Assembly: GCF_023208015.1 (NCBI RefSeq)
Contig: NZ_CP051627.1
Coordinates: 1,302,001 to 1,366,000 of the forward strand
From: Thermobifida alba
Lineage (GTDB): Bacteria; Actinomycetota; Actinomycetes; Streptosporangiales; Streptosporangiaceae
DNA: 64,000 nucleotides
Direction of reading: 5' to 3'
In this document: one piece after another, positions 1-64,000 of the stretch
Position numbering within the stretch: position 1 is the first letter of the stretch
Layout: each line of letters starts with the position of its first letter
Position numbers and translations under genes: made by a program
The notes under the pieces: generated by a model
Database searches by the model: none
What the model saw: only the letters and a program-made list of their open reading frames with translations
What the model was told of the DNA's origin: nothing

Positions 1-655
1 CGACGTCTTCGTCCTGCACATCGGAGACACCGAGAACCGCTTCCACCCCGACTGGATCGCCGCGGTCAACACCGCACTGGACGAGGTGGAGAACACCGAG
101 GGGCCACGCGCCCTGGTGACCGCCGCCACCGGCAAGTTCTTCTCCAACGGCCTGGACCTGGAATGGCTCATGGCCCACCCCGAACAGCGCCGCGACTACG
201 TCCTCAGCGTCCACCGCCTCTTCGCACGCGTCCTGAGCCTGCCCCTGGTCACCGTCGCCGCCCTGCAGGGCCACACCTTCGCCGCCGGAGCCATGCTCTC
301 CCTGGCCCACGACTTCCGCGTGATGCGCGCCGACCGGGGCTTTTGGTGCCTGCCCGAAGCCGACATCCACATCCCCTTCACCCCCGGCATGTCCGCGCTC
401 ATCCAGGCCCGCCTGACCCCGCAGACCGCCCACGAGGCCATGGTCACCGCCCGCCGCTACGGCGGCCGCGACGCCCAGGCCGCGGGCATCGTCGACCACG
501 CGGTCGCCGAGGACGCCGTGCGCACCACCGCCGTCGACCTCGCCGCCGCGGCGACCACCAAGGCCGGACCCACCGTCGGCACCATCAAGGCCCGCATGTA
601 CGGCCCCGTCCTGGACGCGCTCGCCGACACCGACATCCCGCTCACGCTCAGCTGA
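1..655 (+). CDS. Enoyl-CoA hydratase/isomerase family protein (5' end outside window)
   Basis: The reading frame is already open at base 2, so the true start lies upstream and roughly the first 15-20 residues are missing. It resembles the crotonase fold: a 'GKFFSNGLDLEW' stretch matches the region that forms the CoA-binding loop and the first half of the oxyanion hole. The stretch 'AALQGHTFAAGAMLSLAHDF' fits the second oxyanion-hole helix. Crotonases hydrate or isomerise acyl-CoA thioesters in fatty-acid or aromatic degradation, but the substrate cannot be read from sequence. The canonical catalytic glutamate region reads 'CLPEADIHIPFTPGM', which retains one Glu. It converges on the acyltransferase gene, with a perfect GC palindrome in between. 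The family is fairly sure and the exact reaction unknown. Confidence 0.8.
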   Translation, partial: DVFVLHIGDTENRFHPDWIAAVNTALDEVENTEGPRALVTAATGKFFSNGLDLEWLMAHPEQRRDYVLSVHRLFARVLSLPLVTVAALQGHTFAAGAMLSLAHDFRVMRADRGFWCLPEADIHIPFTPGMSALIQARLTPQTAHEAMVTARRYGGRDAQAAGIVDHAVAEDAVRTTAVDLAAAATTKAGPTVGTIKARMYGPVLDALADTDIPLTLS

Positions 656-696
656 CCCCGCTCCCCACGGCCCCGCCCGCCGCACCGCGGCCACTC

Positions 697-718
697 CCCC
701 GCCCCGGCCGGGGCGGGG
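697..718. terminator. GC palindrome between convergent genes
   Basis: A perfect 22-bp palindrome, CCCCGCCCCGG followed by its reverse complement, lies 42 bases after the hydratase stop and before the acyltransferase stop on the other strand. It can form an 11-bp stem in either transcript. No U-tract follows, as is common for actinobacterial terminators, so termination is inferred from position and structure only. Confidence 0.45.
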
Positions 719-935
719 CCGACCAGCCCCGTCGACGCCGTCACCCGCGCGGGGAGCCGACCACCGTGAAAGCCGCGGACGCAACCCGCAGCAGGCACGA
801 CCTGATCGACCGCGGCGCAGGCGCCGACCGTGCCGGGCGCGGCGGGCATCCCCCGTCCCCTCCTCCCATGAGGACGTGAGGCCCCCCGAGCGCCGCAGGA
901 CGGGCCGCGCAGTCACCGACGCGCCGCGAAGACGG

Positions 936-1910
936 TCAGGGCAGGCGCATCCACCCGGTGCGCGCCCGCCAGGAGCCGCCCCGCTTCATCAGGTCCAGCA
1001 CGCCGCGCTGCAGACGGGTGGTGGCCTGGACCCGGTCCGGCGCCACCTCGGGGCACTCGAAGACGAACCGGAACATGTCGGCGTCGCCGGGGTTGCCGTG
1101 GTCGGTGATGGTGAAGCGGTCCTGGAAGGCGAGGATGTTGGAGGTGGGCGGCAGGTACTCGCGGAGCTGGGGGTCCAGCAGCCAGGAGGTGCAGGTGGCC
1201 ACGCTCACCCGCTGCCCGGTGACGGCGCGCAGCACCTCCCCGGCGCGGGCCAGGGAGGCGTCCACGGCCTCGGGCAGCAGCGGACCGGCCGCGGGGATGT
1301 GCAGACGCGCCACCAGCTGTCCGCTCTGCAGTTCGGCCACGTCGGGGAAGTCGCCGTCCTCCAGGTAGGCCGTCTCGTACTGCAGGCGTCCCACCTCGTA
1401 CAGCGACCCCCGGTAGTGCAGGGCGATCCAGATGGGCAGGTCCAGGCCCACCCGGCCGTACATGCGGCGGGTCTTGGCGACGTGGCGGCCCAGGTCGGCG
1501 ATGGTGGCCGCGGTGACGTCGTCGGGGACACCGCGCCCGCGGTGGCCCTCGCGCAGCAGGGGGACGGCGGCCAGGAACGCGTAGATGGGCGCACAGCGCA
1601 CGCGAGGGTCGTCAGCCGAGGTCAGGTCGGGCCAGTCCACCCAGCCGGGACGGCCCACGTCCGCGATGATCCGGGCGTAGGAGGCGTCCAGCAGCCACCG
1701 GGCGGCCTCGGGCCAGTCCGCGTCGGGCCACAGGTCCAGCAGGTCGGCGCGGTCGTCGTCGTGGAACGCGCACGCCTCCAGCAGGTCGCCCGCGGCGTCG
1801 GGCGAGGGCAGCGGGACGGGGGGCGGCGAGGGGAACTCGGCGAGGGTGGCCAGAGTGGGGGCCGCATCGGGGACAAGACCCAGGTCCTGGGCGATGGAAG
1901 GGAGGTTCAT
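936..1910 (-). CDS. Acyltransferase domain-containing protein (DUF5596-type N-terminus plus GNAT-like C-terminus)
   Basis: A 324-residue soluble protein that I match from memory to an actinobacterial family annotated as 'acyltransferase domain-containing'. The N-terminal half is mostly helical. The middle carries 'PDDVTAATIADLGRHVAKTR' and 'GLDLPIWIALHYRGSLYEVG', two stretches typical of the family. The C-terminal GNAT-like half has 'TSWLLDPQLREYLPPTSNI' followed by 'FRFVFECPEV'. The substrate is unknown. The ATG at 1910 is chosen because the homology begins at MNLPSIAQDL, and an ATG-like start 42 bases upstream adds residues that look non-coding. It is divergent from the AMP-ligase gene across about 180 bp, so the two may share a control region. 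The family call is from recall and the function is only inferred. Confidence 0.65.
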   Translation of the reverse strand: MNLPSIAQDLGLVPDAAPTLATLAEFPSPPPVPLPSPDAAGDLLEACAFHDDDRADLLDLWPDADWPEAARWLLDASYARIIADVGRPGWVDWPDLTSADDPRVRCAPIYAFLAAVPLLREGHRGRGVPDDVTAATIADLGRHVAKTRRMYGRVGLDLPIWIALHYRGSLYEVGRLQYETAYLEDGDFPDVAELQSGQLVARLHIPAAGPLLPEAVDASLARAGEVLRAVTGQRVSVATCTSWLLDPQLREYLPPTSNILAFQDRFTITDHGNPGDADMFRFVFECPEVAPDRVQATTRLQRGVLDLMKRGGSWRARTGWMRLP

Positions 1911-2090
1911 GCCACCATCGTGGCAGAAGAGAACCGTACAGAAAACACCCAATGCTATCCACTAGTTACCCCAGGTAGGAGGGTGTGCGCCGAATTTTCC
2001 TTCCGGTGAGGTACACGTCACATCCGGAGCATAGGCTTTGCAGCAAGCACACCTCACAACCGTGACAACCACGAAAGGGGACAGACAGCG

Positions 2091-3626
2091 ATGGCCGACC
2101 CCGAGCAGCAGGTCCGCGACTGGCTCACCGCCTACACCGCACCCACCGCGAGCGTGGCCCACCTGCTGTGCGATCGGCACGACCCGACCCGCACGGCCGT
2201 CACCGAGGTGCTGCCCGACCTGTCTGCCACCACCCTGACCTACGGCGACCTGTCGCGCCGTGCCGCGGATCTGGCCGCTGTCCTGGCCGAGCACGGCGTA
2301 GGGGTCGGCGACCGGGTGGCCACCCTGCTTCCGCTGGGCACCGACCTGACCGTCAGCGCCGTGGCCGCCTGGCGCCTGGGCGCGGTCCTGGTCCCGCTGC
2401 CGCCCGTCCTGGCCGCCTCGGCCGTGGACCAGCGGCTGCGCCAGGTGGCCGCCTCGGCCGTGGTCGCTCCCGCCGAGCAGAGCGGCAAGCTCGCCGCCGA
2501 CGCCCCCTGGACGGTGCTCGACCCCGACCAGCCCCCGGCCGAGAAGGCCCCCGACCCCGTGGCGGTGGGCCCCGACGCGCCCCTGCTCATCAGCCACACC
2601 CCCGGCGTGTCCGGCCCCCCGCGCCAGATCACTGTCCCGGTCCGGGCCCTGACCGCCTTCCACATCCACCACCACTACGGGCTGGGAGTGCGCGACGACG
2701 ACCTGTACTGGTGCTTCAGCGAACCCGGCGACCCCCACGGCCTGTACTACGGGCTGGTCTCCCCGCTGCTGGCCGGACACGCCTGCCTGCACCTGCGCGC
2801 CGGCTTCGACCCGGAGCTGACCCTGGACGTGCTGGAGACGTTCGGGGTGACCCGCCTGGCCGCCGCCCCCACCGTCTACCGTGCGCTGCGCAGCGCCACC
2901 AAGACCCTGCCGCCCGGGATCATGGTGCAGGGCCTGGCCAGCAACGGCGACGCGCTGCGCGCCGACCTCACCGACTGGGCGCTGGGCACCTTCGGCGTGG
3001 GCATCAGCGACCACTACGGGCACGCCGAGTCCGGGATCGTGGCCGTCAACGACGGGCAGGGCGGCCCGCTGGAAGCCCTGCCCGGATTCCGGCTGGCGGT
3101 GCTGGACCCGCTCAGCGACACCCCCGCCGACGTCGGCGTGCCCGGCCGGGTGGCGGTCGACACCGTCGACAGCCCCGCCTGGTGGTTCGACGGCTACCCG
3201 GACGACCCGCTGGCCGCGGCGCGCCGCTTCAGCCCCGACGGCCGCTGGTACCTGACCGGGGACACCGGCACCGCGGACGAGTCCGGCGCCATCCACCTGA
3301 CCCGCCACGACGGCGAGGTGATCATCACCTCCGGCTACCGGATCGGCCCCTACGACGTGGAGTCGGTGCTGCTGGAGCACGACGCGGTCGACGAGGTGGC
3401 CGTCTACGGGCTGCCCGACCCGGAGCGGGGCGCGCTGGTGGCGGCCAACGTGGTGCTGGCCCCCGGCGTCTCCCCCGGTGAGGAACTCGCCGAGGAACTC
3501 AAACGCCTGGTCGCCGAACGCTTCGCCGAGACCGCCGTGCCGCAGCGGCTGACGTTCGTGCCGCACCTGCCCAAGACCGCCAGCGGCAAGCTGCGCCGCA
3601 ACCGGCTGCGCGCCAGCGCCGCCTGA
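2091..3626 (+). CDS. AMP-dependent acyl-CoA synthetase/ligase family protein
   Basis: A 511-residue member of the ANL adenylating enzymes, which activate a carboxylate with ATP and usually transfer it to CoA. Visible core motifs are the A5 region 'YGHAESG' (residues about 306-312), the A7 motif 'WYLTGDTG', the hinge/A8 block 'EVIITSGYRIGPYDVE', and the A10 lysine in 'KTASGKLRRNRL' near the C-terminus. The phosphate-binding A3 loop is degenerate: it reads 'ISHTPGVSGPPR' where [TS]SGTTGxPK is expected, so activity may be altered. The overall look is closest to the medium-chain/acetyl-CoA synthetase branch. The ATG is preceded by AAAGGGGA at a good distance. The stop lies 13 bases from the stop of the pterin dehydratase on the opposite strand. 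Confidence 0.8.
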   Translation: MADPEQQVRDWLTAYTAPTASVAHLLCDRHDPTRTAVTEVLPDLSATTLTYGDLSRRAADLAAVLAEHGVGVGDRVATLLPLGTDLTVSAVAAWRLGAVLVPLPPVLAASAVDQRLRQVAASAVVAPAEQSGKLAADAPWTVLDPDQPPAEKAPDPVAVGPDAPLLISHTPGVSGPPRQITVPVRALTAFHIHHHYGLGVRDDDLYWCFSEPGDPHGLYYGLVSPLLAGHACLHLRAGFDPELTLDVLETFGVTRLAAAPTVYRALRSATKTLPPGIMVQGLASNGDALRADLTDWALGTFGVGISDHYGHAESGIVAVNDGQGGPLEALPGFRLAVLDPLSDTPADVGVPGRVAVDTVDSPAWWFDGYPDDPLAAARRFSPDGRWYLTGDTGTADESGAIHLTRHDGEVIITSGYRIGPYDVESVLLEHDAVDEVAVYGLPDPERGALVAANVVLAPGVSPGEELAEELKRLVAERFAETAVPQRLTFVPHLPKTASGKLRRNRLRASAA

Positions 3627-3639
3627 GCCGCCCGCCCGT

Positions 3640-3930
3640 TCAGCCCTGTTCGACGAGCGTGTCGATGCGCGCGGCCAACTTCAGGTCGCGTTCGGTCAGA
3701 TGCCCCACGTCGTGGCTGGTCAGGGTGAAGGTGATGGTGGTGTAGCGGATGTCGATGTCGGGATGGTGGTTGGCCTCCTCGGCGGCTCGGGCGACCCGCC
3801 CCACCAGGTCGATGCCGTCGGTGAAGCTCGGCACCGTGACGGTGCGGGTGATGGCCTGCCCCTCGCGGCGCCAGGCGGGCAGTCGGTTCAGCGCCGCCTC
3901 CAGCGCGGTCTCGTTGGTGGTGTCGACCAT
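3640..3930 (-). CDS. 4a-hydroxytetrahydrobiopterin dehydratase (pterin-4a-carbinolamine dehydratase)
   Basis: A 96-residue protein of the normal length for the PCD/DCoH family. It carries the signature 'EEANHHPDIDIRY', in which the adjacent histidines and following His-Pro are the catalytic pterin-binding residues. It then has 'TITFTLTSHDVGHLTERD', the usual second conserved block. The enzyme dehydrates 4a-hydroxy-tetrahydropterin formed by aromatic amino-acid hydroxylases, allowing cofactor recycling. No hydroxylase gene is visible in the window, so its partner is unknown. The ATG has a clean AGGAGG seven bases upstream. It sits downstream of, and in the same orientation as, the decayed phosphotransferase gene. 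Confidence 0.9.
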   Translation of the reverse strand: MVDTTNETALEAALNRLPAWRREGQAITRTVTVPSFTDGIDLVGRVARAAEEANHHPDIDIRYTTITFTLTSHDVGHLTERDLKLAARIDTLVEQG

Positions 3931-3999
3931 GGCTCCTCCTGCTCGCCTCGGGGACGGCCCGCCGCCCTGACCCGTACGGCGGGCGGGTTCGCTGTGGCT

Positions 4000-4776
4000 C
4001 TACCCGCGTTCGCGGCCTTCCACCGCGCAGGGACGAAGACGCGGCCCGCCCGCGGGTCGGGCGTGCTGCTCGGCGAGGACCTTCCGCGGCGACGTGGCGG
4101 GCGTCGGCCGCCACCGCCGGACCGGTGGGCCGGTGGCAGGGAAGCCGGATGAGCGCGATCGACAGTGCGCGGCCGCGCACCCAGGTCGCCTCGTCTGCGT
4201 CCACCCCGTCACGGAAGACGCCGCGGGCGCGGGCGAGCAGGGGCCACCCCACGATCAGGGCCACGGCGGGGTCTTTCACACCTGCGGCCACGAAGCCGAC
4301 GACGGTACTCAGCCGGCCGTCGCGGACCAGCACGCCGCCGGGTGACAGGTCGGCGTGCCCCACGGGGCGGGGCCGTGCCAGAGGGCGCAGCACCTCCTCC
4401 CACACGGTGAGCGCCACGGCGGCGTCGCGGGCCGCCAGGGGAAAGCCACGGTCGGCGCAGGGCCCGTCCGAGGGGACGGCGCAGCGCGGTGACGAATCCC
4501 GCCCGGTCCCCGGCCGGGCCGACGGGGGCGTCGAGGCGGCCGAGGACCGGGGCCCCGTCCAGCCAGCGGTGGACCGCCCACGGCCGGGAGCGCCCCTGGG
4601 CGAGCAGGAGGGCGGCGGCGGGGCGGGGCAGCCGTACCACCCTGTCCTCCCCCAGCCGGTGGGCGGCGTTGCCGGTCCCCGTGGACTCCACCGGGGGCCG
4701 GGCAGGCCCGCCCGGAACTGTTCGGCGAGCAGTCCCCGCACCAGCGGAACGTCGACGTCGGCTCCCCCGGCATACA
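4000..4776 (-). pseudogene. Aminoglycoside phosphotransferase (APH)-family pseudogene
   Basis: Recognisable APH-family sequence is spread over different reading frames. It starts near the GTG at 4776 with 'DVDVPLVRGLLAEQF', shifts frame to 'STGTGNAAHRLGEDRVVRLP' and 'PWAVHRWLDGAPVLGRL', then shifts again to 'VGHADLSPGGVLVRDGRLS' and 'DADEATWVRGRALSIALI'. A further shift reaches the stop at 4000. The catalytic loop that should read HGDLxPGN is 'HADLSPGG', and the Mg-binding DFG-like segment is 'VGFVA', so the active site is lost. Several frameshifts plus loss of catalytic residues argue for true decay and not a sequencing error. Intact relatives phosphorylate small molecules or antibiotics. 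Confidence 0.75.
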
Positions 4777-5010
4777 CCCTCGCGGCGCCCACACCCACCC
4801 CCTCGCCACAGTCGAACGACACCGCCCCCTCCCCTCCCCGGTCCCCAGGCCATCCCACCGGTCTTCGCTGCCCGGCCCGCCAGGGACCGGCCCCGCCCTT
4901 CCGGTACGCCGAGAATCCACGTGCCGGTCACGCGCCGTACGTTGACACCGCCACCCGGCCCCGGTTGCGTGGGCTGGGAATCCAGTGGCCCGACCGTGGG
5001 GAGAACACCG

Positions 5011-6195
5011 GTGGCAGGGGAGGACAGCCCCCAGGACGCGTTCGACCGCGCCGAACACCCGTCCCGGCTGCGGGAGGTGGCGTGGCTGTTCCTCAAACTG
5101 GGCACGGTCGCCTTCGGCGGGCCCGCCGCGCACACCGCGATGATGCGCCACGAAGTGGTGCGCCGCCGCGGCTGGATCAGCGACCAGCGGTTCGTCGACC
5201 TGATGAGCGCCACCAACCTGATCCCCGGCCCCAACTCCACCGAACTGGCCATCCACCTGGGCTATGAGCGGGCCCGCTGGCGCGGCCTGGTCGTGGCCGG
5301 GGTGTGCTTCATCGTCCCGGCCGCGCTCATGGTGACCGCGCTGGCCTGGGCCTACGTCCGCTACGGCGACACCCCGGCCCTGGCCGGCCTGCTGTACGGG
5401 GTGGTGCCGGTGGTGGTGGCGGTCATCGTCCACGCCCTGGGCGGCCTGGCGCGCACGGTGGTGAAGAACGTGTGGCTGGGCGCCGTGGCCGCCGCGGCGC
5501 TGGCCGCCTACCTGCTGGGCGTCAACGAACTGGTGGTGCTGGGCGCCGGTGCGGTCGTCTCCGCCCTGTCCCACCTGACGGCCGCGCTCCCGGGCCGCGG
5601 ACGCGCCCACGGCCTGGCGGGCGTCCCCCTGCTGGCCGCGGCCCAGCCGGTCTTCACCGACCCCACCGCCTCCCAGCTCGCGCAGCTGTTCACCACCCTG
5701 CTCAAGATCGGCGCGGTGCTCTACGGCAGCGGATACGTGCTGGTGGCGTTCGTGCGCGGCGACTTCGTGCAGCGGCTCGGCTGGATCAGCGAACAGCAGC
5801 TCCTCGACGCCGTCGCCATCGGACAGCTCACCCCCGGACCGGTGTTCACCACCGCCACCTTCGTCGGCTACCTGGTGGCCGGACCGCTGGGCGCGCTCGT
5901 CGGCACCGTCGCGATCTTCACCCCGTCGTTCGTGTTCGTCGGCCTGCTCACCCGCATCACCGACCGGCTGCGCGCCACCGCCTGGACCTCCGCCGTGCTG
6001 GACGGGGTCAACGCGGTGTCGCTGGCGCTGATGGCCGGGGTGTCGCTGCAGTTGGCCCGTACCGCGATCGTGGACTGGCCCACCCTGGCCGTCTTCGGCT
6101 GCGCTCTGCTGCTGCTGTGGCGCAGTCGCCTCAACAGCGCCTGGCTCATCGCCGGCGGGGCCGCCGTGGGCCTGCTCCGCCTCCTGCTCGGGTGA
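5011..6195 (+). CDS. chrA: Chromate transporter, CHR family (two-domain)
   Basis: A 394-residue integral membrane protein made of two homologous CHR domains. The first begins with 'FLKLGTVAFGGPAAHTAMM' and contains 'ATNLIPGPNSTELAIHLGY'. The second has 'LLKIGAVLYGSGYVLVAF' and 'AIGQLTPGPVFTTATFVGY'. The family exports chromate, probably by proton antiport. About ten to twelve hydrophobic segments are apparent. The GTG start at 5011 is preferred because GGGGAG lies seven bases upstream and the first conserved segment begins soon after; the frame is open further upstream but without family similarity. It converges with the phosphatase gene, only 9 bases away. Confidence 0.9.
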   Translation: MAGEDSPQDAFDRAEHPSRLREVAWLFLKLGTVAFGGPAAHTAMMRHEVVRRRGWISDQRFVDLMSATNLIPGPNSTELAIHLGYERARWRGLVVAGVCFIVPAALMVTALAWAYVRYGDTPALAGLLYGVVPVVVAVIVHALGGLARTVVKNVWLGAVAAAALAAYLLGVNELVVLGAGAVVSALSHLTAALPGRGRAHGLAGVPLLAAAQPVFTDPTASQLAQLFTTLLKIGAVLYGSGYVLVAFVRGDFVQRLGWISEQQLLDAVAIGQLTPGPVFTTATFVGYLVAGPLGALVGTVAIFTPSFVFVGLLTRITDRLRATAWTSAVLDGVNAVSLALMAGVSLQLARTAIVDWPTLAVFGCALLLLWRSRLNSAWLIAGGAAVGLLRLLLG

Positions 6196-6204
6196 GCCGC
6201 CCCC

Positions 6205-8013
6205 TCACCGCGGCGGTGTGCCGGGGGCGGGGATGCGCAGCACGATCACGGCGACGTCGTCGTCGTTGTCGTCGGGGCGGACCCGTTCGATGAGCCGGTC
6301 GCAGAAGTCGTCGACACCGTGGCGGGCCAGCGCGGCGGCGTGCCGCCGCAGCCGGGCCATGCCCGCGTCCACGCTGTGGCGGGGCGACTCGATCAGCCCG
6401 TCGGTGTAGAACACCACCGTGCTGGACACGGGCAGCTCAGCGGTGGCGTCGGTACGCGGCAGGCCCGTGTCGGTGCCCAGCAGCAGCCCGTGCCCCTCCT
6501 CCAGGAACCGGGTCCGCCCGTCCCCGAGGACCAGCAGGGGCGGCGGATGGCCCGCGTTGGTCCACCGCAGCAGCCGCCCTTCGGCCCCGGGTCCCTCCAG
6601 GCGGGCGAAGACCACGGTGGCCATGGAGGCCTCGCTGATGGGCCCCAGGGCCTGGTCGAGGCGTTCGACGATGCCGCTGGGCGGCTCGTCGCGGTCCCAG
6701 GCCAGGGCGCGCAGCATGTTGCGGAGCTGCGCCATGTGCGCGGCGGCCTGCAGGTCGTGGCCGACCACGTCCCCGACCACCAGGGCCAGGGTGCCGTCGG
6801 GCAGTTCGAAGGCGTCGTACCAGTCACCGCCCACGTGGGAGGCGTGCGGTGCGGGACGGTAGCGCACGGCCATCTGCAGGGAGGTGGTCCTGGGCAGCGG
6901 CGGCAGCAGGTAGCGCTGCATCGTCTCGGCGACCCGCTGCTGGCGTTCGTACAGCCGCGCGTTGTCCAGGGCGAGTCCAGCCTGGCGGGCCAGGTCGTCC
7001 ACCAGCGCCAGTTCGGTGCTGTCGAAGTCGTGGAGCTGGTCGGCGCGGCCCAGGGTGAGGGCCCCCAGAACGGAGCCGCGCGGGCCGCGCAGCGGCGCGG
7101 CGACCGCCGAGTGCATGCGGGTGCGTGCGAACAGCTCCCGTTGGGCCACCGCCATGCCCGCGTCCGGGGGACGCCGGTAGTCCTGCGGGCCCAGCCGGGT
7201 GGAGGGCGCCCCCCGCAGCACCCGCGACAGCGGCATGACCGAGGTCTCGGGGATGGGCGGCATCGGCCCCTGCAACTCCTCCAGGCGGACGTGTCGACCG
7301 TCCTCGTGGTGGACCACGAACGCCCGGTCCACCTCCCCGGCCTCGTTGACCAGGTCGACCACGGCCCAGTCGGCCAGGCGGGGGGTGACCAGCCGCACCA
7401 GCCGCCACAGCGCCTCCCTGACCTGCAGGGTGGAGGTCAGCGCCGAGGCGGCCTCGGCCAGCAGGGACAGGCTGTCGGCCAGGACGGCCAGCTCGGTCAC
7501 GTGGTCGGTGGGGGCCAGCTCGGCGACCACGCTGTCGTCGTCGTAGGGGTCGCGGGAGTGGAACAGCACCGCCGCACCGGTGGTCTCCTCGTCGATGCGG
7601 TAGGGCGAGGTCAGCCAGACCACGGGCAGCAGGGTGCCGTCCCCCCGCAGGAACCACTTGTTGCCGCCGTAGGTGGTCTGCCCCTGCAGGAAGGCCCGCA
7701 TCAGCCGGCACTGCGCGCGCGGCAGCAGCACCCCTCCGGCCCCCCGGTGCAGCAGGTCGTGGGCGTTGTGTCCGATCACGGCGGAGGCGGACCGGCCGAG
7801 CAGCTCCTCACCGCGGGGATTGACCGCGATGATCTGCTCGCGGTCGTTGGTCAGGTACACCCCGACGTTGAGCCCGGCCATCACCTTGTGCGGCAGGTCC
7901 GGATCGGGGACGGCGGGTGCGGTGTCCCGGTGGTGGTCGCTGTGCAAGGGTTCGCCTTCTTCCTGGACGAACGCGCTGTTCACCCGGTCCAAGAGTAACG
8001 GCCGCGCGACCAC
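6205..8013 (-). CDS. PAS-GAF-SpoIIE (PP2C-type) serine phosphatase
   Basis: A protein of about 600 residues with the classic actinobacterial signalling layout. A PAS domain (about residues 39-155) contains 'VNPRGEELLGRSASAVIG'. A GAF domain spans about 180-345. A C-terminal PP2C-like SpoIIE domain spans about 370-600. The metal-binding motifs of the phosphatase are present: 'GGDWYDAFELPDG', 'GDVVGHDLQAA', 'YTDGLIE' and 'DNDDDVAVIVLR'. Such proteins usually dephosphorylate anti-sigma-factor antagonists in response to signals sensed by PAS/GAF. No anti-sigma partner is adjacent. The start is uncertain: the GTG at 8013, a GTG at 7983, or a TTG at 7947 that has the best SD (GGAAGAAGG). All leave the PAS domain intact. 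Confidence 0.88.
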   Translation of the reverse strand: MVARPLLLDRVNSAFVQEEGEPLHSDHHRDTAPAVPDPDLPHKVMAGLNVGVYLTNDREQIIAVNPRGEELLGRSASAVIGHNAHDLLHRGAGGVLLPRAQCRLMRAFLQGQTTYGGNKWFLRGDGTLLPVVWLTSPYRIDEETTGAAVLFHSRDPYDDDSVVAELAPTDHVTELAVLADSLSLLAEAASALTSTLQVREALWRLVRLVTPRLADWAVVDLVNEAGEVDRAFVVHHEDGRHVRLEELQGPMPPIPETSVMPLSRVLRGAPSTRLGPQDYRRPPDAGMAVAQRELFARTRMHSAVAAPLRGPRGSVLGALTLGRADQLHDFDSTELALVDDLARQAGLALDNARLYERQQRVAETMQRYLLPPLPRTTSLQMAVRYRPAPHASHVGGDWYDAFELPDGTLALVVGDVVGHDLQAAAHMAQLRNMLRALAWDRDEPPSGIVERLDQALGPISEASMATVVFARLEGPGAEGRLLRWTNAGHPPPLLVLGDGRTRFLEEGHGLLLGTDTGLPRTDATAELPVSSTVVFYTDGLIESPRHSVDAGMARLRRHAAALARHGVDDFCDRLIERVRPDDNDDDVAVIVLRIPAPGTPPR

Positions 8014-8117
8014 GGGATCACAGACCGCCGCTGTCCGCGCAGAGCCGAAAAACCCCGACGGGATCGGGGTGCCCGAGAGGCCCGCGCCAGCAGGGTGCGG
8101 ACCTGTGGTGTGCGTCC

Positions 8118-9149
8118 CTACAGTCCAACGTGGCGCATCGGGTTGTCATTCCACGCGTCGGCGGGGCGGATGTAGGTGTCGACCACGGAGGAGTTCGGCG
8201 ACCAGCGTCCCTGGCGGGCGATGTGGGCACGGGGCACCCGGGCCGCCGCGGCGGCGGTGGCCGCGCCCGCGCGCAGGGAGTGGGCGGTGATCGGAGCGTC
8301 GATCCCGGCGCGGCGGGCCAGCGTCTTGACGATGTGGTTGATGCCGGCGCCGCTCATGCGCCCGGAGCCGCGGATGGTGGCGCCGGGGCTTCCGGCGGGC
8401 CGCCCGTACCGGTCCACGGCGCGCAGCAGCGGACCGGAGGTGATGCCGATCTCGGCGAGCGCGTCGATCCAGGCCAGCGTGGTGCGCACCGGGCAGGTGC
8501 GGGCCAGCGACCCGTAGGGGACGGCGACGGCGGCCCCGGCCGAGTCGCGGTCGGTCTTGGAGGTGCGCACCCGCACCTGCAGGCCCTCGGCGAGGAGCTG
8601 CACGTCGGCGATGTCGAGGGCGGCCAGTTCGCTGCGGCGGGCCATCATCGCGAACCCGAGCAGGCACAGGGTGCGGTCGCGCAGGCCCGCCAGGTCGTCG
8701 CCGGTGGCCTCCACCATGGCGCGCAGCTGCTCCACGGTCAGGGCGGGGGCGCGCCGCGGAACATGCCCGGCCTGGGCGCGTTCCCGGCGGTAGGCGCGCA
8801 GCACCATGCGGGCGGGTTTGGTGTCCAGGGGCAGGCCCAGGGCGGTGTGGTGGGACTGGATGGTGCCCAGGACACGGTCGACGGTGGCGGGGGCGGGCGG
8901 CGGAACGGCGTGAGTGAGGGCGTCGACGTAGGTGGCGAGGGTGGCGGCGGAGGCGGGCAGGGCGCTGCGCTCCCGGGCGGCGCACCACTCCTGGAAGGCG
9001 GCCCAGTCGCGGCTGTAGGCGGCACGGGTGTTGGGGGTCCAGCTGTCGGCGATGCGCGCGGCCGCGGTCGGGCTCAGCTCCTCGTCGGCGCGGGCGACGG
9101 AGTGGTCGTCGACGGGGACGAGCGGGCCGTGGGGGTGGGGGGTGGTCAA
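8118..9149 (-). CDS. Tyrosine recombinase / site-specific integrase
   Basis: A 343-residue recombinase with an N-terminal SAM-like core-binding domain ('WTPNTRAAYSRDWAAFQEWC') and a C-terminal catalytic domain. The catalytic set is complete: Arg in 'MMARRSELAALD', Lys in 'VRTSKTDRD', 'HSLRAG' (H-x-x-R), 'GRWSPNSSV' in place of the second His, and the nucleophile Tyr in 'VDTYIRPAD'. It should therefore be active. The start is a TTG at 9149 with AAGGA upstream; an in-frame ATG is absent nearby. No att site or tRNA gene was found beside it. A second, broken recombinase lies 2 kb to the right, so this part of the chromosome may have been an integration hot spot. Confidence 0.9.
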   Translation of the reverse strand: MTTPHPHGPLVPVDDHSVARADEELSPTAAARIADSWTPNTRAAYSRDWAAFQEWCAARERSALPASAATLATYVDALTHAVPPPAPATVDRVLGTIQSHHTALGLPLDTKPARMVLRAYRRERAQAGHVPRRAPALTVEQLRAMVEATGDDLAGLRDRTLCLLGFAMMARRSELAALDIADVQLLAEGLQVRVRTSKTDRDSAGAAVAVPYGSLARTCPVRTTLAWIDALAEIGITSGPLLRAVDRYGRPAGSPGATIRGSGRMSGAGINHIVKTLARRAGIDAPITAHSLRAGAATAAAAARVPRAHIARQGRWSPNSSVVDTYIRPADAWNDNPMRHVGL

Positions 9150-9305
9150 TCGACAGTCCTTCCTCGCGCGGTGCCGCCGGGGGCTCGTTCCGCCTGGCTA
9201 TTAAGGCACAAGGCGGGCACACGGGCAAAAACCCGGGGCGGCGGAGTGTCGCGGGGCGGTGCGCTCCCGCAGCCTTGCCCCGCCTCCCGGGGTGCGGCTG
9301 CGGGG

Positions 9306-9936
9306 TCAGGACTTCCAGGGGCCGATGCGGTCCAGGCGGCGGCGCTGCTGGCGGGCGGCGGCCGCGTGCGGTGAGGCGGTCGGCGACCGCGGCGCGGTGC
9401 TCGACGGGGTGGTGGTCGTCGTACTTGAACTTGGCGCGCACCTCGCAGACCTGCAGGCGCAGGCCGCGGACGCCGGACAGCATCCGGCCGTAGGGGGGCT
9501 GGCCGACGGCGACGACGGCGTGGTCGCCGTCGGGGTGGAAGTGGGCCATCTGGCGGCGCAGCAGTTCGGCCTTGCCCTCGGCGTCGTCGACGATGTCGGC
9601 GCGGCAGGTGAACTGGACGGCCGTGTAGTAGCTGGTGGGCACCCCCTCCCGGGGCGGGGTGGCGGCGCCGGCACGCCAGGGGCCGGGGACGAAGGCGTAG
9701 TCGCCGACGACGGTGAGGACGACGTTGGGGTCGCGCTCGATCGCCGCCCAGACCGGGTTGGGGCGGGCGAGGTGGACCAGCAGGTGGCTCCCGTCGCGGG
9801 TGAAGTGGGTGGGCACGACGAGGGGCGGCCGGCCGGGCGGCCCGTTGACGCACAGCTGACCGAAGTCGTGGCCTTCGGCGAGCCAGGCCTGCCATTCGGC
9901 GTCGTCCAGGGCGGCGTCCCAGGGGTGGATGAGCAT
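9306..9936 (-). CDS. FMN-binding negative transcriptional regulator, PaiB family (3' frameshift)
   Basis: From the ATG at 9936 (GAGGAGG six bases upstream) the protein begins 'MLIHPWDAALDDAEWQAWLA', then shows 'VVPTHFTRDG', 'HLARPNPVWAAI' and 'TSYYTAVQFTC', the typical PaiB split-barrel flavoprotein pattern. It ends with the conserved 'AKFKYDDHHPVEHRAAVAD'. PaiB proteins bind FMN and in Bacillus act in sporulation control; many homologues are probably enzymes. Just after 'VADRLTA' the frame that leads to a normal family-like ending ('RQQRRRLDRIGPWKS', stop at 9306) is offset by one, whereas the uninterrupted frame runs on into GC shadow sequence. A one-base indel near 9370, real or a sequencing error, is inferred. 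All conserved parts lie before it. Confidence 0.7.
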
Positions 9937-10049
9937 GTCGGACCTCCTCGGGCCGGCGGGCGGGGCTCGCCCGGATCGGGGAACCGTACCGCAGCCCGGG
10001 TGCCGCGCGCCGCACCGCCCTTCCCGGCCCACGTGCCCCGGCCTCGGAG

Positions 10050-10760
10050 TCACCGGTTCACCGGAGTCTCGTGGCGCACGTTCCGGTCCTCCTCACCCGT
10101 CTTCGGGAAGCCGGTCCCGACAGCGGGCTCACCCGCCCCGTCACCGCCGTCACCGTCCTCACCTCCGGCTCTCCTGTCGGGGAGGAGGAAAGCGACGACC
10201 AAGGCGACCACTACGCCGATCAAGGACCACTCGGGTCCTTCGAAACAGAACACGACCATCGTGGCGGGGAAGGTGCAGAGCAGCACAGTGGTTCCGATGG
10301 TGGACAGGAACGGTCGGACTTTCCACCCTGTTCTGACCTCTGCCTCACCGACGGCTCCGCTTTCCCGGATGCCGGTCTCACCGAGGAGCAGCAGTATGAA
10401 TCCGACCGTCCCCACACATGCCGCACCGAAGATGAGCAGGTCGGATCCTCCGGACAGATCGATGGCCATCATCGCGGGGAAGGTGCCGAGGAGCACAGCG
10501 GACCCGATCGTGGACAGGAGGAGCCGGAAATCCTTCCGGCTCATTCCGGTGTTGCCACCATCGGTATTCCCATCGGCCCCACCACCGGTCCCGTCGAAGA
10601 AGAACGACAGAAAGAGTCCGGAAATCCCGATGCCCGCTATGCCGAGGTTGATCCGTTCGGTTCCCCCCAGACAACCGCTGATCGCCAGGGCGGGTGCCAT
10701 GCCGATGAACAGGGCTGTCCCGAGGACGGCCAGGAGTGTCCGAAAGCCTGTCAACCCCAT
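10050..10760 (-). CDS. Membrane protein built of repeated two-helix units, unknown function
   Basis: A 236-residue protein that I do not recognise. It has about seven hydrophobic segments and three copies of a related unit: 'RTLLAVLGTALFIGMAPALA', 'RLLLSTIGSAVLLGTFPAMM' and 'RPFLSTIGTTVLLCTFPATM'. Each is followed by a small Gly-rich loop and a second hydrophobic helix. The linker between units 1 and 2 is Gly/Asp-rich, and the C-terminal tail is charged and probably cytoplasmic. The start ATG at 10760 has GGAGAGA upstream. It stands alone between the PaiB-like gene and the recombinase pseudogene. The codon third positions look less GC-saturated than in neighbouring housekeeping genes, which might suggest recent arrival. 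Confidence 0.65.
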   Translation of the reverse strand: MGLTGFRTLLAVLGTALFIGMAPALAISGCLGGTERINLGIAGIGISGLFLSFFFDGTGGGADGNTDGGNTGMSRKDFRLLLSTIGSAVLLGTFPAMMAIDLSGGSDLLIFGAACVGTVGFILLLLGETGIRESGAVGEAEVRTGWKVRPFLSTIGTTVLLCTFPATMVVFCFEGPEWSLIGVVVALVVAFLLPDRRAGGEDGDGGDGAGEPAVGTGFPKTGEEDRNVRHETPVNR

Positions 10761-11242
10761 TCTGGTCTCTCCTCTGCTGCTGACTGGAATGCGTGTTCGA
10801 ACGTGTGAAGGTCCGCCAGGCGGATCGTCGTGGCGTTTCAGGACAGGGCCGAGGGGCGGGGCAGGTGGAGTTTGTCCGTCGGGAAAGGTTTCGAAAAGCA
10901 TAAGGCAACCACCGCCGACACGCGCAGACCGCCGATGAAGAGCCCATTGGAAAGGGATGACGGGACAGAACAGAAACCCCGCTTCCCACAGGGGACACTG
11001 CTTTCTGAACCGGCATCGGTGACGCCTCGAAGAAGCGTCGAAGCAATCGTCAGGAGTCCTGCCGTGCTCGTCGCATCCGAGCAGAGAACTGTCACGCTGT
11101 GCGGAGACCGGGACGTGGGCAACAACGGAGCAGGATCGTGCGCTGAGCCTTCTTCGCTCAGGTCAGAGAGGTGACACGTCCCGATGGTCGCGTCCTTGGG
11201 AGAGTCGCCGCAGATGGTCTGCGATAGCCCCGGGAGGCGGCG
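10761..11242. other. Intergenic region without a recognisable gene
   Basis: About 480 bases between the divergent membrane protein and the recombinase pseudogene. Open frames exist on both strands, but none has an SD site together with recognisable protein sequence. It presumably holds the promoters of both flanking genes. GGGAGGCGG at its right end is the SD of the recombinase. Confidence 0.5.
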
Positions 11243-12161
11243 ATGGGCACGATCCACCGGCTCGACACCGCTACCACGGTCCCCACCATTGCCGAGGCGG
11301 CCGAAGCGTTCCTCGCTGGTACAGGTAATCCCAACACCGCTCGCGCCTACCGCAGCGCACTGGTTGCGCTCGCAGACCGGTTCGGTGCCCACCGTCCGCT
11401 GCCAGTACTGGATGGCGAGCAGATCCCGGACCGTGTGGCCGACTGGTTCGCCGCGACTTGGGGCACGGCGGCGCCTGCGACGTTCAACGCCCGCTTGGGC
11501 GCGCTGGCCTCGGCCGCGGCCCGGTGGCGTGACCAAGGGTGGCTGTCCGGTGACCCACTGGTGCGCATCCGCCGCCTGCCCCGCACCCCCGACCACACTC
11601 GGGCTCTGGACCGCGCCGAGGTCGAGCGCCTGCTCACCCGGGAAGGGGCCGCCCTGCGCGAGCGCACCCTGTGGCAGCTGCTGTACGAATCAGCGGCGCG
11701 CGCCGAGGAGGTGCTCGCCCTGGACGTCGAGGAACTGGACCTGCGCAACCGCCGGGCGAAGGTGCGACGTAAGGGCGGTGCGGCCGACGTCATCACCTGG
11801 CGTACCGCCACCGCGCGGCTACTGCCCCGGCTGCTGGTCGGCCGCTCCTCCGGCCCGGTGTTCCCCACCGACCGGCGCGCCCGGGTCGAGCTACCTGCCA
11901 AGGACATCGACGCCGGCTCAGGGCGGGCCCGGCTGTCCCACCGGAGGGCCGCCGAGCTGTTCAGCACGGCTGCCGGCGGGGCGACGCAGCACCAGCTGCG
12001 GCACCCTCCTCACCCACGCGACTGAGGAGGGTGCCAACACCTCCACCCTGCTCGCCTACTCCGGTCATACCTCGGCGGCTTCCCTGGCCCGCTACGCCCG
12101 GGTTTCACCTGAAGGGCCGACCCGTTGGCAGGCAGGGCGCGACCCGGCACGCAGGAGCTGA
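11243..12161 (+). pseudogene. Tyrosine recombinase, frameshifted at its H-x-x-R box
   Basis: The ATG at 11243 follows GGGAGGCGG. The N-terminal core-binding domain ('NPNTARAYRSALVALADRF') and most of the catalytic domain are intact, with the catalytic Arg in 'YESAARAEEVLALD' and a Lys in 'VRRKGG'. At about 12004 the frame breaks exactly in 'QHQLRH', giving an early stop at 12025. The family-like continuation ('LLTHATEEGANTSTLLAYSG', 'LARYARVSPEG' with the Tyr nucleophile) lies in another frame and ends at 12161. A two-base loss would explain it. The product would lack the second His and the Tyr and be inactive, unless the shift is a sequencing error or programmed. Confidence 0.8.
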
Positions 12162-12262
12162 GCCACGCAGACCGTGTTTTCCGGTCACCGGTTCCTAACT
12201 TCTTTTTTTCGGACATTAAGATGCTTCGCACGTAGGGGAAATTAGAAGAATGTCAATCCTGG

Positions 12263-12276
12263 GGCCACATGTGGCC
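12263..12276. repeat. 14-bp perfect palindrome
   Basis: GGCCACATGTGGCC lies in the 277-base gap between the broken recombinase and the Tn3 remnant. It could be part of a terminator or a leftover of a mobile-element end. No other function is supported. Confidence 0.3.
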
Positions 12277-12438
12277 ATGAGGTCAAGCTGTTCATGATGT
12301 GCAACTGGTTCTCCAGGTCCCGCCCACCTTGAAAAACAGGAGAGGCGGAGCCCGCTGTGTTCGAATGGAAATGAACCGTCCACCGAATCGTCCTTCAGAA
12401 ACGACCCAGGCTGGATGTTCTTCCTTCCGGCGAAGGCT

Positions 12439-12893
12439 TCACTTTTCAGTCTCGTCGACGTCGCTGTCGGGGGCGCCCAGCGGACGCAGCCCTTCGGGCA
12501 TCTCGGGCAGGGAGAAGGAGCGGCGGCCCAGCATGTTGATGTGCTTGCGGATGAACGGCGAGAGCCGCGCCACGTCTTCGTCGCGCACGTCGACCCCCTC
12601 GGCACGGACTCGGCACGGAGCTTGTCCAGGGCAGTGTTCGTGTAGCGGGTGTTGAACAGCACGACGGCGTTGAGGACCAGGCCCAGCGCGCCGAGTTGGT
12701 CCTCCATGCCCTCGTGGTAGCGCTGGTAGAGGTGGCCATGCTTGCCATGGAAGATAAGGCGGGCCAGGGCGTGGCGACCTTCCTGGAGGTTGGAGTGGGC
12801 CTTGATGGTGCGCCGGTAGCCGGATTCGTCGGCTAGGCGCAGGATGTGCAGGGTTTTGGGGATGCGGCCGAAGTGGGCGATGGCATCGCTCAT
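12439..12893 (-). mobile_element. Tn3-family transposase, C-terminal remnant
   Basis: Reading leftwards from 12893, 'GRIPKTLHILRLADESGYRR', 'AHSNLQEGRHALARLIFHG' and 'YRHEG/YHEGMEDQLGALGLVLN' give the strongly conserved C-terminal part of Tn3-family transposases, followed by 'LFNTRYTNTALDKLR'. A frameshift then moves the ending to another frame ('VRDEDVARLSPFIRKHINML', 'LPEMPEGLRPLGAPD'), which stops at 12439. Only about 150 of the usual ~1000 residues remain, so the element is dead. No resolvase or terminal inverted repeat was identified. The remnant abuts the truncated 5' end of the next gene, which suggests that insertion or deletion by the transposon damaged it. Confidence 0.82.
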
Positions 12894-12993
12894 CGGGGTG
12901 GTTCGGCCATTTGTTCGCCTTGGTGTCTTCTGTCCTTGCCAGTCCGCCACAATTTGGACAGATCGGAACGGGATGGAAAGAGAACCTGCCTGA

Positions 12994-14080
12994 TGTCCCC
13001 ACGATGGCCTGCAGGACGGTGATGAGGAGGTCGAGGAGCTACTCCCGATCTTCGATCCCGAACTTCCCTCGAAGGTGAGGGAGAGGCTCAGCCGTGCTCC
13101 TAAGCGTCTTGTCCCTGCTGAGAAGAAGCCCACGCGCGTCAAGCCCCAGAACGCCGATCCCCTCTCACCTGCGACCAAGGTGGTTATGGCGATCAGTCTT
13201 CTGGCGTTAACTGCTCTGGTGACTGCGCTGGTGGCGTGGCTGGCCGCCGCGCTCATGCCGCTGCTGGTCGGGCTCTCGGCCCTGCTGCTGCTCGTGGGAA
13301 TCGTGGCCGGTTTTGTGGCGGGCGGTGTGGGGTGGACTGACTGCTCTGGTCCTCGCGGGTGTAATCATCGCTGTCGGCCAGTGGCTGGGACGGGACGGAG
13401 TTGTTGTTCTACTGTCGGTTCTTACCGCCCTGTTCGGGATTCTGGTCACGATCAGGGCGGTCTTCGGCGATGCCCACGACAGCCGCCCCAGGCCAACCAC
13501 CACCGCTACCTGCTCCCCGCCGACTTCGACACACACGGACGTGCCCTGCTGCTGCGTGTGCAGCGGACCCGGCATTTGGTGAAGAAGGCCTCCAAGGTCC
13601 TGGGGGGATGCTTTCGACAGCGAGCAGGCGATGATGCTGCTGCGTGAACAGGAGTGGCAACTGGCACGGCTGCTGTACAAGCAGCAGAGACTCGGCGAAG
13701 AGCTGAAAGAGCGCGCGGAGAACGCGGTCTCCGAGACCGTTCGCGAATCGATGCGGCCACAGTTTGAGGCGATTCGCGCTGTTGAGAAGGCCATCGAACA
13801 GCGAGTCGCGGCCATCGTCGCTTATGGGGACAAGGTGCGCCTGGCCATGACCAAGCAGCGCGAGCGGGAGCAGATCGAGGCTGCCCAGGCACGCGACGAC
13901 GCATACGGGGAGCTCCTCGCCGAGGCCGCCACCAAACAGCTTGGCGCCGACCACCTGCGCACGGTCACGGATTTGGAGGCCATCCGCAAGGTGTGGGAGG
14001 CCAGTATCCGGGAGGTGTCGGAGGCAGGGCGGTGGCTGGCCGAAGCCGCTGATCTGCTGTCCTCCGACGAACCGGACTGA
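12994..14080 (+). pseudogene. Two-helix membrane / coiled-coil protein, broken by frameshifts
   Basis: Three frames must be joined to read one protein. First comes an acidic lead-in with 'PIFDPELPSKVRERLSRAP', then a hydrophobic helix ('ALTALVTALVAWLAAALMPL'), then in the next frame a second helix ('GLTALVLAGVIIAVGQWLG'). Then 'HHRYLLPADFDTHGRALLLR' and, after a G6 run near 13605, a long charged coiled-coil from 13631 to the stop at 14080 ('EQEWQLARLLYKQQRLGEEL'). The pattern 'YLLPADFD..ARALL.R' is a motif I recall from conserved hypothetical actinobacterial proteins. There is no convincing start: the frame is open from 12994 and the true N-terminus seems lost next to the Tn3 remnant. Some shifts fall in homopolymers and could be sequencing errors. 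Confidence 0.6.
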
Positions 14081-14262
14081 TCTTTCCCAAAGAAGAATTC
14101 GGAGGCGGAGGAGCGGCGGCGTGCTGCCGACGCCCAGGAAGTTCAGCGTTGCGGTCGCAGAGGCTGCGTCGCAGGGCTCGTGTCTCTGGTTTGTCGTCTG
14201 GTTTGCAGTAACAGTAACTCTGCAGGCAGTTGGCTTGTGTGGGGGTAGGAGGAAGCCTCGCC

Positions 14263-16347
14263 GTGGCCGGGGTTGTGGTGGAACGATGGGCTGTTATGGG
14301 CCGGTCGGTGAAGATCCTCCTCGCGCTCACAGCCACTCTGCTGTGGGGTGGTGGCGTGGCGGTGATGGTGTGGGTGGCGGGGGGCTGGTCGTGGCAGGCG
14401 GCAGAACGCGCCGGCTGGCTGGCCGCCATCGCCGCCCTGCTGCTCCCCGCCACGGGGCTGTGGGTCTGGGCGCTGCGGCCTGGTGCCCAAGCCGCCGAGC
14501 CACCGACGCAACCAGGGCCGGGACCGTCGTCGGCCACCAACACCGTGCGAGGCGACGTCTCGGGGCAGGCGGTCCAAGCCCACACCATCGAATCACTCAC
14601 CATCCAGTCTGTTCCCCCGGCCCAGCAGCGCGACCCGACCTGGTGGTCGGCACCGGTGGCCGCGGTGGATCCGCTGGAGGTGGGGGTGCACCGCTCCAGA
14701 GAAGGCCTACCCTCGTACGTGGCGCGTGACTGCGAGACCCAGCTGGCCCAGCACTTGGACCAGGCGGTCGAGCGCGGGGGCCTGGTGTTGGTGGTGGGCC
14801 CCTCCACCGCGGGCAAGACCCGCGCGGCCTGGACCGCGGTGGCCACCCGGTGCCCGGATCGGGAGGTGTTCGTGCCCGACCCGGGCACCGACCTGACCCG
14901 CCTCGCAGACGCCGTAGGCGCCCACGCCCGAACCGGCAGGCGGGCAGTGGTGTGGCTGGACGACCTCGACAAACACCTCAACGAGGGAAGCCGCCTCACC
15001 GGCTCCCTGCTCAACCAGTTCCACCACGCGGGCGCGGTGGTGGTGGCCACCATGCGCCAGGGCATCCACACCCGCCTCACCGCCCCCGGCCCGGCGGTAC
15101 GCACCCCAGAGGAAAGCGAACTGAAGGTGGGTGAGGAGGAACGGCGCCTGCTGCGTGACGTCGATGCGGTGGAGGTGGCCCGGCAGTGGAGCGGCGCGGA
15201 ACTGGACCGCGCCCAAAACAGCGGGGATACCGCGGTGGTCGAGGCGGCGTGCCGCCAACGCGCCGGTCATGGGCACGGGGTGGGCGAGTACCTGTCCTCG
15301 GCCCCCCAACTGCTCGCCCTGTGGCAGGCCCAGCGGGACCTATCCACCAGTGAGGGCGGGCATCCGCGGGCGTTTCGGGTGGTGGCCGCCTCCGTGGACC
15401 TGGCCCGCATCGGCGTCGAACACGCCGACCGGGACTTGTTGCAGGCCGCCCACGAACTCTACGACCTGTCCGCGGTGCTGCGCCCCAAGTCCTTCGACCA
15501 GGCGCTGGACTGGGCCACCCGCACCCACGAGGACACCTGCGGCCTGCTGCTGCCCGCCACCACCGACGACCCGCCAACAGAGTGGCGGCCCTTCGACTAC
15601 CTCGTCGACCAGATCACCACCCCCATCCCCGACGCCCTGTGGCACCTCGCCCTGGAGCATGCCACCAACCCCCACACCCACACCGCCATCGGACGAGCCG
15701 CCCACGACCACGACCGCCCCGCCATCGCCGAAACCGCCTTCCGCCGCGCCGCCGACGCAGAACACCCCCACGCCATGAACGGCCTCGGTGTTCTGCTCCA
15801 TGAGCGGGGGGAAGTGGAGGAGGCGGAGTCCTGGTACCGCCGCGCCGCCGAGGCCAATGTCTCCATTGCCATGCGCAATCTCGGACTCCTGCTCGACGCG
15901 CGGGGAGAATCGGCGGAGGCGGAGTCCTGGTACCGCCGCGCCGCCGAGGCCAATATCCCCGCCGCCATGAGCAACCTCGGACTCCTGCTGGCTGAGCGGG
16001 GGGAAGTGGAAGAGGCGGAGTCCTGGTACCGTCACGCCATCAAGGCTGGCCACCCCATCGCCATGGTCAACCTCGGCTTCCTGCTGGAGAAGCGGGGGAA
16101 GAAAGAAGAAGCCGAGCAGTGGTATCGGCACGCCATCAAGGCTGGCCACCCCATCGCCATGCGCAATCTCGGCTTCCTGCTGGAGGAGCGGGGGGAGAGG
16201 GAAGAAGCCGAGGTCTGGTACCGGCGCGCCATTGACACGGCGAGCAATGCCAACACTAAGTGCAATCTCGGCGTCCTGTTGGAGGAGCGGAGACGGGAGG
16301 CGGAGCAATGGCGGCGGGTCGTCGAGGAGGCAGCCGAGGAGGACTAG
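14263..16347 (+). CDS. Membrane-anchored P-loop NTPase with Sel1/TPR-like repeats (STAND-like)
   Basis: A 694-residue protein. Two N-terminal hydrophobic helices ('VKILLALTATLLWGGGVAVM', 'LAAIAALLLPATGLWVWAL') are followed by a Pro-rich linker and a short 'VRGDVSGQAVQAHTIESL' segment like the G-V-x-G-x-VVQA strands seen upstream of NTPase domains in actinobacterial proteins. Walker A is GPSTAGKT (about 179-186) and Walker B-like VVWLDDLD about 229-236. From about residue 490 come at least six 36-residue repeats of the form 'AMRNLGLLLDARGESAEAES', typical of Sel1-like helical repeats. The start GTG at 14263 has AGGAGGA nine bases upstream; ATG 14296 is an alternative. The next gene encodes a paralogous NTPase. 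The role is unknown; a sensor/effector ATPase, as in defence, is an inference. Confidence 0.75.
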   Translation: MAGVVVERWAVMGRSVKILLALTATLLWGGGVAVMVWVAGGWSWQAAERAGWLAAIAALLLPATGLWVWALRPGAQAAEPPTQPGPGPSSATNTVRGDVSGQAVQAHTIESLTIQSVPPAQQRDPTWWSAPVAAVDPLEVGVHRSREGLPSYVARDCETQLAQHLDQAVERGGLVLVVGPSTAGKTRAAWTAVATRCPDREVFVPDPGTDLTRLADAVGAHARTGRRAVVWLDDLDKHLNEGSRLTGSLLNQFHHAGAVVVATMRQGIHTRLTAPGPAVRTPEESELKVGEEERRLLRDVDAVEVARQWSGAELDRAQNSGDTAVVEAACRQRAGHGHGVGEYLSSAPQLLALWQAQRDLSTSEGGHPRAFRVVAASVDLARIGVEHADRDLLQAAHELYDLSAVLRPKSFDQALDWATRTHEDTCGLLLPATTDDPPTEWRPFDYLVDQITTPIPDALWHLALEHATNPHTHTAIGRAAHDHDRPAIAETAFRRAADAEHPHAMNGLGVLLHERGEVEEAESWYRRAAEANVSIAMRNLGLLLDARGESAEAESWYRRAAEANIPAAMSNLGLLLAERGEVEEAESWYRHAIKAGHPIAMVNLGFLLEKRGKKEEAEQWYRHAIKAGHPIAMRNLGFLLEERGEREEAEVWYRRAIDTASNANTKCNLGVLLEERRREAEQWRRVVEEAAEED

Positions 16348-16363
16348 TCGCTGTCCGAGCGCT

Positions 16364-16395
16364 GAAAAAAAGGGGGCGACTGCACTCCCCCGTTT
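16364..16395 (+). terminator. Weak hairpin after the first NTPase gene
   Basis: An A-run precedes GGGGG, and CCCCC pairs with it across a ten-base loop, followed by GTTTGTCTGTTTTG. The stem is short, so if it terminates it is probably partial and would let some transcription reach the second NTPase gene. Confidence 0.3.
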
Positions 16396-16641
16396 GTCTG
16401 TTTTGTGATGATGTCTGGTTTGCGGTAAACAGGGCTTGCCCACCCACGTCGGCGCCGTTGTTCGACTTCCCGGTGTGTTCACCGATTCCCTGATAACAGC
16501 AAGGGCTTTTGGACGTACTGGAGGCCACCGGGCGTCGGGTTGCGTCGGGCGGGTCGGCACTGGAACTGTCGGATGGGTTCTTCCCGATCACCTGGTTCCG
16601 GGAGTGGGCGGTTGAGGCGGCTAAGAGGGCAGAATTGGAGC

Positions 16642-19275
16642 ATGGCGCCCCCTTCCTCTATGCCTCATCCCGGTGACGAGAACCCCTCTCTGTCCTCCCC
16701 GTCGGAGGAAGGAGAGGCTCGGGCTGCGGGCGGGGCCGACACCGCCCACGGGGACATCATTTCCACCGTCTACCGGGGCGACCACGTCGACCAGCGCGAC
16801 GCCCAAGCCCAGCGCGACGTCATCGGCCAACAGGTCAACAACGGGCCCCACTTCTACCTGTATCCGGAGCCCCCTGCGCCCCCCATGCACAATCCCGCTT
16901 TGCGGGAGGCTTTGGGAAGGCCGATCGGCCAGTGCGACCCTCATGATCTGGAGGTTCATCCGGCCCTGCAGGCCCCAAGTGTGCCGGGGGCGGCCGGTTC
17001 GGTGCCGCGGCGGGATGCGGCGCGGCTGCCCGTCTATGTGCGGCGGGCCCACGACGAGGAACTGGCGAGTGTCGTCGAGGACGCCGCGCGGGGGCGTAGT
17101 CGTATGGCCGTGCTGGTGGGGTCGTCGTCGACGGGGAAGACGCGGGCCTGCTGGGAGGCCATCCAACCCCTCGCCGAGCGGGGGTGGCGGTTGTGGCATC
17201 CGGTGGATCCGACCCGGGCCGAGGCCGCCCTGGCCGACCTGGACCACATCACCCCGCACACGGTGGTCTGGCTCAACGAGGCCCAGCACTACCTCGGCGC
17301 AGGTGGCGGGACGGGCGAGCGTGTGGCCACGGCCCTGCACACCCTCCTCACCGACCCCGACCGCGCCCCCGTGCTGGTGCTGGGCACGTTGTGGCTCGAC
17401 TACGCCCACACCTACACCCAACGCCCCGACCCAGGGCAGCCGGATGTGCACGCCCAGGCCCGGGCACTGCTGGCAGGCCGCCTGATCCACGTACCCGACG
17501 CCTTCGACCAGACCGCGCTGGCCGAGGCACACCGCCACGCCAAGACAGGGGACGGACAGTGGGCGCACGCCCTGGAACTCAGCCGACAGGGTCGGGTGGC
17601 CCAGGTGCTGGCCGGGGGACCGGCCCTGCTGGAGCGCTACCAGACCGCCCCACCCGCAGCACGCGCCCTGCTGGAGGCAGCCATGGACGCCCGCCGCCTG
17701 GGCGCAGGATTGCACCTGCCCCAGGAGTTTCTGGTGGAGGCGGCCGAGGACTACCTCACCGACGACGAACTCGCCGTCCTCGACGACGACTGGATCGACC
17801 ACAGCCTGGTCTACACCGGCCAGCCCGTGCACGGTAACCTCGCGCCCCTACGCAGAGTGCGCCCACGCCGCTCCCAGACCGGCCCCGCTTCTGGCACGGC
17901 GGGTCCGGTCTACCGGCTGGCCGACTACCTCGAACAACACGGCCGCCACCACCGGCGCGACCACTACCCGCCCGCCTCCTTCTGGCAGGCCGCCCACCGC
18001 CACCTCACCACCCCCGACGAACTACATACCCTGGCCAAAGCCGCCCACCGGCGCGGCCTGCTCAAGCACGCGGTCCGGCTCTACCACCGCGCGATCCTGG
18101 CCCACCACCCCCTCTCTGCCCACGGCTTGGTCAACCTGCTGTCGTCAGACACCGACCCCCACAACACCGGCGCCCACTGGACCGCCACCCACGCCCCCCT
18201 CACCGACCCGGGCGGCGTCGCCTTCCTGCTGGAGGCGCTGCACGAGGTCGGGCGGGAGGAGGCGGTGCGGGAGTTGTTGGCGCGCAACCCCGCCGCCCAC
18301 GTCGACCTCACCGCCCCGGGCGGCGTCGCCTTCCTGCTGCGGGTGCTGCACGAGGTCGGGCGGGAGGAGGCGGTGCGGGAGTTGTTGGCGCGCAACCCCG
18401 CCGCCCACGTCGACCTCACCGCCCCGGGCGGCGTCGCCTTCCTGCTGGAGGCGCTGCGCCAAGCGGGGCAGGCTGGGGCGGTGCGGGCGCTGTTGGCGCG
18501 CAACCCCGCCGCCCACGTCGACCTCACCGCCCCGGGCGGCGTCGCCTTCCTGCTGCGGGTGCTGCACGAGGTCGGGCGGGAGGAGGCGGTGCGGGCGCTG
18601 TTGGCGCGCAACCCCGCCGCCCACGCCCCCCTCACCGACCCGTATGGCGTCGCCCGTCTGCTGGAGGTGCTGCACGAGGTCGGGCGGGAGGAGGCGGTGC
18701 GGGCGCTGTTGGCGCGCAACCCCGCCGCCCACGCCCCCCTCACCGACCCGTATGGCGTCGCCCGTCTGCTGGAGGTGCTGCACGGGGTGGGGCGGGAGGA
18801 GGCGGTGCAGGCGTTGGCCTCCCGCACCGCCGCCCACGCCCCCCTCACCCACCCGGACGGCGTCGCCCGCCTGCTGGAGGTGCTGCACGGGGTGGGGCGG
18901 GAGGAGGCGGTGCAGGCGCTGGCCTCCCGCACCGCCGCCCACGCCCCCCTCACCCACCCGGACGGCGTCGCCCGCCTGCTGCGGGTGCTGCACGGGGTGG
19001 GGCGGGAGGAGGCGGTGCAGGCGCTGGCCTCCCGCACCGCCGCCCACGCCCCCCTCACCGACCCGTATGGCGTCGCCCGCCTGCTGGAGGCGCTGCGCCA
19101 AGCGGGGCAGGCTGGGGCGGTTGAGAGGTTGCAACGTCGGGCGCTGGACGCCGGTGCGCTTGGGAGGACTCCCGCGTTCCTTCAGCCGTACGGGCGGGAG
19201 CCTGACGGCACGCCTGCCGCGGCGTGGACCTGGGAGGAGGTAGTCGCGGAGGACGCTCCGCCCGCGGCCCTGTAG
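16642..19275 (+). CDS. P-loop NTPase with nine-copy C-terminal 36-residue repeat array (STAND-like)
   Basis: An 877-residue protein paralogous to the preceding gene product in its NTPase core. Walker A is GSSSTGKT (about 160-167), followed by 'RACWEAI' (compare 'RAAWTAV' next door). A 'TVVWLNEAQHYL' Walker B-like strand follows at about 207-218. The N-terminus is low-complexity with 'VYRGDHVDQRDAQAQRDVIG', apparently the counterpart of the neighbour's Gly-x-Val strand, but it has no membrane helix. Residues 517-835 are nine tandem helical repeats (unit like 'HAPLTDPYGVARLLEVLHEV'). The ATG at 16642 is chosen because family-like sequence begins there, although the SD (AGAGGG or TTGGAG) is poorly placed. 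The repeats are probably a ligand- or protein-binding scaffold. Function is unknown. Confidence 0.75.
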   Translation: MAPPSSMPHPGDENPSLSSPSEEGEARAAGGADTAHGDIISTVYRGDHVDQRDAQAQRDVIGQQVNNGPHFYLYPEPPAPPMHNPALREALGRPIGQCDPHDLEVHPALQAPSVPGAAGSVPRRDAARLPVYVRRAHDEELASVVEDAARGRSRMAVLVGSSSTGKTRACWEAIQPLAERGWRLWHPVDPTRAEAALADLDHITPHTVVWLNEAQHYLGAGGGTGERVATALHTLLTDPDRAPVLVLGTLWLDYAHTYTQRPDPGQPDVHAQARALLAGRLIHVPDAFDQTALAEAHRHAKTGDGQWAHALELSRQGRVAQVLAGGPALLERYQTAPPAARALLEAAMDARRLGAGLHLPQEFLVEAAEDYLTDDELAVLDDDWIDHSLVYTGQPVHGNLAPLRRVRPRRSQTGPASGTAGPVYRLADYLEQHGRHHRRDHYPPASFWQAAHRHLTTPDELHTLAKAAHRRGLLKHAVRLYHRAILAHHPLSAHGLVNLLSSDTDPHNTGAHWTATHAPLTDPGGVAFLLEALHEVGREEAVRELLARNPAAHVDLTAPGGVAFLLRVLHEVGREEAVRELLARNPAAHVDLTAPGGVAFLLEALRQAGQAGAVRALLARNPAAHVDLTAPGGVAFLLRVLHEVGREEAVRALLARNPAAHAPLTDPYGVARLLEVLHEVGREEAVRALLARNPAAHAPLTDPYGVARLLEVLHGVGREEAVQALASRTAAHAPLTHPDGVARLLEVLHGVGREEAVQALASRTAAHAPLTHPDGVARLLRVLHGVGREEAVQALASRTAAHAPLTDPYGVARLLEALRQAGQAGAVERLQRRALDAGALGRTPAFLQPYGREPDGTPAAAWTWEEVVAEDAPPAAL
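18190..19146 (+). repeat. Nine tandem copies of a 108/105-bp coding repeat
   Basis: Copies 1-5 are 108 bp (36 residues) and copies 6-8 are 105 bp, with the ending 'LLARNPAA' replaced by 'LASRTAA'. Copy 9 is the diverged last unit. Each begins His-(Ala/Val)-(Pro/Asp)-Leu-Thr and continues 'GVA.LL..L...G...AV'. Adjacent copies are almost identical in DNA, including silent positions, which points to recent duplication or gene conversion. Copies 3 and 9 share an unusual variant ('LRQAGQAGAV') that breaks the simple order and suggests shuffling. Confidence 0.92.
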
Positions 19276-19750
19276 CACCAGCCCTGACCGTGCCCCCGGT
19301 CCCGGGGCCCGTCTTCGCGCGGCGGGGTGTCCCCAGCCCAGTGCTGGTTTTTCATAACATCCCAGTATGCGGGCCCCGCGGCGGATTTTTGTCGCCCCCG
19401 TGACCGGAGTGCCGAGGCAGGGCGCGGGCGACCGGAGACGCCGCAGCCGAACAGGAGGCCGGAACGTACGCGCAGGAGGCGCGGAAGCCGGAGAGCGCCC
19501 CGGAGTCGAGCCGCCAACAGGGGCCGGCACATCCCGCGGCCGTGTGACGAACCACGGATCTGAGTCCGGCCAACACGTGCGACGTCGATACGGAAAGACC
19601 CGCGGGCGGACTTCCCCGAAGAGATGCGACCCGGGTTTCGGGAAGGCGAAGCCCCATCCCGCAGGTGGTGTGGCGGGGGTGGCTCCGCCGGGCAGACCGG
19701 AAAGGCCGTACGCCCGAAGCCCGTCAGCGGCCGGCGCGGTGGACACGTGC
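19276..19750. other. Intergenic region
   Basis: About 475 bases with no credible gene. It contains TGGTTTTTCATAA at 19345-19357, an AT-rich 13-mer that recurs inverted at 27390-27402. The right end leads into the monooxygenase promoter. Confidence 0.5.
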
Positions 19751-19801
19751 TTCTGGCGGGGACGCCCCGGTGCTAGTTTGGATACGGATACGTACCCGTA
19801 T
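19751..19801 (+). promoter_or_regulatory. Promoter with 20-bp palindromic operator for the monooxygenase-TetR pair
   Basis: ATACGGATACGTACCCGTAT (19782-19801) is a near-perfect palindrome, with only one mismatched base pair. It lies 16 bases before the monooxygenase start and directly after a plausible -10 (TAGTTT, 19774-19779), itself 17 bases from TTCTGG. This is the position expected for repression by the TetR protein encoded by the second gene of the operon. The dyad is seen directly; the repressor assignment is inferred. Confidence 0.65.
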
Positions 19802-19817
19802 ACGAATAAGAGGGGTC

Positions 19818-21355
19818 GTGTCGGCGTCGACAACACAGGTACTCGTGGTCGGAGCGGGACCGGTGGGGCTGACTCTGGCCTGCGCCCTGGCCGCCCAGAA
19901 GGTCGAGGTCCGGGTGGTGGACCGGGCCGCACGACCGGCCACCACGTCACGGGCCAACATCCTGCACGCGCGCGGCGTGGAGGTCCTGGCCCGCCTGGAC
20001 GCCCTGGGCGACCTGCCCGAACGCTCCCTCGCACCGCTGGGCATGACCATGCACGTCGGCGACCGGCCCCTGGCCACGGTGCGCTTCGCCCCCCTGCGGG
20101 GACAGTCCACGCAGGCACTGTTCGTCTCCCAGGCCGACGTGGAGGAACAACTGCGGCGCCGACTGGGCGCCCTGGGCGTCGAGGTCGAGTGGAACCGCCC
20201 CCTCGACGGACTGGAGGTCCACGAGCACGGCGTGACCGCGCACCTCGACGCACCCGACTGCACGCCGACTGGGTGGTCGGCTGCGACGGCGCGCACAGCA
20301 CGGTCCGCGACCTGGCCGCGATCGACTTTCCCGGCGTCTCCGTCGGCGAGCGTTTCCTGCTCGCCGACGTCCACGTCGACTGGGACCGCAGCCGCGACGT
20401 CTCGGCGGGCTGGTTCCACCGCGACGGCATCCTGATGGCCATGCCGATGCCCTCCCCCGGCCAGACCCGCCGCGAGACCGGCACCCTGTGGCGGCTCATG
20501 GCCGAGGTCACCGCCGCCCCCGGCGAGCCGCACCTCACCCAGCAGCAGATCCTCGACCGCTTCGAGCAACTGGTCCCCCACCGCAGCGGACAGCACGCCC
20601 GCCTGGGCGAAGCCGTGTGGACCTCGGTGTTCCGCATCCACCGGCGCCTGGCCGCCGACTACCGCCGCGGCCGCGTCCTGCTGGCCGGGGACGCCGCCCA
20701 CGTCCACAGCCCCATCGGCGGACAGGGCATGAACACCGGCATCGGCGACGCCGAGAACCTCGCCTGGAAACTCGCGCTCGTCGTCCACGGCCGCGCCGAC
20801 GCCCGCCTGCTCGACACCTACACCGCCGAACGCCGCCCCCTGGCCACCTGGATCCTCAACGCCACCACGGCCAACACCCGCATCCTGCTGGGCGAGACCC
20901 TCCCGGCCCGCCTGCTGCGCGACCGGATCATGCTGCCGCTGCTCAATCTGCCCGCCATGCAACGCGCCGCCACCCGCAGCGCCTCCCAACTGGACGTCAC
21001 CTACCGCAACGGCCCCCTGGGCGCACGCCGCGGCCGCAGCCCACACCCCGGCGACCGGATCGGCGATCTGGCCTGCCTGCGCGCCGATGCCACCCCCACC
21101 CGGCTGCACGCCGAACTCGGCTCCCGCTGGGCCCTGCTGGCGCCGCAGGCGACCGGGACGGTCGAGGAACTGGCCACGACAGCGCGCGCCCACCTCGGCG
21201 ACGACGTCGGCGTCCTGCGACCGCAGGACGCCGTGAAACACGGGGACACGCTGCTGGTCCGCCCCGACGGCCACCTCGGCTGGCGCGGCCGCACCCCCGC
21301 CGACCTGCGACGCTGGCTGACCGAGACACTGGGCTGCACGGAGAAGAGCAGATGA
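19818..21355 (+). pseudogene. FAD-dependent aromatic monooxygenase (PF01494 type), single frameshift
   Basis: The GTG at 19818 (AAGAGGGG upstream) opens a frame with the dinucleotide-binding 'VLVVGAGPVGLTLACALA', then 'TTSRANILHARGVEVL'. Near 20252 the frame is lost by one base; the continuation has 'WVVGCDGAHSTVRDLA' and the FAD-ribityl motif 'GDAAHVHSPIGGQGMNTGIG'. Both halves together give a normal-length flavoprotein hydroxylase of about 510 residues with the C-terminal thioredoxin-like region. Such enzymes hydroxylate phenolic or polyketide substrates, or inactivate antibiotics. The two frames are otherwise undamaged, so either a fresh mutation or a sequencing indel is possible. The stop overlaps the TetR start (ATGA). 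Confidence 0.82.
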
Positions 21356-21984
21356 GCCGCAACAGACCGACACCGGCCCGGGCGGGACGCCCCCGCGACC
21401 CGCAGCTGGACGAGGCCATCGTGCGCGCCGCCACCGAGCTGCTCGCCGAACGCGGCGCGGCACAGACCAGCATCGAACAGATCGCCCGACGCGCGGGCGT
21501 GACCAAGGTCAGCGTCTACCGCCGCTGGCGCACCAAGGAGGACCTGCTCGCCCACGCCGTGGAAGCACTCCGCGACCGGCTGCCCGCCGTGGACCTGGCA
21601 GCAGGAGACGACGAGCCGCTGCCGCAGGTGGTGCAGCGGCTGCTGCCGCGCTGGGGCGAGATCCTGGCCGACGCCCGGTTCCGTCGGCTCACCGCACGCC
21701 TGCTCGCCGCGGCCGCCGACCATCCGGCACTGCTGGAGGCCTACCGCACCCACCACGTCGCCCCGCGCCGCGAACGCGCCCGCGCGGTCATGGAACGGGC
21801 CCAGGCGGAGGGGTTCTTCGACGCCGACGCCGACATCGACACGGCGATCGACCTGATGGAAGGCGCGGTCATCCGGTACCTGCTGCTGGACCCCCGAGCG
21901 GCCGACCCCGTCCAGACCACCCGCTACCTGCGCACCCTGCTGACCCAGGTGGGCTTCGCCCTGCCGCGGGCAGATGACGCCTGA
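21352..21984 (+). CDS. TetR-family transcriptional regulator
   Basis: A 210-residue regulator. The N-terminal helix-turn-helix reads 'TSIEQIARRAGVTKVSVYRR' with the usual 'RWRTKEDLLAHAV' helix 4, followed by a ligand-binding domain of the TetR_C type. Its ATG overlaps the monooxygenase stop, so the two are translationally coupled. The palindrome at 19782-19801 upstream of the operon is the likely target, giving autoregulation and substrate-induced control of the monooxygenase. The ligand is unknown. Confidence 0.92.
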   Translation: MSRNRPTPARAGRPRDPQLDEAIVRAATELLAERGAAQTSIEQIARRAGVTKVSVYRRWRTKEDLLAHAVEALRDRLPAVDLAAGDDEPLPQVVQRLLPRWGEILADARFRRLTARLLAAAADHPALLEAYRTHHVAPRRERARAVMERAQAEGFFDADADIDTAIDLMEGAVIRYLLLDPRAADPVQTTRYLRTLLTQVGFALPRADDA

Positions 21985-22407
21985 ACCGGACGACCAGTCC
22001 TCAAGCCCCGCCCGGACCGGAATCCCGCCGGGCCGTCAACAGCCGGACCGAAGCCCCGAGCCCGGTCAAGGGCACGGCCGCCGGGAGAAGCCGGGGAAGC
22101 GGCGTGTCACCGCCGAGCTTGGGACAGGCAGCAGAAGTTGACGGTGGAGGGTGAGAACGGACGGACGACAGTTCAGGAGACGTGACGTCGCCATGGAACG
22201 CTGTCCATCAGGCGCAACCGCTTGGGCCAGGTCACAGTCGCGCGGACCAGCCCGCGGCACTGTGGCCAGCAGGATCAGGGCCGGTTTTCTCCCAGGGAGC
22301 GGTTGACCTCGGAGAGGTCGGCACGACACGCAGCCAGCGGCATTCGGGATTGGAACCGTGACGCCCCGAGACCTGGGCGATGGCGCACACACCGGTCCCA
22401 CGTCTGT
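21985..22407. other. Intergenic region
   Basis: About 420 bases after the TetR gene. No gene or strong hairpin is supported; short open frames here lack ribosome-binding sites and recognisable protein. Confidence 0.45.
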
Positions 22408-22472
22408 TTGAACCCTGGCACAGGACAGGGGATAGGACCACACTGTGAATCACATTGGCGATGAGTGATTCA
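22408..22472 (+). promoter_or_regulatory. Promoter and dyad operator of the XRE-ImmA-PIN operon
   Basis: TTGAAC (22408-22413) and GATAGG/TAGGAC (22431-22438) make a possible -35/-10. Immediately downstream, TGAATCAC (22446-22453) and GTGATTCA (22465-22472) are perfect inverted 8-mers, 11 bases apart. The left arm is itself inside the palindrome TGTGAATCACA. This is a natural binding site for the XRE protein encoded first in the operon. Repeats are seen; the use is inferred. Confidence 0.5.
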
Positions 22473-22485
22473 GACTGGTGGGGCG

Positions 22486-22812
22486 GTGACGGCAGTGGCA
22501 GATATCGGTGCGCGGATCGAGCGGGCCCGCGCCGCAGCGGGTCTGAGCCAGCGAGCCCTTGCCGACGCCACAGGTATCTCGCAGTCCACCCTGTCTCGGA
22601 TTATCTCCGGAGACCGGGTGGCGAAGATGCCGGAGCTCGTGGCGATCGCATGGGAGACCGGACACACGGTTGCCCAACTCACCGGAATCGGATCGGTGGC
22701 TGAACGGGTGCAGTGCGCGGCCCGCGCCACCAACGACATGCGTCAGACGCTGCTGAGCTTCCTGGAACTCGACGCCTACCTGGACGACCAGGCTATTCCC
22801 GCCACGGTCTGA
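22486..22812 (+). CDS. XRE-family helix-turn-helix regulator (antitoxin/repressor-like)
   Basis: A 108-residue protein whose N-terminal 60 residues form a standard HTH_3 domain: 'IERARAAAGLSQRALADATG' then 'SQSTLSRIISGDR'. The C-terminal region is short and helical. A GTG at 22486 is chosen because GGTGGGG precedes it; GTG 22465 and 22495 are alternatives. It is the first gene of a three-gene cluster with an ImmA/IrrE metalloprotease and a PIN-like protein. In such pairs the protease cleaves or inactivates the XRE repressor, so this is probably an autorepressor acting at the dyad just upstream. Confidence 0.88.
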   Translation: MTAVADIGARIERARAAAGLSQRALADATGISQSTLSRIISGDRVAKMPELVAIAWETGHTVAQLTGIGSVAERVQCAARATNDMRQTLLSFLELDAYLDDQAIPATV

Positions 22813-22829
22813 AACGGAGTCGAAGAACT

Positions 22830-23699
22830 GTGAGCGCCGAAGCCGAAGGCCGCGCTGCTGCCGAGCGGTTCCGTAGAGAACAGCACCTGGGCGCGCAGCC
22901 GCTGGGGGACCTTGTGGCGATCATCGAGCAGGCCACGGGGGTCGACGTGGCTGTGCTCGACGCCGACCAGGACCAACACGGCCTGACGATGCGGGACCCG
23001 CAACGCGACGCCGTTTTCGTCGGTGTCGCGCGCACCCGCAAACCGATGCGGCAGCGCAGCACTCTCGCCCACGAACTCGGCCACATCCTGTTCGGGGACA
23101 TGACGGACAGCGCAAGGATCGCTTGGAAAGACCGCTCTCCTGCAGAAATCCGAGCGGATGCCTTCGCACGCCACCTGCTTATCCCACTTGAGGGCCTACG
23201 CGGATTCCTCGAGGAGCGAAGATCGCTGACCCAGTCGGTGCTCTCCGAAGTCGTTCAGCGGTTCCTGGTCTCGCCCATGATCGCCGCGATCGCGCTCCAC
23301 CAGGCCGGGTGCATCGACACCTCCACCAAAGAAGAGTGGAAAACCCTCACCACACCACAGTTGGCCACCCGATTCGGGTGGAGTGATCAATACCGCGCTC
23401 TGCAAGACGAATCCAATCGACGCAGGGCGCCACAACGGTTGCTTGCCCGAGCGATCAGAGGCTACGTCGAAGGGGTGCTGTCCGCACAGGCCATCGCCAC
23501 GCTTCGCGGTATCACCCGGCAGGAGGCTGAAGCGGAACTGCGGGAAGCGGGCGTGGTGCCCGCCGAACGGCCAGTGGCCTGGGCTGATCCAGCCGAACTG
23601 CCAGATGTCGGAGTGGACCTCGCAGCTTTGGACGAGGCCCTTGACGCACCTGACCACGATGACAATCCCCCTGGCATGACAACGAGAGGGAGCGGATGA
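22830..23699 (+). CDS. ImmA/IrrE-family metallo-endopeptidase
   Basis: A 289-residue protein (COG2856 type) with zinc motif HELGH at residues 81-85, within 'STLAHELGHILFGD'. The downstream acidic residue is in the usual helix 'RADAFARHLLIPLEGL'. The C-terminal half is helical and includes 'SVLSEVVQRFLVSPMIAAIA', the HTH-like segment common in the family. Members cleave XRE-type repressors, as ImmA does in ICEBs1, or respond to stress. The GTG start at 22830 has GGAG ten bases upstream and follows the XRE gene by 17 bases. Its stop overlaps the start of the PIN-like gene (ATGA), so all three are co-translated. Confidence 0.92.
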   Translation: MSAEAEGRAAAERFRREQHLGAQPLGDLVAIIEQATGVDVAVLDADQDQHGLTMRDPQRDAVFVGVARTRKPMRQRSTLAHELGHILFGDMTDSARIAWKDRSPAEIRADAFARHLLIPLEGLRGFLEERRSLTQSVLSEVVQRFLVSPMIAAIALHQAGCIDTSTKEEWKTLTTPQLATRFGWSDQYRALQDESNRRRAPQRLLARAIRGYVEGVLSAQAIATLRGITRQEAEAELREAGVVPAERPVAWADPAELPDVGVDLAALDEALDAPDHDDNPPGMTTRGSG

Positions 23700-24308
23700 G
23701 CCACCGGCCGATCATCGACGCCGGTCCCGGACTGAACTTCCTCTCGATTCACCAGGAGTCTCCTCATCGGAGTCTTGGGGAGATTGAGTGCTCCGGAGGC
23801 TGTGCAGAACGAGGTGTTCACAAAGTCGCAGCAGGACGAGCGTTTCCGTCCTGCTGCGACGGTCTGGCGGAAGCTAACCCCCGAATGGCTGCGAGTTCTG
23901 TCCGATGACGAGACACCCGAACTCGCAGCCGTGGTCCAGCGCATCACCTACCAACCTTTGGCCGAACGGTTGAAGCGCCCCAAGGACCTGGGCGAGGTCA
24001 TGGTCATCGCTCACGCGGTCGTCGCCGCCGAAGCAGGCCAAGAGGTGACCGTCCTCATCGATGACGGGCAAGGGGCACAGACCGCAACCGCAGAGATCAA
24101 CCGTCTTGAACGGATCCGACGTAGCGGGCGTCCAGTGGGATCGATCAAACTGGTCAGCACGCTGACTGTCCTGGAGCGTGCGGTGCAGAAAGAGTACATT
24201 GCGGGCAGGGCAGATATGCGTCGTCTCTACCAGCGACTGCGTGAACTGGATGACGGCCTACCCCCCATCGAGGCAACCAGTCTCTTGTCGCCTGCTCTCT
24301 GGACTTGA
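23696..24308 (+). pseudogene. PIN-like-domain protein of the XRE-ImmA operon, one frameshift
   Basis: The ATG at 23696 overlaps the protease stop and opens 'MSHRPIIDAGPGLNFLSIHQ', a PIN-like start in which the Asp is a metal ligand. After residue 21 the frame is lost (about 23759). The continuation 'LLIGVLGRLSAPEAVQNEVF' and then 'DLGEVMVIAHAVVAAEAGQE' and 'VLIDDGQGA' carries the other acidic residues expected of a PIN-like nuclease fold. It runs to the stop at 24308. Joining the frames gives about 204 residues. PIN-like domains are RNA-cleaving toxins in many toxin-antitoxin systems. Here the putative toxin is either inactivated or a sequencing indel is present. Confidence 0.7.
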
Positions 24309-24775
24309 GGCTGTCCTTACCTTGTGCCGCACACTCATCTGGTACCTCCGGTGGGGAAAGCGCCTGTGCAGTGGCCAGTCGTCTCCAGGAGATAAGTGCC
24401 TATCCCAAGCGGAGCGGTGCTGTGTGAATGTCGCGTGGATCTGCTGGAGGAAGCGAGGCCGAGAAGTGCTGGAGGCAGGGTGAAGCCCTGTTCGGCCACT
24501 CACCGAGCCTTGTCGTCCTGCTTCGTGGAGTTGGAGGACCAGTACCACTCGGACGGGCTCGCCGACCCGGTGCGGGCAGCACCGCAGATGGTGAAGGGCC
24601 TGTCGGTTCTTCAGCTGGGCACCGGCCCGCCATGGTCTCGACGCTGGGAACCGACGCGGCGTCGGAGTCAAGTCGGCGGTGTTTCGGCTGGCTGTGGGCG
24701 GGACTGCGGCGGGGGCGCCGGGATGGCTCCCGGCGGCCCCGCTTCTGGAAGCGAGGTTGTGCGGCAGTCGAGGAT
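24309..24775. other. Intergenic region
   Basis: About 470 bases between the PIN-like gene and the arsI terminator. Open frames are present but none is recognisable or has a ribosome-binding site. No repeat stands out. Confidence 0.45.
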
Positions 24776-24823
24776 CCGTGGGGTGGCAGGCGCGGGCCGG
24801 CCCCTGTACCGGCCACCCCACGG
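24776..24823 (-). terminator. Terminator hairpin of arsI
   Basis: CCGTGGGGTGGC and GCCACCCCACGG form a perfect 12-bp stem, with a second small stem (GGCCGG/CCGGCC) in the loop. It lies 22 bases after the arsI stop in that gene's direction. Confidence 0.6.
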
Positions 24824-24844
24824 CGGGGTCGGCGTCCGCGGGGT

Positions 24845-25276
24845 TCAGCTGCCGCAGCAGTCTGCGGCCTGGGCCGGCGCGGGCGCGTCCTCGGGCTTGC
24901 CGCGCTGGTCGCTGTCGGCCTTGACCACGTACACCTCCCAGGGCTCCTTGCCGGGGCCCTGCACCCACACCTTGTCCTGGAGGGCGTAGCAGCAGGAGGT
25001 GTCGTTCTCCTCGAACGCGGTCAGCCCGGCCTTCCTGAGCCGGTCGGCGGCGGCGTCGACCTGGGCGGTGGACTCCACCTCCACCCCCAGGTGGTCCAGG
25101 CGGGTCTCCTGGCCGGGCTCGCCCTCGATGAGGACGAGCTTGAGCGGGGGTTCGGCGATGGCGAAGTTGGCGTAGCCGGGGCGGCGCTTGGCGGGCTCGA
25201 CGCCGAAGAGCTTGGAGTAGAAGGTCACCGACGCCTCCAGGTCGGCGACGTTGAGGGCGAGTTGCACACGGGGCAC
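24845..25276 (-). CDS. arsI: ArsI/CadI-family vicinal-oxygen-chelate protein (organoarsenical lyase or cadmium-induced protein)
   Basis: A 143-residue glyoxalase-fold protein. The metal-binding triad of ArsI-type enzymes appears as Gln5 ('PRVQLALNV'), His in 'RLDHLGVEVES' and Glu in 'PWEVYVVKAD'. The thiol pair that binds trivalent organoarsenicals is in 'NDTSCCYALQDKVW'. ArsI cleaves the C-As bond of methylarsenite; CadI homologues are induced by cadmium. The C-terminal tail ends in another Cys pair ('ADCCGS'), unusual and possibly metal-binding. The GTG at 25276 is chosen because GGAGG lies five bases upstream. It is divergent from arsR across a 78-bp region with a dyad, so it is very likely ArsR-controlled. 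Confidence 0.88.
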   Translation of the reverse strand: MPRVQLALNVADLEASVTFYSKLFGVEPAKRRPGYANFAIAEPPLKLVLIEGEPGQETRLDHLGVEVESTAQVDAAADRLRKAGLTAFEENDTSCCYALQDKVWVQGPGKEPWEVYVVKADSDQRGKPEDAPAPAQAADCCGS

Positions 25277-25293
25277 GGGAACCTCCACGAGAG

Positions 25294-25317
25294 TTGAATC
25301 GAAGTTTGTCGATGCAA
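25294..25317. promoter_or_regulatory. ArsR operator between arsI and arsR
   Basis: TTGAATCGA (25294-25302) and TCGATGCAA (25309-25317) are inverted 9-mers with one mismatch and a 6-base spacer. They lie between the two divergent starts. The layout fits an ArsR/SmtB binding site controlling both directions. CAATATAG to its right may be part of the arsR -10. Confidence 0.65.
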
Positions 25318-25354
25318 GATTGCGGCCTGTTTTGATTTTTGTCAATATAGAAGC

Positions 25355-25744
25355 ATGTCGAATCAAGAGAGCGCGGTCGAAGCGGCCGCCCCGGTCCCCG
25401 GCACGGTCGCGGACTGCTGTCCCGGACTGCTGACCACCCCGTTGGGCGAGAAGGAAGCCGCGGAACTGGCCCGGGTCTTCAAGGCCCTGGGCGACCCGGT
25501 ACGGCTGCGACTGCTGTCGATGATCGCCTCCCGGGCAGGGGGCGAGGTGTGCGTGTGCGACCTGACCCCCGCCTTCGACCTGTCCCAGCCCACCATCTCC
25601 CACCACCTCAAGCTGCTGCGCGAGGCCGGGCTCATCGCCGCCGAGCGGCGCGGCACCTGGGTGTACTACCGGCTGATCCCCGAGACCACCGACCGCCTGG
25701 CGCGGATCCTGACCCGCCGCACCGCAACGGCGGACAGGGCGTGA
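25355..25744 (+). CDS. arsR: ArsR-family metalloregulatory repressor
   Basis: A 129-residue winged-helix repressor. The DNA-recognition helix is in 'FDLSQPTISHHLKLLREAGL' and the wing in 'RRGTWVYYRLIPE'. The metal site typical of arsenic sensors is present in 'EVCVCDLTPAF' (Cys-Val-Cys), with an additional N-terminal pair in 'ADCCPG'. It should release DNA on binding As(III) or a similar soft metal. It is divergent from arsI, overlaps the remnant of the ACR3 pump gene by four bases, and is upstream of arsC, so an ancestral arsR-acr3-arsC operon is likely. Confidence 0.94.
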   Translation: MSNQESAVEAAAPVPGTVADCCPGLLTTPLGEKEAAELARVFKALGDPVRLRLLSMIASRAGGEVCVCDLTPAFDLSQPTISHHLKLLREAGLIAAERRGTWVYYRLIPETTDRLARILTRRTATADRA

Positions 25745-26042
25745 GCCTCCCCACCGGATCGACCACCAGGGCCGACGCCCCGCCTCTGCCGGTGCTGGAC
25801 CGCTGCCCACCGGTTCGGATTCTGACCGCGATGGCCGCCGGCCCGGTCCTGGGGACGATGCCGGTGTACTGCGTGCCCCTGTGAGGGGCGGCCCCGGGCG
25901 GCCATCCCGACCCTTCATCGAGGCGGGCAGCGGCGTCGAGCTCGCGATTCGGGCCCCGGCCGGGGGTCCGCTCGTCGAGGTGCCCGTCCTGGCCGCCCAC
26001 TGTTTCTTCCCCGACGAAAGGCCCTGCTTTGTCGAACGGTGA
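25741..26042 (+). pseudogene. ACR3 arsenite efflux pump: N- and C-terminal scraps only
   Basis: The GTG at 25741 overlaps the arsR stop (GTGA). It gives about 47 residues containing 'LPVLDRCPPVRILTAMAAG', which matches the usual ACR3 N-terminus (LDR.LPVWI..AMA.G), before a stop at 25881-25883. Shortly after, 'IEAGSGVELAIRAPAGGPLV' and 'EVPVL' match the C-terminal ACR3 helix ('..GPLVEVPVL..') and run to a stop at 26042. The roughly 280 residues between, including the transport Cys, are gone. An internal deletion followed by drift is the simplest explanation. Similarity is by recall; the match is short but is supported by both the order and the position in the operon. Confidence 0.68.
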
Positions 26043-26445
26043 GATCCCGCAGGTGCTGTTCGTGTGCGTGCACAACGCCGGACGCTCCCAGATGGCCGCC
26101 GCGTTCCTGCACCACCTGGGCGCCGGAAGGGTACGGGTGCGCTCGGCCGGGTCAGCCCCGGCCGACGCGGTCAACCCCGCCGTGGTCCAGGCGATGGCCG
26201 AGGTCGGCATCGACATCGCCGCCAACGTCCCCAGAGCCCTGACCGCGGAGGAGGTGGACGCCTCAGACGTGGTGGTCACCATGGGGTGCGGCGACGCCTG
26301 CCCGTTCCTCCCAGGCAAGCGCTACCTGGACTGGGACCTGCCCGACCCCGCAGGCCAGGGGGTCGAGGCGGTGCGGCCCATCCGCGACCGCATCCGCGCC
26401 CACGTCGTAGAACTGCTGGAGGAGTTGGTTCCACCGCACCGGTGA
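26029..26445 (+). CDS. arsC: Arsenate reductase, low-molecular-weight phosphatase type
   Basis: A 138-residue protein of the LMW-PTPase fold. The P-loop with catalytic Cys is in 'LFVCVHNAGRSQMAAAFLHH'. A second Cys pair is in 'TMGCGDACPFLPGKRYLDWD', the pattern of actinobacterial arsenate reductases that resolve through cysteine relay or mycothiol. It reduces As(V) to As(III), normally for export by ACR3. The start is a TTG at 26029 with GAAAGG upstream, lying inside the pump remnant's last codons. With the pump destroyed, reduction alone would not give export unless another pump exists elsewhere in the genome. Confidence 0.9.
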   Translation: MSNGEIPQVLFVCVHNAGRSQMAAAFLHHLGAGRVRVRSAGSAPADAVNPAVVQAMAEVGIDIAANVPRALTAEEVDASDVVVTMGCGDACPFLPGKRYLDWDLPDPAGQGVEAVRPIRDRIRAHVVELLEELVPPHR

Positions 26446-27709
26446 CAGCGGTGGGCGGTACCTGGAGCCCGTTCCGGTCCGCAGGGTCCACTGCGGACCG
26501 GATTGGGGACGGGGTGGGGAGAGGTTGCTCCGGCCCCGGGCGCGCACTCGTCGTGCGGTGTCTGAGGACGCGGGCGGGACCGGGGACGCCGAGCGCGTGT
26601 CCTGCCCGGACGGTGAACGTGCGTCTGTCCTGGCTCAGGGGAGGACACCAGAAGGGGGCCCGACCAAAGGTACTTCCGGGCTCTGGTTGCCGCAGAGGGC
26701 TGGCGCGACAGGACCGCACACGTGGAAGCCGTGGACCGGGCGGGCCGGAACCGTCACGGTCCCGCGCCACTTCCCCTCGCCTTCGGCGGTCCCGGGTCTG
26801 GCGCGGCACGCACCTGTTGCGTGCGCCCGGGCGAAGGTGTGCTGTCATGCGGTGGCCTCGCAGTACGGGCTTCCTCGCACACAGTCGTTCCGGGGAGCTG
26901 TTCGCGTGGGGCTCTCGTCGACATCGGGCGCCCGGACTACGGACGAGTGCGCGTCCGGTTCGTCGCCGGGGCACATCCGGACAGGCGCAGTGCGTCGCGT
27001 CTCGGTTCGGGGGCGATCCGCCCGGCCGCCGTTTCCTTGATGCGGGTGACGGCAGGGCGCGGCCCGGGGCGGATCGGGCTCCGCTCCGGGCCGCGCGGAT
27101 GCGGGGCCCTCTCTTTCCGGTGAAGGCGGTGGCCGGACGGGCCGCGGGTCTGTCGGGTGGGGCCGCACCGGCCTGCGTACCGGGCGGCTGTGGGCGGGCC
27201 GTGTCTGCGGTCTGGCGTGCGGTGCCTGCTGTCCGCCGGTGCTCGGGGCCCTGGTGTCCGGGCTGGTCGCGGGGGATCTGAATCGTTTGCTGGGGGTTTG
27301 CAACGCTATGCCGGGCCCCCGGCGGGGGTGGGCCGTCCGGGGCGGGGGTGGCGGTACACCCCCCAAACCTGGTTTTCGATAAGGGAAGCTTATGAAAAAC
27401 CAGCCGAACGAGGGTCCGAAATGTCCGGTTCGGTCTTTGTGTTGCCCATTCTGTTTGCCATACGTATTTACGTTATAGAGAAACGTTACAACGCTACGAA
27501 ACTAAAGGGAGTGCCGCCTCCCTGGGAACACGGCACGGACAGCCTCGGCGGGACGCGCTGCCAAGCCCCGGCCACGGGTCGGTGTCCGCTCCCCCGCCCG
27601 CGCCGGCACGGTGGATCGCCGCCGGACCGTCCCCCTCCGCAGCCCGGGCCCACCGGGTGGAACCAGACGGCCCCGGCTGGGACCGTGTCCTTCCCCCCAG
27701 CGGGCACGA
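26446..27709. other. Long gene-poor region with an AT-rich island
   Basis: About 1.26 kb with many long but shadow-like open frames and nothing recognisable. At about 27360-27510 the base composition drops sharply in GC, and an inverted repeat lies within it. The region lies between the arsenic locus and two pseudogenes and looks like decayed accessory DNA. Confidence 0.5.
27370..27402. repeat. 14-bp inverted repeat in AT-rich island
   Basis: TGGTTTTCGATAAG (27370-27383) and CTTATGAAAAACCA (27389-27402) pair with two mismatches around GGAAG. The right arm contains the reverse complement of the 13-mer TGGTTTTTCATAA found at 19345-19357. It may be the end or the insertion scar of a mobile element. 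Confidence 0.5.
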
Positions 27710-28110
27710 CCGCGCGGAGCCGGACCGGGAGCGGTGACGTGCCCCTCGGACAGTCCGTCGACCGGATCACGCGTGGTGGTGGTGCCGACGGTGTCGGCCA
27801 TGCCCAGCGGGGCGAACACCTCCTCGGCCAGCTACTCGTCGAAGGGGCGGCCCGCGACCCGCTCCATGATGCGCGCCGCCGTCCAGTGGTTGGCGTTGCT
27901 GTAGGCAGGGGACGTGCCGGGCGGTGCGGACAGCCGCCAGTCCGCGACGCGTTGGACGCCTTCGGCCGGGGCGACGATCACGGGGTCGGGCAAGCCCGGG
28001 GTGTGCGACAGCAGCTGGCGGACGGTGACGGCGTCACCGGGACGGAAGTCGGGCAGGTAGCGTGCGGCGGGGCGTCGAGCTCGACGCGGCCCTCGTCCAC
28101 CAGCCGTCGA
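27710..28110 (-). pseudogene. Beta-lactamase-like serine hydrolase fragment
   Basis: Reading leftwards, 'LVDEGRVELDAP' is followed after a frameshift by 'FRPGDAVTVRQLLSHTPGLP', then 'PAYSNANHWTAARIMERVAG' (Tyr-Ser-Asn, the second catalytic motif of class C-like hydrolases). After another break comes 'FAPLGMADT'. This is the central part of a penicillin-binding-protein-like esterase. The N-terminal S-x-x-K motif and the C-terminus were not found, so the gene is dead. It is divergent from the BVMO pseudogene. Confidence 0.7.
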
Positions 28111-28265
28111 CGAACGGGACGGGGCGCGGGACGTGACCGGGGCCTGATCTGTCCCCCTCCGGCGCGCAGTGGACTCCCCCGCCGGCGCGGCCGGGCGTAT
28201 CCTGACCGCACCACGACGGCGGGCACCATCCCGTTGTCGTGCCCCTGCAGCCGGGAGTTGACCGT

Positions 28266-28875
28266 ATGCCCCCACCGTCCCCGAAGCGGCCTCGTTCGAC
28301 GCCCTCGTCGTGGGCGCCGGGATCTCCGGTCCCGGCGCCGCCCACCCCCCGCAGCGCGACCGCCCCAACACAGCTACGCCGTCCTGGAGGCCCGCACCGC
28401 CCTGGGCGGCACGCGGGACCTGTTCCGCTTCCCTCCTTCGGGGGGTACGCTCCGACTCCGACCCGCACACCCTCGGCCACGAGTTCCGGCCGCGGCGACG
28501 AGAGCACGCGAGCGCCGGGGCCGCGGAGATCCTGGGCCACCGGCGCGACACCGCGGCCGAGTGCGGCATCGACTGCCGCATCCGTGTCCGCTCCCGGGTG
28601 CCGGGCACCCGGTGGTCTTCACCCCAGGCCCGCTGGAACGCGGCGGTCGAGCACACCGACACCGGGGAGCGGACCGTGCTGACCTGCGCGACTGGCTGTG
28701 CTGCGCGGGCGGCCACCACCGCTGCGACGAGGGCTGCACCCCGCACTCTGCGGGACGGCACCGCTTCGCAGGCCCCGGCGGGTGCGGCCGCGCACGTGAC
28801 CGTGCTGCAGCACCCACCTACGTCATGCCGGTGGCCGCCCGGGTCGGCCGCCCCCGGCTCCGCGCCCTGAACACC
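28266..28875 (+). pseudogene. Baeyer-Villiger flavin monooxygenase (EthA-like), heavily decayed
   Basis: Pieces in different frames follow the order of an EthA-type class B flavin monooxygenase: 'FDALVVGAGISG' (FAD site), 'SYAVLEARTALGGT', 'VRSDSDPHTLGHEFRP' (the conserved RSD..LGY.F.PW block), 'AAECGIDCRIRVRSRV', 'TGERTVLTC' and finally 'AHVTVLQ' and 'PTYVMPVAA'. At least five frame changes and a large internal deletion are needed. Intact relatives oxidise ketones to esters or activate thioamide drugs. It ends just before the intact alpha/beta hydrolase, a pairing that would suit ester formation and cleavage. Confidence 0.78.
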
Positions 28876-28905
28876 CCGCCAACCGACCCGCATCTGGAGG
28901 TTCTC

Positions 28906-29949
28906 GTGCACGATTCCGACTGGCAGCCCGACATCCTCGGCGACGGCTACCGCCAGCGCGTCCTGGAGTTGGGCGCCGACCCCGACGGCGAGGGGCAGAT
29001 CGCCGCCGTGCTGGTGCGACGCGACGTGCGCCAGGGGGAGAGCGTGCGGGGCGCCGTGCTGTACGTGCACGGCTTCTCCGACTACTTCTTCCAGACCCCC
29101 CTGGCCGACTTCCTGGCCGCGCGCGGCCAGGCGTTCTACGCCCTGGACCTGCGCAAGTCGGGGCGGGCCCGACGCGACGGGCAGACCGCGCACTACGCGT
29201 CGGACCTGAAGCTGTACGACGTCGAACTGGAGCGGGCGCTCGCGGTCGTCGCCGAGGCCCACCCCGGTCTGCCCGTGGTGCTGCTCGCCCATTCCACCGG
29301 CGGGCTGATCGTGCCGCTGTGGCTGGACCGCCGACGGGCGGCCGGGACCGTCGCCCCCGTGGCGGGGCTGGTGCTCAACAGCCCGTGGTTCGACCTGCAG
29401 GGCAAGCCGTCGCACCGCGGGGTGCTGACGCAGGCGCTGCGCGTGCTGGCGAAGGTGGCCCCGAAGCGCCGGTTGACCGTGATGCCGGGGGTCTACGGGA
29501 GCACTCTGCACACCAGCGGCACCGGGGAGTGGGACTTCGACCTGGAACTGAAGCCGCTGTCGGGGTTTCCCGTGACGGTGGGCTGGCTCAACGCGGTGCG
29601 GCGCGGGCACGCCCGCCTGCACCGCGGCCTGGACGTGGGGGTGCCGTCGCTGGTGCTGCGTTCGGACCGCTCCGACTTCTCCGGGGTCTACTCCGAGCTC
29701 AGCGACCGCACCGACACGGTTCTGGACGTGGCCCAGATCGCCCGGTGGGCCGGCTGCCTGGGGGGTGAGACCACCGTGGTGCCGGTCGAGGGGGCGCGCC
29801 ACGACGTGTTCCTGTCGCTGCCCGAACCCCGCGAGCGCGCCTACCGGGTCCTGGGGGACTGGCTCGACCGGCACGGCCTGTCCACGCCGCCGGTGCGGGC
29901 CGAGCGGGAGGAGACGCTCGCCGACGACGGGGGGATCGCCCGGGCGTGA
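28906..29949 (+). CDS. Alpha/beta hydrolase (serine aminopeptidase S33 / monoglyceride-lipase-like)
   Basis: A 347-residue hydrolase. The oxyanion region is 'AVLYVHGFSDYFFQTPLADF', the nucleophile elbow 'VVLLAHSTGGLIVPLWL' (Ser in A-H-S-T-G-G), the acid is probably Asp in 'LVLRSDRSDFSGVY', and the His is in 'VEGARHDVFLSLPEPRE'. Such enzymes hydrolyse lysophospholipids, monoglycerides or small esters. GTG at 28906 with GGAGG five bases upstream sets the start. There is no signal peptide. The neighbour upstream is a dead Baeyer-Villiger oxygenase, with which it may once have been co-transcribed. A 44-bp perfect palindrome follows the stop. Confidence 0.88.
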   Translation: MHDSDWQPDILGDGYRQRVLELGADPDGEGQIAAVLVRRDVRQGESVRGAVLYVHGFSDYFFQTPLADFLAARGQAFYALDLRKSGRARRDGQTAHYASDLKLYDVELERALAVVAEAHPGLPVVLLAHSTGGLIVPLWLDRRRAAGTVAPVAGLVLNSPWFDLQGKPSHRGVLTQALRVLAKVAPKRRLTVMPGVYGSTLHTSGTGEWDFDLELKPLSGFPVTVGWLNAVRRGHARLHRGLDVGVPSLVLRSDRSDFSGVYSELSDRTDTVLDVAQIARWAGCLGGETTVVPVEGARHDVFLSLPEPRERAYRVLGDWLDRHGLSTPPVRAEREETLADDGGIARA

Positions 29950-29956
29950 CGGACGC

Positions 29957-30000
29957 ACCGCCGCCGTCCCGGGGGCCCGGGCCCCCGGGACGGCGGCGGT
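29957..30000. terminator. 44-bp perfect palindrome between convergent genes
   Basis: Two 22-base arms are exactly complementary with no spacer; the left arm starts ACCGCCGCCGTCCC and the centre is GGGCCC. It begins seven bases after the hydrolase stop and precedes the lysE stop on the other strand. It should terminate transcription from both sides. Confidence 0.75.
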
Positions 30001-30094
30001 ATCCGGGCGGGACGGCCCGCGGGAAGCCCGCCCCGGCACGGCGCCGTGTCCCGCCGCCGACGGGCGGCACACCGCAAAGGCCCGGGGGCTGGGC

Positions 30095-30691
30095 TCAGCC
30101 GAGGAGCAGGCGCAGGGCCAGCACGATCATCACCACCCCGACCACCAGGTCGAGCACCCGCCACACGGCGGGACGGCCCAGCACGCGCGAGGCGGCGCGC
30201 GCCCCCAGGCCCAGGGTCGTGAACCAGGCGAGACTGCCCAGCGCGGCCCCGGCGGCGAACCACCACCTCAAGGGGCCGTAGTGGTGGGCCACGGAACCGA
30301 GCAGCAGCACCGTGTCGAGGTAGACGTGCGGGTTGAGGTAGGTCAGCGCGAGCGTGGTGGCCGCCACCGCCCACCGGCCGCCCGCCTGCTGTGACGCCGC
30401 GTGCAGCGCCTGGGGCCGGCGGGCGTTCCACAGCGACCGGGCTCCGTAGCAGAGCAGGTAGGCCGCCCCCGCCCACCGTGCCAGCACCAGCACGGCCGGA
30501 TGCTGCTGCACCAGCACGCCCACGCCGCTGACCCCCACGCCGATGAGCAGCGCGTCGGAGGCCGAGCACAGGGCGACGACCGTGCCGACGTGGGCCCGCC
30601 GCAGCCCCTGGCGCAGCACGAACGCGTTCTGCGCGCCGATGGCCACGATCAACGACAGTCCGGTCACCAGACCGGCCACAACAGCGGACAC
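30095..30691 (-). CDS. lysE: LysE/ArgO-family basic amino-acid exporter
   Basis: A 198-residue membrane protein with six hydrophobic helices. The family signatures 'IVAIGAQNAFVLRQGLRRAH' at the N-terminus and 'TLALTYLNPHVYLDTVLLLG' in the middle are typical of lysine/arginine exporters. It exports excess basic amino acids by proton-coupled transport. The start is a GTG at 30691. It is divergent from a LysG/ArgP-type regulator across 71 bases, the classical lysE-lysG arrangement of actinobacteria, so transcription is likely induced by intracellular Lys/Arg. Confidence 0.93.
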   Translation of the reverse strand: MSAVVAGLVTGLSLIVAIGAQNAFVLRQGLRRAHVGTVVALCSASDALLIGVGVSGVGVLVQQHPAVLVLARWAGAAYLLCYGARSLWNARRPQALHAASQQAGGRWAVAATTLALTYLNPHVYLDTVLLLGSVAHHYGPLRWWFAAGAALGSLAWFTTLGLGARAASRVLGRPAVWRVLDLVVGVVMIVLALRLLLG

Positions 30692-30762
30692 GGCTGTTCA
30701 CCCTAGAGACCCCGCGTGGTGAAGTACAGCGAAAGATTCTGAAGATCCATTAGTTTGGCTTC

Positions 30763-31638
30763 ATGAGGATCAGTCCCGAACACCTCGACACCCTCGTGGC
30801 GATCGTCGACCACGGCACGTTCGACGCCGCCGCGCGGCACCTGTCGGTCTCGCCCTCGGCCGTCAGCCAGCGCATCCGCGCCCTGGAGTCCCACCTGGGC
30901 CGGGTGGTCGTGGCACGCAGCACACCGTGCCGTCCCACCGAGGCCGGGCAGGTGCTGCTGCGACTGGCCCGCCAGCGGCAGGTGCTGGAGCGTGAGGCGC
31001 TGGCCGAACTGCGCGCCGAGGAGCACTCGGCCGTGGAGTTGGCGGTCGCGGTCAACGCCGACTCGCTGGCCACCTGGTTTCCCCGGGTGCTGGACGAGTG
31101 CGCGTCCTGGCCGCAGGCGATCGTGCACCTGCACGTGGAGGACCAGGACCACTCGGCCGCGCTGCTGCGGGCCGGGACGGTGCTCGCGGCGGTCACCTCC
31201 GACCCGGTCGCGGTGCAGGGCTGCGCAGTGGAGCACCTCGGCACGATGCGCTACCTGCCGGTGGCCGCGCCCGCCCTCGCCGACCGGTGGAGTGCCGGTG
31301 GCGGCGTCGACTGGGCGGCGATGCCCATGGTCCGCTTCAACGCCAAGGACGACCTGCAGCACCGCCTGCTGGCCGCCCGGGGAATCACCACCGATCCGCC
31401 CACCCACCTGGTGCCCTCCTCGCAGGGGTTCGTGGCGGCGGTGCGCGCGGGACTGGGCTGGGGCATGGTGCCCCGCGAGCAGTTGGGCGACGACCTGGAG
31501 ACGGGGCGCCTGGTGCGGCTGGCCGGGGCCGAACCGATCGACGTGCCGCTGTACTGGCAGCACTGGCGGCTGCGTTCTGCGCACCTGGACCGCCTGGGCG
31601 CGGCCGTGCACGCCGCCGCGGCCGTGCTGCGCCGTTAG
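30763..31638 (+). CDS. lysG: LysR-family regulator LysG/ArgP
   Basis: A 291-residue LysR-type regulator. The helix-turn-helix is in 'TFDAAARHLSVSPSAVSQRI', followed by the linker helix 'LESHLGRVVVARSTPCRPTE'. The effector domain contains 'MPMVRFNAKDDLQHRLL', a block characteristic of LysG/ArgP proteins, which bind Lys or Arg. The ATG start is directly after the 71-bp divergent region shared with lysE; ATTAGTTTGGCTT in that region could be part of a T-N11-A site. It should activate lysE when basic amino acids accumulate. Confidence 0.93.
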   Translation: MRISPEHLDTLVAIVDHGTFDAAARHLSVSPSAVSQRIRALESHLGRVVVARSTPCRPTEAGQVLLRLARQRQVLEREALAELRAEEHSAVELAVAVNADSLATWFPRVLDECASWPQAIVHLHVEDQDHSAALLRAGTVLAAVTSDPVAVQGCAVEHLGTMRYLPVAAPALADRWSAGGGVDWAAMPMVRFNAKDDLQHRLLAARGITTDPPTHLVPSSQGFVAAVRAGLGWGMVPREQLGDDLETGRLVRLAGAEPIDVPLYWQHWRLRSAHLDRLGAAVHAAAAVLRR

Positions 31639-32094
31639 GCGAACAGCGGTGGGCCGAGCGTGCGCGGCGGTCCCAGACGCCCGGCGGTGCCGGGCCGCGT
31701 CGGCGCGCGGGGGTTCGGCCGCGGTTGGGCGGGCCGGACCACGCCTCGACGACGTGCCGCCCCGGCCCCTGTGTCACGTCGCCCCGGACTCCCGGATCGA
31801 CGTGACACAGGGGGTGCCCAGGGACGCGGCCGTCCCGGTCGGGCACGGCCGGGAGCCGCACACGGCGATCGGCAGCTCCTGCGCCCGGATCGGCTCCGGG
31901 CACGTGGTGGTCCTCGAACGGTCGGACGGGTTCGTCCGCGTCGTGACCGGGTTCCTCGGCGCCGACCGGCCGGCGGGCTGTGCATCCGCCGCTGGGTGCG
32001 GACCGGTGCCGGCGCAGTCGCCCCCCGTCTGGGTAGGGGTGGACACCCACGGCGGCCCGACCGGGGCCGCCCGGTCGAAAAGGGGGCTGGTGGG
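31639..32094. other. Intergenic region with a long hairpin
   Basis: About 455 bases between lysG and the VOC gene. Frames are open on both strands but not recognisable. The only clear structure is the inverted repeat at 31766-31813. AGGGGG at its right end is the SD of the VOC gene. Confidence 0.5.
31766..31813. repeat. 16-bp perfect inverted repeat
   Basis: CCCCTGTGTCACGTCG (31766-31781) is repeated inverted at 31798-31813 with 16 bases between. The stem would be very stable. It lies 128 bases after lysG and 282 bases before the next start, so it may be the lysG terminator or the end of a lost element. The AT/GC-mixed arm sequence is unlike the pure-GC terminators elsewhere in the window. 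Confidence 0.6.
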
Positions 32095-32511
32095 ATGCTG
32101 CGGGGAATGGCCACGGTCAGCTACTGGGCCGAGGACGTGGCGGCGGCCAAGGAGTGGTACACGGAGCTGCTGGGGGTCGAGCCGTACTTCGAACGCAGCG
32201 GTCCGGACGGCAGGCCGGCCTACGTCGAGTTCCGTATCGGTGACCACCTGCACGAACTGGGGTTGGTCGACCGCCGCTACGCGCCCGGTGACGCGCGGCC
32301 CGGCCCCGGGGGCGCGGTGCTGTTCTGGCACGTCGACGACGTGGCGGCGGCCGTGCAGCGGCTGCTGGCGATGGGGGCGCGCATCTACCAGGAGGTCACC
32401 CCGCGTGAGGCGGGGTTCGTCACCGCCTCGGTGGTCGACCCCTTCGGCAACGTCCTGGGGGTGATGACCAACCCGCACTACCTGGAGATGCTGCGGGACG
32501 TCCGGGGGTGA
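32095..32511 (+). CDS. VOC (glyoxalase/bleomycin-resistance-like) family protein
   Basis: A 138-residue protein with the paired beta-alpha-beta-beta-beta modules of the vicinal oxygen chelate fold: 'VSYWAEDVAAAKEWYTELLG' at the N-terminus and 'FWHVDDVAAAVQRLLAMGAR' starting the second module. It ends with 'VVDPFGNVLGVMTNPHYLEM'. The metal ligands are not certain and the substrate is unknown. The ATG at 32095 has AGGGGG eight bases upstream; a second ATG lies four codons later. Its 3' end overlaps the 3' end of the SnoaL-like gene by 34 bases in convergent orientation. Confidence 0.85.
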   Translation: MLRGMATVSYWAEDVAAAKEWYTELLGVEPYFERSGPDGRPAYVEFRIGDHLHELGLVDRRYAPGDARPGPGGAVLFWHVDDVAAAVQRLLAMGARIYQEVTPREAGFVTASVVDPFGNVLGVMTNPHYLEMLRDVRG

Positions 32512-32966
32512 GCCGGTGCGGTCGCCGTGGGGCCGGTGCGCCACAGCAGTTCGGCGGCGACGCGGGACAGGCGCCAGCCGTGGGGGGTGCGCACCGCCTC
32601 CATGCGGTACTCCTCGCCGACGGTGAACTCCGGGGTGCCGTCGGCGAGGCAGAAGACCGCGATCTGCTGGGCGGTGAGTGCGGCGTGGTCGCCGTTGACG
32701 GTGATGAGCGGGTTGGTGGTGAGGTGGTGGGTTCTGGCGTGGCGTCCGTGGCTGCGGCGGGCCAGGGCCGCGATCGCGTGGACGCCGCGGACCTGGCCGG
32801 AGGCGACGGTGACGGTGGCGTCCTCGGTGAAGATCGAGCGCGTCTCGTCGAAGCGGCCCCCGTCCAGCCAGCGGCCGTGGCGGGAGAGCAGGTCGGTCAG
32901 TGCGGCGCGGTCGGCGAGCTCGTCCAGGCGCTGCCGTAGTGCTTCGACGGTGTCGGTGGCGGTCAT
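32478..32966 (-). CDS. SnoaL-like / NTF2-fold protein
   Basis: A 162-residue protein with the cone-shaped NTF2-like pattern: a helical start 'LADRAALTDLLSRHGRWLDG', then 'FTEDATVTVASGQVRGVHAI', followed by beta strands with 'HHLTTNPLITVNGDHAALTA' and 'YRMEAVRTPHGWRLSRVAAE'. Such SnoaL_4-type proteins are dehydratases, isomerases or of unknown function; no catalytic residue is assigned. The ATG at 32966 has GAGGAG five bases upstream. It is divergent from a MarR regulator with a perfect operator palindrome in between, so it is probably the repressed target. Confidence 0.85.
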   Translation of the reverse strand: MTATDTVEALRQRLDELADRAALTDLLSRHGRWLDGGRFDETRSIFTEDATVTVASGQVRGVHAIAALARRSHGRHARTHHLTTNPLITVNGDHAALTAQQIAVFCLADGTPEFTVGEEYRMEAVRTPHGWRLSRVAAELLWRTGPTATAPAHPRTSRSISR

Positions 32967-32999
32967 GACTGCTCCTCGGTAGGGGGAGGCTGGGAGAAG

Positions 33000-33075
33000 A
33001 CCACACCCGAATGTTGGTGCAGCCAACATTCGGGTGTGGTGATGGTAGCCGATGATTGGCCAGACCAACAATCGT
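33000..33075. promoter_or_regulatory. MarR operator palindromes between the SnoaL-like and marR genes
   Basis: An 18-base arm ending CACCCGAATGTTGG (33000-33017) is repeated exactly inverted at 33023-33040 with a five-base centre TGCAG. A second, imperfect dyad follows at 33051-33075 (GATGATTGG / CCAACAATCGTC), sharing the ATTGG half-site. Two sites in the intergenic region fit divergent control by the MarR protein. Confidence 0.78.
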
Positions 33076-33088
33076 CTAGGGTTGGAGT

Positions 33089-33529
33089 GTGTCCGACGAC
33101 CAGACCCCACGCCGCCTCCGCGACATCCCCAGCCGCCTGCTGACCCAGACGGCGTCCCACGCCCACCGCCTGGTGGCCCAGCACCTGGGAGAGTTCCGCA
33201 CCCACCACTACGCCCTGCTCGCCGCCCTGGCCGAAACCGGACCGTCCAGCCAGGCCGCGCTGGGCCGCAGGTGCGGCATGGACCGCAGCGACGTCACCGC
33301 CGCGGTCACCGAACTGGCCGCCCGAGGACTCCTGCGGCGCACCCTGGACCCCGCCCACCGCCGCCGCAACATCATCACCCTGACCCCCCAGGGCGAAACA
33401 GCACTGCAGGACCTGGACCGGCGGGTACGCCAGGCCCAGGACGAGGTGTTCGCCCCCCTCACCCCGGACGAACGCGCCCAGCTGAGCGAACTCCTCACCC
33501 GCCTGCTCGCCCACCACACCCGGCCCTGA
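33089..33529 (+). CDS. MarR-family transcriptional regulator
   Basis: A 146-residue winged-helix regulator. It shows the dimerisation helix 'ASHAHRLVAQHLGEFRTHHY', the HTH 'SSQAALGRRCGMDRSDVTAA' and the wing 'RRTLDPAHRRRNIITLTPQG', followed by the last dimerisation helices. The GTG at 33089 is the start. It is divergent from the SnoaL-like gene and probably represses both at the paired palindromes. The ligand is unknown, often a phenolic compound in this family. It converges on the UvrA-like gene across a terminator hairpin. Confidence 0.93.
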   Translation: MSDDQTPRRLRDIPSRLLTQTASHAHRLVAQHLGEFRTHHYALLAALAETGPSSQAALGRRCGMDRSDVTAAVTELAARGLLRRTLDPAHRRRNIITLTPQGETALQDLDRRVRQAQDEVFAPLTPDERAQLSELLTRLLAHHTRP

Positions 33530-33571
33530 CCGCACGCGGTACCGGCCGCCGGGCCACCAGCAGGACGGACA

Positions 33572-33612
33572 CCCTGGTGGGGCGGTCCCGGACCGGGCCC
33601 GCCCCACCAGGG
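33572..33612. terminator. Bidirectional terminator hairpin
   Basis: CCCTGGTGGGGCGG pairs with its exact complement 13 bases later (14-bp stem). It lies between the stops of the convergent marR and UvrA-like genes, five bases from the latter. Confidence 0.65.
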
Positions 33613-33616
33613 GCGC

Positions 33617-36010
<2,394 letters not shown>

Positions 36011-36022
36011 GGTGTCTCCATC

Positions 36023-36039
36023 TGTCGGGTGGGGTGTGT
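36023..36039 (-). repeat. 17-bp direct repeat, copy 1
   Basis: TGTCGGGTGGGGTGTGT on the + strand, ending 13 bases before the UvrA-like start. An identical copy is at 36683-36699 upstream of the PPOX gene. A shared regulatory site is possible. Confidence 0.45.
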
Positions 36040-36170
36040 GCGTTGCGCCGTGCCTTCCGATCCAACCAGCTTCCGGTGACAGGAACCGGCCCCTCTTTTT
36101 TCGCAGGCAGGGCCCTACCCGCCCGAGCAGCGGAAAAAAGGGGGGCGGCGCGGCCCCGGCCGCACGCCCC

Positions 36171-36623
36171 TCAGACCAGCCAGCGGCCCCCACGCATCAG
36201 GTCGCGCCCGGCCAGCTCCTCCACCTCGCGCCAGGCCTGGATGCGGCGCGGACGGACACGGAACCACCGGTAGGGCGTGGCTGATTCACGCGGGTCGAAA
36301 CCGGTGCGCCGCGCGAACCGGTCGCCCTGCTCGGGCGGCAGCGTGTCGAGGTCGAGGACCTCGACCTCACCGTCGATCACGGTCACGTCGCGGGTGTGCC
36401 CCAGTCCCAGCCGGACGGTACGGGTGGCGGCCAGGTTTTGGCCGGTCGGGCTGTGGGCGGGCGTGGCCAGCAGCAGCGCCGCACCGTCCCAGTCGAAGGA
36501 CAACGGCACCAGGTAGGGGGCGCCGTCCGGTGAGGCGCTGGCCACCCACAGGTCGACGTCGTGGGCGAGACGGTGCTCGGTGTCGCGGCGACGCCGGGCA
36601 CGGGAACGGGGAGCGGCGTTCAT
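36171..36623 (-). CDS. Pyridoxamine 5'-phosphate oxidase-like (PPOX) family protein
   Basis: A 150-residue split-barrel protein: 'VDLWVASASPDGAPYLVPLS' at the N-terminus, then 'ATPAHSPTGQNLAATRTVRL' (flavin phosphate-contacting region) and 'VTVIDGEVEVLDLDTLP'. The C-terminus 'YRWFRVRPRRIQAWREVEEL' is the usual ending. Members bind FMN or F420 and reduce small molecules; the cofactor is not assigned here. ATG at 36623 with GAGGA just upstream. It is in the same orientation as the UvrA-like gene, about 160 bases away. Confidence 0.87.
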   Translation of the reverse strand: MNAAPRSRARRRRDTEHRLAHDVDLWVASASPDGAPYLVPLSFDWDGAALLLATPAHSPTGQNLAATRTVRLGLGHTRDVTVIDGEVEVLDLDTLPPEQGDRFARRTGFDPRESATPYRWFRVRPRRIQAWREVEELAGRDLMRGGRWLV

Positions 36624-36682
36624 CGGTCCTCGTCTGGCCGGGGACACCACCCTACGGATCGTGTCCAATGCATCACTTTCAG

Positions 36683-36699
36683 TGTCGGGTGGGGTGTGT
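36683..36699 (-). repeat. 17-bp direct repeat, copy 2
   Basis: Exact second copy of the 17-mer at 36023-36039, lying 60 bases upstream of the PPOX start and 37 bases after the VOC stop. Confidence 0.45.
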
Positions 36700-36735
36700 C
36701 GGCGACGCCGTTCACGGCTGTGCCCACCGCGCGGT

Positions 36736-37143
36736 TCAGCTGCGCTGCTGGATACGCACCAGGTTGCCCGCCGGGTCGCGGAAGGCGCAGTCCCGCACCC
36801 CGTAGGGCTGGTGGGTGGGCTCCTGGACGACCTCGGCACCGGCCTGGAGCCGGTCGAAGACGGCGTCGAGGTCGGGAGTGGACAGGATGATCATGGCGTA
36901 GGTGCCCTTGGCCATCATCTCGGCGATGGTGCGGCGTTCCTCGTCGGTGACGCCGGGATCGGCGGCCGGCGGATGCAGGACGATGGAGGTCTCGGGCTGG
37001 CCGGGCGGGCCGACCGTGATCCAGCGCATGCCGTTGTGGCCGACGTCGTTGCGGACCTCGAAGCCGAGCAGGTCGCGGTAGAAGGCCAGGGACTCCTGCG
37101 GGTCGGTGTGCGGCAGGAAGGTGGTGTGAATCGTGATGTCCAT
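36736..37143 (-). CDS. VOC-family protein (glyoxalase-like)
   Basis: A 135-residue protein beginning 'MDITIHTTFLPHTDPQESLA', with 'FYRDLLGFEVRNDVGHNGMR' and 'WITVGPPGQP' in the first half. The second half has 'TYAMIILSTPDLDAVFDRLQ' and the typical ending 'VRDCAFRDPAGNLVRIQQ', where Glu/Gln and His metal ligands would sit. Substrate is unknown. The ATG at 37143 starts five bases after the stop of the AraC-type regulator gene, in the same direction, so the two form an operon. An AraC-VOC pair of this sort is common in actinomycetes. Confidence 0.87.
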   Translation of the reverse strand: MDITIHTTFLPHTDPQESLAFYRDLLGFEVRNDVGHNGMRWITVGPPGQPETSIVLHPPAADPGVTDEERRTIAEMMAKGTYAMIILSTPDLDAVFDRLQAGAEVVQEPTHQPYGVRDCAFRDPAGNLVRIQQRS

Positions 37144-37148
37144 GACCC

Positions 37149-37598
37149 TCACGCTAGTGGCGGCCCCTGCGGCGGCGCTTCTCGATTCCTGATCGGTCTG
37201 CCGACCTGTTTGGCCACGCACGCCGGAAGCCCCGCCGTCGAGTGCGCGGCCCGGCGCCGGTAGGCACTGGGGGAGAGACCGACCAGTTCGGTGAAGCGGG
37301 TGCTGAAAGTACCCAGGGAGGAGCAGCCGACCGCGAAGCACACCTCGGTGACGCTGAGATCACCACGGCGCAGCAGCGCCATCGCCCGCTCGATGCGCCG
37401 CGTCATCAGGTAGGAGTAGGGGGACTCGCCGTAGGCGAGGCGGAACTGGCGGCTGAGGTGTCCGGCCGACATGTGCACCTCTCGGGCGAGCGCCTCGACG
37501 TTCAGCGGCTGGGCGTAGTCCCGGTCGATGCGGTCGCGGACCCGGCGCAGCAACACCAGGTCACGCAGACGCTGCCGGGAGACGGGCTGGTGGTCCAC
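37149..37598 (-). CDS. AraC-family transcriptional regulator (short)
   Basis: A 149-residue protein consisting essentially of the two helix-turn-helix motifs of AraC regulators: 'NVEALAREVHMSAGHLSRQF' and 'SVTEVCFAVGCSSLGTFSTR', followed by 'FTELVGLSPSAYRRRA'. No effector-binding domain precedes it beyond about 30 residues, so it may be constitutively DNA-binding, as other short AraC proteins of this class. The GTG at 37598 is chosen because homology begins just after it; no strong SD is visible. It is co-oriented with and probably controls the VOC gene. Confidence 0.85.
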   Translation of the reverse strand: MDHQPVSRQRLRDLVLLRRVRDRIDRDYAQPLNVEALAREVHMSAGHLSRQFRLAYGESPYSYLMTRRIERAMALLRRGDLSVTEVCFAVGCSSLGTFSTRFTELVGLSPSAYRRRAAHSTAGLPACVAKQVGRPIRNREAPPQGPPLA

Positions 37599-38837
37599 CC
37601 GAAGAATTGGGTCACGCCGCACCCGCGGATTCCCACTGTCACCGGCGGCGCTGTCGGAGGTGCTCGACAGGGCCGCCAGTGCCTTCCGGGCCGGTTCAGC
37701 CGGAGGCCCGGGGGCTGCCCCACGCCTCCACCGGCAGGAACGAGGGACTTCTTCTGCCGGTGGCACTCCCGCGGCGCGTCCCGGGCGGTAGACCGTGCAC
37801 GCACTCCTCACGCAGCGGGCGGGATCCACGGCACGGCGGCGTGGACGCCACGGGCCGCCGGACAACCCCTGCCCTGTCCGGGAGGCGGCGACGAGCAGCA
37901 CCGTCCTGTCCCGTGGTCGTCCGGCAGACGGGCGCACCCCCCACGGTCCGGCCCCGGCGCGGCAGTGTTCGGCGTGGACGGCGGCCACCGGGGCCGTTCA
38001 CGCGTCGATCGCCGGGCGCCCGTCCTCACGCAGGTACTCCGCGCCCGGGGGCGTCGGACAGGGGCCGAACAGGTCCGCGTGTCGTGGGCGCAGCGCGATC
38101 AGCGCCTCCCTGCGCCCGCGGGAAGGCGTGACACAGCCGGGCGTCCGGGCGGGGACCGGCGCTGTTCGGGCACCGCTGGAAGGCACGGCGGCCCGTGTCC
38201 GGTGAGCAGCCGCACCGCGGCGGCGACCTCGGACTCCCACCCCCACCGAGCACGGGGAGCGGCGGCAGGAGAGGGCGCCCAGACACCGGTGCTGCTTCCA
38301 ACGCCCCTACCACCGTGTCGACCACGGCCGCCTCGGTGCTGCGCCCGTTGATGACGCACGGCATGGACGAGGAGGACGACTCCGAAGCGCCGCGTCCGGT
38401 CGTGGGTGTCCGGGACGGCGACGGTGCCGGGCGGCCTCGGTGGCCGTCCGCGCGACTCCGGCGATGTCGTGCGGGCAGCGCCACCACCGCTCCTCCTCGG
38501 CGTAGCCCACGCGGCGGCGAGCGTGGTCGCACGGCCGTGTGCGCTGTGCCGCGTCGCCCCGGTTCGGCGCGGTGGCCAGGGCAGTGGCCGCCCCGGGCGT
38601 GGGCGGGGCACGCAGCCGGTGACCGGCCCCGTCCGCACCGCCACGGAGCCACCCGCCGACGAGCAGGCACCGGCCCCGCAAGGGGCGAAACGGTCCACGG
38701 CCGCGGTGATCCCGCCGTGACCGCCCGAGTGCTGTGCGGGACCGGGGGCGGGCCTCACCGTGAGTGGCCGCCGCGAGCAGACGGCAACCGGGACACGGCC
38801 CGGCCGGTGCGCAGCCGTGCCCGGATGCTGTCGGGGC
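37599..38837. other. Long region without a recognisable gene
   Basis: About 1.24 kb. All six frames contain long open stretches because of GC content, yet none shows a known domain or a good ribosome-binding site. Short stretches on the minus strand (for example 'RREALIALRPRHADLFG' around 38030-38110) look protein-like but could not be assigned. Decayed coding DNA is the likeliest reading. Confidence 0.5.
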
Positions 38838-38839
38838 TG

Positions 38840-38885
38840 TGACGCCGCGGGGCCCTCCACGGTATATTCATCGCCGAAAGGCGAT
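38840..38885 (+). promoter_or_regulatory. Possible promoter and leader hairpin of the methyltransferase gene
   Basis: TGACGC (38840-38845) and TATATT (38863-38868) are spaced 17 bases, a plausible actinobacterial promoter. Directly downstream ATCGCC-GAAA-GGCGAT (38870-38885) would form a GNRA-type tetraloop hairpin at the 5' end of the transcript, about 80 bases before the start codon. It may stabilise the mRNA. Confidence 0.4.
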
Positions 38886-38963
38886 CACATCCCGTTTGGG
38901 CGATGACAGGTGGGTTTCGTGCCGCACCTGTCCGCACCGACCCCCACGAAGCGGAGACCCCCT

Positions 38964-39572
38964 ATGGCACTGGCCGCACTCCTGCTCCACCTGCTCGGCC
39001 TCTTCCTGGCCTTCGGGGTGCGCACCCTGACCGCACACCGGCGCACCGGCGACACCGGGTTCCGCCGCCCCGACACCACCCCCTTCACCGCCCCCTGGTG
39101 GGGAACCGTACTTTTCGCCGGTGCACTCGCCACGGGCCTGGCCGCACCCGTGGCCAGACTGTTCGCCCCGGATGCGGCGGCACCGCCCCCAAGCGTGGCC
39201 GGCGCCGGGCTGGCCCTGATGCTGCTCGGCCTGGTCCTGGTGCTCATCTCCCAGAACACGATGGGAGCCTCCTGGCGGATCGGTGTGGACGAGGACGAAC
39301 GCACACGGCTGGTCACCCACGGCGTCTTCACGCTCGTGCGCAACCCGGTCTTCACCGGCATGGGAGTCCTGCTCACCGGGCAGCTGCTCGTCCTCGCCTC
39401 GGCACTGTCGGCCGTGGCCCTGCTGGTCTTCGTCGCCGCCGTGCAGGTGCAGGTCCGCGCCGTCGAGGAGCCCCACCTCCTGCGCACCCACGGCAGCGCC
39501 TACCGCTCCTACGCCGCCCGCACCGGACGCTTCCTGCCCCTGGTGGGACGACTGCACCCTGAAGACAGGTGA
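38964..39572 (+). CDS. Isoprenylcysteine carboxyl methyltransferase (ICMT/PEMT)-family membrane protein
   Basis: A 202-residue membrane protein with four to five hydrophobic helices. The C-terminal half carries the family pattern 'LVTHGVFTLVRNPVFTGMGV', in which H-G-x-(F/Y)-x-x-x-R-x-P is the SAM-contacting motif, and ends with 'EEPHLLRTHGSAYRSYAART' (the E-E..L...G..Y..Y block). Bacterial members methylate unknown lipids or isoprenoid carboxylates. The ATG at 38964 has GGAG seven bases upstream. Confidence 0.88.
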   Translation: MALAALLLHLLGLFLAFGVRTLTAHRRTGDTGFRRPDTTPFTAPWWGTVLFAGALATGLAAPVARLFAPDAAAPPPSVAGAGLALMLLGLVLVLISQNTMGASWRIGVDEDERTRLVTHGVFTLVRNPVFTGMGVLLTGQLLVLASALSAVALLVFVAAVQVQVRAVEEPHLLRTHGSAYRSYAARTGRFLPLVGRLHPEDR

Positions 39573-39790
39573 ACACCGCCCACCCGGTACAAGCAGACCC
39601 CCGAGTACGGCGCATGCCCCCGCGGCCGGGGAAGCCGCTGCCCGCCACCGCCGCCGAGGCCGAGACCCGCACCGGGGCCCGCCGCGTCGAACCACGTCCC
39701 CCGAGACCACCTCAGCGCGCACACCGGCCGCCTCACGCCACCGGGACCGCGCCACCCCCGACACCGCCTCGCCCCCCAGCGAGAAGGCGG

Positions 39791-40177
39791 TCAAGCCCCC
39801 AACCGCTCCATCAGGTAGGAACACACCACCACGGCGTTGTTCCGCTCGGTGTCAGAAGCCGCGAACAACAGCGTCACCGGCCCCTGCCGGGCCGCCTCCA
39901 CCAGCACGTCCATCCCCTCGGGCTCCTCGGCCAACTCGGCACGGTAACGGTCACGAAACCCCTCCCAGCGGGCGGGGTCGTGCCCGAACCACCGACGCAG
40001 CTCCCCACTGGGCGCGACCTGTCGGAGCCAGGCGTCAAGCCCCAACTCGGCCTTGCGCACCCCCCGCGGCCAGACCCGGTCGACGAGGAACACCTGCCGC
40101 CCCCGCGTGGCCGAACCGTCACGCACCGCCTCGTCGTAGACACGACGGACCTCGATGTCGATCTGTGCGGTATCCAT
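39791..40177 (-). CDS. DUF488 family protein
   Basis: A 128-residue protein with the invariant DUF488 features 'VFLVDRVWPRGVRKAELGLD', 'WLRQVAPSGELRRWFGHDPA' and 'WEGFRDRYRAEL', ending with 'TLLFAASDTERNNAVVVCSY'. The biochemical role of the family is unknown. It lies 31 bases downstream of a TetR gene on the same strand and may be co-transcribed with it. The ATG at 40177 gives normal length. Confidence 0.9.
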   Translation of the reverse strand: MDTAQIDIEVRRVYDEAVRDGSATRGRQVFLVDRVWPRGVRKAELGLDAWLRQVAPSGELRRWFGHDPARWEGFRDRYRAELAEEPEGMDVLVEAARQGPVTLLFAASDTERNNAVVVCSYLMERLGA

Positions 40178-40208
40178 ACCGCCCCACTGCCCCGAACCCC
40201 GGAGCAGT

Positions 40209-40841
40209 TCACCTCCCGCCGGCGCGCACCGGCGGCGCCGACAGCAGCGGCAGCAGCACCTCGTCGACGATCTCCACGACCACCGCCTCGGACACGGGAG
40301 CGCTCAGAAGAAAGAAGTGGTGGCACAACAGCGCCTGACCGGTCTCCAACCGGCGCGGCGTCACACACGCCGCGTCCACCTCACCACGCGCCACGGCACG
40401 CCGGACCACCGTCCCCATGACCCCGCTCCTCTGCGCGCAGGAACGCAACCACGCGGCACGCTCCGGGTCACCGAGAACGTCACTGAGCAGGCCGCGCATG
40501 GCCTCACCCGCCGGGCCGGCCAGGACGGCCGCGGCCTGACGCAGCAGAGCCAGCAGGTCGCCCCGCAGACTCCCGGTATCGGGAGGGTCCTCGTGGTCGG
40601 GCAGCAACCGGGTGACCGTGTCCATCATCAACTCGACCCGGCTGGGCCACCTCCGGTACAGCGAGGCCTTGCTCGCCCGGGCGCGTTCGGCCACGGTCTC
40701 CATGCTCAGTCTCGTGTACCCGTTCTCGGCGAGCTCAGCCACAACCGCGCAGAAGATCGCCTCGTCAAGAGCCTTACCGCGACGGCGGGGCCGCCGACGG
40801 TGGTCCATCTCACTGGAAGGAACGGACTGCATGCCGGGCAT
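40209..40841 (-). CDS. TetR-family transcriptional regulator
   Basis: A 210-residue regulator. The helix-turn-helix reads 'LSMETVAERARASKASLYRR', followed by 'WPSRVELMMDTVTRLLPDHE'. The C-terminal domain is of the TetR_C_11-like helical kind ('GDLLALLRQAAAVLAGPAGE'). The start is the ATG at 40841 or the one three codons later. The gene is flanked on the same strand by a DUF1772 membrane protein upstream and DUF488 downstream, so its target may be that DUF1772 gene or a divergent promoter nearby. Confidence 0.9.
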   Translation of the reverse strand: MPGMQSVPSSEMDHRRRPRRRGKALDEAIFCAVVAELAENGYTRLSMETVAERARASKASLYRRWPSRVELMMDTVTRLLPDHEDPPDTGSLRGDLLALLRQAAAVLAGPAGEAMRGLLSDVLGDPERAAWLRSCAQRSGVMGTVVRRAVARGEVDAACVTPRRLETGQALLCHHFFLLSAPVSEAVVVEIVDEVLLPLLSAPPVRAGGR

Positions 40842-40982
40842 CCTACGAACCGTCGGCCACGGCAGGGGCCCAGATGACGATTCCGATACCGGCCGTCACC
40901 ACCCCGCGACCCCCACCACCAGCTGACAGAGTTGCGGACCCGTCCCACGCGTGTTTTCTCAACAACCGCAAGCCGGGCCCCG

Positions 40983-41471
40983 TCACAGCAGCACGGCCCC
41001 CACGACCAGACACCCCAACGCCAACGTCGACGCCACCGCACGCACCACGTTGAACCGCACCCAGCCGGCTTCGAACCGGCGACGCACCCGCGCCACCTCG
41101 GCCTCGGCCAACCGCTCCACCGGACCCGCCGCAGCCAACGCGTCGTTGAGCGGAACACTGCCGCGCACCGTGACCGCCAGCGACACCACCGAGCACACCA
41201 GCGCCGCCACCAGCCACCCCACAACCGTCCACGGCGACCCGACACACACCCCCACCGCCACCGCCGCCAGCACCGGATTGGACACGAACACCACCAGGAA
41301 CCAGGGGTTGAGGATCGCCTCGTTGATGCGCTGCATCACCCCCACCACCACCCGGTCGCCCATCCGCGCCAGCCCCGGCATCACCCCCACCGCGAACCCG
41401 AAGAACGTGCCCGCCAACAGTCCCGTCACCACCGTGGCCGCCACCACCGCGGCCAACCGCACACCCTCCAC
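40983..41471 (-). CDS. DUF1772 (anthrone oxygenase-like) membrane protein
   Basis: A 162-residue membrane protein with four hydrophobic helices. The conserved pattern 'GTFFGFAVGVMPGLARMGDR' followed by 'VMQRINEAILNPWFLVVFVS' is diagnostic for DUF1772, and 'VPLNDALAAA' (the V-P-x-N-x-x-L motif) follows in the third loop. Fungal relatives are anthrone oxygenases; bacterial roles are mostly unknown. A GTG at 41471, with GAGGG upstream, is the start. It is divergent from an AraC-type regulator. Confidence 0.9.
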   Translation of the reverse strand: MEGVRLAAVVAATVVTGLLAGTFFGFAVGVMPGLARMGDRVVVGVMQRINEAILNPWFLVVFVSNPVLAAVAVGVCVGSPWTVVGWLVAALVCSVVSLAVTVRGSVPLNDALAAAGPVERLAEAEVARVRRRFEAGWVRFNVVRAVASTLALGCLVVGAVLL

Positions 41472-41606
41472 GATCCCTCACCCCTTCCACCGCACGACCC
41501 ACCGGACCACCCGCCCCGCCAACCGCGCCGGGGCGGCACGTTCCAGCCAAACACCGCACCCCGGCAGGAGCCATACGCGACAGGCTCACCCCGCTGCGCG
41601 AACGTC

Positions 41607-41612
41607 TACAAT
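41607..41612 (+). promoter_or_regulatory. -10 box placed for leaderless transcription of the araC-type gene
   Basis: TACAAT ends six bases before the GTG start codon, which would put the transcription start at or next to the GTG. There is no SD site. A matching -35 is not obvious. Confidence 0.45.
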
Positions 41613-41618
41613 CCGGAC

Positions 41619-42584
41619 GTGGACGCGCTCCTCGGCCTCCTGCGCACCCCCCGCGCCCGTGACGCGTTCCTGCTGCGCGTCATCCTCGACCCACCCTGGT
41701 CGCTGGACGTGCGCGACCGCGCCCCACTGACCCTTCTCGCCGTGGCCCACGGCGAGGCCTGGCTGCGCCCCGCCCACGGCCCGCCCCGCCACCTCGAAGC
41801 AGGCGACGTCGCCGTGGTCCGCGGCCCCGACCCCTACACCGTCGCCGACTCCCCCACCCGACACCCCCGCGCCGTCATCGGAGCCGACCAACGCTGCACC
41901 ACCCTGCACGGCGCCCCCCTGACCGAAACCATGGGACTGGGCGTGCGCACCTGGGGCACCAGCACCACCGGCGCGACCATGCTGCTCGTGGGCACCTACC
42001 CCACCCCCACCACGGTGGGCCGCCGCCTCCTGGCCGCCCTGCCCCCGCTCATCGTCCACCCCGCCCCCTCCCACGGCCCCGCGTTGACCACCCTGCTCAT
42101 CGAGGAGACCGGCAAGGACCTGCCCGGCCAGCAGGCCGTCCTGGACCGCCTGCTGGACCTGGCGCTGATCGCGGCACTCCGCGCCTGGCTGACCGCCCCC
42201 ACCGGCCCCGTCCCCGCCTGGTACCGCGCCGCCCAGGACCCGGTGACGGGCCGCGCCCTGGCCCTGCTCCACCAGGATCCGGCCCGAGCCTGGACGGTGG
42301 CGTCCCTGGCGAGGGCCGTCGGCGTGTCCCGCGCCACCCTGGCCCGCCGCTTCACCGCCCTGGTCGGCCGGCCCCCCATGGCCTACCTGACCGCCTGGCG
42401 CCTGGAATGGGCCGCCGACCTGCTACGCGATGACCCCGACAGCACCGTGGAGTCGGTGGCCCGCACCGTGGGATACACCAGCCCGTCCGCGTTCAGCACC
42501 GCTTTCAAACGCCACCACGGCACCAGCCCCCACCACTGCCGGCGCACCCGCCACGCCCCCGCACCCGAAGAACCGCTCCCCTGA
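41619..42584 (+). CDS. AraC-family regulator with N-terminal cupin domain
   Basis: A 321-residue regulator. Residues 1-170 match the Cupin_6 type: 'VDALLGLLRTPRARDAFLLR', then 'PLTLLAVAHGEAWLRPAHGP' and 'HLEAGDVAVVRGPDPYTVAD'. The C-terminal AraC domain has 'WTVASLARAVGVSRATLARR', 'FTALVGRPPMAYLTAWRLEW' and 'VESVARTVGYTSPSAFSTAF'. It is divergent from the DUF1772 gene and could regulate it; this AraC-with-cupin class is often next to small oxidoreductases. The GTG at 41619 is chosen because family similarity starts there, although no SD is present. Confidence 0.9.
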   Translation: MDALLGLLRTPRARDAFLLRVILDPPWSLDVRDRAPLTLLAVAHGEAWLRPAHGPPRHLEAGDVAVVRGPDPYTVADSPTRHPRAVIGADQRCTTLHGAPLTETMGLGVRTWGTSTTGATMLLVGTYPTPTTVGRRLLAALPPLIVHPAPSHGPALTTLLIEETGKDLPGQQAVLDRLLDLALIAALRAWLTAPTGPVPAWYRAAQDPVTGRALALLHQDPARAWTVASLARAVGVSRATLARRFTALVGRPPMAYLTAWRLEWAADLLRDDPDSTVESVARTVGYTSPSAFSTAFKRHHGTSPHHCRRTRHAPAPEEPLP

Positions 42585-42665
42585 CCCCACCACACCCACA
42601 CGGCCGCACGCCGCCACGCCAACCCCGGTCCGGCAAGCCGGGACCATCAGCACCGAAGTCCCGGC

Positions 42666-42956
42666 TCACACCTCCGCCCAGGAGACGCACAGGCTGCTCA
42701 GCATGTGCGAGGTACCTCGGTGTCGCCTCACCGGAGGAGCACACGGAACCCAAAAGGACCCGCACCCGCGGACGTCACACGTCTGCGGCACGAAGGCCCC
42801 GGACCACTCGCCGCCTCCGCCGTCGTCGCAGCTCCCGCTGTCGTCGTTGCAGCTCTCATCGGAGCCGCTGTTGCTGCTCCCCGTCCACCCGCCGGGCTTT
42901 CGAAGGAGCATCCAGAAGACGAATCCCAAGAACAGCACCGACACCAGTACGACCAC
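42666..42956 (-). CDS. Small membrane protein A, Gly/Ser/Asp-rich tail
   Basis: From a GTG at 42956 (GAGG seven bases upstream) the product starts with one hydrophobic helix ('VVLVSVLFLGFVFWMLLRKP'), followed by a Ser/Asn/Asp/Gly-rich tail with 'DDGGGGE'. It is 96 residues as read, but the related gene at 44026-44178 stops right after its '...GGGE'. Here the corresponding stop codon reads TGG and the frame runs on about 47 more residues that look non-coding. Loss of the original stop is likely. The function is unknown. The upstream 60 bases are also similar to those of copy B. Confidence 0.55.
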   Translation of the reverse strand: MVVLVSVLFLGFVFWMLLRKPGGWTGSSNSGSDESCNDDSGSCDDGGGGEWSGAFVPQTCDVRGCGSFWVPCAPPVRRHRGTSHMLSSLCVSWAEV

Positions 42957-43279
42957 AGCCTCACCTCGTTCCGGCCGCCGTTCAGCCACTCCTGCACCGG
43001 GTGACCCCGGGCACCGCGCCCCGGGAAACCCCACCAGACGCCAATCCCGGGTCCGCTCCAACGTTCTGTCGGACGCCAGTCACCCCGGGAACCGGTTCTC
43101 TCGACGTGGAAGGCGAAGCAACCACCCCCGAGGCAGCCTCACAGGCGACACCGCGGCACCGGGGAGGAAACGGTGGGATTCCCAGGATCGTGGTGCGGTC
43201 TCGTCGTCTTCGCCACTGGCAACGGACAGGACATTCCCGCCGCGTATCCCCGTCCGAGCCGAAATCAACCAGGATCTCC

Positions 43280-43570
43280 CCCAACCGGGCAGGAACAGCA
43301 CGGCGTGGACCAGGCACAGGTTCACCGCACCGGCGGCCACCGCGAGCAGCGCCAGCCCCCGGCGCGGCCCCAGGTGACGACGACCAGCCTGCGGCAAGGC
43401 CAGCGGTCGACCAGAGTCCCCGACACCACACCGAACAGCGGTGCCGGCACCTGGGAAGCCACCGCTCCCCCGGCCACCGGATCGGTACTCACCGACGCGA
43501 CCAGGAGTGGCACTTCGGCCAGCACTACCCCGTCTCCCAGATTGGTGGACGACACCAGATCCCAGCGGAC
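43280..43570 (-). pseudogene. MFS transporter, N-terminal remnant
   Basis: Reading leftwards, 'WDLVSSTNLGDGVVLAEVPL' and 'LLVASVSTDPVAG' match helix 1-2 of MFS exporters, then 'LFGVVSGTLVDRWPCRRLVV' the G-x-L-x-D-R-x-x-R-R motif A loop. After a frameshift, 'ALLAVAAGAVNLCLVHAVLF' continues into helices 3-4. The rest of the twelve-helix protein is missing. It lies between the two copies of the small membrane-protein module. Confidence 0.7.
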
Positions 43571-44025
43571 GCGTTCCACGACGCGACCACCGAACGACAA
43601 CACGAGAACACTCCCCGACAAGGCATGACGAACACGCCGATCGGCGTGGGCAACGAGAACGGCGTCCCATCGCCGTCTCGGCCGCCTCACCGGGAGCACA
43701 CGAAAAAAGAAACACCCGCAACCGGCTGCGGCGCGAAGGCCCCGCCGCCGCGATCAACGACGCGGTGAACCCCCGAAGAGGCGCAACACCACCGTCATGC
43801 CCGCAACGGTGTTACGCATCGGTTCCCCCTCTTTCCGCCTCCACAGGCGGACACAACACCGGACACGGAAAACCCCGGAAGTGGTGTGAATACCGCAACA
43901 GGATCAAAAACCCGGTCCCCGCCATTTCCCAGATCCGTTCCAGGAAAAGGAAACTCCGGGCACCCGGCAGGCGTACGGGCCCAAAAGCAGGTGGTTCCCC
44001 CTGCCGTCACAGTCGCGCTCCCCGG

Positions 44026-44178
44026 TCACTCACCGCCCCCGCCACCCCCGCCGCCGTCGTCTCCTCCGACACCGGTGCCGGCGCCTCCTTCCCCGTAAGA
44101 GTCGTCCGAGTCACCGGAAGTCCGGACGAGCACCCAGATGACGAATCCGATGAGCAGCAGTACCAGTAGCCCTGCCAC
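44026..44178 (-). CDS. Small membrane protein B (50 residues), poly-Gly tail
   Basis: The GTG at 44178 has CGAGGTGGGG upstream and opens a 50-residue protein. It has one membrane helix ('LLVLLLIGFVIWVLVRTSGD'), then an acidic linker and a tail of eight glycines and a final Glu. The nucleotide context before the start is similar to that of small protein A. Its size and composition suggest a secreted or membrane-inserted peptide of unknown role, presumably overlooked by gene finders. Confidence 0.55.
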   Translation of the reverse strand: MAGLLVLLLIGFVIWVLVRTSGDSDDSYGEGGAGTGVGGDDGGGGGGGGE

Positions 44179-44980
44179 GGCCCCACCTCGTTTCGGCTGC
44201 CGTCCAGCAGCCCTCGCGCCGGATGTACCCGAGGCAGCGCAGCCGGAAAGACCGATGAGGAAGTCGTGAGGAAAACGTCACCGGACGTCAACAAAAACCA
44301 GCCTGCAAACACCACAGCCGGAATTCACGGCGGTGCCCGGAAAAAGAACCGCTGCTGAACGGAAAAGTCTCGGAACCGGTGCCCTCGACGCGGAAGACGA
44401 CATGAGCGGGACGCCGGCACGACGTCGACGTGCGCGGTGGCGCCAAGGACCCGGGGGGGCGCCGGGGCCATCTGTCCAGGAGGGCAACCGCATCGCTGCC
44501 ACGAGCGGAACGATCCCGCCGCGCAGCGGCTCGATGTCCCCCTGGACCCGTTGTCCCCGCCCGCCTCACGGGGCACCACAGCCCCGCCGGGGCGCGGTCG
44601 ACGCCCCCGTCCCGGACAAGACCGTCGAAGCGTGGGGCGGGACCTCTTCGTCGAGGTGGAACTCTGTGCCGTGCGTCGTCCACACGCCCGCACAACGCGC
44701 GGTCCCCGCTCCAGTTCCAGTACGTGCGGTCCTGCCCCTCACGGTCCTCGGGGGCGACGTTCCGCCTGGGCTCACCGACCCGCCGCACCTGCCCGCTCGG
44801 CCTGCCGTTGCTCTTCGGGGCGGCCCCGTACGTCATCGCAGCGTCCAACGCATCCGCGATGACCTGACAGAAATGCCACACGTTTCGGCCATGAAGGGCC
44901 CGCAACAACACCCCCAACGGCCCCGGGAGCCCCGGACAGCCCACCCACGAACCAGCCCGGCAACATCAACCCCGCCCCGT
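44179..44980. other. Gene-poor region upstream of small protein B
   Basis: About 800 bases. The part from about 44240 to 44420 resembles, in minus orientation, the sequence upstream of small protein A (a shared CGTCGAG.G.ACCGGTTCC core), which extends the duplicated module. No further gene could be supported. Confidence 0.45.
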
Positions 44981-45604
44981 TCACCAGCCCAGGTCGGCCC
45001 CGCTCAACCACTCGGCCAACGCGTCCGGGCCGATCACCCGCACCTGGCGGGCCACCCGCTGACGCCCCGACACGAACAGCGCCAACTCCGAAGGAGGACC
45101 CACCACGCGCAGCCCCGGCCCACCCCGCCCCGCCCGCACCCTGCCGAACCCGGGCGCCTCCACCGCCACAGACGCCCGAAACCGCAGCAGACCCACCTTG
45201 GCCAACGGCTTCACCGCACGCCACAGCTGCGCCTGCTGCGGCCGCGGCAGCTCCCGCGCCTGCCACTGCGGACGCGCCCGCCGCACATCCTCGTGGTGGA
45301 TGAACAACTCCGCGGTGTTGACCAGCCGGTCCACCCACCCGAACCCGCCCAGCGACCAGCGCGGCGGCTGCCGCAGCACCGCCACCAACTCCTCGAACGA
45401 CACCTCCTCGGCGCGGGCGCGCGCCCTGGCCCCACCGAACCGCGCCGTCCAGGGACGACGCTCCCGCACCACCAGGTGCACGGCCAGGTCCCGGGCCGTC
45501 CACCCCTCACACAGCGTCGGCGCCTGCGGCCCCACCTCGACCAGCAGGTCGCACAGCGCCGCCCGTTCGGCACGGGCCAGACTCACCGCGGCCTTCCGCT
45601 CCAC
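44981..45604 (-). CDS. TIGR03085-type metal-binding protein (DinB/maleylpyruvate isomerase-like fold)
   Basis: A 207-residue protein. The N-terminal helices match the mycothiol-dependent maleylpyruvate isomerase/DinB superfamily: 'LCDLLVEVGPQAPTLCEGWT' followed by 'ARDLAVHLVVRERRPW', where the His is a metal ligand. The second half has 'VNTAELFIHHEDVRRARPQW' (metal-binding His pair). The C-terminal domain contains 'VVGPPSELALFVSGRQRVAR'. Such proteins are four-helix metal-binding enzymes, often thiol transferases; the substrate is unknown. The GTG at 45604 has GGAGG four to five bases upstream. It is divergent from a membrane-anchored protein. Confidence 0.87.
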   Translation of the reverse strand: MERKAAVSLARAERAALCDLLVEVGPQAPTLCEGWTARDLAVHLVVRERRPWTARFGGARARARAEEVSFEELVAVLRQPPRWSLGGFGWVDRLVNTAELFIHHEDVRRARPQWQARELPRPQQAQLWRAVKPLAKVGLLRFRASVAVEAPGFGRVRAGRGGPGLRVVGPPSELALFVSGRQRVARQVRVIGPDALAEWLSGADLGW

Positions 45605-45718
45605 GTCCCCTCCCACACACAAGCCGGACCATCCCGGTTTCTTGCTAACGTTCTGCCGTCTGCGCCCGTGCCCCCGCGGCACCCGACCCAATCCCCTGTG
45701 ACCAACCGAAAGTCTTCC

Positions 45719-46375
45719 ATGCGACTGATCCCCTCCACCCCCGCCGGATGCCTCGCCGCGACCGCCGGAGTCGTCGTGGTCGGCGGACTGGTGTACTTCG
45801 GCTACCAGTACCTCACCGGTGACGACGAGTTCACCCTTCCCGTGACCGCACTGACCTCTCCCGCACCCACCCCCACCCCCGTCGACACCGACTTCGCCCT
45901 GCCCGAGAACTGCGCCGAGGCAGGTGCGGCCGAACTGGTCGGCGACCTCGCACCCCAGGGCGCCGCACTCGTGGAGGACACCGAGGACATCGACGACGCC
46001 GACGCCCGCCAACTGTCGTGCACCTGGGTCAACGGCACCGACCCCGACAGCGAGGCGCTCATGCTCGTCTTCGCCGTCAACGTCGACCCCAGCGACCGTG
46101 TCGCGGTGGTCCGCATCGACGAGACCGAACAGCAGACCCACGAGATGGGCTGGGAGGTCGACGTCGACGTCAACACCGACACCTACCAGACCACCCAGAC
46201 CGACCAGCTCGGCGGCGAACTGAAGTACCTGGTCACCGTCGACGGCTCCCTGCGCCAACTGTCACTGCGACTGCCCGGCGACGTGCACGTCTCCGTGGTC
46301 GCCTCCTCCTCCGACATCAGCCAGGAGGACATGGAACACCTCCTCCTCACCGCCGCCCAGCAACTGCAGCAGTAA
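45719..46375 (+). CDS. Membrane-anchored extracytoplasmic protein, unknown
   Basis: A 218-residue protein with an N-terminal hydrophobic segment ('CLAATAGVVVVGGLVYFGYQ') that could be an uncleaved anchor. It is followed by a Pro/Thr-rich linker ('SPAPTPTPVDTD') and an acidic soluble domain with a few Cys residues. The domain is similar in style to DUF3558-like actinobacterial surface proteins, but I cannot assign it. The ATG at 45719 has GAAAG upstream. A strong hairpin terminates it. Confidence 0.75.
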   Translation: MRLIPSTPAGCLAATAGVVVVGGLVYFGYQYLTGDDEFTLPVTALTSPAPTPTPVDTDFALPENCAEAGAAELVGDLAPQGAALVEDTEDIDDADARQLSCTWVNGTDPDSEALMLVFAVNVDPSDRVAVVRIDETEQQTHEMGWEVDVDVNTDTYQTTQTDQLGGELKYLVTVDGSLRQLSLRLPGDVHVSVVASSSDISQEDMEHLLLTAAQQLQQ

Positions 46376-46389
46376 CCCGCGGCACGACA

Positions 46390-46417
46390 ACGGGGCCACC
46401 CCTTGGGGTGGCCCCGT
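46390..46417. terminator. Bidirectional terminator hairpin
   Basis: ACGGGGCCACCCC pairs perfectly with its complement across a two-base TT centre (13-bp stem). It lies 14 bases after the anchored-protein stop and 15 bases before the OmpA-like stop on the opposite strand. Confidence 0.75.
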
Positions 46418-46432
46418 CCGTGTCGGACACGC

Positions 46433-47998
46433 CTACTCGACCGGAACCTCGGGGACCTCCCCGAACACCCCGGCACGCAGCGTCACCTGCTCCACCTCCG
46501 AGCCCGGCGCGGAGAACACCGCCACCAACTCGTAGGTACGGCCCGGCTGCAACCGGTGCACCTCCTCGGCGAACCCGCTGTAGACACCGTCACCGAAGTT
46601 CATCTGCGCCACGTAGCGCACCAGCCCGCTGTCGGGCTCCACCACCTGGAAACCACCCAGCGTGCCCTTGCTGAACCGCTCCGGCCCGCCCGCGACCGCA
46701 GCCCCGCCCAGCCCCGGGTCCAGCGGCTCGTCAGTAGTGTTGGTGAACGTCACCGTCCCCACCACGTAGGCGCCGTCACGCCGCAGCGGGTAGACGTCCA
46801 ACCGCACCCCCTCGCGTTCCACACTGGCCACCACATCCCCCGGGTCGTCGGTGAACGGCGCCGGCCAGGACACGTTCTGCCCCGCCACGCCCAGACCGTC
46901 GTCGGTCTCCTCCTCACCGCCGTCCGGCATCCGGATGGTGTAGGAGAACTCCACCCGCCGGTTGCGGGCCCGCGCCTGCTCGTCGTCGGGGCCGCCCTCA
47001 CGCGCGATCGGCTCGCGGCTGCCGCGCCCCTCCACCACGTAGGTGTAGCCGGTGCCCATCTCCTCCACCAGCAGGTTGCGCACCGTCTCGGCGCGCCGCA
47101 CCGACAGGTCGTCGTTGTAGGCTTCGGTGCCCTTGCCGTCGGTGTGGCCGATGACGATGATCTCGGGGTTGTCCGGGTCGACGTTGCGTTCCAGCGTCTC
47201 GGCGGCCCGCCGCACCACCGCCTCGGCCTCCGGAGTCAGGTCCGCCCGGTCGAACTCGAACATCACGTCGGAGTGCAGCGAGATCGTCTCGGTGTCGCCG
47301 TCACGGGTGACCGAGGCGATCTCGGAGTCCACGAAACTCTCCACCCAGCCCTCGGCGGCGACCGCGTCGCCGTCGGGACGCCGATTGGCGAACGTCAACG
47401 TCTCCCCGGACGCCGGCGGCTCGTCCACCGACAGGTGCTCACCCCCGTTGGGGGACTCCGGCTCGGGCCGCTCCTCCTCCACGTCCTGCACCGGGATGCC
47501 GGTCATCGCCCCCAGCCCGCTGCCCACGAACGTCACCTGCCGCACATGCTCGGGAAGCGGCGGGAAGTAGCGGCGGTACTCGTTGGTCACCCCCGGAAAC
47601 ACCGGGTACAGGCCGTTGCCGTTGGGACTCACCGACCCGTACTTCAGCCCCTGCCCGTCCACGTAGGGCCGGTACACCCGCCCGGTGATCGGGTCGACCA
47701 GGGTGTAGGTCATGCTCAGGTTGCGGTTGGCGCCCTCGAACTCGTCGGGATAGGTGATCTCGTAGTGCAGCACCGTGTACTCGTCGGTGCGCTCCAGACC
47801 GGTGATGGCGAACCGCATCGTCGTGTCCTGACCGGTGTCCTGGAAGATCGTCCCCTCCTTGACGTAGGGGAACTCCTCCCGTACCACCGGACGGTCCTCA
47901 CCGGACACCCACGACACCACGACGCTGCAGCCGCTCACCAGCACACAGCCTGCCACCAGCAACGCGATCAACGAGAAGACGCGTCTGTTCCGCGCCAT
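46433..47998 (-). CDS. Lipoprotein with OmpA-like peptidoglycan-binding domain
   Basis: A 521-residue protein. The N-terminus has positive residues, a hydrophobic stretch and a lipobox 'LVAGCVLVSGCSVV', predicting a lipid-anchored exported protein. Residues about 230-360 form an OmpA-C domain: 'SLHSDVMFEFDRADLTPEAE', 'PEIIVIGHTDGKGTEAYNDD' and 'LSVRRAETVRNLLVEEMG'. The motif GHTD..G....N..LS..RA binds diaminopimelate in peptidoglycan. Flanking N- and C-terminal domains (each beta-rich) are not recognised. The ATG at 47998 is chosen (GGAG eight bases upstream) over the one at 48007. It could tether the membrane to the wall. Confidence 0.88.
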   Translation of the reverse strand: MARNRRVFSLIALLVAGCVLVSGCSVVVSWVSGEDRPVVREEFPYVKEGTIFQDTGQDTTMRFAITGLERTDEYTVLHYEITYPDEFEGANRNLSMTYTLVDPITGRVYRPYVDGQGLKYGSVSPNGNGLYPVFPGVTNEYRRYFPPLPEHVRQVTFVGSGLGAMTGIPVQDVEEERPEPESPNGGEHLSVDEPPASGETLTFANRRPDGDAVAAEGWVESFVDSEIASVTRDGDTETISLHSDVMFEFDRADLTPEAEAVVRRAAETLERNVDPDNPEIIVIGHTDGKGTEAYNDDLSVRRAETVRNLLVEEMGTGYTYVVEGRGSREPIAREGGPDDEQARARNRRVEFSYTIRMPDGGEEETDDGLGVAGQNVSWPAPFTDDPGDVVASVEREGVRLDVYPLRRDGAYVVGTVTFTNTTDEPLDPGLGGAAVAGGPERFSKGTLGGFQVVEPDSGLVRYVAQMNFGDGVYSGFAEEVHRLQPGRTYELVAVFSAPGSEVEQVTLRAGVFGEVPEVPVE

Positions 47999-48436
47999 GC
48001 GGGACATCTCCGATCAATTGGGGGGAATCGTTCGGGCAACATCCTGCTGGAATCCCCGCACAAGTGCGAAACGCACACCACCGGCCCCGCAGCTCCTCCC
48101 CGGGCCGGTGCAGACCCCACCCCGTCCATGCCGCACCCCCGGCAACAGCACGGTGCGGCCGGGGCGTGGCACAACCGCTGGCCCGGCTCCGGGCCGTCAG
48201 CAGTGGGTCGGGGCGCCGAGCCACGCCCCGGACGGAACAGGTCGCCTCCCACCACCGGTCCGTGCCGTTCGGGAAGTCCGCTCCTTCTGCGTGCACGACT
48301 GTGCGCCCATGCCATGCCCCACCGGTTGCGTCCCTGCCGCCTGGAGCATTGGACGCGCGCGAGGATCCTGCCCGGGCATACGGGCGGGTACTACAGGCAT
48401 CGATCCCCACCATCCGTCCCCGCCACAGGGCAGGGG
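47999..48436. other. Intergenic region
   Basis: About 440 bases between the OmpA-like and pentapeptide genes, which face the same way. No gene or strong repeat was recognised; it should carry the promoter of the OmpA-like gene. Confidence 0.45.
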
Positions 48437-49891
48437 TTAGTCCGCAGAGGAGGGACGCCACTGCGGGGGCAGTTGCAGCACTCCTGGCTTGGCCTTTGCG
48501 GCGGCCTCCCGCAGCCCTTGAGGACACGTGCCAGACGCGGAAAGAAGGCCAGCAAAATCCACCCTTCCGTCGGTGAACTTCGCGTCGGTGAAGTTCACGG
48601 TGCCGCCGGTGAACTGCGCACCGACAAAGTTCACGGTGCCGCCGGTGAACTCCGCGCCGAAGAAGTTCACGGTGCTGCCGGTGAACTGCGCACCGACAAA
48701 GTTCACGGTGCTGCCGGTGAACTTCGCTCTGGTGAAGTCCACGGTGCCGCCGGAGAATTCCGCACCAGAGAAGTCCACGACACCTGTGGTGAAGTGGGCG
48801 CGGGTGAAGTCCACGGTGCCTGTGGTGAAGTGGGCGCGGGTGAAGTCGCCGCCGTCGAAGACGGTGCCGGTGAAGTCGAAGTCGCAGCCCTGCCAGGAGA
48901 CGGGGGCGTCCTCGCGCAGGCGGGTGGTGATGGTGCGGATGATGGTGTGGCGCACCTCCCGGAAGGCGGCGAACTCCAGGGAGCGTTTCTGGTGCTCGGC
49001 GCGCTGCTCGTCGGTGGCGTCCTCGGGCAGGGGGCCGGGTTCGGGGTCGTAGGGCATGCGCAGGTAGGCGCACAGCACGTCGATGCACATCTGCCGCAGC
49101 TGCTGGGTGGGGGCGTCGTCGGCGAGGTGGGCCAGGGCGTGCACCCCGGCCAGGCGCACCGCGGCGTGTTCACTGCCGAGTTTTTCGCTGGCGCCTTCGA
49201 AGCGTTCGGTGAACAGGCGGGTGTTCTCCCGCTCCTCCGCCTTTTCGGTAAGGCGCTGGCGCCGGTAGGAGATGACCAGGGCCGCCACCGCGCCCAGGCC
49301 GGCGACCACGGCGAAGGCACGGGTGGCGATCGCGTCCAGGTTCTGCGGGGAGAGCCGCTCGGGCACCTCCAGGCCGGGAGAGCCCAGCAGCAGCCAGACC
49401 ACCGCGACCATCCCGGCCACCACCGCGGCGGCCGCACCCCAGGCACCGAGGATCAGCCAGCCCAACCAGACCGGGCCCTTTTGCCGCCGCCAGGTCTTCC
49501 ACGCCCCCACGACCACCACGGCCAACACCGCGCCTGCCAGCAGTCGCCCGGCCGGGAGGGCATCAGGCAGCAGACGGGCGGTGAACGGCACCAGCGGCCA
49601 GGCCACCCAGGTGAGCGCTCCCGCCGCCCCCGCGATCACGGCCCCGGCGGCCCGGTCCCGGAGGGGGATGGCCTGCCAGCGTTCTTTGGCAGCGGTCCAC
49701 GCTCTTCGGGTCCGGTGGGACAGCCGCTGCGCGGCGGTCTTCACCGTTGTGGACGGAAGGGGACGATGAGCGGGGGACGGACGGCGCATGCCCGTCACGC
49801 TGGACCGGTCCGGCACGAATCGGGGCGGGGACGGCTCAGAGGATGAGGGCGGCTGCGGGCCGGAGGCGGGAAGTGGGGGAGTCTCAGCCAT
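48437..49891 (-). CDS. Membrane protein with C-terminal pentapeptide repeats
   Basis: A 484-residue protein. A Pro/Ser-rich N-terminus of about 60 residues is followed by four hydrophobic segments (about residues 80-210: 'AAGAVIAGAAGALTWVAWPL', 'LLAGAVLAVVVVGAW', 'AAAAVVAGMVAVVWLLLG', 'AFAVVAGLGAVAALVISY'). A cytoplasmic domain with 'GSEHAAVRLAGVHALAHLAD' follows. The C-terminus has about eleven ten-residue double pentapeptides of the form F-T-G-G-T-V-(D/N)-F-x-x-A-x, forming a right-handed beta helix. The 'RLAGVHALAHLADD' block plus pentapeptides is a known actinobacterial combination. Function is unknown; some relatives resist gyrase inhibitors, but a membrane form makes that doubtful. Start ATG 49891, or GTG 49900. 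Confidence 0.87.
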   Translation of the reverse strand: MAETPPLPASGPQPPSSSEPSPPRFVPDRSSVTGMRRPSPAHRPLPSTTVKTAAQRLSHRTRRAWTAAKERWQAIPLRDRAAGAVIAGAAGALTWVAWPLVPFTARLLPDALPAGRLLAGAVLAVVVVGAWKTWRRQKGPVWLGWLILGAWGAAAAVVAGMVAVVWLLLGSPGLEVPERLSPQNLDAIATRAFAVVAGLGAVAALVISYRRQRLTEKAEERENTRLFTERFEGASEKLGSEHAAVRLAGVHALAHLADDAPTQQLRQMCIDVLCAYLRMPYDPEPGPLPEDATDEQRAEHQKRSLEFAAFREVRHTIIRTITTRLREDAPVSWQGCDFDFTGTVFDGGDFTRAHFTTGTVDFTRAHFTTGVVDFSGAEFSGGTVDFTRAKFTGSTVNFVGAQFTGSTVNFFGAEFTGGTVNFVGAQFTGGTVNFTDAKFTDGRVDFAGLLSASGTCPQGLREAAAKAKPGVLQLPPQWRPSSAD

Positions 49892-50782
49892 GGCGACCAC
49901 GGTAGAGCGCCTGCGGCTCTCCGCGCTGTGGGAAGTCCGTCCGAATCCCCCGGATTACCGAAACCGGTCACTCGTCCCACGAGGAGGTCATGCCCAGTCT
50001 TTTGGCCTTCCTGTCGAAGAACCCCTCGTGCACACTCGGGAACGGAAGGAGTCATCCGTACAGGTGGGCGTGGTCGAACTTGTCGCCCTGCCCGGAGCAA
50101 CGGTCTGCCACACAGCCGCAGGGCGTACCCGCCCCTTTCTGGAAGCTCGGGGCCGGATCGTTCTTCAGCTTCCCCGCTTCTGCACGTGTCTTCCCGTCTC
50201 CTGCCCGGCCGCAGCCTCTTCGGTGATGATCGCGTCCACATCCGGTCCGCTCTCTTCCTCGTCCACGGGACAGCACCAACCAAAGCCTTGCCGTTGATGT
50301 TCAGGTCACGGGAGGCGGTGGCCGATTCCGGCCACGCCACCGCAAACAGCACTTCAATCAGGTCGGCATCGCTTTTGCGCACCCGCGGGGTCAGAACTGA
50401 AAACAACATCAGGAGATAGGCTGCGCCGAAGTCGGGGCGGCAGCCACCGCAAAGGAGCCACCCGCGCCGACGCCGATCAGCACACACCACTCCCCCGGTC
50501 CTCCACGGCAACCGCACCGTCCTGGAAAGCGCGCTGCTACGACACCATCGGCAGATGGTCCACGTCCCCGACGCACAATACGCCTTCGAGAGCATCGACC
50601 TGAAGAGGACCTGGACGGCCACCACATGGGCGGAGGTGCCCGCGATTGGGGTGCTTGGCGGGTGATCGGCTGATCGTTGAAACCATTCTCCGTCCCTCCC
50701 TTGACCCCCGAGACGAGAAGCACCGGTAACGGTTGGTCAACGCCGTTCAGCCGACCAGAATGCGACCTCTTCGGAGGTTTCG
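49892..50782. other. Gene-poor region with short protein-like fragments
   Basis: About 890 bases. Two stretches look coding but cannot be identified. On the plus strand 50440-50665 reads 'LESALLRHHRQMVHVPDAQY' then 'AFESIDLKRTW', ending in a stop. On the minus strand, around 50060-50370, fragments such as 'KSDADLIEVLFAVAWP' occur in different frames. Both may be remnants of genes lost next to the dead toxin-antitoxin module. Confidence 0.4.
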
Positions 50783-51007
50783 TTGAGCACCGACGACATC
50801 GACGTCCTCTGCGACACCGCGACCGCGCTCACCGCCCGCTACGTCGAGTCGGCCAGGGCCGCCAAGACCCCCGAGGAAGAAGAGCACTAGGGCACCAAGA
50901 TCCTTGACCTGCGCGACGAGCGCCACAGCGTCGATCACAACGACCGTGAGGCCATCCGCGAGCACACCCGCCGCTGGGCCAGCGAACTGGAAGAACTGGA
51001 ACGTTGA
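50783..51007 (+). pseudogene. Epsilon-like antitoxin gene with an in-frame amber codon
   Basis: A TTG at 50783 with GGAGG five bases upstream opens a small helical protein ('LSTDDIDVLCDTATALTARY'). After 35 codons a TAG interrupts it. The same frame then continues for 38 codons with clearly protein-like sequence ('KILDLRDERHSVDHNDREAI', 'REHTRRWASELEELER') to a TGA at 51005-51007. The stop overlaps the TTG of the zeta-like gene, which is the usual antitoxin-toxin coupling. The intact protein would have about 74 residues. Either the gene is dead or the amber is a point change or sequencing error. Confidence 0.6.
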
Positions 51008-51255
51008 CGGCGCCTGAGGAGTACGCCCTCAGCCGCGAACAACTCGACCGCCTCTTCGAACGGCCCGGAACAGCCCGAACCCGGTGTCCGTGACTTCGTC
51101 TTCGGACGCTACTCCGCCACCCGGACGATCCGGTGCCGGTGCTTCTTGGAGGACAACCCGGGGCCGGCAAGAGCGCGCTGCCGAGAGTGCCAAGGAACGC
51201 CACCCCGATCGTCTCGTCCCGATCATCGGCGGCGGCCTGGGGCGTTCCGCCCCTC
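51004..51255 (+). pseudogene. Zeta-toxin (kinase) N-terminal remnant
   Basis: Beginning at the overlapping TTG, 'EEYALSREQLDRLFE' is followed in the next frame by 'RDFVFGRYSAT', then in another frame 'DDPVPVLLGGQPGAGKSA' (the Walker A loop of zeta toxins, GGQPGAGK), and finally 'AESAKERHPDRLVPIIGGGL'. At least three frameshifts are needed and everything after about residue 85 is absent. Zeta toxins phosphorylate UDP-N-acetylglucosamine and poison wall synthesis. This copy cannot work. Confidence 0.75.
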
Positions 51256-51990
51256 TGGAGGCGAAGCGGTTGTGGATGGCCCCCTGAGAGGGGCTGTAGT
51301 GGGGGCGTAGCGCCAGTCCGTCCAGGCGCTGACCGGAGTCCAGGCGGTTTACCCAGGAAGCAACCGTGCTGCCGGGGATGTCGGCTTCGGTGATGAGGTC
51401 GGCCGCGACCACTTTGTCGGGGGCGTCGGCCCTGGCGGGCGCGGGTCGGCGCCCGCCAGGGCCGTTCCGGGCACCTGTCCGGACAACGTTCGTTTCCCAG
51501 CAGTCGGCGCCGACCAGTCGCAGTGAAAGGTGGGACGGCTCCGCGTCCGTGTTCACCCCCGACCGGCGGCGTCCTTGTCCGTCCCGGCGCACTCACCCAT
51601 TCCCTCCACCTACCCGCTGACCAGCCCATTGCCGCTTTCCGGCGTATTTGGTTCGCCCCCGCTCGGGTCCCGCACCGAGCCCGAAGGGGGTGCGCTTTCG
51701 CTGGTGGGGTGCGAGCGGAGTGCGGGATGGATCGGCAGCAGGAGCCCTCTGGTGGTTCCTGGGTGCGGTCCAACCGCAGTGATAACTGCAACACCAGCGA
51801 CCAGAAACAGGTCATATCAGGGCAAATTACACTAAACCACCAGGCCGTCTGGGTTCTCTGCATGCTTTCTGAACTGCGGGAACAACGACTTGTTGCCGCT
51901 TTCTCCCATATCCCGTCCACACCCCAACCAGAAGGGAAACGCGGCTGAGACACCTGGCAGAGTGTCGTCGTTCTGTCCGAAGAATCGGTT
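51256..51990. other. Intergenic region
   Basis: About 735 bases. On the minus strand around 51360-51430 a short helix-turn-helix-looking stretch occurs ('LITEADIPGSTVASWVNR') without a start, perhaps a remnant. The right end is less GC-rich and should hold the promoter of the secreted-protein gene. Confidence 0.4.
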
Positions 51991-52022
51991 GCAGTCCTAA
52001 AGGAGTGCAGCCCTAAAGGAGC
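51991..52022 (+). repeat. Tandem duplicated ribosome-binding site
   Basis: GCAGTCCTAAAGGAGT (51991-52006) is followed immediately by GCAGCCCTAAAGGAGC (52007-52022). Each 16-base unit contains AAAGGAG. The second is correctly spaced (4 bases) before the ATG at 52026; the first is 20 bases away. It could act as a standby site that raises translation. Confidence 0.8.
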
Positions 52023-52025
52023 GCA

Positions 52026-52472
52026 ATGAACCTCCTCAAGAAGGTGGCAGCAGCAGCGGCAGCAGCGATCGCGATGGTCGGTAGCGTGACAGTCGCTACT
52101 CCGGCCTTGGCCTCCGACGTCCTCTGGATCAACCAAGACAAGGTCCTGAGCATCAGCAATGCAAGAACCGCCCTGTCCGTGGACACACCGCGCGGAACCG
52201 TCCAGATCCGCTACGGCACCTACAACGGAGTCCAGTACGGCTGGGGACGAGCTTTGAACGCACCGGCGGGCTACACCTTGGTTTTCGAGGCGGACACCAA
52301 CGGCGACCGCATCATGGACGAAGGCGCCACGGCATACCTCACCGGTAGCAGCGCCGTGTGGACTTGGGGGGCTTCCACCTCCGCCAGTAGCGCCCGCGCC
52401 TTCCGGGCGTGCATTCTCTCCTCCTCGCAGATGTCGTGTTCGGAGACCAGTAGCCGAACTGGGTGGTGGTAG
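52026..52472 (+). CDS. Small secreted protein, unknown function
   Basis: A 148-residue protein with a clear Sec signal peptide: 'MNLLKKVAAAAAAAIAMVGS' followed by 'VTVATPALAS', cleavage expected after A-L-A. The mature part (about 118 residues) is beta-rich, with 'GTYNGVQYGWGRALNAPAGY' and 'EADTNGDRIMDEGATAYLTG' (the D-T-N-G-D-R-I-M-D-E stretch resembles a calcium-binding loop). Two Cys near the C-terminus ('RACILSSSQMSCSE') probably form a disulphide. I do not recognise the family. The doubled SD in front and an 18-bp stem terminator behind suggest strong, self-contained expression. Confidence 0.82.
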   Translation: MNLLKKVAAAAAAAIAMVGSVTVATPALASDVLWINQDKVLSISNARTALSVDTPRGTVQIRYGTYNGVQYGWGRALNAPAGYTLVFEADTNGDRIMDEGATAYLTGSSAVWTWGASTSASSARAFRACILSSSQMSCSETSSRTGWW

Positions 52473-52496
52473 GCCCCGTCGAGTGAGGCGGACATG

Positions 52497-52538
52497 ACAC
52501 CGGCCCGCACCCCCTTGTTCGGGGGTGCGGGCCGGTGT
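52497..52538 (+). terminator. Strong terminator hairpin
   Basis: An 18-bp perfect stem (ACACCGGCCCGCACCCCC and its complement) with loop TTGTTC, 24 bases after the secreted-protein stop. Confidence 0.78.
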
Positions 52539-52706
52539 GGTTCAGGGAGAAGGCGAACCAGGGGGTGGTGAACCAAGTAAGTCCGAAAGGGGCAATGGCC
52601 TGCCCTGCCCCACCTCGCAGGTTTGTGGGGGTGGGGGACGAGAATCGACGGCTGCGATCATTCCGGGGACTGTCAAGGGATGATCGTGTCACAGCGGAGC
52701 GCAGGG

Positions 52707-53390
52707 TCAGCCCAGGGCGAGCCATCGGATGCCGAGCTGTTCGATCCGCGCGGCCTCTGGTCCGTCCAACGGCTCGCGGCCCGTGGCTTTGCGCAGGAAA
52801 CGCGGCCGGTCCCACCCCAACAGGTCGGCGGCCGCCCTCTGCTCCGCGCCGAGAAGCAACTCCAGCACTGCGTCACCGGCTGACGGGGTGAGCCAGGATT
52901 CGCGTCCGAGCGCGTCAGCCAGGTCGAGACCGTGGACAGCGACCTCGACGACTCGGGTGAGCAGGAACTCCGACAGGAGCATGGCATCCCCGTGACGCGT
53001 CCGGACGGTGCGGCCGACCGGCTGCTCCCGGCACATTCGGTGGACCTGCCGCCAGGTCGCGGTGAAATCCCCGACAAGGGCGGAACCGTCAGCCGATTCC
53101 GCTGCCCGGCTTTGCGCCAGAGCGATCCGGGCACTGTTGGTCCGAGGAGAAAAGCGGTCGTCCGGCCGGTAGTAGTCCGCAGCGGAAACCCCCGCTCCCT
53201 CGGGGGCCGGCGCCTCCAGCATGCCCGGAAGCCAGTCGATCACGACGCACACGTGCCCGAGGAGGTCGCGCACGGTCCAGGGCGTGCAGCGTGTCGGAAG
53301 GCTCCACTCGGCTTCGGACAGCCCTGACACAGCATCGGTGAGCGCCTCGCATTCTCGACGAAACACTTCGAGCACACGGTCCTGACGCAT
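52707..53390 (-). CDS. Maleylpyruvate isomerase family mycothiol-dependent enzyme
   Basis: A 227-residue protein of the MDMPI/DinB-like superfamily. 'LTDAVSGLSEAEWSLPTRCT' and 'PWTVRDLLGHVCVVIDWLPG' form helices 1-2 with the first metal His. 'LLSEFLLTRVVEVAVHGLDL' supplies the E..HG.D block with further metal ligands. Mycothiol is the usual co-substrate in actinobacteria. The exact reaction is unknown. The start ATG at 53390 begins the homology. It points away from the NB-ARC gene across about 460 bases. Confidence 0.88.
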   Translation of the reverse strand: MRQDRVLEVFRRECEALTDAVSGLSEAEWSLPTRCTPWTVRDLLGHVCVVIDWLPGMLEAPAPEGAGVSAADYYRPDDRFSPRTNSARIALAQSRAAESADGSALVGDFTATWRQVHRMCREQPVGRTVRTRHGDAMLLSEFLLTRVVEVAVHGLDLADALGRESWLTPSAGDAVLELLLGAEQRAAADLLGWDRPRFLRKATGREPLDGPEAARIEQLGIRWLALG

Positions 53391-53852
53391 ACCGGTGACG
53401 CTACCGTCACGGGTCAGCCCGGCCGAAGCCGTCGACCCGGCGACCTGTCCCTCTCGGAAGTCCCCCGTTGCGGCCCCCGTGCTCTCCCACCCGGCGAACA
53501 GGAGGCCGAGGCACGGCTCCCGGATACCGGAACTCTTGGACGCGTCCCTTACCTGCCGGTACACCGCCCGGCAGCAGCAACCACGAGCAGCACCACCACA
53601 AAGGTGCGAACCGAACCGATGACGTTCGGCTTCACGGGGCCCTTCCTCATCGCGGCCCGGACAGCCGAAACGGAGGCTCGAAACAGGCCGTAGCGCTCGG
53701 CATTGAAGGACCACCGAAACCCCTCCTCCGTATCTCGCCGTGGTTCCGGGCGTTCGGCGTCTCCCACGACCGCCTTCCCCTGTCCGGTTTCAGAAATGGC
53801 CGTTTTCGGCGGAAGCCTGTCCGGATCGGCTGTCGACGGGAACAATCCCTGC
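53391..53852. other. Intergenic region upstream of the NB-ARC gene
   Basis: About 460 bases between divergent genes. No separate gene was recognised. It should contain both promoters and leads into the short leader frame at 53853. Confidence 0.45.
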
Positions 53853-53900
53853 ATGGGACACACAAAGGCCCGCGCGGGGCCTTGGAGGTGGATGCGGTGA
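53853..53900 (+). promoter_or_regulatory. Possible leader peptide and SD-sequestering hairpin of the NB-ARC gene
   Basis: An ATG with GACGGGAA upstream opens a 15-codon frame (MGHTKARAGPWRWMR) whose TGA overlaps the GTG start of the NB-ARC gene (GTGA). Within it AAGGCCC-GCGCG-GGGCCTT (53865-53883) forms a hairpin directly abutting the SD GGAGG at 53884-53888. Translation of the leader would melt the hairpin and expose the SD. Confidence 0.45.
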
Positions 53901-56197
53901 TACTGTCCAGAGCCTGGACGCTGTCCTTTCTCGCGCCCACATGGAAGCAGGAAGCCAACGATCTGGACCAACTGGTCGTCCTTGCGGCCATGACCGCTTC
54001 GATCGTGGCCTTGCGGCTGGTCGGCCTCGTTTGGCAGAAGATCTCCGACCCTGGTGGTGGGAGAAGGGACCGCTTCACAGACTACCCACAAAACATCGGC
54101 GCCAAATTTGCCCTGCCCAGGCCTCCCAAGGAACTGGTGGGACGCAAGCGGGAGTTGAAGGCACTGCTGGCCCGACTCGCCCCCACCAAAACACCCCGAA
54201 GCACAGCAGGAAAGAGAGCAGCCTCGGGGGTGGTGATCTCAGCGATGGGTGGGACGGGCAAGACCGCCCTGGCCTTGACCGCAGGCGCGGTTGCCCACCG
54301 CAAACAGTGGTTCTGTGCGGCGCTGTTCGTGGACCTGCGCAATCCCGCACCCGGAGCAGAGCCGTTGTCGGCAGAGGCGGCACTGAAGGTGCTGCTGCGC
54401 CAGATGGATGTGAAGCCTGAAGACATTCCCCATGGCCTGTCGAAGCGCTCCGCCCTCTACCAGAAGAAGCTGGACGACCTCGCCCGCAACGACAGCAAGC
54501 ACCGTCCGGTGCTGGTGGTCGCCGACAACGCCAACAGCACCGCCCAGGTACACCCCCTGCTGCCCAGGTCGGGCGGGCACCGACTGATGGTCACCAGCCG
54601 CAGCGGCCTGCCCCTGACCGGAATTCGGCATCTGGACCTGAACGTCCTCAGCCCCAGAGCGGCCCGGAGGGTTCTGGTCTCTGCTCTGCCCGCCAACGAC
54701 GCCCGCGCCCACGACAAGGCAGGGCTGAGACACTTGGTCGAACTGTGCGGCTACCTTCCCCTGGCGTTGGAGATCGCCGCCGCCCACCTGACCCACAACC
54801 CCCACCTGACCCTGAAGAGGTTGGCTGAACGCCTGGAACAGGCGGCCTCGCGGGTGAACCGGCTCAAAAACCCCGACCAGGACACTGATCAGGCACAGGT
54901 GCTACGGGAGTTCTTCGACCCCTTCCTGACCCTTCTGGACGAGACCGAGGTGCGGGTGTTTCTGCTGGTGGCCTCCGCCCCCGGTCCGACCACATCCACC
55001 ACCACGGCCGCGGTGATGACCGGGCTCGCCGAAGACGAAGTCGAACAGGTGCTGGAGAGGTTGGCGGCCGTGCGCCTACTCACCCAACCCGCCCCAGGAC
55101 GCTGGAACGCCCATGACGTGCTCGCCGACTACGCCACCACCCACCCGCTCCACAACCACAGCCAAGCCCTGACCCGGCTGTTGGACCACTACACAGACAC
55201 CGCCCGCGCCGCCGACACCCGCCAGGAAATCTCCGGTAAGCGGTTCACCAGCCTGGGAGCGGCGTTGGTGTGGCTGGACAGGGAACTGGACACTTTGACG
55301 ACCGCAGCCCTGGCCGCCCCTGCCCTCGGCCACACCCGCGCAGCCATCCACCTGTCTTTGGCCCTGGTCAACCCTCTGGAGCGCGAATGCCGGTTCGAGG
55401 ACTGGGAGCAGGTCTGCCGCTCTGCCCAGAACGTCGCCCGAGACTCCGGTGATCAGGACAGCGAAGCGGCGGCGCGGTACCACCTCGGCCGGGCGCTGGA
55501 GCGGATGGACCAGTTCGATGAAGCTGCCGACACTTACCGCCGCGCTGCCGACCTCTACCAGCAGGCGGGCGATGCCTCCGGTGAAGCGGCGGCGCGGAGC
55601 GACCTCGGCCGGGTACTGGAGCGGGTGGGTCGGCTCGACGAAGCCGCTGACGCTCACCGCCGCACCCGTGAATTCTTCCATCAGAGGGGAAACATCACCG
55701 GTGAAGCGGCGGCGTGGAGCGACCTCGGCCAGGTACTGGAGCGGATGGATCGGTTCGATGAAGCCGCCGATGCTTACCGCCGTTCCGCCGACCTCTACCA
55801 GCGGGAGCGCTATTTCATCAGTGAAGCGGCGGCGTGGAGCGACCTCGGCCGGGCACTGGAGCGGATGGACCAGCTCAGCGAAGCCGCTGACGCTTATCGC
55901 CGTTCCGCCGACCTCTACCAGCGGGAGCGCTATTTCATCAGTGAAGAGGCGGCGCGGGACAACCTCGGCCGAGTACTGAAACGGGCGGGCCGGGTCAAGG
56001 AGGCTGACCGCGCCTTCGCCCGCGCCCGCGAGATCCGCGAGCAAAGACACAGACCGGTGCACCACGGAGGGACAGGCACGACTGGCGGAGGCCGGAGGGC
56101 GAGCTCGACTGGCGGAGGCTGGGGGGCGAGCTCGACTGGCGGAGACTGGGGGGCGAGCGCGACTGGCGGAGACGGGGGTGGCAGCGGCTGGGGGTGA
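53897..56197 (+). CDS. NB-ARC STAND ATPase with C-terminal TPR repeats
   Basis: A 766-residue protein. A hydrophobic helix lies near the N-terminus ('LVVLAAMTASIVALRLVGLV'). 'RPPKELVGRKRELKALLARL' is the usual lead-in to the NB-ARC domain. Walker A is 'SAMGGTGKTAL' (about 115-125), Walker B-like 'PVLVVADNAN' (Asp about 210), and the ARC motif 'CGYLPLALEIAAAHL' about 285-300. A winged-helix region follows. From about residue 515 come five 40-residue TPRs ('LGRVLERVGRLDEAADAHRR' type). The C-terminal 40 residues are a Gly/Ser/Thr/Trp repeat ('ASSTGGGWGASSTGGDWG'). The GTG at 53897 has GGAGG eight bases upstream. Such proteins switch on ATP binding after sensing a ligand; a regulatory or defence role is inferred. 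Confidence 0.87.
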   Translation: MILSRAWTLSFLAPTWKQEANDLDQLVVLAAMTASIVALRLVGLVWQKISDPGGGRRDRFTDYPQNIGAKFALPRPPKELVGRKRELKALLARLAPTKTPRSTAGKRAASGVVISAMGGTGKTALALTAGAVAHRKQWFCAALFVDLRNPAPGAEPLSAEAALKVLLRQMDVKPEDIPHGLSKRSALYQKKLDDLARNDSKHRPVLVVADNANSTAQVHPLLPRSGGHRLMVTSRSGLPLTGIRHLDLNVLSPRAARRVLVSALPANDARAHDKAGLRHLVELCGYLPLALEIAAAHLTHNPHLTLKRLAERLEQAASRVNRLKNPDQDTDQAQVLREFFDPFLTLLDETEVRVFLLVASAPGPTTSTTTAAVMTGLAEDEVEQVLERLAAVRLLTQPAPGRWNAHDVLADYATTHPLHNHSQALTRLLDHYTDTARAADTRQEISGKRFTSLGAALVWLDRELDTLTTAALAAPALGHTRAAIHLSLALVNPLERECRFEDWEQVCRSAQNVARDSGDQDSEAAARYHLGRALERMDQFDEAADTYRRAADLYQQAGDASGEAAARSDLGRVLERVGRLDEAADAHRRTREFFHQRGNITGEAAAWSDLGQVLERMDRFDEAADAYRRSADLYQRERYFISEAAAWSDLGRALERMDQLSEAADAYRRSADLYQRERYFISEEAARDNLGRVLKRAGRVKEADRAFARAREIREQRHRPVHHGGTGTTGGGRRASSTGGGWGASSTGGDWGASATGGDGGGSGWG

Positions 56198-56611
56198 GGA
56201 CACTGCAGCGTCTTCACCCCCAATGCGGGCTCTGTCGCTTGGTGGATCAGTCGGCATGGCCTGGCCGCAGGGGATGCGCCGGTTGGGGGAGGCCACCGAC
56301 GGCCCACACCCGTGCCCCCGCACCAACCAACGGGCAACGCCCACGGCGAAGACGCAGACGTGGCCCAGGACCGGTCGTGTCCTCTCCGACACCGGCGACA
56401 GCAGGAAACCGATAGGGCACTCCCCCTGAGGCTGCAGTCCCGCTCAAGACCCACGGCGACGCTCAACGCACAGCGGATACGCAGAACCTGACCGCTCAAC
56501 TCCAAGAGGCCCCAAGAGGGCGAACCAGGCACGCCGGAAGCGGCACCGGAGCACCAGATCCAGGACGGAAGATTCCCGAAGAACAACGAGGACCACGGCG
56601 CCTCTTCAGGC
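56198..56611. other. Intergenic region between convergent genes
   Basis: About 410 bases between the stops of the NB-ARC and response-regulator genes. No gene, clear terminator stem or repeat was recognised. Confidence 0.45.
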
Positions 56612-57265
56612 CTACTCGCCGTCCATCAGCCGATTCTCCCACGCCCAGGCCGCGACCTCGACCCGGTTGCGCAGTCCAAGACGGGACTGGATAGAGGACA
56701 GGTGGCTCTTGACCGTGCTCAGGGAGATGAACAACTGGTCAGCGACCTCCTGGTTGGTCAGGCCGCGGGCGACGGCGCGGACGACCTCGGTCTCACGGGC
56801 CGACAGCGGATTGGGCCGTGCCCTGGCCGACGTGCCCGCAGCGGTGAGGTGGCGCAGGAGCCGCAGGGTGACCGACGGCGAAATCAGGGCGTCCCCCGCA
56901 TGCGCGGAACGCACGGCCTCCACGAGCAGCTGGGGCCCCGCGTCCTTGAGGACGAAACCCACGGCCCCGCCTCTGAGCGCCCCGTAGACGTACTCGTCCA
57001 GGTCGAACGTGGTCACCACGACCACCCGCAGCGGGTCGGCCACCCCAGGGCCCGCCAGGGCACGAGTGACCTCCAAACCGTCCAGGCGCGGCATGCGTAT
57101 GTCCACCAGGCACACGTCCGGTCGCCCCCGCCGCGCCAACTCCACCGCCTCGGCACCGTCACCGGCCTCCGCGACCACGGTGATGTCGGGCTGGTCCTCC
57201 AGGATCCGACGCAGACCACCACGGACCATGGCCTGGTCATCGGCCACCAGCACCCGGATGGTCAT
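56612..57265 (-). CDS. NarL/FixJ-family response regulator
   Basis: A 217-residue two-component regulator. The receiver domain has the acidic pair in 'RVLVADDQAMVRGGLRRILE', the phospho-acceptor Asp in 'PDVCLVDIRMPRLDGLE', Thr in 'VVVVTTFDLDEYVYGALRGG' and Lys in 'VGFVLKDAGP'. The LuxR-type HTH at the C-terminus reads 'LSARETEVVRAVARGLTNQE' and 'LFISLSTVKSHLSSIQSRLG'. Its ATG overlaps the stop of the histidine-kinase gene by four bases, so the pair is translationally coupled. The target genes are unknown; the DUF418 gene divergent from the kinase is a candidate. Confidence 0.95.
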   Translation of the reverse strand: MTIRVLVADDQAMVRGGLRRILEDQPDITVVAEAGDGAEAVELARRGRPDVCLVDIRMPRLDGLEVTRALAGPGVADPLRVVVVTTFDLDEYVYGALRGGAVGFVLKDAGPQLLVEAVRSAHAGDALISPSVTLRLLRHLTAAGTSARARPNPLSARETEVVRAVARGLTNQEVADQLFISLSTVKSHLSSIQSRLGLRNRVEVAAWAWENRLMDGE

Positions 57266-58401
57266 CGGCGTTCCCCCAAGGGCAGCAAGGCACGCACACG
57301 CCAGCCGGCCCCCGGGCACGGTCCGACACTCAGCGAACCACCGAGGGCCTCAACACGTTCACGCATCCCCACCAGGCCGTAGCCGCCGCGGCGGTGGCGG
57401 GTGTGCGCAGCATCGTCAGCGACCTCCACGACGACCACGTCCCCGTCCCGGGTGAGGCTGACCGTCACGGAGGAGGCGTGCGCGGCGTGACGCGCGACGT
57501 TGGTCAAAGCCTCCTGGACGACCCGATGGACGGTGGTGGCCACCTCGGGCGGCCACCCCTGCCCCGTCTCAGCCAGCCGCAGGTCCACGGAGGGGCCGCC
57601 CCGCTTCGCGAAACGCTCGACGAGCCCGACGAGCTCCTCCAGCCCCGCAACGGTGGTGGGGGCCGCTCCGTCGGTGTCGCGCAGCAGCCCGACGACGCGC
57701 CGCATCGCGGCCAGCGCCTCGCAGGCGACGGACTCGATGCCGGCGAAGGAAGCCCGGACCCGTTCACCCCCGGACTGTGTGCGGGCATCAAGCTGTCCGG
57801 CCTGGGCCTCCAGGACGATGCCGGTGATGTGATGGGCCACAACGTCGTGCAGCTCCCGCGCCAGCGCCAACCGCTCGTCGCGCCGGATCCGCGCGACGGT
57901 CCGCCGACGGCGGACCTCCAGCAACCGCAACACCAGCCCCCCAGCGAGACCACCCAGCCACGTGACCGCGTTGACCGCGCCCACGGCAGAGGACGACTCC
58001 AGATTGGCCAGCGCACTGCCGACGACCACCGCCAACCCCGCGGCCGCCACCGCGCCTGCGCTCCGAACAGGAAGCGCTCGGACAGCGGAGGCGGTGAGGA
58101 CCGCCAACGCCACGGCCATGGCCAGGCCGGGCTCGGCGGGAAAGCCGGCCAGCCAGGCGATCAGCACCGAAACAGCCGCGACGGACAGCCCGCCGACCGC
58201 CGCCAGGAGCCGGTGGCGTCGACGCAACAGGGCCAGGACGCCCACCACGGCCCCCACCACCGCGTCGAACCACCAGTAGCCGCCACCCCAGCTCACCGCA
58301 ACGGCCACGGACTGCACCGCCAGCGCTCCGAACACGACCGCAGCCAGCACGGCGTCCACGGCCCGGGCACGCCACCGGCGCGGCCGCCTCCCACTCCTCA
58401 C
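57262..58401 (-). CDS. Sensor histidine kinase (NarL-type partner, HisKA_3)
   Basis: A 379-residue kinase. The N-terminal 150 residues form five or six hydrophobic helices ('AVVFGALAVQSVAVAVSWGG', 'VVGAVVGVLALLRRRHRLLA' and others) with little extracellular domain, suggesting membrane-embedded sensing. The dimerisation/phosphoacceptor helix is 'LALARELHDVVAHHITGIVL', with the conserved E-L-H-D-x-V-A-H-H. The ATPase has 'VVQEALTNVARHAAHASSVT' (N box) and 'GGYGLVGMRERVEALGGSL' (G box). The D box is weakened: 'VVVEVADDAAHT'. The GTG at 58401 is chosen over an upstream frame extension without similarity. Confidence 0.92.
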   Translation of the reverse strand: MRSGRRPRRWRARAVDAVLAAVVFGALAVQSVAVAVSWGGGYWWFDAVVGAVVGVLALLRRRHRLLAAVGGLSVAAVSVLIAWLAGFPAEPGLAMAVALAVLTASAVRALPVRSAGAVAAAGLAVVVGSALANLESSSAVGAVNAVTWLGGLAGGLVLRLLEVRRRRTVARIRRDERLALARELHDVVAHHITGIVLEAQAGQLDARTQSGGERVRASFAGIESVACEALAAMRRVVGLLRDTDGAAPTTVAGLEELVGLVERFAKRGGPSVDLRLAETGQGWPPEVATTVHRVVQEALTNVARHAAHASSVTVSLTRDGDVVVVEVADDAAHTRHRRGGYGLVGMRERVEALGGSLSVGPCPGAGWRVRALLPLGERR

Positions 58402-58520
58402 ACGCTCCAGAGTAGAAGACGCCTTCCGCCCGCCGAACCGGCCGAAAGGACGATCCCGGACGGCGTGAGCCCCCCTTAGAGCCGATGACGACCGCACCAC
58501 CGGTGCCCAGGATGGGGGCC

Positions 58521-59585
58521 ATGACCCACGACGCACCCGCTGTGGCGGCCACGCGGACACGTATCGTCGCGCTCGATGTCCTGCGCGGTTTCGCCCTGTG
58601 CGGCATCCTGCCCGTCAACGTCCCGATCATCGCCGCCACCGGCCCACCCCCCGTCCCCGGCGCGGCAACCGCCGTAGGCGACCCGCTGTTCTGGTTCGGG
58701 TTGGCCACGTCCCAGCGTTTCCTGCCGATCTTCGCCCTGCTCTTCGGCACGGGGTTCGCGCTGCTGGCCGATGCGGCCGCGCAAAGGTCACCGAAGCCGT
58801 GGCTCATCCTGCTGCGCCGCCTCCTGGCTCTGTTCGCCATCGGCCTGCTGCACCTGCTGCTGTGGCGGGGCGAGATCCTGACCGCCTACGCCCTGGTCGG
58901 CTTGGTGGTCCTCCTCCCGTCGATGTGGCTGCCACGGTGGGCCGTGGCCGTGCTCTCGGCCGGGTGCCTCACCTTGGCCATCAGCAGCGGGGGAGGCGGT
59001 CCCCTGCTGGTGGCCGGGCTCTTCCTGCTGGGGGCCGCGCTGGTCCGCTACGGAGTGGTGGAGTACCTGGAGGAGGGGCCCGTCCGGGCCCTCGCGCTGC
59101 TGGGCCTGGTCTTCGCGGCGGGCGCGGCTGCGGCACTGTGGTGGCAGATCGACGCGGCCACCCGGAACACTCCGGCCCTCGGGCCCGCCATGGGGGTGGC
59201 CGGACTGCTGCTGGCGGGGTTGTACGTGTGTGCGGTACTCCTCCTGCTCACCACACCGCTGCGACCGGTGCTGCGAGTCGCCTTCGAACCCCTGGGCCGC
59301 ATGGCGCTGACCAACTACCTGACCGCCACGGTCCTCGTCCTGGCGGCGGGCCGTCTTCTCGGCCTGGGGTTCGACTCCCTGACCGAGACGCTGACAACCG
59401 CGGGAGCCGTCCTCACCCTCCAGTGGGCGTGGTCCACCCTGTGGCTGCGCCGCCACCGTCAGGGGCCGGTGGAGCGGCTGTGGCGCTGGGCCACCTGGGG
59501 CCGCCGACCGAAACACCGCGCACGACCGGCACCGGCAACCGCGAACCCAGCAGGGGAGTCCACACCCCTCCGGGACGGCGCATGA
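58521..59585 (+). CDS. DUF418 domain-containing membrane protein
   Basis: A 354-residue polytopic membrane protein. The N-terminus 'RIVALDVLRGFALCGILPVN' is the hallmark of the DUF418/YeiB family, followed by 'LFWFGLATSQRFLPIFALLF' and 'GTGFALL'. The C-terminal DUF418 half has 'LRVAFEPLGRMALTNYLTAT' and 'LTTAGAVLTLQWAWSTLWLR'. Function of the family is unknown, with acyltransferase-3-like topology. The ATG at 58521 is preferred; 58485 and 58512 are possible. It is divergent from the two-component system and may be regulated by it. Confidence 0.88.
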   Translation: MTHDAPAVAATRTRIVALDVLRGFALCGILPVNVPIIAATGPPPVPGAATAVGDPLFWFGLATSQRFLPIFALLFGTGFALLADAAAQRSPKPWLILLRRLLALFAIGLLHLLLWRGEILTAYALVGLVVLLPSMWLPRWAVAVLSAGCLTLAISSGGGGPLLVAGLFLLGAALVRYGVVEYLEEGPVRALALLGLVFAAGAAAALWWQIDAATRNTPALGPAMGVAGLLLAGLYVCAVLLLLTTPLRPVLRVAFEPLGRMALTNYLTATVLVLAAGRLLGLGFDSLTETLTTAGAVLTLQWAWSTLWLRRHRQGPVERLWRWATWGRRPKHRARPAPATANPAGESTPLRDGA

Positions 59586-59828
59586 GCCCGGCCCCGGTCA
59601 CCACCGTCGTCGACGGACATGGTCCCGTGATCGATTTCTTCGACGACCCCCCGGGGGACGAACTCGCGGAAAATCCCCGCCGACCAACGACGAACACCCC
59701 AGGCGACGGGTCGTGGTGAGTCCTCCCCACGCGGGTACGGGTGGTGAAAAAACTGGTTCCTCTCCTGGTCTGGGATCCCTTCGGTAACCCATTCGCATCT
59801 GATGCCGATCGGTCTGATAGGGGAATCC

Positions 59829-59933
59829 ATGACGCAGGAAGTGAACCTTGTCCTGCCGCGGTCCATCCAGCACAGGTTGGGGCTGATCCCCATCCCGCGC
59901 CCGTGGGCTTTGTTGCTCGACCCCCTCTGGTGA
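59829..59933 (+). CDS. 34-residue small ORF, candidate peptide
   Basis: An ATG with AGGGGA four bases upstream opens 34 codons: 'MTQEVNLVLPRSIQHRLGLI' followed by 'PIPRPWALLLDPLW' and a TGA. The composition (hydrophobic, two Pro-rich turns, C-terminal Trp, few charges) is protein-like and unlike the random GC-frame translations around it. It lies in an otherwise empty interval of about 415 bases between the DUF418 gene and the EEP-family gene. Function unknown; no modification enzymes are next to it. Confidence 0.4.
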   Translation: MTQEVNLVLPRSIQHRLGLIPIPRPWALLLDPLW

Positions 59934-60002
59934 CGCTCAGCCCCGGCGCCTCCCGCGAGAGACCAGGAGACGCTGGACGGAATCGGAGTCTTGACGCGGT
60001 GT

Positions 60003-61073
60003 TCACCAGCTGATTCCGGCCGCCACCGGTAGGTGGTCGCTGCTGGTGGCCGGCAGCACCCACGAGCCCTCCGGCTCCACGCCCCTGACCAGGATCTGGT
60101 CGATCCGCACCACCGGGAACCCCGCCGGCCAGCTGAAACCGAAGCCGTCCCCGGCCACGACCTGGACCGAGCGCAACTGCGAGGTGAGGCCGGCGAACGC
60201 ACGGTCGTCCATGCTGCCGTTCAGGTCACCGAGCAGCACCACTCGCTCATTCTGCTCGGCGGCGACGGCCTCGCCGAGCGCCTGCGCGCCTCTGTCCCGC
60301 GAGTCCGTCCAAAAGCCCGCCCTGGGATTCACCCGTACGGACCCCAGGTGGGCCACATACACCGCCAGCGGCCCGTGGTCCGTGGCCACCGTGGTGCGCA
60401 GCGCCCGGGTGTAGCCCGTCTTGACGTCGACCGGGATGGTCTCCGCCAGCGGCCCGTAGTCCATCTGGATGTCGATCGGCTGGGTGTCCGACAGCGGCAG
60501 CTTGCTCCACACCCCGACCGTGCCCCGCACTGTGTGGTACGGGTACGCCTTCGCCAGTTCCCTCTCGTACGTGCCCCTGGTCTGTTCGGTCAGCTCCTGC
60601 AGTGCCAGCACGTCCGCACCGTAGGCCGCCAGGTCGCGGGCGGTGCCGACCGGATCGGGGTTGTCAGCGCCGACGTTGTGGCTGGCCACCCTGAGCTCGT
60701 GGTCCGCGTGGGACTTGTCGCCGAGCAGTCCGCCGAAAAGGTGCAGCCACACCGTGACCGGCAGCAGCAGCGCGACCACCGCGGAGGCGGAGCGGCGCCA
60801 CAGCGCCCCGATCAGCGACACCGGGATGAACAGGCCGAACCACGGCAGGAACGTCTCCACCAGGCTGCCGAGATTCAGGATCTGGTTCGGAATCTGCGCG
60901 TGCCACAGCATGAGCAGGCCGAGCAGTAGCGCCAGCGCCGCGAGCACCAGGCCGCGCTTCCAGGGGCCCAGCCGGGAGCCGACGCGGATCGCCCGGCGGA
61001 TGCCCGAGCGCCAGGTCCCGGCTCCGCCATCCCGGCGACCGGCATCGCCCTGTCCGGTCTCCGCCTGCGCCAT
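60003..61073 (-). CDS. Membrane endonuclease/exonuclease/phosphatase (EEP) family protein
   Basis: A 356-residue protein. The basic N-terminus is followed by three hydrophobic helices ('GLVLAALALLLGLLMLWHA', 'FLPWFGLFIPVSLIGALWRR', 'AVVALLLPVTVWLHLFGGLL'). The outward EEP domain then has 'HELRVASHNVGADNPDPVGT' (Asn), 'ADVLALQELTEQTRG' (Glu), 'AVYVAHLGSVRVNP' (His), 'VVLLGDLNGSMDDRAF' (Asp-x-Asn) and 'TSSDHLPVAAGISW' (Asp-His). All catalytic residues are therefore present. It may be a phosphodiesterase acting outside the membrane. ATG 61073 has GAGG seven bases upstream; a GTG further up is possible. Confidence 0.9.
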   Translation of the reverse strand: MAQAETGQGDAGRRDGGAGTWRSGIRRAIRVGSRLGPWKRGLVLAALALLLGLLMLWHAQIPNQILNLGSLVETFLPWFGLFIPVSLIGALWRRSASAVVALLLPVTVWLHLFGGLLGDKSHADHELRVASHNVGADNPDPVGTARDLAAYGADVLALQELTEQTRGTYERELAKAYPYHTVRGTVGVWSKLPLSDTQPIDIQMDYGPLAETIPVDVKTGYTRALRTTVATDHGPLAVYVAHLGSVRVNPRAGFWTDSRDRGAQALGEAVAAEQNERVVLLGDLNGSMDDRAFAGLTSQLRSVQVVAGDGFGFSWPAGFPVVRIDQILVRGVEPEGSWVLPATSSDHLPVAAGISW

Positions 61074-61595
61074 CGTCTGTCCTCGCTCACTGTCGGTCAC
61101 TGCTGCATCCTCAGGGCCTGAGGGGGTCGGCACACCTGCGCGGGCAACGGCGATCGATCGCCCCGTCCATCCGGACCGCGAAATCCGGCCGTGGCCCGCT
61201 GTCCGGCGAGGGCTCGTCGTGGGCCACCACCCGGTCCACGGCGCGGCCCGCACCCGTCAAGAACTCACTGTTCGCCGAACACCGCCACCGCCTGCTTCCC
61301 CGTTTCTTTCGCGTCGGCAGGCCATTGTCCCCACAACCCGCGAAAAACCGCATCTGTGGGCAACCCGTTCCGGGGGCCGCCGCGGTCTGCCGGTGGGGAA
61401 ACATACCCGTGGTCCCGGGGCAGCGATCTGGTCAGTGCGTCCGGGGAAGGGCGGGCGCGTCTCGTTTCGCTGCCGAAGCCGCAACCGCGCGCAGGGGGAA
61501 GGGCCTCCACGGCCCAGGTGGTCGACGCCGATGCGGCCGCCGACCATGGTGGGGGCCTCACCGAGTGGAGACGCCGTATCCGGACACACGGGCAC
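61074..61595. other. Intergenic region
   Basis: About 520 bases upstream of the EEP gene. No gene is supported; it should carry that gene's promoter. Confidence 0.45.
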
Positions 61596-61638
61596 AGGGC
61601 GATCCCCGTGCGGTGCTCTGCCGCACGGGGATCGCCCT
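61596..61638 (-). terminator. Terminator hairpin of the regulator operon
   Basis: AGGGCGATCCCCGTGCGG pairs perfectly with its complement (18 bp) around TGCTCTG. It lies about 170 bases beyond the stop of the XRE-like gene in that gene's direction. Confidence 0.6.
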
Positions 61639-61806
61639 GGTCGGACCGTGCTTTCCGGTTCGAAAGCCCTGGTTCTCAATCGACGAAGATTCCCAGCGCT
61701 GGAGCACTGGGAACGACCGGACCGGTCTTTGTCCCGGCCGACGGGTTCGCGTGCCTGCGTGTCCGGCTTCTTCGCAGGCCCCGGGACCGGTTGTCGGTGC
61801 GGGCGG

Positions 61807-62646
61807 TCAGGAGTGGCTGGCCTGGGGGCCGGTGGGGTGGTCGTGCAGGCGTAGGCGGAAGCGGGGCTGGGGCGCGGCGGCGGCCTGGCGGGCCACGGCG
61901 ATACGCCGGTAGGCGTCTTCCCAGGCCTGCAGGACGGCGGGGTCGGTGACACCGCAGCCGCGGACGAAGGCCAGGACGACCTCGAGCTTGACTCGGCTGG
62001 GCTTGGGGTCGGTGACCAGCATGCGCAGGGTGTTGTAGGAGCGGCTCTGGTGTTTGCTGCGGTCCGCGCCGGCAGGGATGACCGCGCTGCGTTTACCCAT
62101 GTCCCGCCAGGTCGGGTTGCCCGCACTGGCGCGTAGGCACCGCAGCGCCTGCAGCAGTTCCTCCTCGGTGCTGATGTGACGGGGATCGGTGTGGCGGGAC
62201 GGATCGGCCACGGTCGCCGCATCCGCCAGGCGGTAGCCGCGCCGACTCAGGGCGACAGGGGTGATGGGCAGCAGGTTGCGCTGGGAGGAGTCCAGGGCGA
62301 TCTCTTCGTACTCGAGCTGGGCGGCGGCGAGCACCTCCACGTCGGCGTCCAGGCCGTAGGCCAGCAGGGAGGCCAGCATGGGCCAGCCGTGTCCGGCTTG
62401 GACGAGCGCGGCGTGCAGGCCGGGGATGTCGCTGTCGACGAAGGCCTGGGCCACCGTTGCGGGGGCTCCCAGTTCCCGGGCCGCCTGCCACAGCTGGGTT
62501 GTGCTGGCTGCGATGCCGGCGCGCAGGCCGAACAGCAGGGCACGCAGCCGGTCCTCGGCCGAGTACTCGGCCAGCGAGTACATCGCGTCCAAGACGGCGC
62601 GCAGCTCTCCGGAGCGGTCGTGGGCGTGGTCGGCCATGGCGGTCAA
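61807..62646 (-). CDS. XRE-like DNA-binding protein with extended N-terminus
   Basis: About 279 residues. The N-terminal half (to about 150) is helical and unrecognised ('LLFGLRAGIAASTTQLWQAA', 'VEVLAAAQLEYEEIALDSSQ'). The C-terminal part resembles the variant XRE domains of actinobacterial regulators: 'STEEELLQALRCLRASAGNP', 'TWRDMGKRSA' and 'VKLEVVLAFVRGCGVTDPAV', followed by 'LQAWEDAYRRIA'. A TTG at 62646 overlaps the stop of the preceding small gene (TTGA), suggesting coupling; an ATG three codons on is the alternative. DNA binding is inferred from the pattern only. Confidence 0.7.
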   Translation of the reverse strand: MTAMADHAHDRSGELRAVLDAMYSLAEYSAEDRLRALLFGLRAGIAASTTQLWQAARELGAPATVAQAFVDSDIPGLHAALVQAGHGWPMLASLLAYGLDADVEVLAAAQLEYEEIALDSSQRNLLPITPVALSRRGYRLADAATVADPSRHTDPRHISTEEELLQALRCLRASAGNPTWRDMGKRSAVIPAGADRSKHQSRSYNTLRMLVTDPKPSRVKLEVVLAFVRGCGVTDPAVLQAWEDAYRRIAVARQAAAAPQPRFRLRLHDHPTGPQASHS

Positions 62647-62834
62647 CCGATGCAGAAGCGGCGCGCGACCTCAACGCCTGCGTATCCGGCGGCGACGGCC
62701 AGCGCCACGGCCGCGGCCGCGTCGTAGCCGGAGCGCAGCGCAAAACCCACGAAGACGATGACCACCACGACGATGATCACGTGCGGGCCCCGGAGGCCCT
62801 GTACCGGAGGGCGGAGGTGAAGGGTCGGCAGCAT
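62643..62834 (-). CDS. Small membrane protein (63 residues)
   Basis: An ATG at 62834 with AAAGGAG eight bases upstream gives a 63-residue protein with two hydrophobic stretches ('VIIVVVVIVFVGFALR' and 'AAAAVALAVAAGYAGV'), separated by a short polar loop and ending 'RRFCIG'. Its stop overlaps the start of the XRE-like gene, so the two form an operon. The function is unknown; a membrane partner for the regulator is possible. Confidence 0.6.
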   Translation of the reverse strand: MLPTLHLRPPVQGLRGPHVIIVVVVIVFVGFALRSGYDAAAAVALAVAAGYAGVEVARRFCIG

Positions 62835-63431
62835 CGGCGCTGCTCCTTTCTCGTGGTTTTTCGGAGTGTGCGAAAGGCCGGCCCGCCCGGCCTGGACGGG
62901 CTGGGCGAAGCCGGAGGGACCGGGTGGAACATGCGGCCGGCACGGGAGTAGCGGCCCCTGCACCAACCGCGTGAACAGAAACTATGCCAGGTCAAACCCA
63001 CCCAAAAGGCGAATAGTGAACCTGCGCGACAAAACGCCCCGCCTCAAAGACGCGTCAAGGGCTTCGGCCTGCTGTTGTGCCCACCGGTTCCTGCGGGTGG
63101 GGTGGACAGCGGGATCGCGTGGGCGGGTGTGACATCTTTTGTCACATGACGCCGTCTCACAACCGCGCACACGCAACTGTGTTTTACTAACAGACGAGTG
63201 GTGAGACCCATTTTGTCCGCTTTCTGGCATAAAACGGACTGAAACGGGTTCTTTCGGAATATCCCCTGGACCGGGCGAACCGAACAACCACACCGTGTGG
63301 GCCGCGCGACCGTAGCGGGGTCGAGCGGCCGTCCGCGGGCGGGGAGCACCTGCTCCCCGCCCCGACCCGTGCCTTCGGGGCGACGGCTGCCTCGTCCACG
63401 ACTCCCTCCCTGTGCCTGCGGGACGCGCGGG
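62835..63431. other. Intergenic region with a CRP-like dyad
   Basis: About 600 bases upstream of the small membrane gene and downstream of the last regulator gene. TGTGACA (63128-63134) and TGTCACA (63140-63146) form an inverted repeat. Around 62950-63010 the sequence is AT-richer and could hold the promoter for the 62834 operon. Confidence 0.45.
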
Positions 63432-63968
63432 TCATCCGGTGAGGAAGGAGGGGCCGTTGAGGCGCTGCCAGGCGGCCACCCAGCGCCGGTACTCGGCCTC
63501 ACCACCGCCGCAGGCGGTGATGAAGGCGCTCAGCAGCGGCAGGCACGGCAGCCGGCAGTCGGTGAGCGCGGCGCGGAAACCGGCGGCCGAGCACACCCCG
63601 CCGCAGTAGAACTGCATCTGCGCATACGAGGGTGAGCCCACCCAGGCGCGGTAGCGCCGCATCACCGCCACGAACTCCGCGGGCGTGGCCGCCTCCTGCG
63701 GATCGGGGCGCCGCCCCTCCCGGTCCCCGCCGGTCCCCGCCGCAGCGGGCACGCCCCGCCCAACAGGCACCACCAGCACCTCGCCCACGAGATCGCCCCG
63801 GGCGTCCCGGCGGACCCGCCGAGGCCGGGCCCCCGGAGCGATCCGGTACTGCCCGCACCCGGTACTCAAGGGGTGGGGCGGGTCGGGCGGCCGCAGCAGT
63901 TCGCCGCCCCCCTCTGCTGCGGCCCGGCACTCGGCCGGACGAACCGGATCGACAGGTGAAACCATCAT
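63432..63968 (-). CDS. Protein with divergent XRE-type domain, unknown
   Basis: A 178-residue product. The N-terminal 90 residues are Pro/Arg/Gly-rich and probably disordered, or partly not coding. The C-terminal 80 residues resemble the short XRE domain often found at the front of large actinobacterial regulators: 'EFVAVMRRYRAWVGSPSYAQ', 'CRLPCLPLLSAFITACGGGE' and 'YRRWVAAWQRLNG'. A recognisable recognition helix is missing, and Cys residues are unusually frequent. ATG 63968 or 63965. It lies at the window edge, so what follows upstream is not visible. Confidence 0.55.
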   Translation of the reverse strand: MMVSPVDPVRPAECRAAAEGGGELLRPPDPPHPLSTGCGQYRIAPGARPRRVRRDARGDLVGEVLVVPVGRGVPAAAGTGGDREGRRPDPQEAATPAEFVAVMRRYRAWVGSPSYAQMQFYCGGVCSAAGFRAALTDCRLPCLPLLSAFITACGGGEAEYRRWVAAWQRLNGPSFLTG

Positions 63969-64000
63969 GAGGCGTCCCCGAAAAAGTGGCTGTCAAAGAA

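Follow-up and report, generated by a model that had tools for sequence, protein, structure and literature searches.

Three-component toxin-antitoxin systems consisting of an XRE regulator, a COG2856 protein and a PIN or RelE protein were proposed by Makarova et al. in 2009 (PMC2701414), and the same paper also predicts COG2886 (UPF0175) proteins to be the antitoxin HTH proteins of PIN genes. In RosmerTA, an ImmA protein is the antitoxin, and PIN-like partners, namely ImmA-PIN pairs, were noted as well (Ernits et al. 2023, PMC10440598). Here, we analyzed a window of 64,000 nucleotides from Thermobifida alba, by which we mean the whole stretch of DNA under study, and in it an XRE gene followed by an ImmA/IrrE gene and a third gene. 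A preliminary description of this DNA had regarded an XRE-protease-nuclease trio as little described; given the 2009 proposal and the ImmA-PIN pairs of 2023, the arrangement is therefore of an already known kind. What is new here is that the protease ends in an antitoxin-like tail, that the genes are preceded by a perfectly conserved DNA switch and that the putative toxin gene is interrupted in this strain. With moderate confidence, we read the locus as a RosmerTA-like three-gene toxin-antitoxin switch, made up of an XRE repressor, an ImmA protein with a predicted antitoxin tail and a putative PIN RNase.

Like the trios of 2009, as far as the accessible part of that paper presents them, this family has the same three neighboring components and occurs on plasmids; in those trios protease and repressor are often fused, but in our main clade XRE and ImmA are separate genes, and the UPF0175-like tail and the conserved N13 operator are features of the present family. 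With RosmerTA (RmrA/RmrT), an antiphage system, it has in common an HTH plus ImmA protease antitoxin adjoining a toxin gene. Indeed, the PADLOC RmrA models match both the fused proteins of two of our loci (L030 and L031, the latter with an E-value of 1.1e-21) and the ImmA protein of the window (1.6e-14), where XRE is separate, while the third protein had no match to an RmrT model and only a weak one to PDC-S70. The window type thus differs from RosmerTA in its split-off XRE and in a tail which is UPF0175-like, unlike the phage-type tails that we compared. The pairs of UPF0175 (COG2886) and DUF3368 genes also combine an antitoxin-type HTH with a PIN partner, antitoxin first and genes overlapping or adjacent, but here the HTH is a tail fused to a metalloprotease, a separate XRE repressor is present and, at about 204 aa, the putative toxin is longer. 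ImmR-ImmA of ICEBs1 and DdrO-IrrE, finally, consist of the same XRE repressor and COG2856 protease, yet they switch mobile-element or DNA-repair genes and not an adjacent PIN gene.

Gene organization and conservation

The three genes form a single operon on the plus strand, downstream of a dyad, as had been described from the first inspection of the DNA. The XRE-family repressor gene (22486..22812) encodes a Cro/C1-type HTH protein (HTH_3, E-value 8.7e-12, 45.3 bits against a curated Pfam cutoff of 23). Its open frame reaches upstream to a GTG at 22465, but since this codon is part of the operator and some relatives do not have it in frame, as a comparison of the upstream regions revealed, the start is likely the GTG at 22486. 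The second gene (22830..23699) encodes an ImmA/IrrE-type metallopeptidase (M78, COG2856) of 289 aa, matching Peptidase_M78 above the Pfam cutoff with an E-value of 1e-14, so that the protease read from its HELGH motif is borne out; in this zinc motif (residues 81-85, 23070..23084) H81, E82 and H85 are invariant among 21 homologues, as is the downstream glutamate E106. The ATG of the third gene at 23696 overlaps the stop codon of ImmA by 4 nt (ATGA), and both this overlap and the gene order were kept in 23 of 26 loci in which they were compared. A single contig of 4.9 Mb makes up the genome, and the locus occurs in it once.

The trio is conserved across actinobacteria, a check that the preliminary description had proposed: of 29 distinct related loci that we compared, from chromosomes and megaplasmids, 23 have all parts intact. 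Within the order, 26 of 299 genomes contained a match to a profile of the third protein, and tblastn revealed homologues of its gene on megaplasmids of Rhodococcus, Pseudonocardia and Arthrobacter. The evolutionary distances of ImmA and the third protein are strongly correlated (r 0.97, Mantel p 0.0005), and dN/dS lies at about 0.1-0.25 in most pairs for all three genes, with one ImmA pair at 0.37; purifying selection acts on all of them. In the distant relatives L030 and L031, XRE, ImmA and tail are fused into one protein of 406-415 aa, followed by a PIN-like gene. Two genomes of the same genus lacking the trio have no continuous flanks in common, and an empty site could therefore not be defined. 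In the phage collection, a distant PIN-like protein was without match; a viral contig (L040) bears a homologue of the third gene at its end.

Five of the 29 loci (the window, L006, L017, L036 and L037) combine intact XRE and ImmA genes with a disrupted third gene, and all five disruptions differ from each other, comprising frame changes at varied places, a nonsense codon and a deletion. We count this repeated loss in favor of a toxin switch. The reverse was seen once, in the Marinactinospora locus L002, which has an intact third gene but neither XRE nor most of ImmA. Such a gene without its partners is not predicted by a strict antitoxin role, unless it is silent, and together with the deduction of the toxin role from sequence it speaks for another reading, that of a regulatory stress module whose XRE/ImmA switch would control an enzyme which processes RNA without being toxic. 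We regard this as quite improbable, as the mobile and patchy distribution of the family, including plasmids, the losses that repeatedly hit only the third gene and the pairing of UPF0175 with DUF3368 argue against it.

Remnants are visible at several places. In L002 (4804-5549), the intact third gene stands beside the last 44 codons of ImmA only, without XRE, and two Rhodococcus opacus plasmids (L127 and L128) carry matching remnants of ImmA and the third gene at about 2076-2773, with no XRE match.

Operator and promoter

Upstream of XRE lies the dyad that had been taken for an operator, with the left half-site TGAATCA at 22446..22452 and the right half-site TGATTCA at 22466..22472. Of 28 visible upstream regions, 25 contain TGAATCA-N13-TGATTCA without deviation at any of the 14 half-site bases; the two fused loci L030 and L031 have a spacer of N12, and by reading of its sequence L043 has N12 and one mismatch. 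Among the 25 rows, mean column conservation is 100% in the half-sites, against 49% in the spacer and 47% in the 30 columns upstream, where the 100% is partly given by construction, as the rows were picked by exact match with three loci excluded, and some rows are closely related to one another. The dyad occurs only once in the whole 4.9 Mb genome, and its conservation and uniqueness are far beyond chance. Because of this uniqueness, XRE is probably dedicated to its own operon. Directly before the left half-site, 24 of 25 aligned upstream regions show TANNNT, the window being the sole exception with the -10-like CACACT (22439..22444).

The third protein

The profile of the third-protein family matched a DUF3368 profile with a probability of 98.1% (hhalign, E-value 7.9e-14, 143 columns), while none of 200 column shuffles exceeded 5.7% and the profile in reverse gave 0.3%. 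The DUF3368 profile was built from ten plasmid-encoded DUF3368 proteins, whose records were fetched with a consensus-like query used for the fetching only. D8, E40, E101 and D123 do not vary among the 25 rows and by inspection align with the acidic residues of DUF3368, a family which we take to be a member of the PIN superfamily; in addition, the Rhodococcus homologues are named "PIN domain-containing protein" by NCBI. The Pfam search, on the other hand, returned no PIN or DUF3368 match for this divergent protein, and searches of NCBIfam and of PDB sequences returned no PIN match, which means that its PIN-likeness rests on the profile-profile comparison. The AlphaFold models, computed from inputs of 5-6 rows, were poor (pLDDT 62 and 51), and no PIN structure was retrieved by Foldseek and VIA-align with the model of the third protein (pLDDT 62, N-terminal strand unmodelled). 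The earlier proposal of a PIN-like protein is supported by the DUF3368 profiles. As VapC-type PIN proteins of the relatives match at 6.5%, we rejected a VapC-type membership in favor of the DUF3368 branch. Taken from sequence comparison, the third protein is probably a DUF3368-type PIN toxin and a predicted RNase.

The C-terminal tail of the ImmA protein

The preliminary description missed that the protease carries a UPF0175-like antitoxin tail (residues 206-242, 23445..23555). Pfam UPF0175 (PF03683) matched residues 204-243 with an E-value of 0.0018 and 18.4 bits, which is below the curated cutoff of 27.9. In hhalign, the tail matched a profile of UPF0175 proteins encoded directly before DUF3368 genes with a probability of 85.7% (E-value 5.4e-6, score 33.7, 37 columns), while 200 shuffles gave at most 1.5% and a top score of 15.3. 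Crossed comparisons, in which the tail was set against DUF3368 and both the protease domain and the third protein against UPF0175, yielded 0.1-0.5%. On plasmids, UPF0175 genes directly precede DUF3368 genes, and in a genome of the same genus the sole UPF0175 match is the ImmA tail located within the trio. We rejected the idea that every XRE-ImmA protein ends in a UPF0175 tail, the C-termini of the phage-type ones matching at 4.3%.

Since UPF0175 antitoxins are the partners of DUF3368 toxins, the protease probably carries an antitoxin; the match suggests that the ImmA protein itself may be the antitoxin by way of this tail, and the natural reading would be that the modules of a known toxin/antitoxin pair were joined to an ImmA switch. 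We count the shortness of the match and its position under the Pfam cutoff against the switch model, in which the antitoxin assignment is the least certain step and L002 the main contrary observation. A rival explanation follows the 2009 proposal, with XRE as antitoxin or repressor, ImmA as nothing but the protease that destroys XRE, and the tail serving as a structural HTH or for the docking of a substrate rather than for restraining a toxin. The precedents of ImmA/ImmR and IrrE/DdrO and the strong conservation of the XRE C-terminus in the relatives agree with it, but the tail matches UPF0175 specifically and not XRE (0.9%), and Ernits et al. (2023) report that the ImmA protein is confirmed as the antitoxin in RosmerTA, so we hold this explanation to be unlikely.

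For the toxin-antitoxin switch which we favor, we infer the following course. From footprint and position, XRE would bind TGAATCA-N13-TGATTCA just 3' of the -10 box and repress its own operon. The ImmA protein, a predicted zinc protease joined to a UPF0175-type tail, would bind with this tail to the DUF3368-type RNase encoded by the overlapping third gene and silence it, a binding suggested by the homology of both partners. A trigger, e.g., phage infection or DNA damage, would set off the protease domain, which by analogy to ImmA/ImmR and IrrE/DdrO may cleave XRE, alter the complex or do both, whereby expression of the operon would rise and the RNase would be freed to act. In concrete molecular terms, the trio predicted in 2009 would then have its antitoxin on the protease, with an operator defined to single bases. 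If this is true, one could tell from the C-terminal tail of an ImmA protein which toxin it guards. More tentatively, in such protease-antitoxin fusions exchangeable C-terminal tails on XRE/ImmA proteins may decide which toxin is held, with the UPF0175 tail as the module for DUF3368 PIN proteins, so that tail type would predict toxin type across RosmerTA-like systems. The small and intact trios present in Nocardiopsis and on Rhodococcus plasmids open the model to direct testing.

Interruption of the third gene

In the window, the third gene is split into a first fragment with the PIN aspartate at residue 8 (23696..23758; 95% identity to residues 1-21 of the intact homologue L004) and a second fragment with the body of the putative DUF3368-type toxin, including Glu40, Glu101 and Asp123 (23760..24308; 78% identity to L004). 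Comparison with the relatives, which keep a single frame here, places the frame change at 23757..23760, about where the preliminary description had set it, i.e., after residue 21. Programmed frameshifting was rejected, as the intact relatives need none. Past the break, dN/dS is still low (0.13-0.18), and the frame change is therefore either recent or an error. About 3.5 kb upstream, an FAD-dependent monooxygenase gene (19815-21352) is split between frames near 20255, with FAD_binding_3 positions 2-137 and 148-346 (Pfam) lying in two successive frames, and is a pseudogene or reflects an error in the sequence; with this neighboring gene split too, local decay and sequence error are both possible.

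A sequencing or assembly error, with the trio intact in the organism, would concern this copy only and would be compatible with our reading of the family as a toxin-antitoxin switch. The second split gene and the low dN/dS past the break argue for such an error; the site itself has no homopolymer, the same gene is differently disrupted in the four other loci, and the window lacks TANNNT too, which leaves an error a possible though somewhat doubtful explanation. The two differences of the window from its relatives, in the frame of the third gene and in the -10 box, are in keeping with a disarmed copy. Provided that the sequence is correct, the switch of this strain, with its putative toxin gene interrupted and its promoter box degenerate, is probably disarmed.

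Other features of the window

A scan of G+C content by codon position revealed two more abrupt frame changes within coding sequence, at 4481-4482 and 12601-12602. At 16540-19275, the window encodes a P-loop ATPase-like protein of 911 aa without a clear match to a defence family, whose C-terminal part consists of 8.6 near-identical tandem repeats of 108 bp (18182-19096, 90% matches); it might be a repeat-variable sensor. Downstream of the operon, at 25355-26445, frames resembling an ArsR-like regulator and an arsenate reductase, named from their translations, apparently form an arsenic cluster.
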